DNA of 64,000 nt from Buchnera aphidicola (Chaitophorus viminalis) (GTDB lineage Bacteria > Pseudomonadota > Gammaproteobacteria > Enterobacterales > Enterobacteriaceae): assembly GCF_026122795.1 (NCBI RefSeq), contig NZ_JAIWQV010000001.1, positions 165,994 to 229,993 of the forward strand, in the 5' to 3' direction. The translations under genes were made by a program, and so were the position numbers. This document shows, in pieces, positions 1 to 64,000 of this stretch. Numbering within the stretch: the stretch's first letter is position 1; each line of letters begins with the position of its first letter. Below the pieces are notes generated by a model. It ran no database searches. It had not been told where the DNA came from and saw only the letters and a program-made list of their open reading frames with translations.

Positions 1-2743
1 AAATAATTTTATTTTCTTTTTTTTTTATTATATTTTTCTTTTTAAGAATTTCTTTACATATTTTTGTATAATTTGTATTTTCTTCTATTTTAAATGTTCT
101 TGTAAAATAATTTTTATGTATATATTTTTTTTTTTTAACAGTTTTTTTTATATAATCTGGAATTAAATTTTTATCATGAATATTAATGTTTTTATTTAAA
201 ATAATTTTTTTTATTTCATGTGTAAATTCTTGAATATTCATCTTTTTTCCCTTTTGTAGTATATATCCTAATCCACTATGATGAAAATTTGTTTTATTAC
301 ATATTTTTTTTATATTTACAAATGGACTGACACCGATACTGCAATGAAATATAGAACGAGTAATAGCAACATATAATAAACGAATTTCTTCTGATAATTT
401 TTCTTCTTCGGCTAATTTTATTTCTTTTATTTGTTTTTTAATATTTATTAAAATATTAAATTTTTTTCTATCATGAAAAATAAGTTTTTTAGAAAATGAA
501 AAATTTGAAATAAATGGAATCCAAATAATTGGATATTGTAATCCTTTAGATTTATATATAGTAGTTATGTTAATACAATTTTTATTATTATAAATTAATT
601 TTTGATAATCATTTTCATAATTTTGATCATCTTGAAATATTTTTTTTTTTAGCCATTCTAATAAAAAAAATAAATTTTTTTTTAATATAGATTTTTTTTC
701 TAAAATTTCTCCTAAATAAATTAAATTTGAAATACAGTTCTTATTTTTTTTATAAAAAAAATATTTTTCATAAAGAGTGCTTTTATAGATAATATTTTTG
801 ATAAGATTTAATATTCCTTTTTTTTTCCATATATATAAAAATTTACTAAATATATTTTTTAATTTTGATAATTTATTTTGTTTTTTTTTTAGTTGAATTA
901 AAGTGTAAAAATTTTTTGATATAATAGAAGTAGTAATCGCTCTATTAAAATAATATTCATTAGAATAATTTAAAATAGATTGTAGTATATAAAAAATTTC
1001 TTTAATAATATTTTTTTTAAAAATAGATTTTTTATATGAAGTATAATAAGAATCAATATTCTTTTTTTTTAATTGTTTTTTCAATATTTGATATTCTTTA
1101 AAGTTTTTTACTAAAATACAAATATCTTGTATTTTTAAAATTTTTTTACTATTTTCTGTTTTTAAAATTGCTTTTTTATTTTTTATTTTTGAAATTAAAT
1201 AATAAATATTTTCAGAACATTTTTTAGAAATCCAATCATTATAATGATTTATTTTTTTATCTTTATTTTCATGTAGCCAAAATGTTATTGCAGGTTGTTC
1301 TTTTTTATCAATGATAAATTTTTTTTTTGCAGAGTTTTCAGAAGATAATATAGATCTATATTTTATTTTTTTAAAAATAAAAGAGTGTTTTATTCTATTG
1401 AATAATAAATTTATACTATCTATTAATTTTTTAGAAGATCTCCAATTTTTTTTTAAAGTATATAAATTAGATATTTTAAATGTATTTTTTAAATAAAAAA
1501 AAATATCAGCTCCTCTAAAGTTATAAATAGATTGCTTAGGATCTCCTATTAATATTAAAGAAGATTTTTTTTTATTTTGATAAATTTTTTTAAAAATATC
1601 ATATTGTTGATGGTCTGTATCTTGAAATTCATCAATAAATGCTATTGGAAATTTATTTTCTATAAATTTTGATAGATTTTTTTTATTTTTTAAAAATAAA
1701 AGCATAGAATGAATTAAATTATCAAAACAAAATTTTTTTTTTTTAATTTCTTTTAAAATTTTTGGTATTTTTTTAATTGCATAAATCAGAATATTTTCTT
1801 TTAAAGAAAAATTAGTTTTTAAAAATTTTTTTATGATTTTTAAAAATAAAAAATCTTTATTTTGAAATTTATGACAATTTAATTCTATTTTTTTTTTTGT
1901 AAAATGCTTTAATTCTTGTGGAAAATTATAATTTTTTGTTTTTTTTAAAGTCCATTTTGTAATTTTTTTTATCCATCTAGAAGTATTTTTATTATTATAT
2001 ATTCTTTTATTGAATTTTTTTTCTGAAAATTTTTTTTTTAATTTAACTTTTATTTTATTCCATTTTTTTTTAAAAATATTAATTTTTTTTATATTTTCAT
2101 TATGTTTTATATAAATATTTTTAATTTTTTTTTTATTTTTAAAAAATATTTTTGATTTAATATTTAAAAATTGAATAATTTCTAATAAAAGTTGATCCGG
2201 ATGTTTCCAATATTGAAAAATTATATTTGATATTTCTTTATTTAGAGAATAAAAAAATTTTCTCCAAAAAGTGTATACAGATTTTTTATATAATATTTCT
2301 TCGTGATATTTTTTTTTTATATTAGAAATATCATCATGAAAATTTTTAATTTTTAATATATATTTACAAAATCCATGAATAGTATAAATTGAGGAATTAT
2401 GAATATCTATATAAGCTTTTTTTAATAATAAACTAGCTTTTTCATAATTTTTAATGTTTTTAAATAATTTTTTAAAATAAACATTTTTAGTTTTTTTAGA
2501 TAAACAATCTACATAACAATGATAAATATTTTGTGATATTCTGTTTTGAATTTCTATTGTTGCGTTTTTAGTATAAGTAATAATTAAAATTTCTTTTACT
2601 AAATATTTTCTTTTAGTATTAATTCCTAATAATAAACGTAAATATAATAAAATAATTGTAAAAGTTTTACCTGTTCCTGCCGAAGCTTCAATTATTTTAA
2701 TTCCTTTCAATGGAATTAAAAATATATTATTTAATATATTCAT
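1..2743 (-). CDS. recB: RecB, exonuclease V beta subunit (partial, C-terminus outside window)
   Basis: Helicase-nuclease subunit of RecBCD, which processes double-strand DNA ends for recombination. The frame is open from an ATG at 2743 to the window edge, about 914 codons; E. coli RecB has 1180 residues, so part of the C-terminal nuclease domain is missing here only because the window ends. Visible are the Walker A segment EASAGTGKT (residues 19-27), the TYTKNAT motif near 60, the Walker B-type DEFQD near 371, a GDPKQSIYNFRG motif near 400, and motif VI LLYVAITRS near 790. I checked that these motifs share one frame. It lies 18 bp after recC on the same strand; ptrA, which separates recC and recB in E. 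coli, is absent. recD is expected to the left. Confidence 0.95.
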   Translation of the reverse strand, partial: MNILNNIFLIPLKGIKIIEASAGTGKTFTIILLYLRLLLGINTKRKYLVKEILIITYTKNATIEIQNRISQNIYHCYVDCLSKKTKNVYFKKLFKNIKNYEKASLLLKKAYIDIHNSSIYTIHGFCKYILKIKNFHDDISNIKKKYHEEILYKKSVYTFWRKFFYSLNKEISNIIFQYWKHPDQLLLEIIQFLNIKSKIFFKNKKKIKNIYIKHNENIKKINIFKKKWNKIKVKLKKKFSEKKFNKRIYNNKNTSRWIKKITKWTLKKTKNYNFPQELKHFTKKKIELNCHKFQNKDFLFLKIIKKFLKTNFSLKENILIYAIKKIPKILKEIKKKKFCFDNLIHSMLLFLKNKKNLSKFIENKFPIAFIDEFQDTDHQQYDIFKKIYQNKKKSSLILIGDPKQSIYNFRGADIFFYLKNTFKISNLYTLKKNWRSSKKLIDSINLLFNRIKHSFIFKKIKYRSILSSENSAKKKFIIDKKEQPAITFWLHENKDKKINHYNDWISKKCSENIYYLISKIKNKKAILKTENSKKILKIQDICILVKNFKEYQILKKQLKKKNIDSYYTSYKKSIFKKNIIKEIFYILQSILNYSNEYYFNRAITTSIISKNFYTLIQLKKKQNKLSKLKNIFSKFLYIWKKKGILNLIKNIIYKSTLYEKYFFYKKNKNCISNLIYLGEILEKKSILKKNLFFLLEWLKKKIFQDDQNYENDYQKLIYNNKNCINITTIYKSKGLQYPIIWIPFISNFSFSKKLIFHDRKKFNILINIKKQIKEIKLAEEEKLSEEIRLLYVAITRSIFHCSIGVSPFVNIKKICNKTNFHHSGLGYILQKGKKMNIQEFTHEIKKIILNKNINIHDKNLIPDYIKKTVKKKKYIHKNYFTRTFKIEENTNYTKICKEILKKKNIIKKKENKII

Positions 2744-2761
2744 TTTTTTAATAGTAAAATT

Positions 2762-5700
2762 TTATATTGAATTTTTATATATTGGAAGCATCCAATATTT
2801 ACATGTATAACATGTTTTTTTGATAAAATTATTGTTTAATAGTGTATAAATTTTTTTAATATATGGATCTTTTTTCTCTCCTAAAACATATTTATTTCCA
2901 TTCCATGTTTCTATAATTTTTTTTTTACTGTATATAATAGTATTATTTTTTTTAGAAAGATTTTTTTTTTTTTTATCATATATATAATGAAACCAATTTA
3001 ATCCTGTATTAGTTAAAATTATTGGTTTTTGTAATCCTTGAATATATCCTATAATGTATTTTAATAAATATTTTTTTGCTAGATTTTTTGGAATATTTTT
3101 AAAAGTAATTTTATTATTCATACCTATATAAGAACTGTTATATTGTCCGTCTTGAATACAATATATTAAGTGTTCTATCCATAAAGTAATTTTGTTATAA
3201 TGATTTAAATTAAATGCTTTCCAACGTAATAAACCTTTTTCAGTAATATTTTTTAATTTTCCTTCAATAATGTATTTTTTTATTTTAAACTTAATATTTT
3301 TCTCTTTTAAAGACATATTCATGTTTTTAATTTTATTAAATATTTTTTTTATTTTTTTTACTTGATAATTTAAATAAGTTTTTCCTAGGTTTCCATGAGG
3401 TAAAATCCCAATAGAAAAAATTTTTTTAAATAAATTTTTAGTATCTTTTTTAAAAATCATATAATCAAGAATTTTTTTATTTAATAAATAATGATTTTTT
3501 TTATCTATATAAAAAGGTTCTTGATTATAATTATTTAATCTTTCTGTTTTATAAAAAATTTTTAATCTGTTATTAAAAAAATATTTTATAGGATTGTTCC
3601 AAAAAGATAATAAATTATTTATATATATTTTTTTTATTTTATATAACAATGGTATTTTAATATTTTTTTTAGTATTTATCTTTTTTTTATTTTTTGATAA
3701 TATCCATATTGAATGAAAACTATGAAAATTATTTTTTATATTAAAATTTTCTTTTTCAAAACTATGTTCTGGATGAATAAATAATAATTTTTTTAAAAAA
3801 TTATTTTTTTTATTAAGATTTTTTTTTTTAAAAAAAAAATTTTGTTGTATATATATATTAAATTGATTTAATATAATAGAATATTTTTGTGTTTTTACAT
3901 CATAAATTGAATTATTTATATAACTAATAAAAATTTTTTTTTGTGTAAAATATAATAATTCTAAAAACATAAAATATTCTTTTGAATTTTGTTGATAATT
4001 ATTATTTTTTTTTTGTATATATAATAAATTTTCACATGTTTGAATATTTTTTTTAGGAAATTCGTTATAATTCATTCCTAAAATATAGGTAATTTTAAAT
4101 GGAATAGTTCTAAAATTTTTAAAATTAGTAAATGTTATACAATTATAATTATTTTTTTTATATTCAAAAATATTTTTTAATTTATTATTCATTTCAAATT
4201 GAATAATTTTAATTGATATTCTTTTTTTATATGAACTATGTTTAATTTGTTTAAGTATTAAATTCCATTTTTTTTGAATATATTTAATTTTCTTGTTTTG
4301 TTTTGAACTTAAATAAAAAAAATCAGTGATAATTTCTGAATATATTTTTTTCCAAGAATGAATATTTTTTTTAGTCGATAATTTTTTTTTCCATTTTTTT
4401 AAAGTTTTTATAAAAAATAATAACTTTTCTAATATTTTAAGTTCTTTTGTTTCGTTAATATTATATGGAAGAATGTTATTCCATAAAATATAATTTTTTA
4501 CTCCATATCCTATAATAATTTTTTTAATACCTTCATGCCAAGTATTTTGATTAATAGGTAAATGATTTATTTTTTTTTTATGATTTTTATCAATTCCCCA
4601 TCTAATATTTGTATCTTTAACCCATTTTTTTATTATTTTTAATTCTTTTTTATCAATTAAAAATTTTTTAGAAATAAAAGAAAAATTTAATATATTTAAA
4701 ATTTTTTCGCTTTTAAATTTATTTTCTGGAAGTTCTAAAATTTTATTTAAAATATATAAAATTTTACTGTTATAAAATTTTTTTTTATAAATATTAAACG
4801 GAATTTTATTTTTTTGATTTTCTGAAATAAAAACTGACTTAATAAATGGAATATAATTTTCAATATTTTGTGTTTTAATAATAATATCTTTCGGTTCAAT
4901 ATTTTTATTTTTATTTAAAATATATGATATATTATCATATAAAACTTCTATTTCTCGTAAATAACTACAACATTCATGAATTGAAATTGAATTATCACAT
5001 TTTAAAAATTTTTTTTTTTTTAGAATATTGTATATATGTATATTTTTAATTGTATTTTGAATATTTTCCAACAAAGTTTTATTTTTATTTAGAATATATT
5101 TTTGTTTAATATTTTTTGTTAAAGTAAAAATATACTTAATTTGTTTAAAATGATCTTTATACCAATGTGAGATAAAAGAACTTGAATAATTGTATTTTTT
5201 TTTTGTTATATTTTTTAAATTTTTAAATGGAGTACATATAAATAAATAAATCTTTGTAAGATTACTAATTTTTTTTAAAATTTTTAAATATGTATATGGA
5301 TAACTACATGGATTTAGCAAGAATATTTGATTAGTTAAATTTATAGATTGAGTATTTTTATTTAAACTTTTAATTAAATCTGACATATGATATATATTTT
5401 TTTTTTTAGTATAAAATATATTTTTCCAGATTTTTTTTTGTATTTTATACAAAATATAATTCTTTTTAAATATTTTAGATTTTTGATTGTTCCAATTTAA
5501 AATCCAGTTTGGATGATGAATAGAGTATTCATATAAAATTTTAGATAATTTTTTAAAATATTTAAATTTAATTAAATCTGAATCTGTTTTATTAAATGAA
5601 AAATATTTTGTATATTTTGAAGATAAATTCATTAATTTCCATAAAATATATTCTTGATCAGCAAAAATTTTTTTATTAAATATTTTTTTTTTTAAAATAC

Positions 5701-5905
5701 AAAATATAAATTTTCTAATTGAAATATAAGAAATATTACTATCTATTCCGAGAATTTTTGATATTTTATTTTTAATAAAAGTAATCATTGTTTTATTTTC
5801 TACAATAATTATTTCTTTTAAAAATACGTTTTGGTTACTTTTTATAAAATTACATATTTTTTTTATTAAATAATTTAAATTATTAGAAGTATAAGTTTTA
5901 ATCAT
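2762..5905 (-). CDS. recC: RecC, exonuclease V gamma subunit
   Basis: Scaffold and Chi-recognition subunit of RecBCD. The 1047 residues compare with 1122 in E. coli. Segments that match RecC in order are the N-terminal MIKTYTSNNL (E. coli MLRVYHSNRL), PKDIIIKTQNIENYIPFIKSVF in the middle, WGIDKNHK, and RTIPFKITYILGMN about two thirds along. Sequence conservation is otherwise low, as usual for Buchnera RecC. The gene contains many T/A homopolymers, yet the frame is unbroken. It is co-oriented with recB 18 bp downstream, so the two are probably co-transcribed. Retention of recB and recC, with recA not seen here, fits the known Buchnera pattern of keeping RecBCD. Confidence 0.93.
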   Translation of the reverse strand: MIKTYTSNNLNYLIKKICNFIKSNQNVFLKEIIIVENKTMITFIKNKISKILGIDSNISYISIRKFIFCILKKKIFNKKIFADQEYILWKLMNLSSKYTKYFSFNKTDSDLIKFKYFKKLSKILYEYSIHHPNWILNWNNQKSKIFKKNYILYKIQKKIWKNIFYTKKKNIYHMSDLIKSLNKNTQSINLTNQIFLLNPCSYPYTYLKILKKISNLTKIYLFICTPFKNLKNITKKKYNYSSSFISHWYKDHFKQIKYIFTLTKNIKQKYILNKNKTLLENIQNTIKNIHIYNILKKKKFLKCDNSISIHECCSYLREIEVLYDNISYILNKNKNIEPKDIIIKTQNIENYIPFIKSVFISENQKNKIPFNIYKKKFYNSKILYILNKILELPENKFKSEKILNILNFSFISKKFLIDKKELKIIKKWVKDTNIRWGIDKNHKKKINHLPINQNTWHEGIKKIIIGYGVKNYILWNNILPYNINETKELKILEKLLFFIKTLKKWKKKLSTKKNIHSWKKIYSEIITDFFYLSSKQNKKIKYIQKKWNLILKQIKHSSYKKRISIKIIQFEMNNKLKNIFEYKKNNYNCITFTNFKNFRTIPFKITYILGMNYNEFPKKNIQTCENLLYIQKKNNNYQQNSKEYFMFLELLYFTQKKIFISYINNSIYDVKTQKYSIILNQFNIYIQQNFFFKKKNLNKKNNFLKKLLFIHPEHSFEKENFNIKNNFHSFHSIWILSKNKKKINTKKNIKIPLLYKIKKIYINNLLSFWNNPIKYFFNNRLKIFYKTERLNNYNQEPFYIDKKNHYLLNKKILDYMIFKKDTKNLFKKIFSIGILPHGNLGKTYLNYQVKKIKKIFNKIKNMNMSLKEKNIKFKIKKYIIEGKLKNITEKGLLRWKAFNLNHYNKITLWIEHLIYCIQDGQYNSSYIGMNNKITFKNIPKNLAKKYLLKYIIGYIQGLQKPIILTNTGLNWFHYIYDKKKKNLSKKNNTIIYSKKKIIETWNGNKYVLGEKKDPYIKKIYTLLNNNFIKKTCYTCKYWMLPIYKNSI

Positions 5906-5982
5906 AATTTTTAAATTTATTTTAAGTAATTAAATTTAATTATTTGAACATTAAATAATTTTATAATTTAATTACTTTTTTA

Positions 5983-6651
5983 TTATTTTGTATTTTTTGT
6001 ATGTTTGGTGTTGATGTTTTTAGATTTTATAGATTTAAAAAAATGATTTGAACATGCAATTTGAATATTATTTTTATCTAACGCTTTTTTGAATTTATAC
6101 ATAAGATCCCAATATACTGTTTGTAATTCTATTGTTTTACTCCAACATCGAACAACAAAATTTAAAGAATTTGGAGATAATTCATGTAATCCAATTAATA
6201 TATCTTGATTATGTATGACACGATCTTCTTTATTAACAACTTTTTTTAATACTGAAATTACTAATTTGATATCAGAATTATGAGCAACATGTATAAAAAA
6301 TTCATTTCTTCTAATAGCAGCTCTAGAATAATTTACAATTTCTCCAGATATTATTCTGTTATTAGGAACAACAGCTATTTTACCATCTATTGTACGTAAA
6401 ATTGTATAGAATATATCTATATTTAACACTGTTCCTGATATTTTTTCTAAACTAACATATTCTCCTAATTTAAAAGGTCTAAAAATTTTTAATAAAATTC
6501 CAGCAGTAAAATTCGATATATTTCCTTGTAGAGTTAATCCTGTAGCCATTCCTAATGTTCCAAGAATTGCAATAAAAAATGTTGGTTGAACATTACTTAT
6601 ATGAACTAATGAAAGCACTATTGCAAGAATTATAAGTATGTATATCAACAT
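5983..6651 (-). CDS. mscS: Small-conductance mechanosensitive channel MscS, N-terminally short
   Basis: Inner-membrane channel that opens under membrane tension and relieves osmotic shock. The 222 residues align with E. coli MscS (286 residues) only from about residue 65 on: TM2, the pore helix TM3 (LGTLGMATGLTLQGNISNF), then the beta domain (FRPFKLGEYV, GTVLNIDIF, VPNNRIISGEIVNYS) and the cytoplasmic alpha-beta domain. TM1 and the N-terminal segment are missing. The frame stays open for 16 more codons upstream without a usual start codon before a stop at 6700-6702. Whether a channel lacking TM1 works is unknown; the gating helix TM3 is well kept. It follows fbaA, as in E. coli. Confidence 0.85.
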   Translation of the reverse strand: MLIYILIILAIVLSLVHISNVQPTFFIAILGTLGMATGLTLQGNISNFTAGILLKIFRPFKLGEYVSLEKISGTVLNIDIFYTILRTIDGKIAVVPNNRIISGEIVNYSRAAIRRNEFFIHVAHNSDIKLVISVLKKVVNKEDRVIHNQDILIGLHELSPNSLNFVVRCWSKTIELQTVYWDLMYKFKKALDKNNIQIACSNHFFKSIKSKNINTKHTKNTK

Positions 6652-6884
6652 GTTTTCGAATCCAATAAAAATTATATTTATTAAATAAATGAAATATTTT
6701 TAAAAATTTCAATTATGATAAATAAAGTTATAGTTTTATAAAATAAAATTTTTTTATTAATTTTATTTTACTGATTTTTTTTTTATAATAAACAATTTTA
6801 TACTTTTTTGTAAAATATTAATGTAATTTTATATAACATAAGTTTTCATAGATTTATATTAATAATTATAAATTATAATATTTT

Positions 6885-7967
6885 TTATAATATATTTTTT
6901 GCGTTTAAATTTTTAAAAATTTTTTGTAATTTTAAATAAGTATTATTTTGTGATTGTTTTATCCAAGTTCTTGGATCATAATATTTTTTATTTGGTTTAT
7001 TTATTCCTTCAGGATTTCCTAATTGACTTTGTAAATAGTTTTTATATTTTTTATAAAATTTTAATATACCTTCCCATGAAAACCATTGTATATCAGTATC
7101 AAAATTTATTTTTACTACTCCATATTTAATAGATTTATGAATATCTGATAAAGATGATCCAGAACCTCCGTGAAAAACAAAATTTAAAGGATTAATTTTA
7201 GATATATTATTTTTTTTTTGTACATATATTTGAGATTTCTTTAATATTTTAGGTTTTAAATCTATATTTCCTTTTTTATATACTCCGTGAACATTTCCAA
7301 AAGACGCTGCAATAGAAAAAAGTGAACTAATTTTAGAAAGTTTTGTATATGCATAATTTACTTCTTTAGGTTTTGTATATAAGTATTTTTTTTCTAAATT
7401 AGTATTGTCAATTCCATCTTCTTCTCCTCCAGTACAACCAAGTTCTATTTCTAAAAGCATATTTATTTTATTCATTTTTTGTAAATATTTAGAACATATT
7501 TTAATATTATGTTTTAATGGTTCGTTTGATAAATCTAACATGTGAGAAGAAAACAAAGGACGTTTATTTTCTTTAAAAAATTTTTTTCCAAATTTAATTA
7601 AACCTTTAATCCATGGTAATAATTCTTTATTACAATGATCAGTATGTATTATAATTGGAATATTATAATATTTTGACATTAAATGAATGTGTTGTGCTCC
7701 TGATATAGCTCCATCTATTGCTTCTTTAAATGATTTTTTGTGAGTATTATCTTTTCCAGAAAGAAATAAAGATCCTCCATATGAAAATTGTATAATAACA
7801 GGAGATTTCATATAATGAGCTGTTTTTAATACTGTATTAATAGAGTCAGTATTAATACAATTAATAGAAGGTATAGCATAATTATTTTTTTTCGCTAATT
7901 CAAAAATTTTTTTAGTTTCAAATCCATTTAAAACTCCTGTAAGTATTTCTTTTTTAATTTGATTCAT
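6885..7967 (-). CDS. fbaA: Class II fructose-bisphosphate aldolase
   Basis: Splits fructose 1,6-bisphosphate into dihydroxyacetone phosphate and glyceraldehyde 3-phosphate in glycolysis. Full length (360 residues; E. coli 359). Zinc and catalytic residues are present: HTDHC near 108-112 (catalytic Asp and zinc His), EIELGCTGGEEDG near 175, the zinc His in NVHGVYK near 225, FHGGSGSS near 265, and KINFDTDIQW for substrate binding. It follows pgk by 27 bp on the same strand, the E. coli order (pgk-fbaA-mscS), so the three are likely one transcription unit. Confidence 0.97.
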   Translation of the reverse strand: MNQIKKEILTGVLNGFETKKIFELAKKNNYAIPSINCINTDSINTVLKTAHYMKSPVIIQFSYGGSLFLSGKDNTHKKSFKEAIDGAISGAQHIHLMSKYYNIPIIIHTDHCNKELLPWIKGLIKFGKKFFKENKRPLFSSHMLDLSNEPLKHNIKICSKYLQKMNKINMLLEIELGCTGGEEDGIDNTNLEKKYLYTKPKEVNYAYTKLSKISSLFSIAASFGNVHGVYKKGNIDLKPKILKKSQIYVQKKNNISKINPLNFVFHGGSGSSLSDIHKSIKYGVVKINFDTDIQWFSWEGILKFYKKYKNYLQSQLGNPEGINKPNKKYYDPRTWIKQSQNNTYLKLQKIFKNLNAKNIL

Positions 7968-7994
7968 ATAGTTTTATAATTTCCTATTTTTATA

Positions 7995-9164
7995 TTAGTT
8001 TTGTATATATTTTTTTTTTAACATTTGAAGAGATGGTAATTTTTTTCCTTCTATAAATTCTAAAAAAGCTCCTCCTCCGGTAGAAATATATGAAATTTTT
8101 TTTTTGATATTAAACATTTCTATAACAGCTAATGTATCTCCTCCCCCAGCTAAAGAAAAAGCGTTTTTATTATTTGCAATAGCATAAGAAATTTTTTCTG
8201 TTCCTAAACGAAATTTTTTAGATTCAAATACTCCTACAGGACCATTCCAAATAATAGTTCTAGCTTTCTTTATAATTTTAATTATTTTTATAATACTTTT
8301 GTCACCTATATCCATAATTTCTTCATTATCAGAAATTAAATTAGAATTTTTCATTGAATATATTTTTTTTGTATTACATATATTTAGTGTTCTTGAATCA
8401 ATTGGTATTAAAATATTATATTTTTTTATAAGTTTTTTAGCTAATTTAATAAAATCTTTTTCATAAATAGATTTACCAATATTGTTTTTAATTGCTAAAA
8501 AAGTATTTGCTATACCTCCTCCTACTATTGTGGTATCTGATATCTTTGCTAGTTTTTTTAAAATATTAAATTTTGTAGATATTTTTGATCCTCCTAATAT
8601 TGTTATTAAAGGTCTTTGAGGTTTTTTTATAGATTTTTGTAAAGATTTAATTTCAGAAATAAGTAATGGTCCTGCGCATGAAATTTTTGCAAACATACCT
8701 ACTCCATAAGTAGATGCTTCCATTCTATGCGAAGTTCCGAATGCATCCATGACAAAAATATCACATAAAGAAGCATATTTTTTTGATAATTTTATATCAT
8801 TTTCTTTTTCACCTATATTAAATCTAACATTTTCAAATATTATAATTTCTCCATAATTAATTTTTATTTTATCATTTAAATTTTTTGCAAAATAAATATT
8901 AGTATTTTTTATTTTTGTTTGTAAATATTTAAATATTGGAAATAATGAATATTTTTTTTGGAATTTATTTTCTGTAGGTCGTCCTAAATGAGATAAAATC
9001 ATAATTTTTGATTTATTTTTTAAAGCTAATTTTATTGTAGGTAAAGATGCTTGAATACGAGCATATGATGTAATTTTATTATTTTGCATAGGAACATTTA
9101 AATCTAATCTAATTAATATTTTTTTTTTTTGAATATTAATTTTAGTCATTTCATTTATTTTCAT
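7995..9164 (-). CDS. pgk: Phosphoglycerate kinase
   Basis: Glycolytic enzyme making ATP from 1,3-bisphosphoglycerate. Full length (389 residues; E. coli 387). Signature segments: KKILIRLDLNVP near the N-terminus, SHLGRP (substrate-binding Arg), GGSKISTKFN at the hinge/nucleotide site, IWNGPVGVFE, and the glycine-rich AGGGDTLA for ATP phosphates. First gene of the pgk-fbaA-mscS run. The epd gene that precedes pgk in E. coli is not seen upstream. Confidence 0.97.
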   Translation of the reverse strand: MKINEMTKINIQKKKILIRLDLNVPMQNNKITSYARIQASLPTIKLALKNKSKIMILSHLGRPTENKFQKKYSLFPIFKYLQTKIKNTNIYFAKNLNDKIKINYGEIIIFENVRFNIGEKENDIKLSKKYASLCDIFVMDAFGTSHRMEASTYGVGMFAKISCAGPLLISEIKSLQKSIKKPQRPLITILGGSKISTKFNILKKLAKISDTTIVGGGIANTFLAIKNNIGKSIYEKDFIKLAKKLIKKYNILIPIDSRTLNICNTKKIYSMKNSNLISDNEEIMDIGDKSIIKIIKIIKKARTIIWNGPVGVFESKKFRLGTEKISYAIANNKNAFSLAGGGDTLAVIEMFNIKKKISYISTGGGAFLEFIEGKKLPSLQMLKKKYIQN

Positions 9165-9388
9165 ATTTTATTCTCAAAAATTTTTATAATTTATTAAAAT
9201 AAATAAAGAGTTTTATATTTGATATATTTTATTTTAATAATATAAATTATTTTTTTCAGAAATAATTTTATTTATTAAAATTTTATATTTATTAAATATT
9301 TAAAAATTTTTTATTTTTTTTAACATGAAATTTATTTTTTATTATTTGAAAAATATATTTATTTAATATTATTTTAAATTTTAAAAAA

Positions 9389-9982
9389 TTAATTCTTTAA
9401 CCATATTTTAATACCGTTGAGAAACATTTGCGTTGATAACATAATTAATATTAATCCCATTAATTTTTCTAAAACATTAACTACTTTTTTTCCAAAAATA
9501 TTTAGAAATGCATCAGACATTAATAATGTAAGTAATGTTATACTCCAAGCAATAAATAAAGAAATAATTAAATAGTTTATATTTTTTGCATATTGATGAG
9601 ATAATAACATTAAAGTAGCTAAAACAGAAGGTCCAGCTACTAAAGGTACTGCTAAAGGTACTAAAAATGGTTCTTCATGTATAACTTGTGTTTCTTTTTT
9701 TTGTATGTTATCTGGAAAAATCATTTTTATAGCAATAAAAAATAATATTATTCCTCCAGAAATAGATACAGTTTCTGTTTTTAAATTTAAAAAATTTAAA
9801 ATATTTTCACCAGAAAATAAAAAAAGTATCATAATAAATAGAGCAATACACATTTCTCTAATTAATATTAAACGACGTTGTTTTGAATTAAAATTTTTTA
9901 AAACAGTCATAAATACAGGTAGATTACCTAATGGATCCATAATTAAAATGAGTAATATAGTAATAGAAATTATTGTTTGCAT
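9389..9982 (-). CDS. yhgN: YhgN/MarC-family membrane protein (UPF0056)
   Basis: Inner-membrane protein of the MarC/YhgN family, annotated in many genomes as a putative amino acid or antibiotic-related transporter without proven substrate. The 197 residues hold about six hydrophobic segments. The N-terminal LILIMDPLGNLPVF and the mid-protein VPLAVPLVAGPSVLATLMLL are family hallmarks, with glycine and proline in the membrane. The length is typical for YhgN. It is divergent from asd, next to which yhgN also lies in E. coli. The function is inferred from family only; a role in amino acid export to the host is possible but not shown. Confidence 0.9.
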   Translation of the reverse strand: MQTIISITILLILIMDPLGNLPVFMTVLKNFNSKQRRLILIREMCIALFIMILFLFSGENILNFLNLKTETVSISGGIILFFIAIKMIFPDNIQKKETQVIHEEPFLVPLAVPLVAGPSVLATLMLLSHQYAKNINYLIISLFIAWSITLLTLLMSDAFLNIFGKKVVNVLEKLMGLILIMLSTQMFLNGIKIWLKN

Positions 9983-10232
9983 TATTTGTCTCCATTTTTA
10001 AAAATTTTTTTAAAATAGGTTATAATAAATATTATTAATTATATATTATTAATTTGTTTAAAATAATTTTATTTTTAAAAATTTTATATATAAAAATATT
10101 TTTAAAATATTATTTTATATATAATATTGTAAAATTAATTTTTTAAATATTTTATTTTTTAAAAATTCTAAGAGGTGATTATTTTTAAAAATTTTATTTA
10201 AAATTTTTAATATTTAATCTTTAATTAATATT

Positions 10233-11348
10233 ATGAAAAAAAAAGTTGGATTTATTGGTTGGAGAGGAATGGTAGGTTCTGTTTTATTAAAAAGAATGTT
10301 AGAAGAAAAAGATTTTTTATACATTAAATCAATTTTTTTTTCTACATCTCAGATTGGTGAAAAAAATCCTAAATTTAGTAATTTTTTTTTTCCTGGATTT
10401 TTAAAAGATGCTTATAATATAGAAGAATTAAAAAAATTAGATATTATTATAACATGTCAAGGTAGTTTATATACTCAAAAAGTTTTTCCAATTCTTCGAG
10501 CTTCTGGATGGTCAGGATATTGGATAGATGCAGCAGCAGATTTAAGAATGAATAAAGATTCTTTAATTGTTTTAGATCCAATTAATCATTTTCATATAAA
10601 AAATGCTATTCGTAGTGGAATTAAAACTTTTATTGGTGGAAATTGTACAGTGAGTTTAATGATGTTAGCTTTAGGTGGTTTATTTCGAAAAAATTTAATT
10701 GAATGGATTTCTTTTTCTACTTATCAAGCTGCTTCTGGAGCTGGATCTAAATATATTAAAGAATTATTAAAACAAATGAATTTTTTAAATCAATATTTGT
10801 CAAAAAAATCTACATTTGCGCAATCTATTCTTAAGATAGAAAAAAATGTTACTAATATTATAAAAGATTCTAATTTTCCAAAAAAAAATTTTCTTATACC
10901 TTTAATTTTAAATTTAATTCCATGGATTGATTCTAACATGTCGAATGGACAAAGTAAGGAAGAATGGAAAATGGAATCAGAAACTAATAAAATTTTGTCA
11001 TATCAAAAAAATAAGAGAATTTTAGTTGATGGAACATGTATTAGAGTAAGTTCTTTACGTTGTCATAGTCAATCTTTTGTTATAAAGTTAAAGAAAAATA
11101 TTGATTTAAATAGAATAGAAGAAATATTATCAAATGATAATAAATGGGTTCAAGTAATTCCAAATAATAAAGAATCTACTTTAAATGAATTAACTCCTTT
11201 ATCTGTTACTGGAACTTTAAAAATTCCAATAGGAAGATTAAGAAAATTAAGTATTGGACCAAAATATTTATCTGCTTTTACTGTAGGAGATCAGTTATTA
11301 TGGGGAGCAGCTGAACCATTAAGAAGAATGCTAAAATTTTTAATTTAA
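10233..11348 (+). CDS. asd: Aspartate-semialdehyde dehydrogenase
   Basis: NADPH-dependent reduction of aspartyl phosphate to aspartate semialdehyde, the branch point to lysine, threonine, methionine and diaminopimelate. Full length (371 residues; E. coli 367). Visible: N-terminal Rossmann motif GFIGWRGMVGS, catalytic cysteine Cys138 in GGNCTVSLMM, QAASGAGSKY after it, and the late segment LRCHSQSFVIKL with the catalytic-site His. Together with lysA it supports lysine and cell-wall precursor synthesis. It stands alone on the plus strand, divergent from yhgN, and ends 23 bp from the convergent tusA. Confidence 0.97.
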   Translation: MKKKVGFIGWRGMVGSVLLKRMLEEKDFLYIKSIFFSTSQIGEKNPKFSNFFFPGFLKDAYNIEELKKLDIIITCQGSLYTQKVFPILRASGWSGYWIDAAADLRMNKDSLIVLDPINHFHIKNAIRSGIKTFIGGNCTVSLMMLALGGLFRKNLIEWISFSTYQAASGAGSKYIKELLKQMNFLNQYLSKKSTFAQSILKIEKNVTNIIKDSNFPKKNFLIPLILNLIPWIDSNMSNGQSKEEWKMESETNKILSYQKNKRILVDGTCIRVSSLRCHSQSFVIKLKKNIDLNRIEEILSNDNKWVQVIPNNKESTLNELTPLSVTGTLKIPIGRLRKLSIGPKYLSAFTVGDQLLWGAAEPLRRMLKFLI

Positions 11349-11371
11349 TAAAATTTTTAAAGTTTATATAT

Positions 11372-11599
11372 TTATTTTTTTTTTAAAAAATATGAATAAG
11401 GAATTTTTGAAACATTAGATTTTATTAAAATATAGTTTAAAAAGTTACATAGAATAGGTATTTCTCTTTTTGTGGTTATATCATCTGTAATAATTATAAT
11501 TAAATCTCCGATTTTTAATGATCGGAGTTTTTTTTTTAAAAAAAGCATTGTATCAGGACATCTTAGTCCTATTAAATTTAATATATTTTTTTTTTTCAT
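11372..11599 (-). CDS. tusA: Sulfur carrier protein TusA
   Basis: Small sulfur-relay protein that takes sulfur from IscS and passes it on for 2-thiouridine modification at tRNA wobble bases. 75 residues (E. coli 81). The sulfur-carrying cysteine is Cys14 in GLRCPD; the later stretch DDITTKREIP matches E. coli DDPATTRDIP. The family motif CPxP reads CPDT here, so the second proline is replaced by threonine. The start codon is preceded directly by an unbroken run of A, with no Shine-Dalgarno sequence next to it. It follows holA on the same strand. Confidence 0.9.
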   Translation of the reverse strand: MKKKNILNLIGLRCPDTMLFLKKKLRSLKIGDLIIIITDDITTKREIPILCNFLNYILIKSNVSKIPYSYFLKKK

Positions 11600-11621
11600 T
11601 TTTTTTTTTTTTTTTTTTTTT
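11599..11621. repeat. 23-nt homopolymer at the tusA start
   Basis: On the plus strand there are 23 consecutive T, and the first belongs to the CAT that is the tusA ATG on the minus strand. In the tusA mRNA this puts 22 A directly before AUG. It is the longest homopolymer I noticed. Such a run is prone to length change and leaves no room for a normal ribosome binding site. Confidence 0.9.
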
Positions 11622-11664
11622 GTTTTTACATAATTTAATCAAAATTTTTTATATTAATTTATTT

Positions 11665-12654
11665 TTAATTAAAAAATAAAGAAATTTCTTTTAAAATCAT
11701 CCATATTGATTGTTCTTTAATTTTTTTAATTGATATTTCAATCCTTATTAAAGATCTAATAATTTTTAAAAAGTTCTTATAACTATTATTTTGACTAGCA
11801 TAAATATAAACTTGTTGTGTATTTTTCCAGATTCTGTTTTTATTTAGAAATATTTTTTTTTCAATATTATTTTTTTTTTTTATTAAAATTAATATAATTA
11901 TTTGATTTTCTAAATATCTTACTAAACTTAAAGGAGAAAATTTTTTTTTATATAAATTATTTAATATAGATAAAGATTTTTTATATTCTCCTAAAAATAA
12001 ATAATAAATCCATTGAAATATTGTATATGTTTTTTCTGTAAAAATTATTTTTTTTATATCATTAATAGTAATTTTTTTGTTTGGAAAAACTAATGAAATT
12101 ATATCTAAGTTTTGATGTAATAGTTCAATATTTGAATAATAATTTTTATATAAAAAAAATTTCGCTTGATTAGTAATTAAATTATTGTCTAGATATTCTT
12201 CAATCCAAATTAAAAATTCTTCTTTATTTAATTCAAAACATGGAATTAAAGTAAAGTTATTTAAAAAAAATTTATCTAGATTTTTATTAATAATATTTTT
12301 ATAATTTTTTTCATTTAAAATTAATAAAATAATATTATCTTTAAATAAAAGATTATTTTTTTTAAATTTTTCTATAATTTTTTTTTGTATTTTATTAGTA
12401 AATATTTTTAATATAATTATTTTTTTTTTAAATAAGAAACTTTTTTTTTTACATTCATAAAAAAAGTTTTCCCAATTTTTTTCATTTTTTATTTCAATAT
12501 TTTTATAATTTATAATATTAATTTTATTAAATTTTTTTAAAATTATTTCTTGATATTTTTGTATAAGAATGTTTTTAGTGCCATAAATTATATAATTATA
12601 TTTTTTCTTTTTATAAATATTTTTTATTATATTTTTTAATTTTATATGATTCAT
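11665..12654 (-). CDS. holA: DNA polymerase III delta subunit
   Basis: Delta subunit of the clamp loader, which opens the beta clamp for loading on DNA. 329 residues (E. coli 343). Similarity is weak in this family; the assignment rests on position downstream of leuS (E. coli leuS-lptE-holA), length, and matching landmarks such as the N-terminal IYGTKNILIQKYQEIILKKF, a central LIPCFELNKEEFLIWIEEYL and the late ALVRYLENQIIILILI-like helical region. lptE, which sits between leuS and holA in E. coli, is missing; the gap is 46 bp. Confidence 0.87.
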   Translation of the reverse strand: MNHIKLKNIIKNIYKKKKYNYIIYGTKNILIQKYQEIILKKFNKINIINYKNIEIKNEKNWENFFYECKKKSFLFKKKIIILKIFTNKIQKKIIEKFKKNNLLFKDNIILLILNEKNYKNIINKNLDKFFLNNFTLIPCFELNKEEFLIWIEEYLDNNLITNQAKFFLYKNYYSNIELLHQNLDIISLVFPNKKITINDIKKIIFTEKTYTIFQWIYYLFLGEYKKSLSILNNLYKKKFSPLSLVRYLENQIIILILIKKKNNIEKKIFLNKNRIWKNTQQVYIYASQNNSYKNFLKIIRSLIRIEISIKKIKEQSIWMILKEISLFFN

Positions 12655-12700
12655 TGAATATACATGTATTACTTATTTTAGTTTTTAAGAGAATATTTCA

Positions 12701-15202
12701 TTATATTGTGATTAAATTTAAAATTTTGTCAGGAATAAAAAATTTTTTTATAATTTTTTTTGTATGAAGTTTTTGAATTACTTTTTTTTCTTTAATTGCT
12801 ATATTGAAAATTTCTTTTTCAGATAATTTTTTTTTAGTTGAAATAATACAAGACATTTTTCCATTAATTTGTATTATAATTTTATTTATTTTAGAAATAA
12901 TATATTTTTGATTTATTTTAGGCCAATTATGTATATTAAAATTAGATTGTTTTTTAAATTCTTTTAAAATTTTATAACTAAAATGTGGAGTAAATGGACT
13001 TAACAATTTTAAAATAATAATTAAACATTTTCTAATAATTGTACAATGATTATTATTTTTTATAATATATTTTTTTAAATATTTAAAAAATTTCATGATA
13101 TGAGATATAGCAGTATTGAAAGATTGTTTATGTTGAATATCTTCAGAAACTTCTGATACTGTTTTAAATAAATTAGAATATATTTTTTTTTTTTTTTCTT
13201 GATTTAAATTAAAATATTTTTTTTTATTTTTTTTAAAAATAGATATATTTTTATAACATATATTCCATATTTTTTTTAAAAATCTATTCATTCCTTTTAA
13301 TCCATTTTCATTCCAATATAAATCAGATTCTATCGGTGCTGCAAACATTATAAATAATCTTATTGAATCTGCTCCATATTTTTTAATAATTTTTTGTGGA
13401 TTTATTCCATTATTTTTAGATTTAGACATTTTCATTATTCCTGCATAAATAACTTTTTTTTTATTTAAGTTTTTTATGGAAATAATTTTTCCTGTATTAT
13501 TTTTTTTTATTTTAAGTTTTTTTTGATTAATCCATACTCTTGTATTTTCATGATTTAAATAATAAAATGCATCTGATAAAACCATTCCTTGACATAATAA
13601 TTTTTTTACTGGTTCATCATTAGATACTAAATTAAAATCTCTTAATAATTTATGATAAAATCTAAAATATATTAAATGCATAGTAGAATGCTCAATTCCT
13701 CCTATATATTGATCTATAGGTAACCAGTATTTTGCAGCATTAAAATCAATCATTTTTTTAGAAAAATTTGGACATGTATATCTAGCGTAATACCAAGAAG
13801 ATTCTATAAAAGTATCAAATGTATCACGTTCTCTAATTGCTTTTATTCCATTTATTTTTATATTAATCCAATTTTTTAATTTTTTTTTATTATAATAATC
13901 ATCAAATTTAGGTAATAACACTGGTAATTGTTTTTCTGGAATAGTTATTATTTGATTATTTATAGTTGTTGCTATTGGAATTGGTGTACCCCAATATCTT
14001 TGTCTAGATATATTCCAATCTTGTAATTTATATTTTTTTTTTATTTTTCCTATTTTTTTATTTTTTATTTGTATTAATATCTTTTTATTTTTTTTTTTAA
14101 TTTTTTTTTGTGAAATTTTTGAAAAATTATCTCTTAAATAATTTATATTTTTTTTATAAAAATTACGTTCTATTAAATTATGTTTAGGAGAAGCAATAAT
14201 AATATTTGTTCCATATTCAATAGAAACAAAATTAGCGATCCAAATTGGTAATTCTTTTTTATTTAAAGGATTAATTGCAATTTCATTTGTTTTTATTCCA
14301 ATATTTTGAATTTTTTTGAAATTTGAAACAGATGCTAGTTTTTTTTTTTGTTTTTTAGTAAATTCATATATTTTAGAGTTTTTATCAATTAATTTTGGAA
14401 TCAATTTATGATCTGGAGATATTGCGATATATTTTGCATCTAATAAACTATAAGGTCTAATAGTATATCCTTGAATAAATTTTTTACTTTTTTTTAATTT
14501 TAAATTTATTTCTATTCCTTTAGTTCTTCCAATCCAATTTTTTTGCATGTTTTTAACTTTTTTAGGCCACATTTTTAATTTTTTTAAATCTTGATATAAT
14601 TCTTCTGCATATTTTCTTATTTTTAAAAACCATTGTGGAATATTTTTTAAAATTACTTTAGTATCACATCTCCAACATTTTCCTTTAATAACTTGTTCAT
14701 TTGCTAATACAGTTTTATCTTTTTTACACCATTTTACTAAAGAAGTTTTTTTATATATTAATTTTTTTTTATATAATTGAATAAAAAACCATTGTTCCCA
14801 TTTATAATATTTTGGATTACATGTAGAGATTTCTCTAGTCCAATCATAACTAAAACCTAAAGATTGTAATTGTTTTTTCATATATTGAATATTTTTTTTT
14901 GTCCATTCTTTTGGTTTTTGTTTATTTTTAATTGCTGCTATTTCAGCAGGTAATCCAAATGCGTCCCATCCTATTGGTTGTAAAACATTTTTTCCTAGCA
15001 TTCTTTGATATCTTGAGATTACATCACTAATAGTGTAATTTCTTACGTGTCCTATATGAAGTTTTCCAGAAGGATAAGGAAGCATAGGTACACAATAATA
15101 TTTTTTTTTATTAAAATTTTCTAAAGCTTGAAAAGAATTTTTTTTTTTCCATTTATATTGTATTTTTTTTTCTATTTTGATAGGATCATATTTTTTTTTC
15201 AT
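12701..15202 (-). CDS. leuS: Leucyl-tRNA synthetase
   Basis: Class I synthetase that charges tRNA-Leu. 833 residues (E. coli 860). ATP-binding signatures are clear: PYPSGKLHIGHVRNYT (HIGH motif near 50) and KMSKSKNNG (KMSKS near 590). Between them are the zinc-type cysteines (CRRCD-like KGKCWRCD), the editing domain, and the QRYWGTPIPIA segment after it. The C-terminal anticodon-binding and tail domains are present. Two tRNA-Leu genes in this window (anticodons TAG and GAG) are substrates. It is co-oriented with holA and tusA downstream. Confidence 0.97.
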   Translation of the reverse strand: MKKKYDPIKIEKKIQYKWKKKNSFQALENFNKKKYYCVPMLPYPSGKLHIGHVRNYTISDVISRYQRMLGKNVLQPIGWDAFGLPAEIAAIKNKQKPKEWTKKNIQYMKKQLQSLGFSYDWTREISTCNPKYYKWEQWFFIQLYKKKLIYKKTSLVKWCKKDKTVLANEQVIKGKCWRCDTKVILKNIPQWFLKIRKYAEELYQDLKKLKMWPKKVKNMQKNWIGRTKGIEINLKLKKSKKFIQGYTIRPYSLLDAKYIAISPDHKLIPKLIDKNSKIYEFTKKQKKKLASVSNFKKIQNIGIKTNEIAINPLNKKELPIWIANFVSIEYGTNIIIASPKHNLIERNFYKKNINYLRDNFSKISQKKIKKKNKKILIQIKNKKIGKIKKKYKLQDWNISRQRYWGTPIPIATTINNQIITIPEKQLPVLLPKFDDYYNKKKLKNWINIKINGIKAIRERDTFDTFIESSWYYARYTCPNFSKKMIDFNAAKYWLPIDQYIGGIEHSTMHLIYFRFYHKLLRDFNLVSNDEPVKKLLCQGMVLSDAFYYLNHENTRVWINQKKLKIKKNNTGKIISIKNLNKKKVIYAGIMKMSKSKNNGINPQKIIKKYGADSIRLFIMFAAPIESDLYWNENGLKGMNRFLKKIWNICYKNISIFKKNKKKYFNLNQEKKKKIYSNLFKTVSEVSEDIQHKQSFNTAISHIMKFFKYLKKYIIKNNNHCTIIRKCLIIILKLLSPFTPHFSYKILKEFKKQSNFNIHNWPKINQKYIISKINKIIIQINGKMSCIISTKKKLSEKEIFNIAIKEKKVIQKLHTKKIIKKFFIPDKILNLITI

Positions 15203-15275
15203 TTATATTCCGTTTCTTCTTAAAAAATTTTTTTATAGATATTTAAAATATTTTTTTAATAAATTTATTAGAATT

Positions 15276-15842
15276 TTAGAAGATTTTTTTTTTTTTTTTA
15301 TTTTTTTTAAATAGATTTTTTAAAATATCTTTAATAGTGATTAATCCAGTAATAATTCCAAATTCATCTATGACAATAGATATATAATTTTTATTAATAT
15401 AAAATTCTTCTAAAGTTCTATTTAAATTTTGACTGTCAGGAACAATTGCAGGTTTTGTAATAATTTCTTTTAATGAAAAATTTTTATTATTTTCATAAAC
15501 AATTTTAAATAGATTTTTAGCTATTAAAAATCCTATAATGTGATTTTTATCATAACTTATAATTGGAAATCTTGAATATGAAGATTTTACAATTATTTGT
15601 AAACATTTATTTAATGTATCATGAATATTCAATGTAATCATTTTAGTTCTAGGAATCATGATATCTTTAACCTGTTTATTTTCTAAATTAATTACTTTTT
15701 CAATAGTATTATAGGTATTTTGTGTTATTAATTTATTTTTTATAGATTTATTTATAAAATATAATAATTCTTTTTTATTTTCTGGTGTTTCACTAAAAAC
15801 TTTATTTAAAAATTTTGAAATAAATCCTTTTTTTTTATACAT
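15276..15842 (-). CDS. ybeX: CBS-domain protein YbeX/CorC, C-terminally short
   Basis: YbeX (CorC) is a cytoplasmic CBS-pair protein linked in E. coli to divalent cation efflux and ribosome maturation. The 188 residues compare with 292 in E. coli. Both CBS domains are present: IMIPRTKMITL and SYSRFPIISYD in the first, and IVIDEFGIITGLITIKDIL in the second. The protein then stops in a lysine run, and the C-terminal transporter-associated domain of about 100 residues is absent. The stop lies just past an A-rich tract, and only 73 bp remain before leuS, so the lost part is not hidden there. It follows ybeY, as in E. coli. Confidence 0.88.
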   Translation of the reverse strand: MYKKKGFISKFLNKVFSETPENKKELLYFINKSIKNKLITQNTYNTIEKVINLENKQVKDIMIPRTKMITLNIHDTLNKCLQIIVKSSYSRFPIISYDKNHIIGFLIAKNLFKIVYENNKNFSLKEIITKPAIVPDSQNLNRTLEEFYINKNYISIVIDEFGIITGLITIKDILKNLFKKNKKKKKIF

Positions 15843-15922
15843 ATTATGTATATCTCTTTTAAATTAACATTATAAATATTTTATATAAATTATGTTTATA
15901 ATTGAAATTAAAGATTGTGAAG

Positions 15923-16390
15923 TTAAGATTTTGTATTATAAAAATATGGATTTTTAAATCCTAAAGAAATCATTCTTTTAATTTCTAATTTTTCCATTTT
16001 TTTTTGATTAAATAGATTGTTATGAGAGTAACCCATTAAATGTAATACACCATGAATAATAATATGAGCCCATCGTTCAAATATTTTTATATAATATTTT
16101 TTTGATTCTTTTTCAACAACACTTTTACAGATTACTAAATCTCCCATTAAAAGTTTATTATTAGTTTCTTTAGGATTAATAATAGAAAAAGATAAGATAT
16201 TAGTTTTTTTATTTTTTTTTCTATAAAAATAATTTAATTTTTTGATTGTTTTTTTATTAACAATTTTTATTGTAATTATTGTTTTTTTTATAGATTTTTT
16301 TATAATATTTTTAATCCATTTTTTAATTATTTTTTTATTTGGAATATTATTTTTTATGTTAACAGAATATTTTATATTTATTTTAATCAT
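15923..16390 (-). CDS. ybeY: Endoribonuclease YbeY (16S rRNA maturation)
   Basis: Zinc-dependent RNase needed for 16S rRNA 3'-end maturation and 70S ribosome quality control. 155 residues, the same as E. coli. The metal site HGVLHLMGYSH keeps all three histidines of the H-x3-H-x5-H motif near residues 114-124; the usual Asp before the last His is Ser here. TNILSFSI and GDLVIC are other family segments. It sits between miaB and ybeX; ybeZ (phoH-like), which lies between miaB and ybeY in E. coli, is missing. Confidence 0.92.
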   Translation of the reverse strand: MIKINIKYSVNIKNNIPNKKIIKKWIKNIIKKSIKKTIITIKIVNKKTIKKLNYFYRKKNKKTNILSFSIINPKETNNKLLMGDLVICKSVVEKESKKYYIKIFERWAHIIIHGVLHLMGYSHNNLFNQKKMEKLEIKRMISLGFKNPYFYNTKS

Positions 16391-16447
16391 GTTTAAATTA
16401 TATAAAATGAAATATTTGAATAAAAGTTTTTATTTGAAGAACTATAT

Positions 16448-17767
16448 TTATAGATTTCCTTTTAAATTTTGCATATATGCATCTTTAATTTTTACATCAA
16501 TAATTTTTCCAATTAATTTTTTAGAACCTTTAAATAAAACTGTTCTATTATTTTGAGTTTTTCCAAATAATTTTTTTTTATTATTTTTATATATTAATTT
16601 TTCTACTAATACTTGTTGATATGTTCCGATCATTTTTTTACTCCAAAAAATTGTATTTTTTTGTATTTTTTTTTGTAATAAATATAATCTTTCTTTTTTT
16701 TCTTTTAAACTAACAAAATCTGATAATCTTGCTGCTGGAGTTCCAGGTCTTTTTGAATAAATAAAACTAAAACTCATATCAAATTTTATATCATCAATTA
16801 ATTTTAATGTTTTTTCAAAATCTTTTTTTGTTTCTCCAGGAAAACCAATAATAAAATCTGATGTAATTTGTATATTTGGTCTATATGAGATTATTTTTTT
16901 TATAATTTTTTTATATTTTGATATACTATATGATCTTCTCATTTTTTTTAAAATTCTATTTGATCCGCTTTGTACAGGTAGATGTAAATAATTAACTAAT
17001 TTTGGTACTTTTTTATAAATTTTAATTAAATCATTTGTAAATTCCATAGGATTACTTGTAATAAAACGTATTCTTTTAATTTTATTAATTTTAGATATTA
17101 ATTTTATTAAATGAGATAATTTTACAATAGATTTATTAATAGACTGACCTCTATATGAATTTACATTTTGACCTAATAAAATTATTTCTTTAGTTCCATT
17201 TTTTGCTAAAAAATTAGCTTCAGATAAAATTTCTTCAGGATTTCGACTGATTTCTTTTCCTCGAGTATGTGGAACAATACAAAATGAACAGCATTTATTA
17301 CATCCTTCCATAATAGAAATATATCCGCTAATCTTTTTTAAAGATTGATGTTTATAAAATTTGTATTTTTTTAAATTATTTGATTGAATATTTATAATTT
17401 TTTTTCTTTTTTGATAAATATTTTTAATTATTTTAGGTAAACGATGAATTGTTTTTGGTCCAAAAATTATATCTATATATGGAGCTCTTTTATAAATGTT
17501 TTTTTTTTCTTGTGTTGCTACACATCCTCCTACAGCTATAATTAGTTTTTTATTTTTATTTTTTAATTTTTTCCATCTTCCTAACTGATCAAATAATTTT
17601 TCTTGTGCTTTTTCTCGTATAGAACATGTATTTAAAATAATTAAATCAGCATTTTCTGCATTTTTTGTAGAAATATATTTTAATTTTTTTTGAAGTATAT
17701 AAAATATTATAGATGAATCATATTCATTCATCTGACAACCCCATGTTTTTATATGTATTTTTTTCAT
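16448..17767 (-). CDS. miaB: tRNA-2-methylthio-N6-isopentenyladenosine synthase MiaB
   Basis: Radical-SAM methylthiotransferase that adds the methylthio group to i6A37 in tRNAs reading codons that start with U. 439 residues (E. coli 474). The N-terminal domain has the three cluster cysteines in WGCQMNEYDS, LNTCSIREKA and AVGGCVA. The radical-SAM cysteines are in CNKCCSFCIVPHTRG near 155-165. GQNVNSYRG and the C-terminal TRAM region ending in GKIIDVKI follow. First gene of the miaB-ybeY-ybeX run. Confidence 0.96.
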   Translation of the reverse strand: MKKIHIKTWGCQMNEYDSSIIFYILQKKLKYISTKNAENADLIILNTCSIREKAQEKLFDQLGRWKKLKNKNKKLIIAVGGCVATQEKKNIYKRAPYIDIIFGPKTIHRLPKIIKNIYQKRKKIINIQSNNLKKYKFYKHQSLKKISGYISIMEGCNKCCSFCIVPHTRGKEISRNPEEILSEANFLAKNGTKEIILLGQNVNSYRGQSINKSIVKLSHLIKLISKINKIKRIRFITSNPMEFTNDLIKIYKKVPKLVNYLHLPVQSGSNRILKKMRRSYSISKYKKIIKKIISYRPNIQITSDFIIGFPGETKKDFEKTLKLIDDIKFDMSFSFIYSKRPGTPAARLSDFVSLKEKKERLYLLQKKIQKNTIFWSKKMIGTYQQVLVEKLIYKNNKKKLFGKTQNNRTVLFKGSKKLIGKIIDVKIKDAYMQNLKGNL

Positions 17768-17800
17768 AATTTTTTCTTAATAAAATTTACATTTTAAAAT

Positions 17801-17824
17801 ATTTTGATATTTTAATATCAAAAT
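17801..17824 (-). terminator. Inverted repeat downstream of lysA, weak terminator candidate
   Basis: ATTTTGATAT and its complement pair around a short AT loop, 10-11 bp of stem. On the minus strand the hairpin is followed by T-rich but mixed sequence. It is about 260 bp past the lysA stop and about 35 bp before the miaB start, so it could also be part of the miaB promoter/leader region. Confidence 0.35.
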
Positions 17825-18050
17825 TTATTATATAAATAAATTTATAATTGATATATTCTTAAATATATTATAAGAGAATTATTTTATTTTTTTATTTTTC
17901 ATATAATTTATTTAAATATTAAATGAAAAATTTTTGAACATAATTTTATTTTGAATAGAATTTAAAAAAAATCTCTTGATAAAATTATAAATATGTTTAA
18001 TTTTATATGTTTTATTAATTAATAATTAAAATGTTAATAATGTTTAATAT

Positions 18051-18075
18051 TAAATTTTAAATTTTAAATTTTAAA
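18051..18075. repeat. Tandem 7-bp repeat (TAAATTT, about 3.6 copies)
   Basis: Three full copies of TAAATTT plus four bases, just after the lysA stop codon. Probably a slippage product; no function seen. Confidence 0.75.
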
Positions 18076-18081
18076 ATAGTA

Positions 18082-19326
18082 CTAAATTTCTAGAGATAAC
18101 ATTTCTTGTATTGTTTGTCGTCTTCTAATTTGTATAAAATTATTTTTTTTTATTAAAATTTCAGGAATTAAAGGTCTACTATTATAATTAGAAGACATAG
18201 ATGATCCATATGCTCCTACATCGTGAATTATTAAATAATCACCAATTTTAACTATTGGTATTTTTATAGTATATAAATGATTATTTTCTTTTTGTGTAAA
18301 TATATCTCCTGATTCACATAAAGGACCACCAACAATTACTTCCATTGTATTTGAATAATCTAAAATTCTATTATCCATAGGTAAAACAGAAATATAATGA
18401 TAACTTCCATATAACATTGGACGTATTAATTCATTAAAACCACAATTTAATAATATAAATATTCTATTTTTTACATATTTTATACTTTCTATTTTAGATA
18501 CCAATAAACCAGATTCAGCTACTAAAAATCTTCCAGGTTCTATTTCTAGTTTAATTTTACAATTTAGTTTTTTAGAAATTTTATTTCTAGATTTATTCCA
18601 TATTTTATAATAATCTTTAATATTAACTTTTTCTTTATAATTTTTATATGGAATAGTTAATCCTCCACCTGCTGATATATAAGATATTTTATGATTTATT
18701 GAGATTGCTTCTTTTATCATTGCTTTACAGACTTTTTTTAAATGAATATAATTTACTCCAGATCCAATGTGAATATGTAAACCAATTAATTTTAAATTAA
18801 ATTTTTTAATTAATTTAAAAGCTTCTTTTGAATTCCAAATTCCATGTTTACTATTTTTTCCTCCTGTATTAGTTTTTTTGTTATGTCCATGTCCAAATCC
18901 TGGATTAATTCTAATCCAAACTTTATGTTTTGGAGATTTTTTACCAATTTTTTTGATCATATCAATAGATCCAATATTAATTGGAATTTTATATAAAATA
19001 ACTTTTTTTAATGTATTATCTTCAATAATATCAGAAGTATAAATAATATCTTGACTATTTCCTTTAAAACCAGCGTATAAAGCTCTTTCAATTTCTCCTA
19101 GAGAAACAGCATCAACTTTTACTCCATTTTTTTTCATAATTTTTAATATATGAATATTGGAACATGCTTTTTGAGCAAATCTAACAATATCAAATTTTTT
19201 TAATTCTAGTATTTTTTTTTTAATTATTTTTTTATTATATATCCAAACTGGAGTTTTATATTTTTTAATAATTTTTAAAATTTTCTTTGAATCAATATTA
19301 TTTTTTTTTTTTATTAAGATATTCAT
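18082..19326 (-). CDS. lysA: Diaminopimelate decarboxylase
   Basis: PLP enzyme for the last step of lysine synthesis, meso-diaminopimelate to lysine. 414 residues (E. coli 420). The PLP lysine lies in RFAQKACSNIHIL near residue 55; HIHIGSG and AGGGLTIPY are the phosphate-binding regions, EPGRFLVAESG is the substrate arginine region, and GGPLCESGDIF holds the catalytic Cys and Glu near 345. It lies 29 bp after lysS on the same strand. Lysine is an essential amino acid for aphids, so the gene fits nutritional provisioning. Confidence 0.97.
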   Translation of the reverse strand: MNILIKKKNNIDSKKILKIIKKYKTPVWIYNKKIIKKKILELKKFDIVRFAQKACSNIHILKIMKKNGVKVDAVSLGEIERALYAGFKGNSQDIIYTSDIIEDNTLKKVILYKIPINIGSIDMIKKIGKKSPKHKVWIRINPGFGHGHNKKTNTGGKNSKHGIWNSKEAFKLIKKFNLKLIGLHIHIGSGVNYIHLKKVCKAMIKEAISINHKISYISAGGGLTIPYKNYKEKVNIKDYYKIWNKSRNKISKKLNCKIKLEIEPGRFLVAESGLLVSKIESIKYVKNRIFILLNCGFNELIRPMLYGSYHYISVLPMDNRILDYSNTMEVIVGGPLCESGDIFTQKENNHLYTIKIPIVKIGDYLIIHDVGAYGSSMSSNYNSRPLIPEILIKKNNFIQIRRRQTIQEMLSLEI

Positions 19327-19355
19327 TTTGTTTTATTTTTTTTATTAAGTAAAAT

Positions 19356-20882
19356 TTATTTTTTAATAAGTCTCATATTAGGAAACATTATTACATCTTT
19401 AATATTTTTTTGATTTGTAAAAATCATTGTTAATCTATCAATTCCAATACCTAATCCAGCTGTAGGAGGCATTCCATGTTCTAAAGCTAATATATAATCT
19501 TTATCATATTTTTTTTTTTTATTTTTTTTTAATTCTTCTTTTTTAATTTGAATTTTAAATCTTTTTTTTTGTTCTTCTGGATCATTTAATTCTGAAAATC
19601 CATTTCCTATTTCATAACCTCCTATAAAAAATTCAAATCTATCAGAAAAAAATTCATTATTATTTTTTTTTCTTGCCAAAGGTGATACTTCTATTGGATA
19701 TTCTGTAATAAAAGTTGGATAAATAAGTTTTTTTTCTACTGTTTTTTCAAATATTTCTGTAATAATTTTTCCGATTCCCCATGTATTTTTAATTTTTAAA
19801 TTTAATTTTTTTGTAATTTTCTTTAATTGATTTAAATTTTTAAAATCTTTTAAATGAATAAATTTATTAAATTTCATAATAGATTCTTTCATTGTAAGTT
19901 TTAAAAACGGTTTCTTTAAGTCAAAGATATTTTTTCTATATTTTATTATATAATTTTTGTTAATTTTTTTTGATAAATATCGTATTAAATTTTCTAAAAA
20001 TTTCATTAAATATTTGTAGTTAGAATAAGCAATATATATTTCCATCATTGTAAATTCTGGATTATGACGTGTAGATATACCTTCATTTCTAAAATTTCTA
20101 TTAATTTCAAATATTTTTTCAAACCCTCCTATAATTAAACGTTTTAAATATAATTCTGGAGCAATTCTTAAGTACATTTTTTTATTTAAAGAATTATGAT
20201 ATGTAATAAAAGGTTTAGCAATAGCTCCTCCAGGAATATTATGTAACATAGGTGTTTCTACTTCTAAAAATTTTTTTTTATTCATATAATTTCTAATTAT
20301 AGATATTAATTTAGATCTTTTTTTAAATGTTTTTTTTAAATTATTATTAGAGATAAAATCTAAATATCTTTTTCTATATCTTGTTTCTTTATTAACTAAT
20401 CCATGGAATTTTTCTGGAAGAGATCTAAGTGATTTTGTTAATAAAATAAATTTTTTACAATGTATAGTCAGTTCATTAGTTTTAGTTTTAAAAATTGTAC
20501 CAATGATTCCTATAATATCTCCTAAATCAAGATTTTTAAATTTTTTGAAATTATTTTTTGTAGAATTTAAAGAATCTTGTCTACAATATATTTGAATTTT
20601 TCCTTCAGAATCTTGTAAATGCATAAAAATTGATTTTCCCATAATTCTTTTTTGAATTATTCTTCCTGCTGTTTGTACTTTATTTTGATTAGATTTAAGT
20701 TCATTTCTATTTTGTGAATTATATTTAAGGTATATTTCATGAAAATAATTTTTTTTTTTAAATTTATTTGGAAAATTAAATCCTTTTTTTTTTAGTTTTT
20801 GTAATTTTAATTTTCTATTTTTAAATTCATTATTTTCATTTTTTTTTTTTAGTAAATCTATTTTTTTAGTTTTTTGTATCAT
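19356..20882 (-). CDS. lysS: Lysyl-tRNA synthetase (class II)
   Basis: Charges tRNA-Lys. 508 residues (E. coli LysS 505). The N-terminal OB-fold anticodon domain includes QTAGRIIQKRIMGKSIFMHLQD. Class II motif 2 is FRNEGISTRHNPEFTMMEIY near 270, and motif 3 is GLGIGIDRLTMIF near 480. The prfB stop lies 3 bp before its start, the conserved prfB-lysS operon of Enterobacterales. High AAA use in this genome puts heavy demand on this enzyme. Confidence 0.97.
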   Translation of the reverse strand: MIQKTKKIDLLKKKNENNEFKNRKLKLQKLKKKGFNFPNKFKKKNYFHEIYLKYNSQNRNELKSNQNKVQTAGRIIQKRIMGKSIFMHLQDSEGKIQIYCRQDSLNSTKNNFKKFKNLDLGDIIGIIGTIFKTKTNELTIHCKKFILLTKSLRSLPEKFHGLVNKETRYRKRYLDFISNNNLKKTFKKRSKLISIIRNYMNKKKFLEVETPMLHNIPGGAIAKPFITYHNSLNKKMYLRIAPELYLKRLIIGGFEKIFEINRNFRNEGISTRHNPEFTMMEIYIAYSNYKYLMKFLENLIRYLSKKINKNYIIKYRKNIFDLKKPFLKLTMKESIMKFNKFIHLKDFKNLNQLKKITKKLNLKIKNTWGIGKIITEIFEKTVEKKLIYPTFITEYPIEVSPLARKKNNNEFFSDRFEFFIGGYEIGNGFSELNDPEEQKKRFKIQIKKEELKKNKKKKYDKDYILALEHGMPPTAGLGIGIDRLTMIFTNQKNIKDVIMFPNMRLIKK

Positions 20883-20885
20883 ATT

Positions 20886-21984
20886 TTATAATCCTATTTT
20901 TAAGCTTTTTTTAATAAATACATCAAGATTTCCATTTAAAAATTTTTGTATTTCTCTTGTTTCTAATTTAGTTCTTTCATCTTTAATACGCGAGTCATCT
21001 AATATATATGATCTAATTTGATTTCCCCAATTAATATCTAATTTCTTTGAGTCAATTTTTTTTTTTTTTAAAGCTTGATTTTTTAATTTTATAGTAAAAA
21101 TTTTTGAAATAATTTGTTGAATTGCATATTTTTTATTTTTATGTTGAGAGCGATTATTTTGACATTTCACAATAATTCCAGTAGGTATATGTTTTATTCT
21201 AACAGCTGATTCTGTTTTATTTACATGTTGTCCTCCTGCTCCAGAAGCTTTATATACATCTATTTTTAAATCTGATTTTTTAATTTTTATTTCTTTATTT
21301 TTTTTTATACTAGGATAGATAAAAATTGAACTAAAAGAAGTATGTCTTTTATTTCCTGTATTAAATGGGCTTTTACGTATTAATCGATGTATTCCTGATT
21401 CTGTTCTTAACCACCCAAATGAATATTTTCCTTTAACTTGAATAGTAGCAGATCTAATACCATTAAATTCATCATATAAAACTGATATTATTTTAGTTTT
21501 AAAATTTTTTTTTTGAGCCCATTTTAAATACATTTTAAATAATATTTTAGACCAATCTTGAGCTTCTATTCCACCTGATCCAGATTGAATCTCAATATAA
21601 CAATTTTTTTTATCATGTTTTTTTTTAAACATATGAGAAAAATTTAAATTTTTAATTTTATTTTTAATTTTAGATATATTTTTTGAAATATCTTTTAATA
21701 TTGATAAATCATTGAGTTCATAAGATAATTTCAATAAATTTTTATTTTCTATAATTTTTTTTTTTATTAATTTTAATAAATTAATTTTTTTGTCAATTTT
21801 TTTTTTTTTTTTATTAAGTTTTGTAATTAATTTTATTTGTTTCCAGTTATTTTTATTTTGTAATTTTTCATTAATTTCTTGAGATTTTTCTTGATATTTT
21901 TTTAATTTAAAGATATTCCTTAGTTTTTTTAAATTTAGAAGAACATTTTAAAATTTTTTTAAAAGTTTTTTGAATTATTTTCAT
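20886..21984 (-). CDS. prfB: Peptide chain release factor 2 (+1 programmed frameshift)
   Basis: RF2 ends translation at UGA and UAA. The gene starts at the ATG at 21984. Codons 1-25 (MKIIQKTFKK...KEYL) end at a UAA at 21907-21909. Skipping one base after the CTT codon opens a 340-codon frame to 20886. The product is 365 residues, exactly the E. coli length, with the frameshift at codon 26 as in E. coli. Downstream are the stop-recognition SPF tripeptide (RKSPFNTG) and the catalytic GGQ (ASGAGGQHVNKTESA). A reading from an internal TTG at 21734 gives only 282 residues and would lose the helical N-terminal domain. It is the upstream gene of prfB-lysS. Confidence 0.95.
21906..21922 (-). promoter_or_regulatory. 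prfB: RF2 programmed +1 frameshift site
   Basis: On the minus strand: AAGGA, then ATAT, then CTT TAA A. This aligns base for base with the E. coli site (AGGGGG, TAT, CTT TGA C): an internal Shine-Dalgarno-like element, a slippery CUU Leu codon, and a stop. The in-frame stop is UAA rather than the usual UGA. Since both RF1 and RF2 read UAA, feedback by RF2 level should be weaker. Confidence 0.9.
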
Positions 21985-22192
21985 ATTTTATTTTCTTATT
22001 TAAATAAATATAATATAAATGATATTTATGCGAAATTCTTTATATTTTTAATATTTTAAGATTTAACATTTTAAAACAGTTTTAAAAATTTTATATTTTA
22101 ATATAAATATTTTTCTTTTCAATAATTATTTTTTCATATAAAATTTAATTATTATTTCTTTTAAAAGATTTTTTTTTAATAAATTTAAAATT

Positions 22193-23149
22193 ATGAAAAA
22201 TTTTTATTTTCAAAAAAATATTATTCTACCTATAGAAAATATATTTTTTTCTATTGTGTATTTAGATGAATTAGTTTTAATAAAAATTTCTGGAAAAGAT
22301 AAAAAAAAATACTTACAAAATCAGATTACTTCTGACATTAAATTTTTTCCTAACAATAAATATTTTTTTTGTGGAAATTGTAATTATCAAGGAAAAATTT
22401 TTAGCACTATTTTACTTTTTAAAAGAAAAAATAGTTATTTTTATATTTTACGTAAAAGTGTATATAAAAAGCAAATTCAAGAAATGAAAAAATATTCTAT
22501 TTTTTTTGATGTAAAAATAACTTTAGATAAAAAATTTACTTTATTAGGGATTTTAGGTAAAGAATCTCGTTTTTATTTAAATAAAATAATTAAAGTTTTA
22601 CCAAATAAAAAAAATTCTATTTTACATAAAAAAAATATAACTATGTTATGGTTTAAAAAAAAAATAGAAAGATTTTTATTTCTTTATCCGCGTAAAAAAG
22701 TTTTTAATTTTTTAAAAAAAAATAAAAAAAATGCTATATTTAATTATAGTGATCAATGGTCATCTGTAGATATTGAAGAAAAAATTCCTATTATTGAAAA
22801 AAATACTTCTGTTACTTTTTTTCCACAAAATATTCATTTACATAAATTTCCTAATGGTATAAGTTTTACTAAAGGGTGTTATATTGGACAAGAACAAATC
22901 TCTAAAATAAAATATAAAAAATTAAATAATAAATGTATATGTGTTTTATATAGTTTATATATAAATGAAAGATTTACTCCTGGAGATTTTGTTTATATAA
23001 AAAATAATAATTCTTGGATTAGAAAAGGTGTGTTATTAAGTTCAGTAAAAGTAAGTAAAAAGTTTATTTATGCACAAGTAGTTTTAAATAAATTTTTTAA
23101 AAATAATTTCATTTATAAAATCAATAATAGTTATTTCTATAATTATTAA
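22193..23149 (+). CDS. ygfZ: Folate-binding protein YgfZ
   Basis: Tetrahydrofolate-dependent protein of the GcvT-like fold that supports iron-sulfur enzymes, including MiaB, which is also in this window. 318 residues (E. coli 326). The family signature K-G-C-Y-x-G-Q-E is present as FTKGCYIGQEQ with the key cysteine at 229. LQNQITSDI near residue 45 and the folate-binding N-terminal region are recognisable; the rest is lysine-rich and diverged. It is divergent from prfB. Confidence 0.93.
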   Translation: MKNFYFQKNIILPIENIFFSIVYLDELVLIKISGKDKKKYLQNQITSDIKFFPNNKYFFCGNCNYQGKIFSTILLFKRKNSYFYILRKSVYKKQIQEMKKYSIFFDVKITLDKKFTLLGILGKESRFYLNKIIKVLPNKKNSILHKKNITMLWFKKKIERFLFLYPRKKVFNFLKKNKKNAIFNYSDQWSSVDIEEKIPIIEKNTSVTFFPQNIHLHKFPNGISFTKGCYIGQEQISKIKYKKLNNKCICVLYSLYINERFTPGDFVYIKNNNSWIRKGVLLSSVKVSKKFIYAQVVLNKFFKNNFIYKINNSYFYNY

Positions 23150-23288
23150 TATTTTAATGATTTATAATATTTATATATTTTAGATTTTAATAAATAATTA
23201 TTTTATAGAAATTTATTTTAATGTTTAAATTAAATAATGTTTTAAATATTCTATATTATATTAACGTTTATGAGTATAAAATTTTTAT

Positions 23289-23915
23289 ATGAAAAAATCG
23301 GGAACACTTTTTATAATTTCTGCACCTAGCGGTACAGGAAAGTCTAGTTTAATTAAGTCTTTTATAAATCAAGAAAAATCTTTAAATATGAATATATCTA
23401 TTTCATTTACAACTCGAGATATTCGATCTCAAGAAATAAATGGAGTAGATTATAATTTTATTTCTAAAAAAAAATTTAAATTAATGATTTATAAAAGAAA
23501 ATTTTTAGAATATGCAAAAATTTTTAATCATTATTATGGAACATCTTTGAAAGATATTAATTTATTATTATCAAAAGGAAAAAACATATTTTTAGATATA
23601 GATTGGCAAGGAGCTCAACAAATAAAAAAAAAAATTTCTAATGTAAAAAGTATTTTCTTATTACCTCCATCTAAAAAAGAATTATTTTTAAGATTAAAAA
23701 AAAGAAATCAAGATAATAAACAGGTAATTTTAAATAGAATGAAAAATTTTTCAAAAGAAATTAAACATTATTTAGAATATGATTATTTAATAATTAATGA
23801 TAAATTTAATTTAGCACTTTCTCATTTAAAATCTATTATTACTTCTTGTAAATTATCTATTTATTATCAAAATATTAAATATAAAGATTTAATTAATAAT
23901 TTATTAAAAAAATAA
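23289..23915 (+). CDS. gmk: Guanylate kinase
   Basis: Converts GMP to GDP with ATP. 208 residues (E. coli 207). P-loop SAPSGTGKSSLIK near residues 10-22, GMP-binding FTTRDIRSQEINGVDYNFIS, YGTSL, and DIDWQGAQQIK near 100 are all typical. It ends 7 bp from the convergent typA. In E. coli gmk lies near rpoZ-spoT; here it stands alone after ygfZ. Confidence 0.97.
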   Translation: MKKSGTLFIISAPSGTGKSSLIKSFINQEKSLNMNISISFTTRDIRSQEINGVDYNFISKKKFKLMIYKRKFLEYAKIFNHYYGTSLKDINLLLSKGKNIFLDIDWQGAQQIKKKISNVKSIFLLPPSKKELFLRLKKRNQDNKQVILNRMKNFSKEIKHYLEYDYLIINDKFNLALSHLKSIITSCKLSIYYQNIKYKDLINNLLKK

Positions 23916-23922
23916 TTTATTT

Positions 23923-25740
23923 TTAATATTTTTTTCTTAAAGCGCATTTTCTTTTACTTTCTGTTAATATTTTTTTTCTTAAACGAATAGATTTAGGTGT
24001 GATTTCTATTAATTCATCATCATTAATAAAACTCATTGCTTGTTCTAATGTAAAATTTATTGGTTTAACTAAATTTATAGCTTCGTCTGTTCCAGAAGCT
24101 CTCATATTAGTTAATTTTTTTCCTAATAAACAATTTACAGTAAGATCATTAGATTTACTATGCATTCCAATAATTTGTCCTTGATACACTTTAGCTCCAT
24201 GACCTAAAAATAATTTTCCTCTATCTTGTAGGTTAAATAACGCGAAAGCAACAGCGTTTCCTGTATTATTAGATATTAATACTCCATTTCTTCTTTGTCC
24301 AATATTTAATTTAGATGATTTTGAATAGTGACTAAAAGAGGAATAAAATAAACCTGTTCCAGATGTAATATTTATTAGTTCAGAACGAAAGCCAATTAAA
24401 GCTCTGCTAGATATAGTATATTCCAATCTAATTCTATCTTTGTTATCTGAAATCATATTTTTAATTTCTCCTTTTCTTTCTCCTAGATATTTCATAATTG
24501 TTCCTTGATGTTTTGTTTCTATATCTAGTATGACATTTTCGAATGGTTCATTTTTTATTCCATTAATTTCTTTAAAAATAACTTTAGGACGTGAAACTTC
24601 TAATTCATATCCTTCTCTTCTCATATTTTCTATTAAAATAGATAAATGTAATTCTCCTCTTCCTGATACACAAAATACACTTGTATCATCTGTTTCTTTG
24701 ACTTTTAATGCTACATTATGTTTTTTTTCTTTTTTTAATCTTTCTAAAATATGTCTTGAAGTAACATATTTACCTTCTTTTCCAGAAAAAGGAGAAGAAT
24801 TTACGGAGAAAAACATTTTTACTGTTGGTTCATCAATATTTAATTTTGGAAGAGGTTTTTTATTTTTTATATCGCATATAGTATCTGAAATTTTTAAGTT
24901 TTCTATACCTGTAATTGCTATAATATCTCCTGAATATGCTTTTTTTATTTCATTTTTTTTTAATCCGCAATATGTCAGTAATTTATTAATTTTTCCAAAA
25001 TAAACTTTTCTTTTTTTATCAATAATTTTAATATTTTGATTTTGTTTTATATATCCTGATCGAATTCTTCCTATTCCAATTACTCCAAGATAATTATCAT
25101 AATCTAATTGAGAAATTTGCATTTTAAATTTTTTATGAATATTTTTTTTTGGAGAGGGAGTATATTTAATTATAGATTTGAATAATGGATTCATATTTTT
25201 TTCTAATTTATTATAATTTAATCCAGATAAACCTAATAAAGCAGACGTATATATTATAGGAAAATCTAATTGAGTATCTGTTGCATTTAAATTAACAAAT
25301 AAATCAAAAATTTGATCTATAACCCAATCTGGTCTAGAGTTTTTTCTATCTATTTTATTAATTACTATAATTGGATGAAGATTATATTTAAATGCTTTTT
25401 CTGTAACAAATCTAGTTTGCGGCATTGGTCCATCTAATGCATCAACTACTAATAAAACAGAATCTACCATAGATAATACTCTTTCAACTTCTCCTCCAAA
25501 ATCAGCATGTCCTGGAGTATCTACAATATTAATTTTATATCCTTTCCACATTAAAGAAGTATTTTTGGAAGTAATAGTGATACCTCTTTCTTTTTCTAAA
25601 TCATTACTATCCATCACTCGTTCTTTTTTTTCTTCATGACTTTTAAAAACTCCTGATTGTTGTAATAATTTATCGATTAATGTAGTTTTTCCATGATCAA
25701 CATGAGCAATAATTGCTATATTTCTAAATTTTTGATTCAT
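23923..25740 (-). CDS. typA: Ribosome-associated GTPase TypA/BipA
   Basis: Translational GTPase of the EF-G/LepA group, involved in 50S subunit assembly and stress responses. 605 residues (E. coli 607). G1 [10 protein letters not shown] near 12-20, G2 with RGITI, G3 DTPGHADF, G4 NKIDR. The C-terminal BipA-specific domain is present ([29 protein letters not shown]). It is divergent from engB with a 222-bp gap. Confidence 0.97.
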
Positions 25741-25962
25741 TAAAATTATCCTGTTTTTTTAAATATTTAGTGTATATAGAATATAATATATTTTTTTATA
25801 AAAAATAAATTTTTAAAATTAATTAAAGTTTATAAATATTATATTAATACATATATAATATTTATAAAAATTATATTATATTAAAACATATTTTTTAAAT
25901 TTTTATTTATAAAAATATTATTATTTATTTTTAAAGATTTCTAGTTTAAATATAAGGAATAT

Positions 25963-26571
25963 ATGCAAAATTTAAATTTTAATTCTACTATTTTTTTTAA
26001 GAGTTTTTTAAATGTTTCTGATATAAATATTCATTCTGGTATTGAAGTTATATGTCTTGGTTATTCAAATACAGGAAAATCTACTTTAATTAATGTATTG
26101 TGTGAAAAAAAAAAGTTATCTCGTGTTAGTAAATCACCTGGAAGAACTCAATTAATAAATTTTTTTAAAATTAATGAAAATTTTAGAATTATAGATTTTC
26201 CAGGATATGGTTATTCTAAATTTAATAAGAATTCTAGTTCAATATGGATTAATAAAATTAAAGAATATGTCAAATTCAGAAATATTATAGTGGGAGTAGT
26301 AATTATAGTAGATATAAAGTTTTTTTTTAAAAAAATTGATTTAGAAATTATGAGTTTTTTAAATAAAAAAAATATTAAAATAATTATTTTATTAAATAAA
26401 TGTGATAAAATTAATTATAATTTAAGATATAAAAAATATATTTTGGCAAAAAAAGAACTTAAAAAATTAAAAATTTGTGCATCAGTTCAATTATTTTCAT
26501 CTTTAAAAAAAATTGGAATTTTAAAATTAAAAACTATTTTAAATGATTTATATTTTAAAAATTATTTATAA
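25963..26571 (+). CDS. engB: Ribosome biogenesis GTPase EngB (YihA)
   Basis: Small GTPase needed for 50S subunit assembly. 202 residues (E. coli 210). G1 GYSNTGKSTLIN (usual GRSNAGKSS), G2 SPGRTQLINFF, G3 DFPGYGYSK, and G4 LLNKCDK. It converges on polA with 17 bp between the stops, the same arrangement as in E. coli, where the small RNA gene spf lies between them; there is no room for spf here. Confidence 0.95.
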   Translation: MQNLNFNSTIFFKSFLNVSDINIHSGIEVICLGYSNTGKSTLINVLCEKKKLSRVSKSPGRTQLINFFKINENFRIIDFPGYGYSKFNKNSSSIWINKIKEYVKFRNIIVGVVIIVDIKFFFKKIDLEIMSFLNKKNIKIIILLNKCDKINYNLRYKKYILAKKELKKLKICASVQLFSSLKKIGILKLKTILNDLYFKNYL

Positions 26572-26588
26572 TTTATTAAAAAACATTT

Positions 26589-27482
26589 TTAATCAAACCA
26601 ATTTTTTTTTTTAAAAGATTTTATCAAACTAGTAAAATTATTTTTTTTAAATTGATCTAAAATCTTTTGTATTATGGGTTTTTTTAACTTAAATTTTTTT
26701 TTTAGTAATGATGGTTCTATATTTAATTTAATTTTGGATAAAGTGTAAGATATAAATGCAATTTTTTTATTTTTTTTGAATATTTGAGGAAGATTTTTTG
26801 CATTTCTAATATTTAATAATGATAATTTTTTTAAATTTTTATAAATTTCTTTTAAAGATTTAAAATTTTCAAGAATTTTTTGAGCAGTTTTAATTCCAAT
26901 TCCAGGTATTCCTGGAATATTATCTGATTGATCTCCAGATATTGCTAATAGATATTTTATTAATTTTGGTTTTACACCAAATTTTTGTATGACTTCTTGT
27001 TTAGTAATTATTTTATTTTGATGATTTAGAATATGTATTTTAGAATTAATTAGTTGTGTCATATCTTTATCATTTGTTAAAATTAATATTTTTTTTTCTT
27101 TTTTACTTTGATATTTAGCAACGGTTCCAATAATATCATCTGCTTCTATTCCTGGTATTTTTAATACAGTAATACCCATATATTTTATTATTTTTATAAT
27201 TTTTTTAATTTGATTTTTTAAATCTTCTGGAATTTTGATTCTATTAGATTTATATTTTTTATATATTTTTTTTCTAAAATTTTTTTTTTTATGATCAAAT
27301 ACTACTATTACTTTTTTTGGTTTATATTCAGAAAAAATTTTTCTTAACATAATTAACATTCCATATATTGCACCTATTGGTTGACCTTTTTTATTTTTAA
27401 ATTTTTTAAAAGTAAAATATGATTTATATAAATGGTTTGTACCATCAATAATTATAATAATTTTTTTTTTATAAAATTTCAT
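26589..27482 (-). CDS. polA: 5'-3' exonuclease (DNA polymerase I N-terminal domain only)
   Basis: The protein matches only the N-terminal 5'-3' exonuclease of DNA polymerase I, which removes RNA primers. 297 residues versus 928 in E. coli. Acidic metal-binding clusters are visible: IDGTNHLYKSYF at the start, VVFDHKKKNFR near 60, PGIEADDIIGT near 115, TNDKDMTQL near 140, and SGDQSDNIPGIPGIGIKTA near 185 with its helix-hairpin-helix. The 3'-5' exonuclease and polymerase domains are absent. A polA of this length is known from Buchnera, so this is an old reduction rather than a fresh break. Confidence 0.93.
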   Translation of the reverse strand: MKFYKKKIIIIIDGTNHLYKSYFTFKKFKNKKGQPIGAIYGMLIMLRKIFSEYKPKKVIVVFDHKKKNFRKKIYKKYKSNRIKIPEDLKNQIKKIIKIIKYMGITVLKIPGIEADDIIGTVAKYQSKKEKKILILTNDKDMTQLINSKIHILNHQNKIITKQEVIQKFGVKPKLIKYLLAISGDQSDNIPGIPGIGIKTAQKILENFKSLKEIYKNLKKLSLLNIRNAKNLPQIFKKNKKIAFISYTLSKIKLNIEPSLLKKKFKLKKPIIQKILDQFKKNNFTSLIKSFKKKNWFD

Positions 27483-27812
27483 TTGTAAAATATAATTTAT
27501 AGTAAAGTAATATAATAAATATTTAGAAGTATATTCATAGAAGAATATATTTTTTATAGAAATTTATTTAATATTTTTTGTATGTGAAATAATAAAAATT
27601 TTTAAATAAATTAATTTATTTTTTAAATTTTTTATCTGATTTTATATGTATATATTTTAAAATTAATTATTTATATATTATTTCAGAATAAAATTTTAAT
27701 ATATTTTTTGAAAATATATTTATTTTTGAAACAATTTAAAATATTAAATGTAGTAAAATAGAATATTTATTCAATAAAGTATTTTACTACGTAAGTAATT
27801 TTTAAAAATATA
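27483..27812. other. Gene-free spacer between polA and eno
   Basis: Very A+T-rich with no gene seen. It contains the eno terminator candidate at 27750-27790 near its right end and presumably the polA promoter at its left. Confidence 0.7.
27750..27790 (-). terminator. Terminator candidate after eno
   Basis: GTAGTAAAATA at 27750-27760 is the exact complement of 27780-27790, giving an 11-bp stem and a 19-nt loop. It lies 23 bp past the eno stop. Downstream on the minus strand is T-rich mixed sequence rather than a pure T-run. Confidence 0.6.
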
Positions 27813-29120
27813 TTATTTTTTTTTAATATTTAATTCTTTAAAGCCATTATATTTAACTTGAGAATCTCCTAAATATTCTTCAATTCTAATTAATTGATTA
27901 TATTTTGCAATTCTATCTGTTCTACTTAATGAACCAGTTTTAATTTGTCCTGCTGAAGTTCCAACAGATAAATCTGCAATAGTAACATCTTCAGTTTCTC
28001 CGGAACGATGAGAAATAATTACATTATAATTTGATTTTTTTGCTGTTTGAATAGTTTTTAATGTTTCTGTTAATGTTCCAATTTGATTTGGTTTAATTAA
28101 AATCGAATTAGCAATTTTATTTTTAATTCCTTTTTTTAAAATTTTATTATTTGTTACAAACAAGTCATCTCCTACTATTTGAATATTTTTTCCTAAAATA
28201 TTAGTTTGATAAGCAAATCCTTTCCAGTCAGATTCATGTTGTCCATCTTCAATAGATAAAATAGGATATTTATATGATAATTCTTTTAAATATTGAGTAA
28301 ACTCATAAGAATTAAATTTCTTATTTTCTCCTTTTAAATAATATATTTTATTATTAATATCATATAATTCAGATGCTGCGCAATCTATTGCTAGAGTTAC
28401 ATCTTTTTTAATTTTGTATCCTGATTTTTCTATTGCTTCTAATATTAAAAGAATTGCTTCTTCGTTAGAATTTATGTTTGGTGCGTATCCTCCTTCATCT
28501 CCTACAGCTGTACTCATATTTTTTTTTTTTAATATTGTAGATAATGAATAAAAAATTTCACATCCCATTCTAATAGAATTTTTAAAATTTTTAGCAGATA
28601 TAGGTTGTATCATAAATTCTTGAATATCAATATTATTATTTGCATGTTTGCCTCCATTGATAATATTCATCATAGGAAGAGGCATAGAATATTTTTTAGA
28701 AGTTCCATTTAAATCTGCAATATGTTCAAATAAAAATACTTTTTTAAATATAGAAGCAACTTTTGCATTAGCTAAAGAAACAGCTAACATAGTGTTTGCT
28801 CCTAATATAGATTTATTTTGTGTTCCATCTAATTTTATCATTATCTTATCAATATTTTTTTGATCTAAAGAATCTTCATTTAGTAAATGTTTAGATATTA
28901 AATTATTGATTAGTGAAACAGATTTTTTTACACCTTGACCATAAAAACGTTTTTTGTTTCCATCTCTTATTTCTAAAGCTTCTTTAGAACCTTTAGATGC
29001 TCCAGAAGGAACTGAAGCTCTTCCAATTAAACCATTTTTAAGATGAACTTCTGCTTCTACAGTAGGATTACCTCGAGAATCAATAATTTCTCGACCAATA
29101 ATTTTTATTATTTTAGACAT
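27813..29120 (-). CDS. eno: Enolase
   Basis: Glycolytic conversion of 2-phosphoglycerate to phosphoenolpyruvate; in E. coli also part of the RNA degradosome. 435 residues (E. coli 432). Signatures: [33 protein letters not shown], the catalytic Glu in GDEGGYAPN near 210, metal ligands in SIEDG and VGDDLFVTN, the catalytic Lys in [10 protein letters not shown] near 343, and SHRSGETED. In E. coli pyrG lies immediately upstream; here a 1-kb gap without a gene occupies that place. Confidence 0.98.
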
Positions 29121-30152
29121 TTTTTCCTCATAATATTTTTAATATAAATAGATATAATTTTTGTATTAATTTTTTTATATTTTTTTTTAGATTTTTTATT
29201 AATTTTTTTAAATTAAAGATTTTTATATTGAGGTTTAGATTTAAATTTTTAGATCAATTGAGATAATTAATTAGAAATTATTTTTTTTAGTGTAATTATT
29301 TTAACTAATTACGTATATATACAAATATTTTAAAAAAATAATTTTTTGTTATGAGTATTTTTAATATTATATTATTTTTTTATTTTATTTTAATTACAAA
29401 ATTAATAATATTTTATAAATTTTAGAAATTTAAATAAAATTTTATTTTTTTTTATTCTTATTAATTTTTTTAAAAATTTCATAAAATAATTTTAATTTTG
29501 AAAAAAATATTTAAAATCATATATTTTAAATAATTTTATAAATAATATTTGATCTGAAATTTGAATTTATTTATTTGTTTTTTTTTTAAACTCATATTTT
29601 ATTGAATATTTTAAAATAGTTGAATATTTTATATTTTGTGTTTAACAATTAAATTAATTTTGATCAATATTGTTATTTTATATGTTTTAATTAATAATTT
29701 TTGAATTTATATAAATTTAGTAATGAAATTTTTTTATAAGTTTCATTGTAACATCTTTATTGATATTTTTAGGATTTTTTTTATTTAAAAAATAAAATAT
29801 TTAATTTTAATATCTATAAATAAAATTTTTTTTAAAATTTTAAATAAATTTATTTTTAATGTAATTAATAGTATAAATTACATATTACTAAAGTTAAATA
29901 AATATAAAAAGTATTTTTTTAAAGTTAATAAAAATTTAATATATGATTTTTACAAATGAAATATATTTAATATTTTAAATTATTTTTTAATTTTTAAATA
30001 GATTTAATAATTTTTAAATTTAAATTCATATGTAATTTAATTTTATAACTTTAATATTTTAAAAACATATTTTTTTTAAATATTTAAAATTTATTTATAA
30101 AATAATTATTTATATTTTTATGTAAAAATATTTATTAAAATTATATTTATTA
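29121..30152. other. 1-kb gene-free region at the expected pyrG position
   Basis: No open frame of note, tRNA or recognisable protein remnant on either strand. E. coli has pyrG (CTP synthase, 545 codons) directly upstream of eno on the same strand, and here the region between glnS and eno is empty and visibly poorer in G and C than the flanking genes. I looked for CTP synthase motifs and found none. The simplest reading is a gene loss with the remaining DNA decayed beyond recognition. Confidence 0.65.
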
Positions 30153-31802
30153 TTAATGTTTTTTTCCTTTTAAAGAGATAGTTTTATTAAAAGTAATTTT
30201 TTTATTTTTAAAAGTTTCTTTTTTATCAATTATAAAATAACCTTCTCTCTCAAATTGAAAATATTTTTGTTTTATATGATTAATAAGACTTTTTTCTATA
30301 AAACCATTTTTAATTATAATTGATTTATGATTAATATATTTTAAGTAATTTTTTTGTGAATCTGGATTTTTAATTGAAAAAATATGTTTAAAAATTCTAA
30401 ATTTAGCTAAAATAGCATTTTTTTTAGAAACCCAATGTATTACTCCTTTTATTTTTCTATCTGAAGGATTTTTATTTAAAGTATTTTGATCATATGTACA
30501 ATAAATTTTTTTTATATTTCCTAAAGAATCTTTTTCAATATTTTTTACTTTAATGATATATGCATGACGTAATCTTACTTCTTGATTCATTGTTAATCTT
30601 CTATATTTTTTATTTGCTATTTCTTTAAAATCATTTTTATCGATGTATATAGTTTTATTGAAATAAATTTCATGAGTTCCCATATTTTTATATATAGGAT
30701 GGTTATTAACAATTATTTTTTGATTATGTTCTTTAGGTAAGTTTGTAATAATAATTTTTAATGGATTTATAATTGCCATAAATCTATAAGCGATATTATT
30801 TAAATGATCTCGTATACAATGTTCTAATAAAGAAAATTCAATTAAATGATTTTTTTTAGAAACTCCTATTTTTTTACAGAAATTTTTAATAGATTGAGGA
30901 GTATATCCTCTAATTCTTAATCCAGATATTGTTGGCATGCGAGGATCTTTCCATCCTGAAATAATTTTTTTTTGTATTAAAACTTTTAATTTTCTTTTTG
31001 AAAGAGTAGTATATTCTAAATTTAATCTAGAAAATTCATATTGTTTAGCATGATTTTTTATATTTAAGTTTTTTAAAATCCATTGATATAGTTGGTTATT
31101 ATTTAAAAATTCTAATGAACATAAAGAATGAGTAATTTTTTCTATAGAATCTGAAATACAATGACTAAAATCATATGTAGGATATATGTACCATTTATTT
31201 TTTGTACGATAATGTAGATTTTTTTTTATTCTGTATAATACAGGATCTCTCATAACTATATTTGAAGAGTTCATATCAATTTTTGCTCGAAGACATATAT
31301 CTCCATCTTTAAATTTTCCATTTTTCATATCTTTAAATAATTTTAAATTTGTTTCAACACTTTGATTTCTATAAGGACTATTTTTTCCTTTTTGAGTTAA
31401 AGTTCCTCTATATTTTTTTACTTCTTTTTTAGATAATTTGTCTATATATGCTAATTTTTTTTTTATTAAAATTTTTGCATATTTATATAGTTTTTTAAAA
31501 TATTGAGATACATAAAAAATTTTTTTATTCCATTTATAACCCATCCATTTAATATCTTTTTGTATAGATTTAACGTAAATTTTACTTTCATTGTCAGGAT
31601 TGGTATCATCAAATCTTAAATTACATTTTCCATTATATATTTTTGCAATCTTAAAGTTTAAATATATTGATTTAGCATGTCCAATATGTAAAAAACCATT
31701 TGGTTCTGGTGGAAATCTAGTATGTATTTTTGTATATTTTTTATTTTTTAAATCTTTATTAATAATTTTATAAATAAAATTCTTATTTTTATTAATTTTC
31801 AT
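30153..31802 (-). CDS. glnS: Glutaminyl-tRNA synthetase
   Basis: Class I synthetase charging tRNA-Gln. 549 residues from the chosen start (E. coli 554). HTRFPPEPNGFLHIGHAKS holds the HIGH motif, DDTNP follows, CISDSIEKITHSLCSLEF is the active-site wall, and LSKRKL is the KMSKS equivalent. An ATG 15 bp further upstream at 31817 would overlap the GGAG ribosome binding site at 31812-31815; the ATG at 31802 sits 9 nt after that site and gives an N-terminus matching E. coli. The tRNA-Gln(TTG) gene is close by at 32301. Confidence 0.96.
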   Translation of the reverse strand: MKINKNKNFIYKIINKDLKNKKYTKIHTRFPPEPNGFLHIGHAKSIYLNFKIAKIYNGKCNLRFDDTNPDNESKIYVKSIQKDIKWMGYKWNKKIFYVSQYFKKLYKYAKILIKKKLAYIDKLSKKEVKKYRGTLTQKGKNSPYRNQSVETNLKLFKDMKNGKFKDGDICLRAKIDMNSSNIVMRDPVLYRIKKNLHYRTKNKWYIYPTYDFSHCISDSIEKITHSLCSLEFLNNNQLYQWILKNLNIKNHAKQYEFSRLNLEYTTLSKRKLKVLIQKKIISGWKDPRMPTISGLRIRGYTPQSIKNFCKKIGVSKKNHLIEFSLLEHCIRDHLNNIAYRFMAIINPLKIIITNLPKEHNQKIIVNNHPIYKNMGTHEIYFNKTIYIDKNDFKEIANKKYRRLTMNQEVRLRHAYIIKVKNIEKDSLGNIKKIYCTYDQNTLNKNPSDRKIKGVIHWVSKKNAILAKFRIFKHIFSIKNPDSQKNYLKYINHKSIIIKNGFIEKSLINHIKQKYFQFEREGYFIIDKKETFKNKKITFNKTISLKGKKH

Positions 31803-31811
31803 TATATAGTG

Positions 31812-31815
31812 CTCC
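31812..31815 (-). promoter_or_regulatory. Ribosome binding site deciding the glnS start
   Basis: GGAG on the minus strand, 9 nt before the ATG at 31802. The alternative ATG at 31817 lies inside it, which argues for the shorter protein. Confidence 0.75.
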
Positions 31816-32083
31816 ATTAATTTGTAAGATTAAATTGATTATTTTTAAAAATATATTTAAAAAACAATATTTTTAGTAGCGATTTCTTTATAGAATTTTT
31901 AGTTTGTATGTGATATAATTTTAAAAATTTAAGATTAAGAAATATTAATAAAATTAATATTCTTATCAAAAAAATATTAATTTATAACAATTTCTTATAA
32001 AGAAATTTTATAATTTATTTTGATAATTAATTAATTAAGAAATTTTAATTTATTTTTAAATAAATATGATATAAAAATATATA

Positions 32084-32157
32084 GCTATGTAGCTCAGTTG
32101 GTCAGAGCACAGCACTCATAACGCTGAGGTCATGGGTTCAATTCCCATCATAGCTAA
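32084..32157 (+). tRNA. tRNA-Met (CAT), elongator type
   Basis: 74-nt cloverleaf. Acceptor AGCTATG pairs exactly with CATAGCT, D-arm TAGCTCAGTTGGTCAGAGCA, anticodon CAT at 32118-32120, T-arm GGGTTCAATTCCC. It resembles E. coli elongator tRNA-Met (metT), and its first pair is A-T, unlike the unpaired first base of initiator tRNA. No CCA is encoded. First of three tRNAs in metT-leuW-glnU order. Confidence 0.96.
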
Positions 32158-32197
32158 AATAATTAATTTATATTATAATAATTTAAATATAGAAAAA

Positions 32198-32281
32198 GCG
32201 GAAGTGGCGAAATTGGTAGACGCACCAGATTTAGGTTCTGGCGCCTAATTGGGTATGCGAGTTCAAATCTCGCCTTCCGTA
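32198..32281 (+). tRNA. tRNA-Leu (TAG)
   Basis: 84-nt class II tRNA with a long variable arm. Acceptor GCGGAAG pairs with CTTCCGT, anticodon TAG at 32232-32234 between CCAGA and TCTGG, T-arm GAGTTCAAATCTC. It corresponds to E. coli leuW. No CCA encoded. Confidence 0.96.
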
Positions 32282-32300
32282 TGTTTTAATTAAGAAATTT

Positions 32301-32372
32301 TGGGGTATAGCCAAGAGGTTAAGGCATCGGTTTTTGATACCGACATCCCTGGTTCGAATCCAGGTACCCCAG
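32301..32372 (+). tRNA. tRNA-Gln (TTG)
   Basis: 72-nt cloverleaf nearly identical to E. coli tRNA-Gln(TTG). Acceptor TGGGGTA pairs with TACCCCA, anticodon TTG at 32334-32336, T-arm CTGGTTCGAATCCAG, discriminator G. No CCA encoded. Last of the Met-Leu-Gln cluster. Confidence 0.97.
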
Positions 32373-32376
32373 TTTT

Positions 32377-32405
32377 AAATAAATAAAAATTTTATTTATT
32401 TTTTT
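32377..32405 (+). terminator. Terminator candidate of the Met-Leu-Gln tRNA cluster
   Basis: AAATAAATAAA pairs with TTTATTTATTT in an 11-bp AT-only hairpin with a 3-nt loop, followed by four T. It begins 5 bp after tRNA-Gln. Confidence 0.6.
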
Positions 32406-32544
32406 AAAATTAAATATTAATATTTTTAATTAATTTTGGGAAAGATTTTTATATATTTTAAAAATTAATTTTATTTTTTAAACTTATAATATTTATAAAA
32501 TTATATTAAAAAATTTTTTTAAAATAATTATTGGTGTTTATCTG

Positions 32545-33210
32545 ATGAAATTAGAAAATTTAAAAAAAATAGTAGCAAAAAATGCTTTAAAATATATACC
32601 AAAAAAAAAAGTAATTGGTATAGGAACTGGTTCAACTATATCTTATTTTATTAAATATTTAAGTAGAATTAAAGATAGTATTAAAGGAGCTATTTCATCA
32701 TCTTATCATACTACAGTTAGTCTAAGAAAAAATGGAATTCCTATAATTAAATTAAATGATGTAGATAATTTATCAATTTATTTTGATAGTGCTGATGAAA
32801 TAAATGATAATATGGATATGATTAAAGGTGGAGGTGCTGCTTTAATGCAAGAAAAAATTATTGCATCAGCATCTAAAAAATTTATATGTATGATTGATTA
32901 TACTAAAAAAGTAAATATTTTAGGAAAATTCCCTTTACCAATAGAAGTTTTACCGATGGCTTATAAATATGTTCAAAAAGAATTAAAAAAATTTGGAGGA
33001 ATTGTTAAAAAAAGAAAAAACGTTATTACTGATAATAATAATTATATATTAGATATTAAAAATTTATTTATTAAAAATCCTTTATATTTAGAAAATCAAA
33101 TTAATAATATACCTGGTGTTATTTCTGTAGGAATTTTTGCACAAAGAAAACCTGATATTTTATTAGTTAGTAATCATACTCATGTTCAAACTATTTTAAA
33201 TAAAAATTAA
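32545..33210 (+). CDS. rpiA: Ribose-5-phosphate isomerase A
   Basis: Interconverts ribose 5-phosphate and ribulose 5-phosphate in the pentose phosphate pathway, feeding nucleotide and aromatic synthesis. 221 residues (E. coli 219). IGIGTGSTISYFI near 25-37, SSYHTT, DSADEINDNMDMIKGGGAALMQEKI near 85-108 with the catalytic Asp, Glu and Lys, and PGVISVGIFAQRKPD at the end are typical. It sits alone between two tRNA loci. Confidence 0.97.
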   Translation: MKLENLKKIVAKNALKYIPKKKVIGIGTGSTISYFIKYLSRIKDSIKGAISSSYHTTVSLRKNGIPIIKLNDVDNLSIYFDSADEINDNMDMIKGGGAALMQEKIIASASKKFICMIDYTKKVNILGKFPLPIEVLPMAYKYVQKELKKFGGIVKKRKNVITDNNNYILDIKNLFIKNPLYLENQINNIPGVISVGIFAQRKPDILLVSNHTHVQTILNKN

Positions 33211-33269
33211 AATTTCTAAAATTTATAAAAAATATTTATTTAAAAAAAAATTATATCATGTAGAATCAA

Positions 33270-33300
33270 ATAAATTAAAAATTAAAAATTTTTAATTTAT
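33270..33300. terminator. Hairpin between rpiA and the tRNA-Arg gene
   Basis: ATAAATTAAAAAT and its exact complement form a 13-bp AT-only stem with a 5-nt loop in the convergent gap between rpiA and tRNA-Arg. It may end both transcripts, but neither side has a clean T-run. Confidence 0.4.
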
Positions 33301-33436
33301 AAAATTTAAAATTTATAGTCTATAAAAACTAAATTTAATAAATTTTTAAATAAATATTTTTTAAAATTTTAATTTATGAATATTTTTAATTTATGAAATT
33401 TTTATTAAAAATAATATTTTTGTTTTAAAATTTTAT

Positions 33437-33510
33437 TACATCCGGAAGGATTTGAACCCTCGACCTCTCGGTTCGTAGCCGAGTGCTCTATCCAACTGAG
33501 CTACGGATGC
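33437..33510 (-). tRNA. tRNA-Arg (ACG)
   Basis: 74-nt cloverleaf. Acceptor GCATCCG pairs with CGGATGT, D-arm TAGCTCAGTTGGATAGAGCA, anticodon ACG (plus-strand 33474-33476) between CTCGG and CCGAG, discriminator A, no CCA encoded. It corresponds to the E. coli argV group, which lies next to serV and csrA as here. The A34 should be edited to inosine by TadA. Confidence 0.96.
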
Positions 33511-33550
33511 ATAAATAAAAAATATTATTTTATATATTATTTTTATATAA

Positions 33551-33640
33551 TAGTGAGAGAGGGATTTGAACCCTCGATGAATTTTTTAAATACATACTCC
33601 CTTAGCAGGGGAGCGCCTTAAACCACTCGGCCATCTCACT
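33551..33640 (-). tRNA. tRNA-Ser (GCT)
   Basis: 90-nt class II tRNA with a long variable arm. Acceptor AGTGAGA pairs with TCTCACT, anticodon GCT (plus-strand 33604-33606) between CTCCC and GGGAG, T-arm GAGGGTTCAAATCCCTC, no CCA encoded. Counterpart of E. coli serV in the csrA-serV-argV order. Confidence 0.96.
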
Positions 33641-33778
33641 TGAATAAAAATTTTATTTTTTTAAAGCTTAATATTTATATTTTATACTTTTTTCTTTTAT
33701 AAAGTCAATTTTTTATATTCTTTTGTAATTAAAAATATTTATATAAAATTATTTTATTTAAGTATTTTTAAAAAAAAT

Positions 33779-33961
33779 TTATGTTTTTTTACTTTTTTTT
33801 TCAGCTTGAATTCTTTGATATATTTCTTCTCTATGTACAGAAATTTTTTTGGGAGCATTAATTCCAATACGTACTTGATTTCCTTTAATTCCTAAAACTG
33901 TGACTATGATTTCATCTCCTATAATAAGTGTTTCTCCGATTCTTCTAGTTAAAATTAACAT
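33779..33961 (-). CDS. csrA: Carbon storage regulator CsrA
   Basis: Dimeric RNA-binding protein that represses or stabilises mRNAs by binding GGA in leader hairpins. 60 residues (E. coli 61), with very high identity: [33 protein letters not shown], and [15 protein letters not shown], including the RNA-contacting Arg44. Sequence conservation is far above the average for this window, which suggests strong purifying selection. It follows alaS on the same strand, as in E. coli. No csrB/csrC-like RNA was seen. Confidence 0.97.
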
Positions 33962-34060
33962 TTTTTCTCCTTAAAATATTTTTTGTAATTCCATATAATT
34001 TTAGCATGTATATATAAAAATTATTTTATATTATTTTTAATAATTTTTTTTATACTAAAC

Positions 34061-36706
34061 TTATAATTTTTTTATTTTATTTTGAATTTTAGAAAGAACT
34101 AATTTTTTACATTTAGATATTATTTTTTTTATAGATAATGAAGAATTTATAATTCCTTCAGAAAAGTATATATTACCTCCTCCTTTTCCAGATATTTTTT
34201 TTAAAATTTTTAAAATTAATGTATTCGCTTGAATTATTTTGCTTAATTTTTTACTAATTTTAATTTTTAAATAAATTTTTTTAGATATGTTTATTAGTAT
34301 TATAATACTTGATTGGAATTTTTTTTGTAAATAATCTATAATTTTAAAAATATATGATTGTTGTTCATTGTATAATATATGAAAAAAAATATAATGATTA
34401 TTAATTTTTATGTATTTTTTAGAAATTGTTTTCATTGATAAAATTAATAATTTTTCTTCAATATTTTTATTATTTTTTATTAATTTTTGTTGTATTTTTA
34501 AAATATTTTGAATTTTTTTTATTAAATTAGAATTTTTTGGTTGTATTAGTTTTTTTATAATATTTAATTTTTTTTCTTTTTTATAAATTTCTTTAAAAGC
34601 TTTTTTATAAGTTACCGCTTCAATTCTTCTAGTTCCAAATGATATACTATTTTCATTAATTATTTTAAAAAGAATAATTTCTCCTGTTTTATATACATGA
34701 GTGCCACTGCATAATTCATTTGAAATTGAATTAATTGAAATAATTCTAACATTATTTTGATAAATTTTATTTTCAAGGAAAATATATTTTTTTTGTTTAG
34801 CATTTTTAAAAGTTGTAATAAAATTTTTTACTTTAATATTTTTTTGAATATATTTATTTACAGTTTTTTCAATTTTTTTTATTTTTTTAAAATTTAAATT
34901 TTTAAAATAAGTATAATCAAATCTAATTTTTTTTTCGTTAACTAAAGATCCTTTTTGTAGAATATTTTTTCCTAAAACTTTTTTTAATCCAGCATGTAAT
35001 AAATGTGTAGCAGTATGATTTTTTTCAATTAATTTTCTTTTTTTAATATCAATTATAGCTTTAACTAAAGTATTTTTATTTATTGTTCCTGAATATATTT
35101 TTCCATGATGAATAATAATGTTTCCATTTTTTGTAGTGTTATAGACCTCAAAAATTCCATTTTCTGATTTAATTATTCCACTATCTCCAATTTGTCCACC
35201 GGATTGTCCATAAAAAGGAGTACTTTCTAAAATTATTTGACCTGTACTTTGTTTATCAATTTTATTAACCGATTTATCATTAATATAAATTTTTTTTATA
35301 ATAGTTTTTGTTTTATAAAAATTATATCCTATAAAATTTGTTTTGTTATTTACAAACATTGAAATTTTATTTGTATTTTTATATTTTTTTTTAACATTTA
35401 TTATTTTTTGATTTTTTATTTTTTTATTAAGTTTATTAAGATCTATTTGAATATTTTTTTCTTTGCAAAAATCTTTAGTTAAATCTATTGGAAATCCTAA
35501 TGTATCATATAAATAAAATACAATATTAGAATCTAATACATTATTTTTTAAATTTTTTATTTCTTCTTTTAAAATTTTTAATCCTTTATTTAAAGTTTCT
35601 GAAAATTGTAATTCTTCTATTTTTAATATTTTTTGAATTTTATTTTTATAGCGAATCAAAAGATGATTTGCATTTTTCATAGATTTTATTAAGATAGGTA
35701 CTATCTTATAAAAAAAACATTTTTTTAGTCCAATAGATCTTCCATGTCTAATAGCTCGTCTAATAATTTTTCTTAAAACATAACCTCTATGTTCGTTAGA
35801 AGGAAATACGTTGTTCGCAATAATATATGAACTAGAACGAATATGATCAGATATAACTTGCAAAGATTTATTATTTTTTGTATTTGATAAATTAAATTTT
35901 TTTTTAATTCCTTGTATAATTTTATAAAAAATATCTATATCGTAATTTGATTGCACATTTTGTAAGACAGACGCAATTCTTTCTAATCCCATTCCTGTAT
36001 CTACTGAAGGAGATTTTAATTTAATAAATTTTTTCTTTGGTAATTTGTGATATTGAATAAAAACAATATTCCATATTTCTAAAAAACGATTTCCTATATC
36101 TTTTTTTGATCCAGGAATACTTCCAGGTATATTTTTTCCATAATCATAAAAAATTTCTGTACAAGGTCCACATGGTCCATATTTTTCCATTTTCCAAAAA
36201 TTTTCTGATGTATATTTAATATTATTTTTATTTTTTATAAAAATTATTTGATTATTTGAAAGTTTTATAATATTTTTCCAAATTTGATATGATTCTATAT
36301 CATCTTCATAAATAGTTACTAAAAGTTTATTTGGATCAATATTAAACCATTTTTTTGAAGTAAGAAGTTTCCACGCATATATTATAGATTTTTTTTTTAA
36401 ATAACTTCCAAAACTAAAATTTCCTAACATTTCAAAAAAGGTATGATGTCTAGGTGTATAACCAACATTTTCTAAATCATTATGTTTTCCACCTGTTCTT
36501 AAACAATGTTGTATACTTGCAATGTTTTTATCTTTTATTGTTTTTAAACCTAAAAAAATATTTTTAAATTGATTCATTCCAGCATTTGTAAACAGCAATG
36601 TTGGATCGTTATCAATAATTAAAGAACTACTAGGATAAATTATGTGATTTTGACTTTTAAAAAAATTTAGAAATGTTTGACGTATTTGTTCTGTTGTTTT
36701 ATACAT
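34061..36706 (-). CDS. alaS: Alanyl-tRNA synthetase
   Basis: Charges tRNA-Ala and edits mischarged Ser and Gly. 881 residues (E. coli 876). The class II core starts TEQIRQTFLNFF and includes LLFTNAGMNQFKNIFLG and PRHHTFFEMLGNFSFG. The editing domain has the zinc ligands HTATHLLH near 570 and LCSGTHV near 670. The C-terminal C-Ala region contains GKGGGNIYFSEG. recA and recX, which precede alaS in E. coli, are not seen. Confidence 0.97.
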   Translation of the reverse strand: MYKTTEQIRQTFLNFFKSQNHIIYPSSSLIIDNDPTLLFTNAGMNQFKNIFLGLKTIKDKNIASIQHCLRTGGKHNDLENVGYTPRHHTFFEMLGNFSFGSYLKKKSIIYAWKLLTSKKWFNIDPNKLLVTIYEDDIESYQIWKNIIKLSNNQIIFIKNKNNIKYTSENFWKMEKYGPCGPCTEIFYDYGKNIPGSIPGSKKDIGNRFLEIWNIVFIQYHKLPKKKFIKLKSPSVDTGMGLERIASVLQNVQSNYDIDIFYKIIQGIKKKFNLSNTKNNKSLQVISDHIRSSSYIIANNVFPSNEHRGYVLRKIIRRAIRHGRSIGLKKCFFYKIVPILIKSMKNANHLLIRYKNKIQKILKIEELQFSETLNKGLKILKEEIKNLKNNVLDSNIVFYLYDTLGFPIDLTKDFCKEKNIQIDLNKLNKKIKNQKIINVKKKYKNTNKISMFVNNKTNFIGYNFYKTKTIIKKIYINDKSVNKIDKQSTGQIILESTPFYGQSGGQIGDSGIIKSENGIFEVYNTTKNGNIIIHHGKIYSGTINKNTLVKAIIDIKKRKLIEKNHTATHLLHAGLKKVLGKNILQKGSLVNEKKIRFDYTYFKNLNFKKIKKIEKTVNKYIQKNIKVKNFITTFKNAKQKKYIFLENKIYQNNVRIISINSISNELCSGTHVYKTGEIILFKIINENSISFGTRRIEAVTYKKAFKEIYKKEKKLNIIKKLIQPKNSNLIKKIQNILKIQQKLIKNNKNIEEKLLILSMKTISKKYIKINNHYIFFHILYNEQQSYIFKIIDYLQKKFQSSIIILINISKKIYLKIKISKKLSKIIQANTLILKILKKISGKGGGNIYFSEGIINSSLSIKKIISKCKKLVLSKIQNKIKKL

Positions 36707-36935
36707 ATATATCCAAAATATTATTGTAATTTTAAGATTTTTTTTATGAATTTTTTTTATAATTAAATAATTTTATTATGTTTATTTATTTAATAAAATT
36801 TTTTTTTTAATTGTATATATTTTCATATAGAAAAATTTTTTATTAATATTTATTAAATAGTATATAATTTATAATTAATATCTAAAATTATTTAATAACA
36901 TATTATAAATTATTTTTTTAAAATTTAAATTTTAT

Positions 36936-36941
36936 AAAGGA
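36936..36941 (+). promoter_or_regulatory. Ribosome binding site supporting a TTG start of rluD
   Basis: AAAGGA, 9 nt before the TTG at 36951. No ATG fits the N-terminus better. Confidence 0.7.
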
Positions 36942-36950
36942 CAAATATAT

Positions 36951-37907
36951 TTGAAGAATTTTATTTTGTTAGAAAAAAAAGTTCCTAAAAAAATATTTAA
37001 TCGAATCAGAATAGATAAAGTGTTACCAAAATTATTTCCTATATTTTCTAGAAATTATTTTAAAAAATGTATAAATAAAAATTATGTTTTAGTAAATAAT
37101 ATTATTATTACATCTCCTAATTTTAAAATTATGGAAGGAGATATTTTAAATATTAAAATATTCTTTAAACAAGAGAAGTTTTTCTTACCTCAAAAAATAA
37201 AATTAAATATTGTTTATGAAGATACATTTTTATTAATAATAAATAAACCTTCATCTTTAGTAGTACATCCAGGTTACGGAAATTCTCACAATACTTTATT
37301 GAATGGATTAATATTTTATTATAAAAATATTATAACAATTCCTCAAAATGGAATAGTTCATAGATTAGATAAAGATACTACAGGATTAATTATTATTGCA
37401 AAAACTATTTCTACATATTTTATTTTAAAAAAAATGATTAAATTAAGAAAAATTTATAGAGAATATGATGCTATTGTTTTAGGAAAAATAAAATTTGGAG
37501 GTATGATTAATGCTCCTATTAAAAGACATAAATTTAAAAGAACTCATATGACAGTTTCTATAAATGGAAAAACTGCTATTACACATTATAAAATTAAAAA
37601 AAAATTTAATACATGTACATGGTTAAAAGTTAAATTAGAGACAGGTAGAACACATCAAATACGTGTTCATATGTTATATATTAAACATCCTATTGTTGGA
37701 GATAAAAAATATAAATATTATTTAAATTTTTTTAAAGATTTAAATAATAGTAAATTATATAGTGTAATTAAAAGTTTTCCTAGACAAGCTTTACATGCTT
37801 CTAAATTAAAGTTTTTTCATCCAATTACAAATAAAAAAATGTATTTTAAAATTAATTTACCACAAGATATGATTAATTTAATTTATAAATTAAATGTAGA
37901 AGTTTAA
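36951..37907 (+). CDS. rluD: 23S rRNA pseudouridine synthase RluD
   Basis: Makes pseudouridines 1911, 1915 and 1917 in helix 69 of 23S rRNA. 318 residues (E. coli 326). An N-terminal S4-like domain (RIDKVLPKLFPIFSRNY, YVLVNN) precedes the catalytic domain with the active Asp in GIVHRLDKDTTGLII near residue 145 and LETGRTHQIRVHM near 225. The start is a TTG supported by a Shine-Dalgarno sequence. It is divergent from alaS. Confidence 0.95.
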   Translation: MKNFILLEKKVPKKIFNRIRIDKVLPKLFPIFSRNYFKKCINKNYVLVNNIIITSPNFKIMEGDILNIKIFFKQEKFFLPQKIKLNIVYEDTFLLIINKPSSLVVHPGYGNSHNTLLNGLIFYYKNIITIPQNGIVHRLDKDTTGLIIIAKTISTYFILKKMIKLRKIYREYDAIVLGKIKFGGMINAPIKRHKFKRTHMTVSINGKTAITHYKIKKKFNTCTWLKVKLETGRTHQIRVHMLYIKHPIVGDKKYKYYLNFFKDLNNSKLYSVIKSFPRQALHASKLKFFHPITNKKMYFKINLPQDMINLIYKLNVEV

Positions 37908-38018
37908 TATTAAAAATGTTTTTATTAAATAGGATTAAAATTTAATTTTATATCTTTTAGATGAAAATATTTAATTTTTAGAAAATAATATTTTTTAGAT
38001 TTTTTTTAGATTGAATGT

Positions 38019-38477
38019 TTATTGATTATTTTTTTTATATAATCTTTTAATTGCTGTTTTTAACGCCCACTTATAACCGTCTATACCTAATCCACAAATT
38101 ACTCCATTAGAAATATCTGAAATCCATGAATGTGAACGAAAATTTTCTCTAGAATAAATATTAGATATATGTACTTCTATAAATGGAATTTTTACAGCTA
38201 ATAAAGCATCTCTTAAAGCAATACTAGTATGTGTAAAAGCAGCAGCATTAATAATTATATAGTCAACTTTTTTTTTAGAACGGTGTATTTCTTCAATTAA
38301 AACATGTTCTGCATTAGACTGTATATGATTAATTTTTATAAAATATTTTTTAGAGTATTTTTGTAGTTTATTAATTAATTGTGGTAAAGAGATATTTCCA
38401 TAAATTTCATTTTCTCGAGAACCTAAAAGATTTAAATTTGGTCCATTAATTAATAATATAGTAAATTTTTTTTTCAT
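38019..38477 (-). CDS. aroQ: 3-dehydroquinate dehydratase, type II
   Basis: Third step of the shikimate pathway (dehydroquinate to dehydroshikimate), leading to chorismate and the aromatic amino acids. 152 residues, the usual type II length. [14 protein letters not shown] at the start, the catalytic Tyr in IYGN near 27, the motif [30 protein letters not shown], and the catalytic His in FIEVHISN near 105. Type II enzymes differ from the type I AroD of E. coli; Buchnera genomes are known to carry AroQ. It feeds chorismate to pheA, also in this window. Confidence 0.95.
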
Positions 38478-38584
38478 ATGTAATTTCTTTTAATTAATTT
38501 AATTAAACTATATTATACAATATATATTTTAAGATACAAAATATAAAATAAATTTTTAAAATATAAAATTTTTATATCAAAACA

Positions 38585-38627
38585 TAAAATTTATAAAATA
38601 AATTTTTAATTTATTTTATAAATTTTA
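38585..38627. repeat. 20-bp perfect palindrome in the aroQ/tldD divergent gap
   Basis: 38585-38604 is the exact reverse complement of 38608-38627 with a 3-nt T loop. The arms are nearly all A and T. It lies 38 bp before the tldD start and about 110 bp from the aroQ start. Confidence 0.85.
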
Positions 38628-38664
38628 AGATTTTAAATAATTTTTGTTTAAAAAGTGAGAGTAT

Positions 38665-40113
38665 ATGAATTTTAATACAGTAATAAATAATATATTATTT
38701 AAAAATAACATTAACATAGAAGATGTTTTTTGTGTATTATCTGATTTGTCTAAAAAAAAAATAGATTATTCTGATATATATTTTCAATCAAAATTAAGTG
38801 AATCATGGATACTAGAAAATAAAATTATTAAAAATGGAACTTATAATGTTGATACAGGTGTAGGATTACGAGCAATTTGTAATGAAATGAATGGATTTGC
38901 TTATACCAATCAAATAAATTTAATTGGATTAAGAAAAATTACTAATGTATTACAAAATATTTTAAAAAATCAAGAATATAAAAATAATCAAAATTTTATT
39001 TATAATGAAAATAAATCTTTTTATGGATTTGATAATCCTTTAAATTCATTAACAAATAAAGAAAAAATTAATATTTTACGTCAAGTAGATGAAATTGCTC
39101 GTAGATATGATTCCAGAATTTCTCAAGTTAATGCATGTTTATCTGGAACATATGAAAATATATTAGTTGCATCTACAGATGGTATTTTAGCTACAGATAT
39201 TAGACCATTAGTGTCTCTTTCTATTTATATTTTATCTGAAGATCATGGAAAACGTGAAATTGGAACTAATGGAGGAGGTATTAGAAGTACATATCAATAT
39301 TTTTTAAAAAAAAATAATAATGGTTATTCAAATTTAGAAGATTTAACCAAAGAAGCAGCTAGAATTTCTATTTTAAATTTAAATTCTAAAAAAGCTCCTT
39401 CAGGTTCTTTTCCTGTAATATTAGGTTCTGGATTTCCAGGGGTTTTATTACATGAAGCTGTTGGTCATGGATTAGAAGGAGATTTTAATCGTAAAAATTT
39501 ATCTATATATAGTAATAAAATAAATAAAAAAGTGGCTTCTAATTTATGTACAATCGTAGATGATGGAACCAAAAAATATTCTAAAGGTTCTATATCAATT
39601 GATGATGAAGGAACTCCAGGTCAATATAATGTTTTAGTAAAAAACGGAATTTTAAAAAAATATTTACAAGATAAATTTAATTCTCATCTAATGAAAACAG
39701 TTTCTACAGGTAATGGTCGAAGAGAATCTTATGCATATCTTCCCTTACCTCGTATGACTAATACATATATGCTTTCTGGAAAATCCACTGTATCAGAAAT
39801 TATAGAAAGTGTAGATTATGGAATATATGCAGTTAATTTTAGTGGTGGACAAGTTGATATTACTTCTGGAGAATTTGTATTTTCTACATCTGAAGCATAT
39901 TTAATTCAAAAAGGAAAAATTATTTCTCCTATTAAAGAAGTTACTTTAATTGGTTCTGGAATAGAAATTATGAATAAAGTATCTATGGTAGGAAATGATT
40001 TAAAAATGGATAATGGAACTGGATTATGTTCTAAAGAAGGACAAGATGTTCCTGTTTCTGTAGGACAACCAACTATTAAAATAGATTCTTTAACTGTAGG
40101 AGGTACGAATTAA
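38665..40113 (+). CDS. tldD: Metalloprotease TldD
   Basis: Partner of TldE (PmbA) in a zinc protease that degrades unstructured peptides; in E. coli it matures microcin B17 and degrades CcdA. 482 residues (E. coli 481). The metal motif is HEAVGHGLEGD near 262. GTNGGGIRSTY, DDGTPGQYN-like IDDEGTPGQYN and GRRESYAYLPLPRMTNTYM are family segments. The partner gene pmbA is not in this window. Confidence 0.96.
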   Translation: MNFNTVINNILFKNNINIEDVFCVLSDLSKKKIDYSDIYFQSKLSESWILENKIIKNGTYNVDTGVGLRAICNEMNGFAYTNQINLIGLRKITNVLQNILKNQEYKNNQNFIYNENKSFYGFDNPLNSLTNKEKINILRQVDEIARRYDSRISQVNACLSGTYENILVASTDGILATDIRPLVSLSIYILSEDHGKREIGTNGGGIRSTYQYFLKKNNNGYSNLEDLTKEAARISILNLNSKKAPSGSFPVILGSGFPGVLLHEAVGHGLEGDFNRKNLSIYSNKINKKVASNLCTIVDDGTKKYSKGSISIDDEGTPGQYNVLVKNGILKKYLQDKFNSHLMKTVSTGNGRRESYAYLPLPRMTNTYMLSGKSTVSEIIESVDYGIYAVNFSGGQVDITSGEFVFSTSEAYLIQKGKIISPIKEVTLIGSGIEIMNKVSMVGNDLKMDNGTGLCSKEGQDVPVSVGQPTIKIDSLTVGGTN

Positions 40114-40156
40114 TTTTTAATTTTAATAATTTATAATTTTTTAAATATTTTTATAC

Positions 40157-40190
40157 GCAGTCACACTTAATGTTATGACTGCTGTTTTAT
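40157..40190 (+). terminator. Terminator after tldD
   Basis: GCAGTCA at 40157-40163 pairs with TGACTGC at 40176-40182, followed by TGTTTTATTT. The stem is unusually GC-rich for this genome. It lies in the convergent gap between tldD and rplS and may serve both. Confidence 0.75.
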
Positions 40191-40217
40191 TTAAAGAAAT
40201 TTTTTTGTTTAAATAAA

Positions 40218-40562
40218 TTAAATTTTTTCTTTAATTCTTGCAGATTTACCAAATTTTTTACGTAAATAATATAATTTAGACTTTCTTACGAAACCTTTAC
40301 GTTTTATAAATATATTTTCGATATTTTTAGAGTGTGTTTGAAAAACTCTTTCTACACCTTCATTGTTTGATATTTTTCTAACACAAAAAGATGATTGTAA
40401 AAATCTATTTTTTATAGAAATGACAATTCCTTCAAAAGATTGTAAACGTTTTTTAGAACCTTCTATTACCCAAACTTGTACTTCTATTGTATCTCCTGAA
40501 CGAAATTTTGGTATATTTTTTTTGATTTGTTTTTTTTCTATAATATTTAATATATTATTCAT
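40218..40562 (-). CDS. rplS: 50S ribosomal protein L19
   Basis: Large-subunit protein at the subunit interface. 114 residues (E. coli 115). [27 protein letters not shown], and [16 protein letters not shown] are typical L19 segments. Its start overlaps the trmD stop by 4 bp (ATGA), suggesting coupled translation in the ffh-rpsP-rimM-trmD-rplS operon. Confidence 0.97.
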
Positions 40563-41355
40563 TTTTTTATTTTTTCAAAATTAGTAATGTTTTTGTTTTT
40601 TAATTCAAGTATTTTTTCTAAAATTTTTTTTTCTTCATTAGTAAATTTTTTTTTTTTAAATAATTTTGGTTTTTTTAAAAAAGTAGATTCAAGAGATTTT
40701 TTTAATCTCCATTTTTTAATTTTTTTATGATTTCCTGATAAAAGAATATTAGGAACTTTCATATTATCTATAATTCTTGGTCTAGTATAATGAGGATAAT
40801 CTAATAAAGTTTTAGAAAATGAATCTTGATGTTTAATATTTTTTTTTTTAATTACATTTGGTATAAATCTACAAATTGCATCTATAAATACCATTGCTGC
40901 TAATTCACCACCTGTTAATATATAATCTCCAATAGATAATTCTTGATCTACAAATTTTTTTATAAATCTTTCATCAATACCTTGATATCTTCCACAAATT
41001 AATATTATATGTTTAATTTTAGATAAATTTTTTAAATTATATTGATTAATTTTTTTTCCTTGTGGAGATAAATAAATTATATAATATTTTTTTTTTTTAT
41101 ATATTTTATTATTGCCATTTTTAATGGAAAAAAACTCATAATCATCCCAGGACCTCCTCCATATGGTCTATCATCTATTCTTTTGTTTTTTTTTTTACTA
41201 AAATTTCTTAAATTTAATAAAGTTACATTAATAATTTTTTTTTTGATTGCTTTTGATAGAATTCCATAATTTATTATTGAATTAAACATTTCAGGAAAGA
41301 TTGTAATGATTTTAAAATTTATTAAACTTTGTTTTGTTTTTTTATTTTTTTTCAA
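40559..41355 (-). CDS. trmD: tRNA (guanine-N1)-methyltransferase TrmD, frameshifted in an A12 tract
   Basis: Methylates G37 of tRNAs with G36, preventing +1 frameshifts; essential in E. coli. The N-terminal part ([20 protein letters not shown]) runs from a TTG at 41355, with GGAGAG upstream, into an A12 tract at plus-strand 41087-41098 and then stops at 41077. One extra A in the tract restores the frame: [52 protein letters not shown], and [10 protein letters not shown] follow with no further break to 40559. The joined protein is about 265 residues (E. coli 255) with every family motif intact, so function is probably rescued by slippage; a sequencing error is also possible. Confidence 0.88.
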
Positions 41356-41358
41356 ATT

Positions 41359-41868
41359 TTATTCTCTCCAATTGACAATAATTTTTTTTTTTTTAATATG
41401 AATTCTTTTAATAATTTTTTTTTTTATAAAAGGAATGAGTATTTCTTTACAATTATTTTTTTTAACTATTAAGATATCATTTGTGTATGTTCTTAAAATT
41501 TTTACAACTATTCCTAAAAAATTTTTATTTATATTAAAAATTTTACATAATAGAATTTCATTCCAAAGATATTCATTATTTTTTTTTTGAATTTGATTGG
41601 AATAAATAAATATTTTTTTATTTGTAAACAAAGAAGCTGTATTTCTATCATTTACATTTTTTATTTTTATTAAAAAATAATTTTTTATAGATTTCCATTG
41701 AACAATTTTTAAAGAATTAATAATATTACTTTTAAAATAAAATAAAGGACTATATTTAAAAATAGATTTTTTGTTTTCAGTAAAAGAAAACATTTTGTTC
41801 CATCCTAAAATACCATAAGGTGAACAAATTTTACCTATAATTATTGGATTTAAATGTTTTTTAATCAT
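41359..41868 (-). CDS. rimM: 16S rRNA processing protein RimM
   Basis: 30S maturation factor that binds S19 and helps fold the 16S 3' domain. 169 residues (E. coli 182). IIGKICSPYGILGWNKMFSFTE matches the N-terminal RimM domain (E. coli GKIGSAYGIRGWLKV), and the PRC-barrel half ends ILIPFIKKKIIKRIHI. The middle is diverged. It is placed between rpsP (3 bp away) and trmD (3 bp away), as in E. coli. Confidence 0.92.
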   Translation of the reverse strand: MIKKHLNPIIIGKICSPYGILGWNKMFSFTENKKSIFKYSPLFYFKSNIINSLKIVQWKSIKNYFLIKIKNVNDRNTASLFTNKKIFIYSNQIQKKNNEYLWNEILLCKIFNINKNFLGIVVKILRTYTNDILIVKKNNCKEILIPFIKKKIIKRIHIKKKKIIVNWRE

Positions 41869-41871
41869 TTA

Positions 41872-42114
41872 TTATTTAACATATTTTTGAATAATTTTTT
41901 TTACTCTTTTAGAAGTTTTTCCACCAGTTTTTATCCAATATTTTAATTTTTCTAAATTTATTTTACATGAATGTAGTTTATTTTTACAAATTGGATCAAA
42001 AAATCCAATTTTTTCAATAAAACGTCCATTTCTTGCTGATCTACTATCAGTAACAATAATTTGATAAAAAGGTTTTTTGTTAGATCCATGCCTAGATAAT
42101 CTTATTTTAACCAT
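41872..42114 (-). CDS. rpsP: 30S ribosomal protein S16
   Basis: Small-subunit protein needed for 30S assembly. 80 residues (E. coli 82). MVKIRLSRHGSNKKPFYQIIVTDSRSARNGRF-type N-terminus and EKIGFFDP are diagnostic. Second gene of the ffh-rpsP-rimM-trmD-rplS run. Confidence 0.98.
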   Translation of the reverse strand: MVKIRLSRHGSNKKPFYQIIVTDSRSARNGRFIEKIGFFDPICKNKLHSCKINLEKLKYWIKTGGKTSKRVKKIIQKYVK

Positions 42115-42151
42115 TTTTAGTTCCTTAAAAGATTTAATAAAAATTTTATAT

Positions 42152-43495
42152 TTATAAAATCATTTGTTTAATTTTATTAAAAAATTTTATAAATCCAATA
42201 TTTTTTATTTTTTTCATTATTTTTTTTATAGATTTAAACTGTTTTAAAAGTTTATTTACATCTTGTATTGTTGTTCCAGAACCTAATGCAATTCTTTTTT
42301 TTCTAGATATTTTAATAATATTAGGATAATTTCTTTCTTTTATAGTCATAGATTTAATTATTGATTCTATTTTTAATATCATAGAATCATTCATTTGAAA
42401 TAAAATATTATTTTTAATATTAGAACTAATTGGTAATTTTTGTAATAAAAATTTTATACTTCCAATTTTTTTAATTTGATATATTTGTTTTAAAAAGTCA
42501 TTTAAATTAAATGAATTATATTTTTTAATTTGTGTATTTAATTTATTAATATTTTTTTTACCAAATTTTTTTTTTATAGATTTTATTTCAGATAAAATAT
42601 TTTCCATTCCTAAAATTTTAGAACTAATTTTTTTTGCATTAAAAAGTTCAATATTATCAATTTTTTCTCCATTTCCAATAAATTTAATTGGAATTTCTGT
42701 TAAGTATTTTATTGATAATGCTACTCCACATCTTGTATTTGAATCTAATTTAGTGAGAAAAATACTTGTAATAAAGATATGTTTTTGAAAATTTTTAATT
42801 ATGTTTATAGAATCTTGACCAATCATTGAATCAATTACAAAAATTGTTTCTGTAGGTTGAATATATTTATTAAGACTTTGCAATTCATGCATTAATTTTT
42901 TATTAACATGTAATCTTCCCGCAGTATCTATTATTAAAATATCGTATTTTTTTATTTTAGCATATTCTATAGCTTTTTTTGAAATATCTATTGGTGTTTC
43001 TGAATTATGAGATTTAAATACATCAACTTGAATTTTAGAAGATATGATTTTTAATTGTTTTATTGCTGCAGGTCTATATATATCTGTAGATGTTACTAAA
43101 ACTTTTTTTTTAAATTTTTTTTGAAAAAAATTAGATAATTTTCCAATACTTGTAGTTTTACCTGCTCCTTGTAATCCTATGACTAAAAAAACAGATAATT
43201 TTTTGGATAAAAATTTTATAGAAGAATTTTTATTTCCAATAATTTTTATTAATTCTTTTTTAACAATTTTAACAAATTCTTGTCCAGGAGTTAAAGAATT
43301 ATTTATAACTTCTCCAATACATTTTTTTTTAATTTTTTTAATAAATTTTTTAATCACTATAAAAGAAACATCTGCTTCTAATAATGTAATTCTTATTTCT
43401 CTTAATGTTTCTTTAATATTTTGTTCTGTAATTCTTCCTCTATGAGAAATGTTTTTTATAATTTTTGTAAAGCATTTAGTTAGATTTTTAAACAT
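42152..43495 (-). CDS. ffh: Signal recognition particle protein Ffh
   Basis: GTPase of the bacterial SRP that targets nascent membrane proteins to FtsY and SecYEG. 447 residues (E. coli 453). N domain, then G1 GLQGAGKTTSIGKL near 107, DTAGRLH, TKLDSNTRCG, and the C-terminal M domain with IALGSGTTIQDVNKLLKQF. The M domain has few methionines, with Ile/Leu/Lys in their place. The 4.5S RNA gene is not in this window. Confidence 0.97.
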   Translation of the reverse strand: MFKNLTKCFTKIIKNISHRGRITEQNIKETLREIRITLLEADVSFIVIKKFIKKIKKKCIGEVINNSLTPGQEFVKIVKKELIKIIGNKNSSIKFLSKKLSVFLVIGLQGAGKTTSIGKLSNFFQKKFKKKVLVTSTDIYRPAAIKQLKIISSKIQVDVFKSHNSETPIDISKKAIEYAKIKKYDILIIDTAGRLHVNKKLMHELQSLNKYIQPTETIFVIDSMIGQDSINIIKNFQKHIFITSIFLTKLDSNTRCGVALSIKYLTEIPIKFIGNGEKIDNIELFNAKKISSKILGMENILSEIKSIKKKFGKKNINKLNTQIKKYNSFNLNDFLKQIYQIKKIGSIKFLLQKLPISSNIKNNILFQMNDSMILKIESIIKSMTIKERNYPNIIKISRKKRIALGSGTTIQDVNKLLKQFKSIKKIMKKIKNIGFIKFFNKIKQMIL

Positions 43496-43600
43496 TTTAT
43501 TTTACTCAAAATTATTTTAATAAAATTATTTATTTTAATAAATTTTTCTATAAAAGTTAATTTGTTATTTTTTTTAATAAAATTATTTGAAAATTTTTGA

Positions 43601-44448
43601 TTATTTATTTTTTAATATATAAAATAACGTTTGATTATTTTTTTTATTAGAAATATTTTCTTTAAGAATATATAAGTTATAAAGTAAAGAAGATTCTTTA
43701 TTTCCTATTGCAGCAATGTATTTTTTTTTTTTTTTTGATATTTTTTTTACAGCTTCTGAGGAACTTTTTGTATATTTAATTTTTAATAAAGGAAATTTGT
43801 TTATAAATAATTGACATTGTTTAATAGGTTCTATATGACTATAAATTAATTTTATTTTTTTCAAAGAGTATTTTTTTGATGAAATGATACAATGATCAAT
43901 TGTAATAATAATGTTCTCTTTAATACAAAATTTATTTTTTTTTAATAATTCATTAGTTTCTTGAATTTTTCCAGAAGAATTATTTTGTATAGGTAAAATA
44001 GCGTATTTTGAAATGTTGTTTTTTAATTTTTTTAAAACTTGAGAAAACGTTTTACATGGAATTTCATAAAAAATTTTGTTTTTTTTTTAGCATATTTTGA
44101 AGCAGCTAAATAAGAATATGATCCTTTAGGACCTAAAAAAGACATTTTTAAAATTTTAGATTTTTTTTTTTGATAAATTTTTTTTTGAATTTTAACTGAA
44201 TTTATTATAATTGTTTGAAAAATTTTTTTTATATATTTCTCATTTAAATTATATTTTTTTCCTTTAGAAGTAATTTTTCTAAAAATTTCTTTTTCTCGAA
44301 TAGAATCTTGAATTGGATAATTACTTTTGATTTTTTCTTTAATAATTTTTTTAGAAATTAAATTCCTTTTATATAATAATTTTAAAAGAGATTTATCAAT
44401 ACAATTAATTTTTTTTCTTAATTTCAATAAATTTTTTTGATTTTTCAT
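43601..44448 (-). CDS. pheA: Chorismate mutase/prephenate dehydratase PheA, frameshifted and lacking the ACT domain
   Basis: Bifunctional enzyme of phenylalanine synthesis. The chorismate mutase domain (LLKLRKKINCIDKSLLKLL) and the start of the dehydratase domain (SFLGPKGSYSYLAASKYAKK) run into an A10 tract at plus-strand 44079-44088 and then stop at 44032. One extra A restores the frame: ILPIQNNSSGKI, ITIDHCI, LIYSHIEPIKQC, AAIGNKESS, NNQTLFYIL. The catalytic TRF motif reads TLF. The restored protein has about 282 residues against 386 in E. coli and ends where the E. coli dehydratase domain ends, so the phenylalanine-binding ACT domain is gone. Only 105 bp lie before ffh, too short to hide it. 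A sequencing error at the A10 tract cannot be excluded. Confidence 0.87.
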
Positions 44449-44550
44449 AAATAACCTAATTTTATTTTTGTATTAATTGATTTTATACAAAGTAGATATT
44501 TTGAATTTTATATAATAAATTTTATTATCTTTTATTATAAAGATTTTTAT

Positions 44551-44597
44551 TTTTTTTTTAAATACATTTTATATAAAAAAATGTATTTAAAAAAAAA
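44551..44597. repeat. 20-bp perfect palindrome in the pheA/rplM divergent gap
   Basis: 44551-44570 (nine T, then AAATACATTTT) is the exact reverse complement of 44578-44597, with a 7-nt loop. The T-run comes first and the A-run last on both strands, the opposite of an intrinsic terminator. In E. coli the pheA leader carries an attenuator, but no leader peptide rich in Phe is visible here. Confidence 0.85.
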
Positions 44598-44697
44598 TAA
44601 TGTTATTATTTCAATAGTTTTACAAGATTATATTTTTTATAGATTTTTTTAAAAAAATTTTATATTTTAAAAAATTTTTATACTATAAGGAAAAGAT

Positions 44698-45132
44698 ATG
44701 AATATAAAAAGTTTTTCAGCATCTAAAAAAGATTTTACAAGAAATTGGTATTACATTGATGCTACTGGAAAAATATTAGGACGTTTATCTAGTATAATTG
44801 CACATTATCTTCGTGGAAAACATAAAAGTATATATACCCCTAATGTTGATGTTGGAGATTATATTATTGTTATTAATGCTTCTAAAATTCATGTTACTGG
44901 AAAAAAATTTAAAAACAAATTATATTATCATCATACTGGTCATGTAGGTGGATTAAGAAAAAAAAAATTTTCAGATATTTTTTTAAATAATTCAGAAAGT
45001 ATTATAAAAAAATCTGTATATGGAATGTTACCAAAGGGTCCATTAGGAAAATTAATATTTAAAAAATTAAAGGTTTATTCTCAAGATTTTCATAATCATA
45101 AAGCGCAAAAACCACGTTTACTTAAAATTTAA
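44698..45132 (+). CDS. rplM: 50S ribosomal protein L13
   Basis: Early-assembling large-subunit protein. 144 residues (E. coli 142). RNWYYIDATGKILGRLSS, HYLRGKHKSIYTPNVDVGDYI, HTGHVGGL, and VYGMLPKGPLG are conserved. SD-like AAGGAAA lies 5 bp before the ATG. It is followed by rpsI after 22 bp, the universal rplM-rpsI pair. Confidence 0.98.
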   Translation: MNIKSFSASKKDFTRNWYYIDATGKILGRLSSIIAHYLRGKHKSIYTPNVDVGDYIIVINASKIHVTGKKFKNKLYYHHTGHVGGLRKKKFSDIFLNNSESIIKKSVYGMLPKGPLGKLIFKKLKVYSQDFHNHKAQKPRLLKI

Positions 45133-45154
45133 AATTTAGGATATTAAAATTAAA

Positions 45155-45547
45155 ATGGAAAAAGTAAGAAATTATGGTACAGGTAGAAGAAAATCATCTT
45201 CTGCACGTGTTTTTTTAACACTCGGAAATGGAAATATTATTGTTAATAATTTAAAGTTAAATAAATATTTTAGTAGAAAAACTTCATGTATGCTTATTCA
45301 ACAACCTTTACAAGCTGTAAAAATGATTGATAAATTAAATTTTTATATTACTGTAAAAGGTGGAGGAATGTCTGGACAAGCTGGAGCAATTAGACAAGGA
45401 ATTACACGAGCTTTAATTGAATTTGATAGTACTTTTTTAAAAATTTTAAAAAAATTAGGTTTTGTTACTCGTGATTCTCGCCAAGTAGAAAGAAAAAAAG
45501 TTGGATTTAGAAAAGCTAGACGTAGACCTCAATTTTCTAAAAGATAA
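45155..45547 (+). CDS. rpsI: 30S ribosomal protein S9
   Basis: Small-subunit protein whose C-terminal tail reaches the P-site tRNA. 130 residues, the E. coli length. [32 protein letters not shown], and the basic tail [13 protein letters not shown] with terminal Lys-Arg are intact. Second gene of rplM-rpsI. Confidence 0.98.
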
Positions 45548-45565
45548 TTTATTTTATATTTATTA

Positions 45566-45627
45566 TATACAAGTTAAATATTTTAACTTTTTTGTAATTA
45601 ATTTTTAACTTGTATAAGATTTTTTTT
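45566..45627 (+). terminator. Nested terminator hairpins between rpsI and obgE
   Basis: A small hairpin, AAGTTAAA at 45571-45578 with TTTAACTT at 45582-45589 (3-nt loop), runs into six T and is a good rpsI terminator. A larger one, TATACAAGTTAAA at 45566-45578 with its exact complement at 45604-45616, shares the same left arm and is followed by eight T. The two cannot form at once. Confidence 0.75.
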
Positions 45628-45665
45628 ATTTAAAATATAAATTTAATTTTTATATCAAGATTAAT

Positions 45666-46664
45666 TTATATTATTTTACTTAAATTCTTACACAAAGTAT
45701 TTAATCCTTTTTTATTTATTGCAGAAATAATGAAATATTTTTCAACATAATTTATTTTTTTTAAAATTTTCTTTATTTTATATTTAATATCTTCTTTTTT
45801 TATTAGATCAGATTTATTAAAAACTAACCATTTTTTTTTTTTATATATTTTTTTTTTATAAAGTTTAATTTCTTTATTGACAATGTTTATATTTTTTATA
45901 ATTAATTTATAATTATGTATAGAAAGATCTATGATATGAAGAAGAATTTTACATTTTTCAATATGTCTTAAAAATTTTAATCCTAATCCTATTCCTCTTG
46001 ATGCTCCTTTTATAATTCCTGGAATATCTGCAAATGTAAGACTTTTTTTGGATTTTGTAAAAAATACTCCTAAGTAAGGTCTTAAAGTAGTAAAATAATA
46101 ATTTCCTATTTTAGGTTTAGCAGAAGAAATACTTCTTATAAAAGTAGATTTTCCTACATTTGGTAAACCAATAATACCGACATCTGCAAGTAAAGATAAT
46201 TCTAATTTTATTTTTATAGTTTCTCCAATTTTTCCTAAAGTTTTTTTTTTTGGAGTTCGATTAGTAGAAGATTTAAATCTATAATTTCCTAATCCGTGCC
46301 ATCCTCCTTGTAAAAGTAAAAATGATTGTTTATGATATTTAAATTCTTTAATTATTTCATTTGTATTATAGTTTATTATTTTAGTTCCTAATGGTACAAA
46401 AAGAGTTAAATTTTTTCCTTTTTTTCCAGATTTATTACGATTTTTTCCAGATTCTCCATTTTGTGCTTGAATAAATTTTTTAAATGTATAATCAATTAAT
46501 GTATTTATATTTTTATTAGCTTGAAAAAATATACTTCCTCCATCTCCTCCATCTCCTCCATCTGGACCTCCTTTAGGATTATTTTTTTCACGTTTAAAAC
46601 TAATAATACCATTACCTCCATTTCCTGCTTTTAATATAATAATAGCTTGATCGATAAATTTCAT
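45666..46664 (-). CDS. obgE: GTPase ObgE (CgtA)
   Basis: 50S-assembly GTPase. 332 residues (E. coli 390). The glycine-rich Obg fold is at the N-terminus (AGNGGNGIISFKREKNNPKGGPDGGDGG), then the G domain from about 160: G1 GLPNVGKST, G3 ADIPGII, G4 NKSDL, G5 ISAINKKGL. The acidic disordered C-terminal tail of E. coli is missing, a usual reduction in small genomes. It is separated from rpmA by a GC-rich hairpin; yhbE, between them in E. coli, is absent. Confidence 0.96.
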   Translation of the reverse strand: MKFIDQAIIILKAGNGGNGIISFKREKNNPKGGPDGGDGGDGGSIFFQANKNINTLIDYTFKKFIQAQNGESGKNRNKSGKKGKNLTLFVPLGTKIINYNTNEIIKEFKYHKQSFLLLQGGWHGLGNYRFKSSTNRTPKKKTLGKIGETIKIKLELSLLADVGIIGLPNVGKSTFIRSISSAKPKIGNYYFTTLRPYLGVFFTKSKKSLTFADIPGIIKGASRGIGLGLKFLRHIEKCKILLHIIDLSIHNYKLIIKNINIVNKEIKLYKKKIYKKKKWLVFNKSDLIKKEDIKYKIKKILKKINYVEKYFIISAINKKGLNTLCKNLSKII

Positions 46665-46701
46665 AATGAAAATTACTCCAAGATTGAGTGTTTGTATAAT
46701 G

Positions 46702-46726
46702 CTTCCTCTGTATTTCAGAGAGGAAG
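46702..46726 (-). terminator. GC-rich hairpin between rpmA and obgE
   Basis: CTTCCTCT at 46702-46709 pairs with AGAGGAAG at 46719-46726. It is one of the few GC-containing stems in a spacer here. No T-run follows on the minus strand, so it may be a partial terminator or a processing site separating rplU-rpmA from obgE. Confidence 0.5.
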
Positions 46727-46754
46727 ATTATTTTATAATAAAAATATAAATTAT

Positions 46755-47033
46755 TTATAATATTTTATTATTTTGTTTTGTTTCAATAATATTAATTATT
46801 TTTTTCTTATTTAAACCGTTTTTTTTAAATTCAACAATACCAGATTTTATAGCATAAATTGTATGATCTCTTCCACATTTAGTATTTAATCCAGAATGAA
46901 ATTTTGTTCCTCTTTGTTTGATTATTATTGCTCCTGAATTTACAAATTCTCCACCAAATTTTTTTATTCCTAATCGTTTTGAATGTGAATCTCGTCCATT
47001 TCGACTAGATCCTCCAGCTTTTTTTTGTGCCAT
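46755..47033 (-). CDS. rpmA: 50S ribosomal protein L27
   Basis: Large-subunit protein whose N-terminus reaches the peptidyl transferase centre. 92 residues (E. coli 85). [30 protein letters not shown]-like [13 protein letters not shown] and CGRDHTIYA are conserved; the C-terminus is a few residues longer and lysine/asparagine-rich. It lies 3 bp after rplU. Confidence 0.97.
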
Positions 47034-47036
47034 ATT

Positions 47037-47357
47037 TTATTCCTTAAATAAATTAATATCTATAATTTTTACACTAGTATAATTTTGTCTATGTCCTTGT
47101 TTTCTTTTATAATGTTTACGACGATTAAATTTTATTATATTGATTTTTTTTTCTTTTCCATGTTTATAAATACAAGCTTTAATAACAGTATTTTTTAAAA
47201 TAGGTTGACCTAAAAAAATTTTTTTATTTTTTTTAACTAATAAAATATTATTAAATTTAATTATTTTTCCAATTTCATAGTGAATTTTTTCTAGTCTTAA
47301 TATTTGCCCTATTTGAACTCTATACTGTTTTCCTCCGTTTATAAATACTGCGTACAT
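47037..47357 (-). CDS. rplU: 50S ribosomal protein L21
   Basis: 23S rRNA-binding protein. 106 residues (E. coli 103). MYAVFINGGKQYRVQIGQILRLEK-type start, KFNRRKHYKRKQGHRQNYTSVKI near the C-terminus. First gene of rplU-rpmA; ispB, its divergent neighbour in E. coli, is absent. Confidence 0.97.
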   Translation of the reverse strand: MYAVFINGGKQYRVQIGQILRLEKIHYEIGKIIKFNNILLVKKNKKIFLGQPILKNTVIKACIYKHGKEKKINIIKFNRRKHYKRKQGHRQNYTSVKIIDINLFKE

Positions 47358-47527
47358 AAAAATGCTCCAATTTTTTATATTATTTTTTATAAGTTAAAAA
47401 TATTTAATATATAAAACTTTTTATATAATTTAAAAATTAAATATTTTATATAAAATATTTTTATTTTTAAAAAAATTTATATTTAATAAAAATATTTATT
47501 TATTTAATATTTTTATTTTAATTAGAT

Positions 47528-47767
47528 TTATTTTTGAATTTTTCTCCATTCTTTATTAGAATACGCTTTGATTGAAATTGCATGTATTTTATTTTCTTGA
47601 ATATAAGATATTAAAGGAGAATATATTATTTTTTGTCTATCAACCATATTCATTTTTAAAAATATATCTCCTACTGCTAATATTTTATAATAATTATTAT
47701 TTTTAATGATTTTAATGTATTTTAATTTTAATTTATTGTTTAAAATTTTTTTTATTTTATTTTTCAT
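47528..47767 (-). CDS. ibaG: BolA-family protein IbaG (YrbA)
   Basis: Small BolA-type protein that partners with monothiol glutaredoxin in iron-sulfur handling. 79 residues (E. coli 84). The C-terminal half matches IbaG: ILAVGDIFLKMNMVDRQKIIYSPLISYI and IHAISIKAYSNKEW (E. coli IHAVSIKAYTPAEW). The N-terminal third is lysine-rich and diverged. murA, its E. coli neighbour, is not present next to it. Confidence 0.9.
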   Translation of the reverse strand: MKNKIKKILNNKLKLKYIKIIKNNNYYKILAVGDIFLKMNMVDRQKIIYSPLISYIQENKIHAISIKAYSNKEWRKIQK

Positions 47768-48031
47768 TTTTTTTTTAAAATTTTTTAATTTATAATAGAT
47801 CTAAAAGTTTATTTATAATATATTTTTTAAATAAAATTAATTTTATTAATATATCATGTATTAAAAATAAAATTTTATATTTTTATTTATAGATTAATTT
47901 ATTTTATTCATATTTAATTTTAATTTATTTATTAATTAATATATTATATTTTTTTTTAAAATTAAATTTATGATACATCAATATAATTATTATTTTTTAA
48001 TATAAATCATTATAAATATTAAGGTATAAAT

Positions 48032-48511
48032 GTGATTAATAAAATTTTAATGACCATTCAAGGACAAAAAAAGTTATTAAAAGAACTAAATTTTTTAAAA
48101 AAAGAAAAAAGACCAAAAATTATTTCATCTATTTCTATAGCTAGATCTTATGGAGATTTAAAAGAAAATGCAGAATATCATGCAGCTAAAGAAGAACAAA
48201 GTTTTTGTGAAGGAAGAATTAGAGAAATTGAATTTAAATTATCAAATGCTCATGTTATAGATATAAAAAATTTATCTAAATTTAAAAAAATATTTTTTGG
48301 TGCTACAGTTACTGTTTTACATATTTTATCTAAAAATATTTATACTTATAAAATTGTTGGAGACGATGAGTCTAATTTTAAAAAAAAAATGATTTCAATT
48401 AATTCTCCTATTGCAAAAAGTTTAATAGGAAAAAAGAAAAATGATTTTTTAAAAGTAAATACTCCATCTGGAAAAGTAAAATATCAAGTGTTAAAAATTG
48501 AATATATTTAG
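48032..48511 (+). CDS. greA: Transcript cleavage factor GreA
   Basis: Rescues backtracked RNA polymerase by stimulating RNA cleavage. 159 residues (E. coli 158). The coiled-coil tip carries the acidic GDLKENAEYHAAKEEQ near 43-58; ARSYGDLKENAEYHAA is almost unchanged from E. coli. The C-terminal domain ends KYQVLKIEYI. The start is a GTG with AAGG 7 nt upstream; an ATG one base earlier is out of frame and followed at once by TGA. GreA bears on RNA polymerase behaviour at the long A/T tracts of this genome. Confidence 0.95.
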   Translation: MINKILMTIQGQKKLLKELNFLKKEKRPKIISSISIARSYGDLKENAEYHAAKEEQSFCEGRIREIEFKLSNAHVIDIKNLSKFKKIFFGATVTVLHILSKNIYTYKIVGDDESNFKKKMISINSPIAKSLIGKKKNDFLKVNTPSGKVKYQVLKIEYI

Positions 48512-48725
48512 ATAAATATTTTTTCATATATTGTTTTATTTAATCTTTATTAGATCTTTATTATTTTTTATAAAAAGTGTTAATATAAATTTAAATTAGA
48601 AAAAATCTTAATTATAATTTATTTTATTAATTTTAAATTGTTGTTTTTGAATAATTTTTAAAACTTTTATATTAAATTTTAAAATTAATAATTAAGTATT
48701 TTTTTAAAAATATGAAAAATGATAA

Positions 48726-49355
48726 ATGAATAATAAAAAAAAAAAATCTAGTTCTAAAATTTGGTTAAAACGTCATTTTAAAGATTTTTATGTACGTGAA
48801 GTACATAAAAATAAAATACGTTCTCGCGCTTGGTTTAAATTAGATCAAATACATAATAAATTTAATATTTTTAAAAATAATAATATTATTGTAGATATTG
48901 GATGTTCTCCAGGAAGTTGGTCAGAATATGCTTTAAAAAAAATAGGTTCTCAAGGAAAGATTATTGCATGTGATATTTCTTTTATGAAGCCTATTTTTGG
49001 AGTAATTTTTATACAAGGAGATATTCAAGATATTTGTACATATTCTTTAATATTACAAAAATTAAAAAATAAAAAAGCAGATATTTGTATGTCTGATATC
49101 TCTCCTAATATAAGTGGACATGCTGTAATTGATATACATAAATCTATATCTTTAAGTACAGCAGCTTTAAATTTATCAATTAAAATTTTATCAAAAAATG
49201 GTGTATTTATCACAAAGATCTTTCAAGGAGAAAATTTTAATATGTATTATCAGCTTATAAAAAAAAAATTTTCTCAAGTTAAAATTTATAAACCACACGC
49301 TTCTAGATTCAAATCTCGTGAAATTTTCATTATAGCAAAAAATATAAAAGAATAG
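48726..49355 (+). CDS. rlmE: 23S rRNA 2'-O-methyltransferase RlmE (FtsJ/RrmJ)
   Basis: SAM-dependent methylation of U2552 in the A-loop of 23S rRNA. 209 residues, the E. coli length. The catalytic K-D-K-E set is visible: RAWFKLDQI near 38, MSDISPNISG near 124, TKIFQGE near 164, and SREIFI near 198; the SAM site is VDIGCSPGSWSEYAL. It precedes ftsH by 48 bp (or 39 to an alternative GTG), the rlmE-ftsH operon of E. coli. Confidence 0.96.
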   Translation: MNNKKKKSSSKIWLKRHFKDFYVREVHKNKIRSRAWFKLDQIHNKFNIFKNNNIIVDIGCSPGSWSEYALKKIGSQGKIIACDISFMKPIFGVIFIQGDIQDICTYSLILQKLKNKKADICMSDISPNISGHAVIDIHKSISLSTAALNLSIKILSKNGVFITKIFQGENFNMYYQLIKKKFSQVKIYKPHASRFKSREIFIIAKNIKE

Positions 49356-49390
49356 TTTTTTAAAATTTAAGTATATTAATTTAAGTGATG

Positions 49391-49395
49391 AGGAG
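49391..49395 (+). promoter_or_regulatory. Ribosome binding site deciding the ftsH start
   Basis: AGGAG, 8 nt before the TTG at 49404. An in-frame GTG at 49395 overlaps it and is too close to be used. Confidence 0.75.
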
Positions 49396-49403
49396 TGAAT
49401 CTC

Positions 49404-51206
49404 TTGAGAGAAATAGTTAAAAATTTTATTCTGTGGTTTATTTTAATTATGATTACAATGTCTATATTTCAAAATTTTAACTTCACACATTCACATAATT
49501 ATCAAGTTAATTATTCTACTTTTTTATCAGAAGTAAATCAAAATAAGATTCGTGAAGTAATTTTAGATGGACATAATATTCGTGTTACAAAAAAAAATAA
49601 CAGTAAATACGTGACATTTCTTCCTATTAATGATCCAAATTTATTAAAAACTCTTTTAAAAAAAAATATTGAAATTATAGGAATTAAACCTTATCAAATG
49701 AATTTCTTTTTATCTACGATAATTTCTTGGTTTCCGATGATATTATTATTTTTAATGTGGATTTTTTTTATAAAGCAAATACAAATGGGAGGAAAAGGAG
49801 CGTTTTCTTTTGGTAAAAGTAAAGCAAAATTTTTAAAAGAAAATGAAATTAAAATAAATTTTTCAGATGTTGCAGGATGTAATGAAGCTAAAGAAGAAGT
49901 AAAAGAATTAGTAGATTATTTGATTAGTCCTAAGAAATTTCAAAAAATAGGTGGAAAAATACCAAAAGGAATTTTAATGATAGGTCCTCCAGGTACTGGA
50001 AAAACTTTATTAGCAAAAGCTATTGCTGGAGAAGCTAAAGTTCCATATTTTACAATATCAGGATCAGATTTTGTTGAAATGTTTGTAGGTGTGGGTGCAT
50101 CTCGAGTTAGAGATATGTTTTCAAATTCAAGAAAATTAGCTCCATGTATAATTTTTATTGATGAAATTGATGCTGTTGGAAGAAAAAGAGGAACTGGTTT
50201 AGGAGGAGGAAATGATGAAAGAGAACAAACATTAAATCAAATATTAGTTGAAATGGATGGATTTGATAGAAATCAAGGAGTAATTGTAATAGCAGCTACT
50301 AATCGTCCAGATGTTTTAGATCCTGCTTTATTGAGACCAGGAAGATTTGATCGTCAAGTTTTTGTACCATTACCTGATATTAAAGGTAGAGAAGAAATAT
50401 TAAAAGTGCATTCTAAAAAAGTTTTATTAGAAAAAGATTTTAATCCTTTAATTATTGCTCGTGGTACTCCTGGATTTTCTGGAGCAGATTTATCAAACTT
50501 AGTAAATGAAGCTGCATTGTTTGCTGTTCGTCATAATCGTTCTTTAGTTACTATGGAAGATTTTGAACAAGCTAAAGATAAAATTATGATGGGCTCAGAA
50601 AGAAAATCTATGATTATGACAGAAATACAGAAAGAAGCTACTGCATATCATGAAGCAGGTCATGCTATTGTAGGTAGATTAGTTCCAGAACATGATCCTA
50701 TTCATAAAGTTACTATTATTCCTAGAGGAAGAGCCTTAGGTGTGACTTTTTTTTTTCCTACTGAAGATTATTTAAGTATTAATAAACAAAAATTAGAAAG
50801 TCAAATTTCTACTTTATATGGAGGAAGATTAGCTGAAGAAATCATATATGGAAAAGAATATGTTTCTACAGGAGCATCAAATGATATTAAAGTAGCAACA
50901 AATTTAGCTAGAAATATGGTTACTCAATGGGGTTTTTCAAAAAAATTGGGTCCTTTATTATATTTAAAAGAAGAAGAAGAAATGTTTTTAGGAAAATCAT
51001 TTCAAAAAAATTTAAATTGTTCAAATAGTACAGCAAAAATTATCGATCAAGAGATAAAATTTTTTATTGATAATAATTATAATAGAGCGAAAAAAATTTT
51101 AAAATCAAATATAGATATATTACATTCTATGAAAAATGCGTTAATAAAATATGAAACAATTAATTCTGATCAAATAGATGCTTTAATGAAAAGAAAAAAA
51201 ATATAA
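49404..51206 (+). CDS. ftsH: ATP-dependent zinc metalloprotease FtsH
   Basis: Membrane-anchored AAA protease that degrades misfolded membrane proteins and regulators. 600 residues from the TTG at 49404 (E. coli 644), whose N-terminus [11 protein letters not shown] aligns with E. coli MAKNLILW. Two membrane segments (near 5-22 and 95-120) flank the periplasmic part; the AAA domain has [17 protein letters not shown] and the RPGRFDR region, and the protease has the zinc motif HEAGH near 415. The ~40-residue disordered C-terminal tail of E. coli is missing. folP and glmM, which follow in E. coli, are absent. Confidence 0.97.
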
Positions 51207-51406
51207 AGTTATTTTTTTTTAAAGATATTTTTATATAAATAAAACAATTTATTTTTTTATATAAAAAATATTATTTATTTGAAAAATTTTTATTTTAAAA
51301 ATTCTTAATTTAATATACTATATTTTTTTTATTTTAAGAAAATACAGTATTTTTTTATAAATATTAATATAATAATTAAATTGTAATTTAAAATAGGTAT
51401 TTTAAA

Positions 51407-51637
51407 ATGCGTGTTTTCTTTTTATGTTTATATTTATTTATTTCAATAACTCTAATTATTTTAATTTTATTACAAAAAAATCTTAATTCTATAAATATTG
51501 GTACTTCAAATATTAATAAAAATTTATTTAATATATCTACTTCAAATGAATTTTTAACTCGTTTAACTATTATTTTTGCATGTTTATTTTTAATATTGAG
51601 TATTTTACAATGTAATATAAATAATTGTATATTATAA
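51407..51637 (+). CDS. secG: Preprotein translocase subunit SecG
   Basis: Small membrane subunit of SecYEG. 76 residues (E. coli 110). Two hydrophobic segments (residues 3-22 and 50-68) flank a polar loop; LIILILLQ and FLTRLTIIFACLFLILSIL match E. coli. The hydrophilic C-terminal tail is absent. It is followed by tRNA-Leu(GAG), as in E. coli secG-leuU. Confidence 0.9.
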   Translation: MRVFFLCLYLFISITLIILILLQKNLNSINIGTSNINKNLFNISTSNEFLTRLTIIFACLFLILSILQCNINNCIL

Positions 51638-51693
51638 AAAATATTAATTTAGATAAAAAATTATAGTATTTCTAGATAATTTTTTATAATTAA

Positions 51694-51784
51694 GCCGAGG
51701 TGGTGAAAATTGGTATACACGCTACTTTGAGGTAGTAGTATCTAAATAAAATTAGATATACGGGTTCAAATCCCGTCCTCGGTA
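51694..51784 (+). tRNA. tRNA-Leu (GAG)
   Basis: 91-nt class II tRNA. Acceptor GCCGAGG pairs with CCTCGGT, anticodon GAG at 51729-51731 between CTACT and AGTAG, a variable arm with a 7-bp stem (TATCTAA/TTAGATA), T-arm CGGGTTCAAATCCCG, no CCA encoded. Counterpart of E. coli leuU. The initiator tRNA metY and rimP, next in E. coli, are not present before nusA. Confidence 0.96.
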
Positions 51785-51866
51785 TTAAATAATATTTAAA
51801 ATTAAATCTTTTTAAAAGATTTTATTATAAATGTTTATTTTTTAATATTCTAAAATTATTATTTTT

Positions 51867-51900
51867 AATAAAAAACCCCGTTTATACGGGGTTTTTTATT
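51867..51900 (+). terminator. Strong terminator after tRNA-Leu(GAG)
   Basis: A 15-bp perfect stem (AATAAAAAACCCCGT with its complement), a 4-nt loop, CCCC/GGGG core and a six-T run. It is the clearest intrinsic terminator in the window. It ends the secG-leuU unit before nusA. Confidence 0.95.
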
Positions 51901-52014
51901 AAAATAAATAATTTTTTTATGATTTTTTAACTAAAAAATATATAAATTTACATTATATTATTTTAAATAATTTATAAAAATTAATAAAATTTTTTCAATA
52001 TAAGGTTATCAAAT

Positions 52015-53496
52015 ATGAAAAAAAATATTTTATCAGTCATTGAATCAGTTTCTAATGAAAAATCTATTCCTAAAAAAATTATTTTTCAAGCTTTAGAAAA
52101 AGCACTATCAAAAGCTACGAAAAAAAAATATAAACAAGATATATGCGTGAAAGTTGTCATTAATGAAATAGATGGAAGTTTTAAAACATATAGAAGATGG
52201 TTAGTTGTACAAAATGTCATAAATCCTACAAAAGAAATTACTTTTGATGCAGCATATTATGAAAATAAAAATATTAAATTAAATGATTATATAGAGGAAC
52301 CTATTGAGTCGATTAAATTTGATAGAATTACTACACAAACAGCTAAACAAGTAATTGTACAAGAGGTTAGAGAGGCTGAAAGATTTATTACTGTTAATAA
52401 TTTTAAGAATAAAAAAGGAAATATTCTTACTGGAATAGTAAAAAAAATAAATAGAGCTTTTGTTATTTTAGATTTAGGAGATAATGCAGAAGGATTATTG
52501 TTTAAAAAAGAAATGCTTCCCAGAGAAAATTTTCGTTTAGGTAATAGAGTAAAAAGTGTACTTTATAAGATCAAATATGAAAAACAAGGATCGCAATTAT
52601 TATTAAGTAGATCTAGACCAGAAATGTTAATAGAATTATTAAAGATCGAAGTTCCAGAAATTGGAGAAGGAATTATTCAAATTAAAAGAATAGCAAGAGA
52701 TCCAGGTTCAAGATCAAAAATAGCTGTAAAAACTAATGATCAAAGAATTGATCCAGTAGGAGCTTGTGTTGGTATGAGAGGTGCTCGAGTACAAGCAGTA
52801 TCAAATGAACTTTTTGGGGAAAGAATTGATATAGTTTTATGGAATGAAAATCTTTCTACTTTTGTTTTAAATTCAATGGCACCGGCTGAAATAGTTTCGA
52901 TTACAGTGAATAAAATTAAAAAATTTATAGATATTTCTGTAGATTTTAGAAATTTAGCTCAAGCTATTGGAAGAAATGGTCAAAATGTTAAATTAGCATC
53001 TCAATTAACTAGATGGGAATTAAATGTAATGACTACTCAAGAATTAGATATAAAAAATAAAAAAATTAAAAAAAATACTTATAAAATTTTTAAAAGATGT
53101 TTAGATATTGATAAAAAAACTTTTTCTGTTTTATTTAAAAATAATATTAGATCAATTGAAGAAATATTATCAGTTTCTGAAAATATTGTTTCAAAAAAAT
53201 TAAATATAAATAAAAAATTATTTTTATCAATAAAAAAACGTGCAAGAAAAATATTATCATTAAAGTCTATAGATTTAAATAAACCTAAAAATATTAATCT
53301 TTTAAAGAAACAAATGTTGAATATTAAAGGTATGAAAGAATGGATTGTATCTAAGTTGTTTCAACATAAAATATATACTATAGAAGATTTAGCTAATCAA
53401 AGTATCAGTGATTTATTAGAAATTCCAGAATTAAGTTCTGAAAAAATAGGAGAATTTATTATGTCTGCAAGAAATATTTGTTGGTTTAATAAATAA
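52015..53496 (+). CDS. nusA: Transcription elongation/termination factor NusA
   Basis: Binds RNA polymerase and affects pausing, termination and antitermination. 493 residues (E. coli 495). N-terminal domain with [10 protein letters not shown], the S1 domain around 135-200 ([16 protein letters not shown]), KH1 and KH2 ([29 protein letters not shown]), then two C-terminal acidic-repeat helical domains ([14 protein letters not shown]). First gene of nusA-infB-rbfA-truB-rpsO-pnp; rimP, upstream in E. coli, is absent. Confidence 0.97.
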
Positions 53497-53693
53497 TTTA
53501 TCATATTATAAATTTTAAATAATTTGTTTTGAATTAAAAACGAATACATGTAAAATATTATTATACAATATATGTTTTTTGATTTTTTTAAAATAATTAA
53601 ATTAATAAAAAAATATCATATTAATAAAATAAATAAAAATAATAAATTTATAAAATTATTTTTATTTTATAAACCGAATAAATAAGAGAAAAA

Positions 53694-55844
53694 ATGAGAA
53701 AAAAAGATTTGAAAAAAGATATAAAAAAAAATATATATAATATGGATCAAAAAAATTCATTTAAAAAAAAAAAATCTGCTTTTAATAAGTTTTTTAAAAA
53801 TTCAAAAAAAAAAAATAAACATAATTTAAATAAAAAAAATATTCAATCTAAAAATTTTTCATTAAAAAAAAATGTCTATCCAAAAGATTCTATTTCTAAT
53901 ATAAAAAAAAAAAATGTAAAAAATTTTAAAACAATATTAAATAAAAATAATAAATTAAAAAAAAATTCTATAAAAAAAAAAAAATATTATAAAAATTCTA
54001 TTAGATTTAAAAAAAATATCAAGTATTTGAGAAAAAATATCAACAAAAATTTTTTAAAACAAGCATTTCATAAACCTAAAAATGTTATAAATAAAAAAAT
54101 TACTATTTTTGATCAAATAACTGTTTTAGAATTATCTAATAAAATGGGTATTAAAAGTTCTGTATTAATTCAAAAAATGTTTCATGCAGGAATAAATCTT
54201 TCTATAAATCAATCTTTAAAATTAGATTTAGCTCAATTAATTTCTGAAGAAATGGGATTTCAAGTTAAGTTAATTCATAAAAATTTTTTAGAAGAATCTA
54301 TTATGAAAGATAGAAATTTTAATCTTTCTCAAAAAAAAAATTTAAGACCTCCAATTGTAACTGTTATGGGTCATGTAGATCATGGAAAAACTTCTTTATT
54401 AGATTGTATTCGTAAAACTTCTACTGTTTTAAAAGAAAAAGGAGGTATTACGCAAAGTATAGGAGCTTATCATGTTAAAATAAATAATAAAAGAATTACT
54501 TTTTTAGATACTCCTGGACATGCAGCTTTTACTTCTATGCGTGCAAGAGGAGCTCAAATTACTGATATTGTAGTTTTAATAGTTGCAGCAGATGATGGAG
54601 TTATGCCTCAAACTATTGAAGCAATTCAACATGCACAATTTGCTAAAGTGCCTATTATTGTTGCAATTAATAAAATTGATAAAAATAATATTAATATTGA
54701 AAAAATTAATAATGAATTAATGAAATATAACATTTTATCTGAAGAATTAGGTGGAGAAAATATTTTTGTTAAGATTTCTGTAAAATTAAATAAAGGAATT
54801 AAAAATTTATTAAACAGTATATTATTACAATCTGAAATGTTAGAATTGTCTACTTATTCTAAAGGAATGGCTACAGGTATTGTCATAGAATCTTTTCTTG
54901 AAAAAGGTCGTGGAATAGTATCAACTATTATAGTTAAAGAAGGTGAATTAAAAAAAGGAGATATAGTTTTATGTGGATTAGAATATGGTAAAATTAAATC
55001 TATTAAAAATGAACATCAAAAAGATCTTTTAAAAGTTGGACCTTCTATTCCAGTAGAAATATTAGGATTATCTGGTTTACCTTTTGCAGGAGATATCTTA
55101 ACTGTCGTACGTAGTGAAAAAAAAGCTAAAGAAGTAGCTTTATATAGAAAAGAAAAATATAAACAAAAATTTTTCTCTAAACAAAAAAAAATAAATTTAG
55201 AAAATTTATTTGATAATATTAATAAAAAAAATATTTCAGAATTAAATATTATTTTAAAATCTAATTCTAAAGGTTCGTTAGAAGCTATATCTTCTGCTAT
55301 TAAAAAATTATCTCATAAAGAAGTAAACATAAATATTATTAGTGCAAATGTTGGAAGAATTAATGAAACAGATGCTTATTTAGCAAATACATCAAATTCA
55401 ATTATTATAGGATTTAATGTACGTGCAGATATTTCTGCAAAAAAGATTATTAAAAAAGAAAATTTAGATTTAAGGTATTATTCTGTTATATATAATTTAA
55501 TTAATGAAATTAAATCTTCTATTTATGGTATGTTATCACCTAAATATAAACAAGAAGTGCTAGGATTAGCTGAAGTAAGAAGTATTTTTAAATCTCCAAA
55601 ATTCGGTTTTATTGCAGGATGTATGGTAATTGAAGGTATTATTAAAAGAAATCATCCTATTAGAATTTTAAGAGATCATTTAGTAATTTATGAAGGAGAG
55701 TTAGAATCAATTAGACGGTTTAAAGAAGATGTAAAAAAAGTAAGACATGGAACTGAATGTGGTATTGGAATAAAGAACTATAATGATATTAAAGTTAATG
55801 ATATAATAGAAGTATATAAAATTAAAAAAATTAAAAGATTATAA
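53694..55844 (+). CDS. infB: Translation initiation factor IF-2
   Basis: GTPase that delivers initiator tRNA to the 30S subunit. 716 residues (E. coli IF2-alpha 890). The first ~125 residues are a Lys/Asn-rich linker built on A-runs, a shortened form of the E. coli N-terminal domains. Then an IF2N domain ([22 protein letters not shown]), the G domain with GHVDHGKT at 226-233, DTPGHAAF and NKIDK, domain II, and the C-terminal initiator-tRNA-binding domain ([21 protein letters not shown]). The A-rich 5' part has several A8-A10 runs but no break in frame. Confidence 0.96.
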
Positions 55845-55866
55845 TAAATTTTGGAAAAATAAAATA

Positions 55867-56217
55867 GTGTATAAAAATATTTATAGATTAAATAGAATAT
55901 CTCAAGAAATTAAAAAAGAAATTTCTTATATTATTCAAAAATTTATTAATGATCCTAGATTAAATCAATTTTCTACTATTTTAGACGTTATAGTTTCTAA
56001 AGATTTATCTTATGCTAAGATTTATGTTAGTACTAATAAAATTAATGATAATTTAAAAAAATCTTCTATAGAAATTTTAAATCATGCATCTTCTTATATA
56101 CGATTTTTATTAGGAAAAAATTTAAAACTAAGAATTATTCCTCAATTAGTTTTTTTTGATGATAATTCTTATATAGAAGGAAATAAAATATCTAATTTAT
56201 TAAAAACATTGAAATAA
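55867..56217 (+). CDS. rbfA: 30S ribosome-binding factor RbfA
   Basis: KH-type factor for 30S maturation and cold adaptation. 116 residues (E. coli 133). RISQEIKKEISYIIQKFINDPRL at the start and SYIRFLLGKNLKLRIIPQLVFFDDNS are diagnostic; the C-terminal tail is short. The start is a GTG. It lies between infB and truB, as in E. coli. Confidence 0.94.
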   Translation: MYKNIYRLNRISQEIKKEISYIIQKFINDPRLNQFSTILDVIVSKDLSYAKIYVSTNKINDNLKKSSIEILNHASSYIRFLLGKNLKLRIIPQLVFFDDNSYIEGNKISNLLKTLK

Positions 56218-56261
56218 TTTGTTTTTTTTTTTTAATATATTAGTTATAATGGAAAATATAA

Positions 56262-57233
56262 ATGATTTTTAATCATTTAAGAAATATTCATGGAGTTTTT
56301 TTATTAGATAAACCCACTGGAATTTCTTCAAATAAAGCATTACAGATTACAAAAAAAATTTTTTTAGCAAAAAAAGCAGGTCATACTGGATCTTTAGATC
56401 CTTTAGCTACAGGAATACTTCCAATTTGTTTTGGAGAAGCAACAAAATTTTCTAAATATGTAATAAAATCTAATAAAAAGTATAGAGTAATTGCAAAATT
56501 AGGCGAACAAACTTCAACCGCAGATTCTTATGGAGAAATAATAAATGTTATTAGCAATAGGTTTAGTTCTTATCAATATTGGCGTGCATTGGATAGAATA
56601 AGAGAAAAAAGATTTCAAATACCTCCTATTTTTTCCGCCATTAAATATCAAGGAATAAGATTATATAAATATGCTAGAAAGGGAATTCGCATACCTTTAA
56701 AAGCTCGTCCTGTTAAGATTTATAAATTAAGTAGTTTATATAGAAGTAAAAATATTATAGAATTAGAAATTTCTTGTTCATCTGGAACATATATTCGTTC
56801 TATTATTAATGATTTAGGTAATTTTTTAAAATGTGGAGCTCATGTAATTTTTTTAAGAAGAATTAAAGTATCATCTTATTCTTGTTGTAAATCTATAACT
56901 TTAGATCAATTAAATTTTTTTAAAAATAAGTATTATAAAAAATCTAAAAAAATTTTTTTTCAAAAACTTCAAAAATTACTGATTCCTATTAATTCCATGG
57001 TATCTAATTTTAATAAAATTTACATTAGTTTAAAAGAAACTTTAATTATTCAAAATGGAAAATTTATAAAATTATTTACTAAATATTCAAATGGATTAAT
57101 TTGTATTATGAATACTCAAAAAATTTTTATTGGTTTAGGAAAAATACGATTTCAAATATATTTATATCCTTATAGATTAATAAAAAAAGATTTATATAGT
57201 AATTATAATTTAAACCATATATTTCAAGATTAA
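56262..57233 (+). CDS. truB: tRNA pseudouridine-55 synthase TruB
   Basis: Makes the universal pseudouridine 55 in the T-loop of tRNAs. 323 residues (E. coli 314). HGVFLLDKPTGISSN near 10-24, GHTGSLDPLATGILPICFGEATKF with the catalytic Asp near 46, and SCSSGTYIRSIINDLG near 170 are conserved; the C-terminal PUA-like part is diverged. Fourth gene of the nusA operon block. Confidence 0.96.
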   Translation: MIFNHLRNIHGVFLLDKPTGISSNKALQITKKIFLAKKAGHTGSLDPLATGILPICFGEATKFSKYVIKSNKKYRVIAKLGEQTSTADSYGEIINVISNRFSSYQYWRALDRIREKRFQIPPIFSAIKYQGIRLYKYARKGIRIPLKARPVKIYKLSSLYRSKNIIELEISCSSGTYIRSIINDLGNFLKCGAHVIFLRRIKVSSYSCCKSITLDQLNFFKNKYYKKSKKIFFQKLQKLLIPINSMVSNFNKIYISLKETLIIQNGKFIKLFTKYSNGLICIMNTQKIFIGLGKIRFQIYLYPYRLIKKDLYSNYNLNHIFQD

Positions 57234-57261
57234 TAAATTCATGAATTAATAGGAACTAAAT

Positions 57262-57531
57262 ATGTTAGAGATGAATTTAAGCAAGAAAAATATAATTTCT
57301 AAATATGGAAAAAATAGTTTAGATAGTGGTAATACCGCAGTACAAATTTCACTTTTGACATATAAAATTAACAATTTACAAAACCATTTTTCTATACATA
57401 AAAAAGATTTTTCTGGTCGAACAGGATTATTAAAAATGGTTTCTAAACGTAGAAAGTTATTAAAATATATGCGAAAAAAATCTGTTCTGAAATATAATTT
57501 CATTATTAAAGATTTAAAAATTCGTAGATAA
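57262..57531 (+). CDS. rpsO: 30S ribosomal protein S15
   Basis: 16S-binding protein at the central domain. 89 residues, the E. coli length. DSGNTAVQISLLTYKI, HFSIHKKDFSGRTGLLKMVSKRRKLL, and YMRKKS are conserved. A terminator hairpin lies 62 bp after the stop, before pnp, as in E. coli. Confidence 0.98.
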   Translation: MLEMNLSKKNIISKYGKNSLDSGNTAVQISLLTYKINNLQNHFSIHKKDFSGRTGLLKMVSKRRKLLKYMRKKSVLKYNFIIKDLKIRR

Positions 57532-57592
57532 ATTCATAGAGTTCAAATTTTTTACAAAAAAATGTTTTATAAATTAATAATATAAAAATATG

Positions 57593-57620
57593 AAAAAGGG
57601 CAATTGTAGCCCTTTTTTTT
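57593..57620 (+). terminator. rpsO terminator
   Basis: AAAAAGGGC pairs with GCCCTTTTT around a 7-nt loop, then the T-run continues to eight T. It matches the position of the rpsO terminator in E. coli. Confidence 0.9.
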
Positions 57621-57709
57621 AATTAAATTTTCTTTTTTTTTTTAAGTTCTATTAAATTTTAAATATTATAAATTAATATTTAAAATTTGATATTTTAAGG
57701 ATATTTATT

Positions 57710-59788
57710 TTGCTCAATCCATTTATATTTAAATTTAAATATGGAAATCATATAGTAACTTTAGAAACTGGATTAATTGCTAGACAAGCAACATCTTCTA
57801 TTATGGCAAGTATAGATGATACTTCTGTACTTGTTACTGTAGTTGCACACAAAGAAGTTAAAGAAATTAAAGATTTTTTACCTTTAACTGTAAATTATCA
57901 AGAAAGAACATATGCTGCTGGGAAAATTCCAGGAGGATTTTTTAGAAGAGAAGGTCGTCCTAGTGAAAATGAAATATTAATTGGTCGTTTAATAGATAGA
58001 CCAATTCGTGCAATTTTTCCAAAAAATTTTTATAATGAAGTGCAAGTTATTGTAACTGTTGTATCATTAAATCCAAAAATTAATCCTGATATTGTTTCTA
58101 TGATTGGAGTTTCTGCTGCATTATATATTTCTGGAATACCAGTTAAAAAAATGATTGGAGCAGCAAGAATAGGTTTAATTAATAACAAATATGTTTTAAA
58201 TCCTACTACAGATGAAATGAAATTTAGTTTATTAGATTTAATAGTATCTGGTACTGATAAAAATATTTTAATGTTAGAATCAGAATCTGATCAATTAGAT
58301 AAAGAAATTATATTTAAAGGTATTTTATACGGATTTAAAAAACAAAGAAAATTAATTAAAAGTATGAAAAATTTGTTATCTTCAATAAAGAAAAAAAATT
58401 GGAAAAATTATTCTCAAAGTGTAGATGATAATCTTTATAAAAAAATTTTAAATTTATCTAAAAAAAAAATAAAAAAATATTATTGTATTTCTGATAAAAA
58501 AAAACGTTTTCAAAAGTTAAAAACATATAAAAGTAATATAATTTCTAAACTTTTAAATCAAGATTTAAACATAAATATTTTAGAAGTAAATAAAATTTTT
58601 TATGATATTGAAAAAAAAATTGTTCGAAAAAATATTTTAATTAAAAAAAAAAGAATTGATGGTAGATCGCCAGATGTTATTCGTAATTTAGATATTAAAA
58701 CTAGTGTTTTATCTAGAACTCATGGTTCTTCTTTATTTACTAGAGGAGAAACTCAATCTTTAGTTTCAGTAACATTAGGAACCTCAAGAGATGCTCAAAA
58801 TTTAGATGAATTATTAGGAGATAAAACAGATAGTTTTTTATTTCATTATAATTTTCCTCCATATTCTGTTGGAGAAATAGGTATGATTAATTCGCCTAAA
58901 AGAAGAGAAGTAGGACATGGAAAATTAGCTAAAAAGAGTATTTTAGCAGTCATGCCTTCTATAGAAATTTTTCCTTATACAATTCGTATAGTTTCTGAAA
59001 TTACTGAATCTAATGGGTCTTCTTCTATGGCTTCTGTATGTGGCGCTTCTTTAGCTTTAATGGATGCAGGAGTTCCTATTAAACAACCTATAGCTGGTGT
59101 TGCAATGGGTTTAATTAAAAAAAAAAATAATTATGTAATTTTAACAGATATATTAGGAGATGAAGATCATTTTGGAGATATGGATTTTAAAATTTCTGGA
59201 AGCATTATTGGTATCACTGCTTTACAATTGGATATGAAAACTGAAGGAATGACGTATGATATTTTACATGAAACTTTAGATAAATCTTGTAAAGCTATTA
59301 ATTTTATATTAAATGTTATGTCTAAAACAATAAATACTCCAAATAAAGAAATTTCTAAATTTGCTCCTCGTGTACATGTTATTAAAATTAATCCAGAAAA
59401 AATTAAAGATGTTATAGGAAAAGGAGGATCTATAATTCGTATGTTAACAGAAGAAACAGGAACTATAATTGAAATTGAAGATAATGGTACAGTCAAGATT
59501 TCAGCAGTCATGGAAGAAAAAGCTGAACATGCTATAAAACGTATTCAAGAGATTACATCAGATTTAGAAATAGGTAAAATATATACAGGAAAAGTAACTA
59601 GAATAGTTGATTTTGGGGCATTTATTTCTATCGGAATAGGAAAAGAAGGTTTAGTTCATATTTCTCAAATTTCTGAAAAACATATAGAAAAAGTTTCAGA
59701 TTATTTAAAATTAAATCAAATTGTTAAAGTAAAAGTTTTAGATATAGATAGACAAAAAAGATTAAGATTAAGTATGAAAAAAATTTAA
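57710..59788 (+). CDS. pnp: Polynucleotide phosphorylase
   Basis: Phosphorolytic 3'-5' RNA exonuclease, core of the degradosome. 692 residues (E. coli 711). First RNase PH domain ([27 protein letters not shown] region), helical linker, second RNase PH domain ([41 protein letters not shown]), KH domain ([16 protein letters not shown] near 562) and S1 domain ([15 protein letters not shown]). The start is a TTG with AAGGA 8 nt upstream, and the N-terminus MLNPF aligns with E. coli MLNPI, which is also UUG-started. The unstructured C-tail is missing. Confidence 0.97.
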
Positions 59789-59819
59789 AAATAAATAAAT
59801 TTATATAAAAATTTTTTAT

Positions 59820-59851
59820 TAAAAAATAGAATTTTATAATTCTATTTTTTA
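59820..59851 (+). terminator. pnp terminator
   Basis: AAAAAATAGAATT pairs exactly with AATTCTATTTTTT around a 4-nt loop, 13-14 bp of stem, with six T on the 3' arm, 31 bp after the pnp stop. Confidence 0.85.
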
Positions 59852-60113
59852 TGATAATCTAAAATTATTTAATAAAATACATTATATTTGTTTTATTTAA
59901 ATTTTAAAATTCAAGTTGATGTTTGAAAAAAAATATATTTTTTCTAATTTTATTAAAATATTTTATAAAATTTTATAAGTAAATTTTATGAGTTATTTAA
60001 TAATATCAATTTTTTTTTAAATAAATAAAAAATTTTATATAGATTATAATAAATAACTGATAAAATTTTAATATAGTTAAATAAAATTTATGATTTTAAA
60101 TAAAATATTTTAA

Positions 60114-60192
60114 GCCAGTGCATAATTTCAATAAATATATAAAAAATTTATCGTGTATGATGTAAACTGGCCTCCTTTTTAATTCAATGAGG
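60114..60192 (+). promoter_or_regulatory. Structured leader of deaD with possible ribosome-site masking
   Basis: GCCAGT at 60114-60119 can pair with ACTGGC at 60166-60171. The adjoining CCTC at 60171-60174 is complementary to GAGG at 60189-60192, the only Shine-Dalgarno-like stretch before the deaD start. The GC content of these short blocks stands out from the spacer. Control of translation by folding is an inference. Confidence 0.45.
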
Positions 60193-60204
60193 TACATGTT
60201 TTAC

Positions 60205-61971
60205 ATGGTTCATATTAAAAACAAATTTTTAGATTTTAAATTAAATAATTCAATTATAAAAGTGTTAAATGAAATTGGATATAAAAAACCTTCTCCTATA
60301 CAAGAAAAATGTATTCCTTACTTGTTAAAAAATTATGATGTTTTAGGAATGGCGCAAACTGGAAGTGGAAAAACAGCTGCTTTTGCATTGCCTTTATTAA
60401 ATAATGTTAAAACTTTTTTAAAAATTCCTCAAATTTTAGTTTTAACTCCAACACGAGAACTAGCTATTCAAGTATCTGAAGCATTTTCTTTGTTTTCTAA
60501 ATATATTTCATCTATTCGAGTTTTACCATTATATGGTGGTCAAAAATATGAATTACAGTTACGTGCTTTACGTAGTGGTCCACAAATTATAGTTGGAACT
60601 CCTGGAAGATTATTAGATCATTTAAAAAGAAAAACTTTAAATTTATCTCGATTAACTTCTTTAGTTATAGATGAAGCTGATGAAATGTTGCGTATGGGAT
60701 TTATTGAAGATGTTGAAATTATTCTTTCTAAAATACCAAATAAACGTCAAACAGCATTATTTTCTGCTACTATGCCAGATGTTATTAAAAGAATTTCTCA
60801 TCGTTTTATGTGTAATCCTAAAGAAATTAAAATTAAATCTAATGTTATGAATAAACCAGATATTAATCAAAATTATTGGTTAGTATATGGAAAAAAAACA
60901 GATGGTTTAATTAGATTTTTAGAAACAGAAGATTTTTCAGCGACTATAATTTTTGTACGGACAAAAAATTCTACTGTAGAGATTTCTGAGGTATTAGAAA
61001 AAAATGGATATAATAGCGCTGCTTTAAATGGAGATATGAATCAAACGTTACGAGAAAAAACTTTAGAAAGATTAAAAAATGGAACATTAGATATATTAAT
61101 TGCTACAGATGTTGCTGCGCGAGGATTAGATGTTGATAGAATTAGTTTAGTGATAAATTATGATGTTCCAATAGATGTTGAGTCTTATATACATAGAATT
61201 GGTAGAACAGGTCGAGCAGGACGTAAAGGAAAAGCTTTAATGTTTGTTGAATATAGAGAAATGAGATTGTTAAGAAATATTGAAAGAATGATGAGACAAT
61301 CTATTCAGCAAGTACAATTACCAAATTCAGATGTATTAAGTCAACGTCGGTTAGAAAGTTTTTCTAAAAAAATTAAAAAAGAATTAAAAAGTTCAGATTT
61401 AAAAAAATATCAAATTTTATTATCTAAAATAAATTTAGATATGTCTGTTTCTATTGAAATTTTAGCTGCTGTACTTTTAAAAATCGCTCAAGGTAAACGT
61501 GTTTTAATTGTAGAAAAAGATAAAAATATTGTAAACATAAGAAGAAATTGGATTAGAAAAAATCAAAATATTAATTTAACTTATAAAAATCAAAAAAATT
61601 TTATAAAAAATTCTAATATGGATGTATATAAATTAGATTTAGGAAGATCAGATAAAATAGAAGTTAGACATATAGTTGGAGCGATTGCTAATGAAGGTAA
61701 TTTAAATAATAAAGATATTGGTCATATAAAAATATTTTCTTCATATTCAACTATAGAGTTACCAAAACATTTAATTAAAAAAGGTTTATTAAATAATTTT
61801 AAAGAAACAAAAATTTTTAATAAATTTATTAATTTAAGATTATTTAAAAATTTTAAATTTATTTCTAAAAAACCTTTTAAAAAAAAATTTAAAAATCATA
61901 TTACAAAAAAAACTTCTATACCATCTTATAATCGTAAATCTTATTTTAAAAGAAATCGTTTTAAAAAATAA
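60205..61971 (+). CDS. deaD: ATP-dependent RNA helicase DeaD (CsdA)
   Basis: DEAD-box helicase for 50S assembly and RNA unwinding in the cold. 588 residues from the ATG at 60205 (E. coli 629). Q motif with [30 protein letters not shown], the DEAD box in [18 protein letters not shown], and [11 protein letters not shown]. The C-terminal RNA-binding domain is present ([18 protein letters not shown]), while the Arg/Gly tail is replaced by a short Lys-rich one. Upstream in-frame ATGs at 60187 and 60196 exist; 60205 gives the N-terminus (MVHIKNKF) that best matches E. coli, with GAGG 12 nt before it. Confidence 0.95.
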
Positions 61972-62079
61972 TATTTTAATAAAAAACTATTAAAAAATTA
62001 AAATAATTAAATTTTTATTTTTAAAAACAAAAATTTTTTATTTATAAATTTAAATTAATTTTACAGAAATTATATAAGA

Positions 62080-62122
62080 TTAAAGAGCGCACTTAGAATT
62101 TTTTTGTTAGTGCACTCTTTAA
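62080..62122. terminator. Bidirectional terminator between deaD and ridA
   Basis: TTAAAGAG-C-GCACT pairs with AGTGC-A-CTCTTTAA, 13 bp with one C/A mismatch and a 15-nt loop. It sits in the convergent gap, with the ridA stop 6 bp beyond it. Confidence 0.75.
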
Positions 62123-62127
62123 TATAT

Positions 62128-62511
62128 TTATTTTTTCAAAGCTATCACTTCAATTTCAATTTGAACATTTTTTGGTAATTTAGAAACTTCTATACATGTT
62201 CTAGCTGGAAAAATTAATATATTTTCTTGAATAAAAAAATTTTCATATATACGATTAATATCGTTAATTTTATCTAAACAGGTAGTAAAAATTGTTGTTT
62301 TGATAATGTTTTTTATAGAGAAATTAGATTTTTTTATAATAGCTTTAATATTTTTTAATACTAAAGAAGTTTGACTAGTAATATTATTTGGTATATTTTC
62401 TGTTTTACAATCAACAGGAATTTGTCCAGAAATCATTAATAAATTATTTATTTTAATAGCTTGAGAATATGGTCCAAAAACTTTTGGCGCATTTTTTGTA
62501 TAAATTTTCAT
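62128..62511 (-). CDS. ridA: 2-iminobutanoate/2-iminopropanoate deaminase RidA
   Basis: Hydrolyses reactive enamine/imine intermediates released by PLP enzymes such as threonine deaminase, protecting PLP enzymes. 127 residues (E. coli 128). APKVFGPYSQAIKINNLLMISGQIPVD at the start, ARTCIEVSKLPKNVQIEIEVIA at the end with the substrate-binding Arg near 105. In E. coli ridA is followed upstream by pyrI and pyrB; here argI comes next after a 212-bp gap. Confidence 0.97.
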   Translation of the reverse strand: MKIYTKNAPKVFGPYSQAIKINNLLMISGQIPVDCKTENIPNNITSQTSLVLKNIKAIIKKSNFSIKNIIKTTIFTTCLDKINDINRIYENFFIQENILIFPARTCIEVSKLPKNVQIEIEVIALKK

Positions 62512-62723
62512 TTTTATATTTATCCTTGTTACTTTTAAATAAAAATGTAAATTATTTTTAATATATCGAATTTTAAAATTTATATATTTAAATATATTTT
62601 GATATTTTTTTAAAAAATTTTTTATATATAAAATATATTTTTTTATTTATATAAAAATAATTTATGAAAACAAATATAAAATTTAAAAAATTTATATAAA
62701 ATATATTTTATAAAATAAATATA

Positions 62724-63740
62724 TTAAAAATTGATGTTTTTAATTAAACTACAGATTATTAACGCTTTAACTAAATGAACACGATTTGAAGATTGTTGAA
62801 AAATTATTTTTTTATTAGATTGAAATACTTCATCAGTAATTTCTACTCCATTTTTTAAATTAAACTTTTGAATAACTTTTTTTCCAAAAATAGTTTTTTT
62901 ATCATGTAATGCTGGTAAACAATGAAAAACTTTAACAAAAGGATTATCAGAAAGTTTTAGAATTTTTTTATTTACTTGATAGTTTTTTAATAAAAATATT
63001 TTTTCTTGTATTTTATTAGAATCTTCTCCCATAGAAATCCAAACATCCGTATAAATTATATCTGCTTTATAAATTCCTGTTTTTATATTATCTGTAAATA
63101 ATATATTATTTAATTTTTTATTAATTGTAATGTTATGAGAATTTAAAAATTTTGTATTAGGTAAATATTTTTTTGGAGAAATTAAACTTAAATTAAAATT
63201 TAATAAATTTGCTGCTTCTATTAAAGTATTTGAAATATTATTTTTAGAATCTCCAATATAAGAAATTTTTATATTTTTTATTTTTTTTTGAATAAAAATT
63301 TCTTTAATTGTAAAAATATCAGATAAAATTTGAGTTGGATGAAAAGATTTAGTTAATCCATTCCAAACTGGAATTTTAGAATATTTTGCTAATTTTTCTA
63401 TATTTTTATGCTGATGACCTCGATATACAATACCATCATATATTTTTCCTAAAGTAAAAGCTGTATCTTCAATAGATTCTTTATATCCTAAATGTATATC
63501 TTTTGAATTTAAATATGTAACTTTAGCACCTTGATCAAATAATGCCGTTTCAAATGAACATCTTGTTCTAGTAGATTCTTTTTCAAAAATTAAAACTATA
63601 TTTTTTTTTTTTAATTTTTGTTTTTCTTGTTGTATAAGTTTTTTAAATTTTAATTTTTGTGCATATTTTATTAAAAATAAAATATCTTTTTTTTGAAAAT
63701 CGTTTAATCTTAAAAAATTTCTTAAATAAAATGAATTCAT
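62724..63740 (-). CDS. argI: Ornithine carbamoyltransferase
   Basis: Makes citrulline from ornithine and carbamoyl phosphate in arginine synthesis. 338 residues (E. coli ArgI 334). Carbamoyl-phosphate motif STRTRCSFE near 55-63, YRGHQH near 129 (E. coli YRGYGQ), HPTQ near 155, a DVWISMGE ornithine-site motif near 230 and the catalytic cysteine in HCLPALHD near 273. Arginine is essential for aphids, so the gene fits host provisioning. No ARG-box-like operator was seen upstream. Confidence 0.96.
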   Translation of the reverse strand: MNSFYLRNFLRLNDFQKKDILFLIKYAQKLKFKKLIQQEKQKLKKKNIVLIFEKESTRTRCSFETALFDQGAKVTYLNSKDIHLGYKESIEDTAFTLGKIYDGIVYRGHQHKNIEKLAKYSKIPVWNGLTKSFHPTQILSDIFTIKEIFIQKKIKNIKISYIGDSKNNISNTLIEAANLLNFNLSLISPKKYLPNTKFLNSHNITINKKLNNILFTDNIKTGIYKADIIYTDVWISMGEDSNKIQEKIFLLKNYQVNKKILKLSDNPFVKVFHCLPALHDKKTIFGKKVIQKFNLKNGVEITDEVFQSNKKIIFQQSSNRVHLVKALIICSLIKNINF

Positions 63741-64000
63741 ATCTTCTCTTTTTAAAATTACTATAATATGTTATAAAATTTTTAAAATATTATATTTTAA
63801 AATATTCATATATTATATAAAAAAGAATAAAAATTATCTATTAATTAAAAATTATAATAATTATTTCATAAATATTAAAAATATAAAGATTTTTCGTATA
63901 AAAATTTATTTTAAATAATAAAAAAAAAATAATGTTATATTATAAATAACTAAAAAATTTTACAAAAAATAATATATTTATTTTTTAAATATAATAATTT
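63741..64000. other. Spacer upstream of argI, to the window end
   Basis: Very A+T-rich, 260 bp, with no gene, tRNA or clear hairpin. It should contain the argI promoter. Confidence 0.6.

Follow-up and report, generated by a model that had tools for sequence, protein, structure and literature searches.

Frameshifts in poly(A) tracts of Buchnera and Blochmannia genes are reportedly rescued by RNA polymerase slippage, as Tamas and colleagues are said to have described in PNAS in 2008. In an RNA study of Buchnera, 151 of 157 transcription insertions were located in homopolymers, compared with 16 of 57 deletions, and the insertion rate climbed with run length up to 11 (PMC5574713). The rescue precedent, which an earlier note on this DNA had cited, is supported by a review that gives 12–50% corrected transcripts for poly(A) rescue (PMC5009743), and eight frameshifted genes, including dnaX, dnaG, and pth, are reported for Blochmannia vafer (PMC3017870). 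Two further systems relevant here are the programmed −1 frameshifting of dnaX and the +1 autoregulation of RF2 (prfB), whose product controls frameshifting in its own gene.

The window, by which we mean the whole stretch of 64,000 nucleotides that was analysed, carries a trmD gene whose reading frame is broken at a tract of 12 A (A12). TrmD, regarded as an essential enzyme, introduces m1G37, the modification that holds ribosomes in the reading frame. Like the poly(A)-rescued genes of Buchnera and Blochmannia, trmD is an otherwise intact housekeeping gene with a single indel in a long A tract, located in an AT-rich, insect-symbiont-like genome; it is under purifying selection behind the break, and the break is kept across related lineages. 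Unlike the known rescued genes, it encodes a tRNA methyltransferase regarded as essential, its break is common to three species, and a second tract is broken in five relatives. With dnaX, the trmD tract shares an A-rich slippery run and the direction of the shift, but it has neither a stem-loop nor a nearby Shine-Dalgarno-like element, and in trmD the shift would be required for any full-length product. The best explanation is that the A12 tract of trmD is a new, well-conserved case of the published poly(A)-rescue phenomenon, in an essential enzyme. No report of a frame-broken trmD was found in the covered literature on trmD with Buchnera, endosymbionts, or m1G37 autoregulation, a coverage that left most subscription papers outside.

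The genome containing the window (G000) comprises 466.8 kb in 6 contigs and is 99.36% complete, and the GC content of the window is about 18%. On the minus strand, the genes are arranged in the order 447-aa ORF, rpsP, rimM, trmD, and rplS, of which the last four were named by profile match; the 447-aa ORF is presumably ffh, judging from its sequence. The features of the locus are as follows.

41087..41098, minus strand: A12 tract that breaks the trmD frame (T12 on the plus strand)
41077..41355, minus strand: 5′ part of trmD, an ORF of 92 aa with TTG as first codon, matching TIGR00088 profile positions 2–74
40559..41098, minus strand: 3′ part of trmD in another frame, spanning 179 aa between the tract and the trmD stop, matching TIGR00088 profile positions 77–231
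41064..41106, minus strand: 43-base block around the A12 tract, identical in G000, G010, and G008
41235..41244, minus strand: A10 tract of trmD ("site 1"), in frame in the window and the break site in five other genomes of the genus
41359..41868, minus strand: rimM, an intact control gene located upstream in the same operon (TIGR02273, 133.3 bits, cut-off 66.2)
41872..42114, minus strand: rpsP (ribosomal protein S16), control gene (TIGR00002)
40218..40562, minus strand: rplS (ribosomal protein L19), downstream, control gene (TIGR01024)
42152..43495, minus strand: open reading frame of 447 aa upstream of rpsP

Elsewhere in the same genome, leuA is located at G000:C1:25646-27130 on an 83-kb contig; its nearest matches are small leucine plasmids of Buchnera, which accounts for 64 of the 83 records matched, with DNA identities of 72.5–77.1% among the 12 matches listed. 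The first 8 kb of contig C6 matched 12 records, none of them tallied as Buchnera, with Candidatus Stammera best at 65%. Both searches covered a collection of plasmid records.

The 5′ frame of trmD ends at a TAA stop at 41079-41077, which starts at the 8th base beyond A12, and the 3′ frame, beginning at the tract, stays open up to the gene's end. The earlier note had claimed that trmD is intact except at this tract and that the two frames join to a full TrmD when one A is added or two are removed, and this holds: the joined protein scored 298.8 bits against TIGR00088 (curated cut-off 195), its residues 15–249 were matched to solved TrmD structures (E 1e-75), and it contains no further internal stop. 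The halves scored lower when taken separately, with 83 bits for the N half and 205.8 bits, slightly above the cut-off, for the C half, which reached 199.6 bits against NF000648 and thus stayed below the cut-off of 220. The two frames together give a complete TrmD, a putative methyltransferase acting on G37. A search of the genome with the C half as the query returned one trmD match, and no second copy was found. The break is real, and it is not a product of chance, since at a GC content of about 18% the C-terminal frame runs through 179 codons without a stop, and two more species likewise have this tract out of phase.

These two species, G010 and G008, are the nearest to G000, with trmD DNA identities of 91% and 89%; both contain the A12 tract, with the trmD frame disrupted in the same phase as in G000. 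When 40 kb of the three genomes were aligned, 76.9% of the columns were identical, and the tract was located inside an invariant run of 43 bases, which tied for rank 19–20 among 5195 runs, and several of the longer runs resemble tRNA genes by eye. Among the 31 ungapped A10+ tracts of G000, it had the longest invariant context, the runner-up having 25 bases. Ten of these 31 tracts, compared on the same strand, were invariant, and 8 of 54 A10+ tracts had one length in all three species, tracts interrupted by substitutions being scored as different. Because the 43-base block partly encodes the IYLSP motif, its invariance partly reflects protein constraint and is not pure evidence for a signal. 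The longest invariant block of the alignment has 100 bases and lies at 57690-57789 of the window.

Tracts of A10+ numbered 71 in G000, 54 in G010, and 48 in G008 in the 45 genes compared per genome, and only trmD, at the A12 tract, was called broken in each, in a scan that is blind to genes broken in every genome, such as pheA. Apart from the break, the trmD segment at A12 had a constant length in the seven genus genomes measured. Most simply, the break would have arisen once, before G000 split from its two nearest relatives, and would then have been kept.

Since all three species share the break, the differences behind A12 post-date it, provided that it had a single origin. The dN/dS values behind the tract were 0.18 (G000-G010), 0.29 (G000-G008), and 0.22 (G010-G008), indicating purifying selection, in a comparison of the kind that the earlier note had proposed for other strains. 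For the same pairs in the same order, the values were 0.38, 0.40, and 0.33 for rimM, 0.09, 0.09, and 0.11 for rplS, and 0.14, 0.10, and 0.19 for rpsP. The synonymous changes behind A12 numbered 15, 14, and 25, compared with neutral means of 5.2, 5.4, and 9.7, and the observed counts were reached in none of 2000 neutral simulations for any of the three pairs, in a rough simulation whose substitution types were drawn from selected genes. The absence of stops alone is weaker evidence, because 188, 89, and 17 of the 2000 simulations were also stop-free; the one "stop" counted for G010-G008 is a step within a codon with multiple changes and is present in neither sequence. The earlier note had read selection from the lack of other decay, an argument that is too weak by itself; the sharing of the break by three species is stronger. 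Purifying selection behind A12 was found among the three species, and the frame is therefore presumably still decoded. Both halves of trmD are under continuing selection. The earlier proposal is thus partly supported: continuing selection and a tract-based rescue are both strengthened by the three-species conservation, the low dN/dS, and the synonymous excess over 2000 simulations, and the transcripts with 13 or 10 A that the note supposed are a prediction. We infer the single origin, the slippage itself, its rate, and the sufficiency of the enzyme made.

The break is not peculiar to this strain. In the genus of 11 genomes, breaks were called by frameshift-aware protein-to-DNA alignment, and trmD was frame-broken in 8 of the 11. 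Each break was located at one or the other of two A tracts, in no genome at both, and the direction was the same throughout. The A12 tract is the broken one in G000, G010, and G008, and a second tract, some 48 codons further upstream, is the broken one in G007, G006, G001 (A10), G002 (A11), and G003 (A13); this second tract is also out of frame in G219 of another genus (locus L124). The gene is open through both tracts in G009, G004, and G005, with G009 being scored as intact despite a weak C-terminal call at residue 217, which was left uncounted together with similar weak calls in G212, G219, and G127. In G004, no in-frame ATG, GTG, or TTG occurs from the last upstream stop to the FPEM motif (locus L019), which may point to a non-standard start or to an additional break close to the 5′ end. 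In a tree of four operon proteins with 17 outgroup genomes, G005 and then G004 with G009 were basal, and both broken groups were inside. Because the bootstrap support was weak (37 for joining G001 to the second broken group and 44 for the adjacent grouping), two or three origins of the break in the genus are possible.

Other genes of the homologous neighbourhoods were also broken at A tracts, namely those matching references of 1158 aa, 352 aa, and 220 aa, which by eye we take to be recB, prfB, and rlmE, as well as pheA. Single frameshifts with an A10+ tract at the break or no more than 12 bases away numbered 18, and every one had the same direction as in trmD, so they could be corrected by a transcript with one extra A or by a −1 shift of the ribosome. 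In G007, the 1158-aa reference showed two adjacent +1 steps at one A11, summing to the same phase, and three more breaks were located away from A10+ tracts, two of them +1. The genus scan covered 59 of 155 reference ORFs after the removal of overlapping ones, and the scan of frameshift direction was restricted to ORFs among them with a length of 120 aa or more; the score limits removed frameshifts close to gene ends, some reference ORFs carried spurious upstream extensions, and G003 was covered for only 30 kb.

As a separate observation, every one of the 11 genus genomes had a broken reading frame in pheA (window 43601-44448; loci L199 and L202-L211), with the breaks falling at two or more positions; they were of the −1 type in 10 genomes and of the +1 type in G005, and the gene was intact in five relatives outside the genus, with open frames of 382–394 codons.

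The family-wide sample contained 112 genomes: the 11 genus genomes, 27 of the 30 best loci (the other three being genus members), and 74 loci from 76 searched genomes, which were selected at a listed size of up to 0.9 Mb; among the 27, G018 was listed at 2.0 Mb. Frameshifts were found in trmD in 13 of 112 genomes, in rimM in 6 of 103, in rplS in 0 of 111, and in rpsP in 0 of 112. Ten of the trmD breaks were of the poly(A) type (eight in the genus, G219, and G236), all in one direction, and three were of the +1 type. The six rimM breaks were all of the −1 type, four of them at A10+ tracts and two at the same residue 30, and they came from six genera with one genome each, whereas trmD breaks were shared between species. 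The genus contained 34 A10+ tracts in trmD and 27 in rimM, compared with one in rplS (10 genomes) and one in rpsP (11 genomes). Exposure, measured as the number of A10+ tracts, therefore explains much of the difference between trmD and rimM and the ribosomal-protein genes; with one such tract each, the zero breaks in rplS and rpsP reveal little about poly(A). The view of trmD as a unique frameshift hot spot is not supported, rimM with its 6 in 103 having roughly as many separate frameshifts among the family genomes sampled. Likewise, a preference for poly(A) over poly(T) was not inferred, since the scanned genes, which were roughly delimited, contained 739 sense-strand A10+ tracts versus 38 T10+ tracts. 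A trmD match was absent in two small family genomes, G126 and G287, for which loss or incomplete assembly are the alternatives. Separately, four 300-kb genomes of one genus have a TGA at aligned residue 200 of trmD, one of them also at residue 31 (L119, L144, L170, L171), and TGA is possibly read as an amino acid there.

With a probability of roughly 0.7, trmD is a working gene that is out of frame at the poly(A) tract in the DNA, the frame being restored when the gene is expressed. RNA polymerase would slip on A12 and add one A in part of the transcripts; these would yield full-length TrmD, and the unslipped transcripts would yield an N-terminal stub of 92 aa. The same full-length product could also receive a contribution from ribosomal −1 slippage on A AAA AAA. 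The tract encodes a Lys-rich stretch, and the protein may fold, and suffer no harm, with a few lysines more or fewer, because the closest solved relative shows a single gap in the alignment, being two residues longer a few residues before A12. Breaks that are corrected by insertion can persist, because Buchnera transcription, according to the study cited above, inserts in A/T homopolymers and deletes there much less. The direction alone does not prove rescue, because A tracts that mutate mainly by deletion would produce breaks of this direction as well. Together, the direction and the selection behind the break argue for rescue.

Alternatively, the frame may be corrected mainly by the ribosome, through −1 slippage of tRNALys on A AAA AAA, with an mRNA that is faithful at 12 A. 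Polymerase and ribosomal −1 slippage give the same protein and are inseparable by sequence; A12 contains the slippery heptamer (A AAA AAN), a −1 shift yields exactly the observed protein, and the one direction of the 10 poly(A)-type breaks among the 112 genomes agrees with such a shift. We nevertheless consider mainly ribosomal correction unlikely. The 111 nt around A12 fold like their shuffles (z −0.83, with 38 of 200 shuffles at least equal), and a programmed −1 element with a stem-loop was rejected on this ground. A dnaX-like Shine-Dalgarno element needs short spacing to the slippery run, and the sole GGAG/AGGA in the preceding 70 bases begins 62 bases upstream, which is too far. Moreover, the effect measured in Buchnera is RNA polymerase slippage (PMC5574713). 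Far less probable is that trmD is dead, i.e., a recent pseudogene, with m1G37 being either unnecessary or provided by the host. Loss may perhaps be possible, as trmD was unfound in G126 and G287, whose contigs may be incomplete, and the Blochmanniella trmD is reported in PMC12779916 to be under weak constraint (dN/dS 0.69). Against a dead gene stand the selection behind the break in the three sharing species, the lack of an internal stop, and the identical break kept across species; the dN/dS also speaks against a shared, slowly decaying pseudogene, which could in principle exist. Serratia symbiotica SCc and STs are reported to have kept trmD in their small genomes (PMC5013485), and E. coli is described as depending on m1G37 for survival (PMC4519876).

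Long A tracts are generally error-prone, so the break might be an assembly or sequencing artefact at the homopolymer. However, three species show the identical tract and phase in their assemblies, and the other A10+ genes among the 45 compared per genome were left unbroken (pheA being outside this comparison), which makes an artefact highly improbable. The idea that two separately started polypeptides assemble into a split TrmD is the least credible, with only the openness of both halves in its favour. The 3′ frame offers no ATG, GTG, or TTG before the ATG at 40894, which lies past the SIGDY motif and well within the enzyme, and a split would be hard to tolerate within the SAM-binding, knotted domain, inside which the A12 break falls.

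The three +1-type breaks in trmD, in G016 (L117), G182 (L145), and G296 (L172), were all located at CCC-A, and in each case the remainder of TrmD continues in the +1 frame. G016 and G182 share the break site, CGT CCC AAG or CGC CCC AAG, where the intact congener G269 has CGC CCA AGA, and the site of G296 is ATT CCC AGG. These putative breaks were read from assemblies, which may carry insertion errors in C runs. In the compared stretches of G016, G182, G269, and G296, with 53, 51, 55, and 11 genes compared, respectively, these trmD sites were the only isolated +1-type breaks, and five isolated −1-type breaks were seen; one seemingly decayed ORF of G269 was omitted. Its homologue in G016 is a gene of 1025 aa, and the G269 copy contains 14 frameshift steps (L179-L183). 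The CCC-A break was present in 2 of 3 genomes of one genus (G016 and G182) and in 1 of 4 of the other (G296). In the operon tree, G269 grouped with G016 with a support of 95; because G016 and G182 are thus not sisters, either two gains or one loss of the break is implied. By count, trmD breaks had at least six origins, two in the genus and one each in the lineages of G219, G236, G016/G182, and G296.

According to PMC4519876, CCC is read by tRNAPro(UGG), which is prone to a +1 shift that m1G37 suppresses, the sequence described there being CCC-C. Hence a loop can be imagined at the CCC-A sites, in which low TrmD would lead to less m1G37, tRNAPro would slip +1, and readthrough of trmD would increase. 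We hypothesize that trmD may in this way possibly regulate itself by an RF2-like feedback, with the likeness to RF2 being one of pattern only, namely a product controlling frameshifting in its own gene. More broadly, and with considerable doubt, trmD breaks might be maintained rather than merely tolerated, the gene having become repeatedly frameshift-dependent in reduced symbionts so as to cap or regulate TrmD, with the CCC-A loop operating in G016, G182, and G296. For the A12 tract, only the part concerning maintenance applies, and the CCC-A loop does not. Unlike RF2, A12 needs the opposite shift, at Lys codons, and tRNALys is not a TrmD substrate.

For the annotation of such genomes, the case means that a live trmD could automatically be called dead. 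If real, the CCC-A cases would represent a guardian of the reading frame that is controlled by the very error it prevents. That three species keep trmD out of frame at A12, and that 8 of the 11 genus genomes have the gene out of frame, suggests how far slippage during expression may reach for an essential function in AT-rich symbionts.
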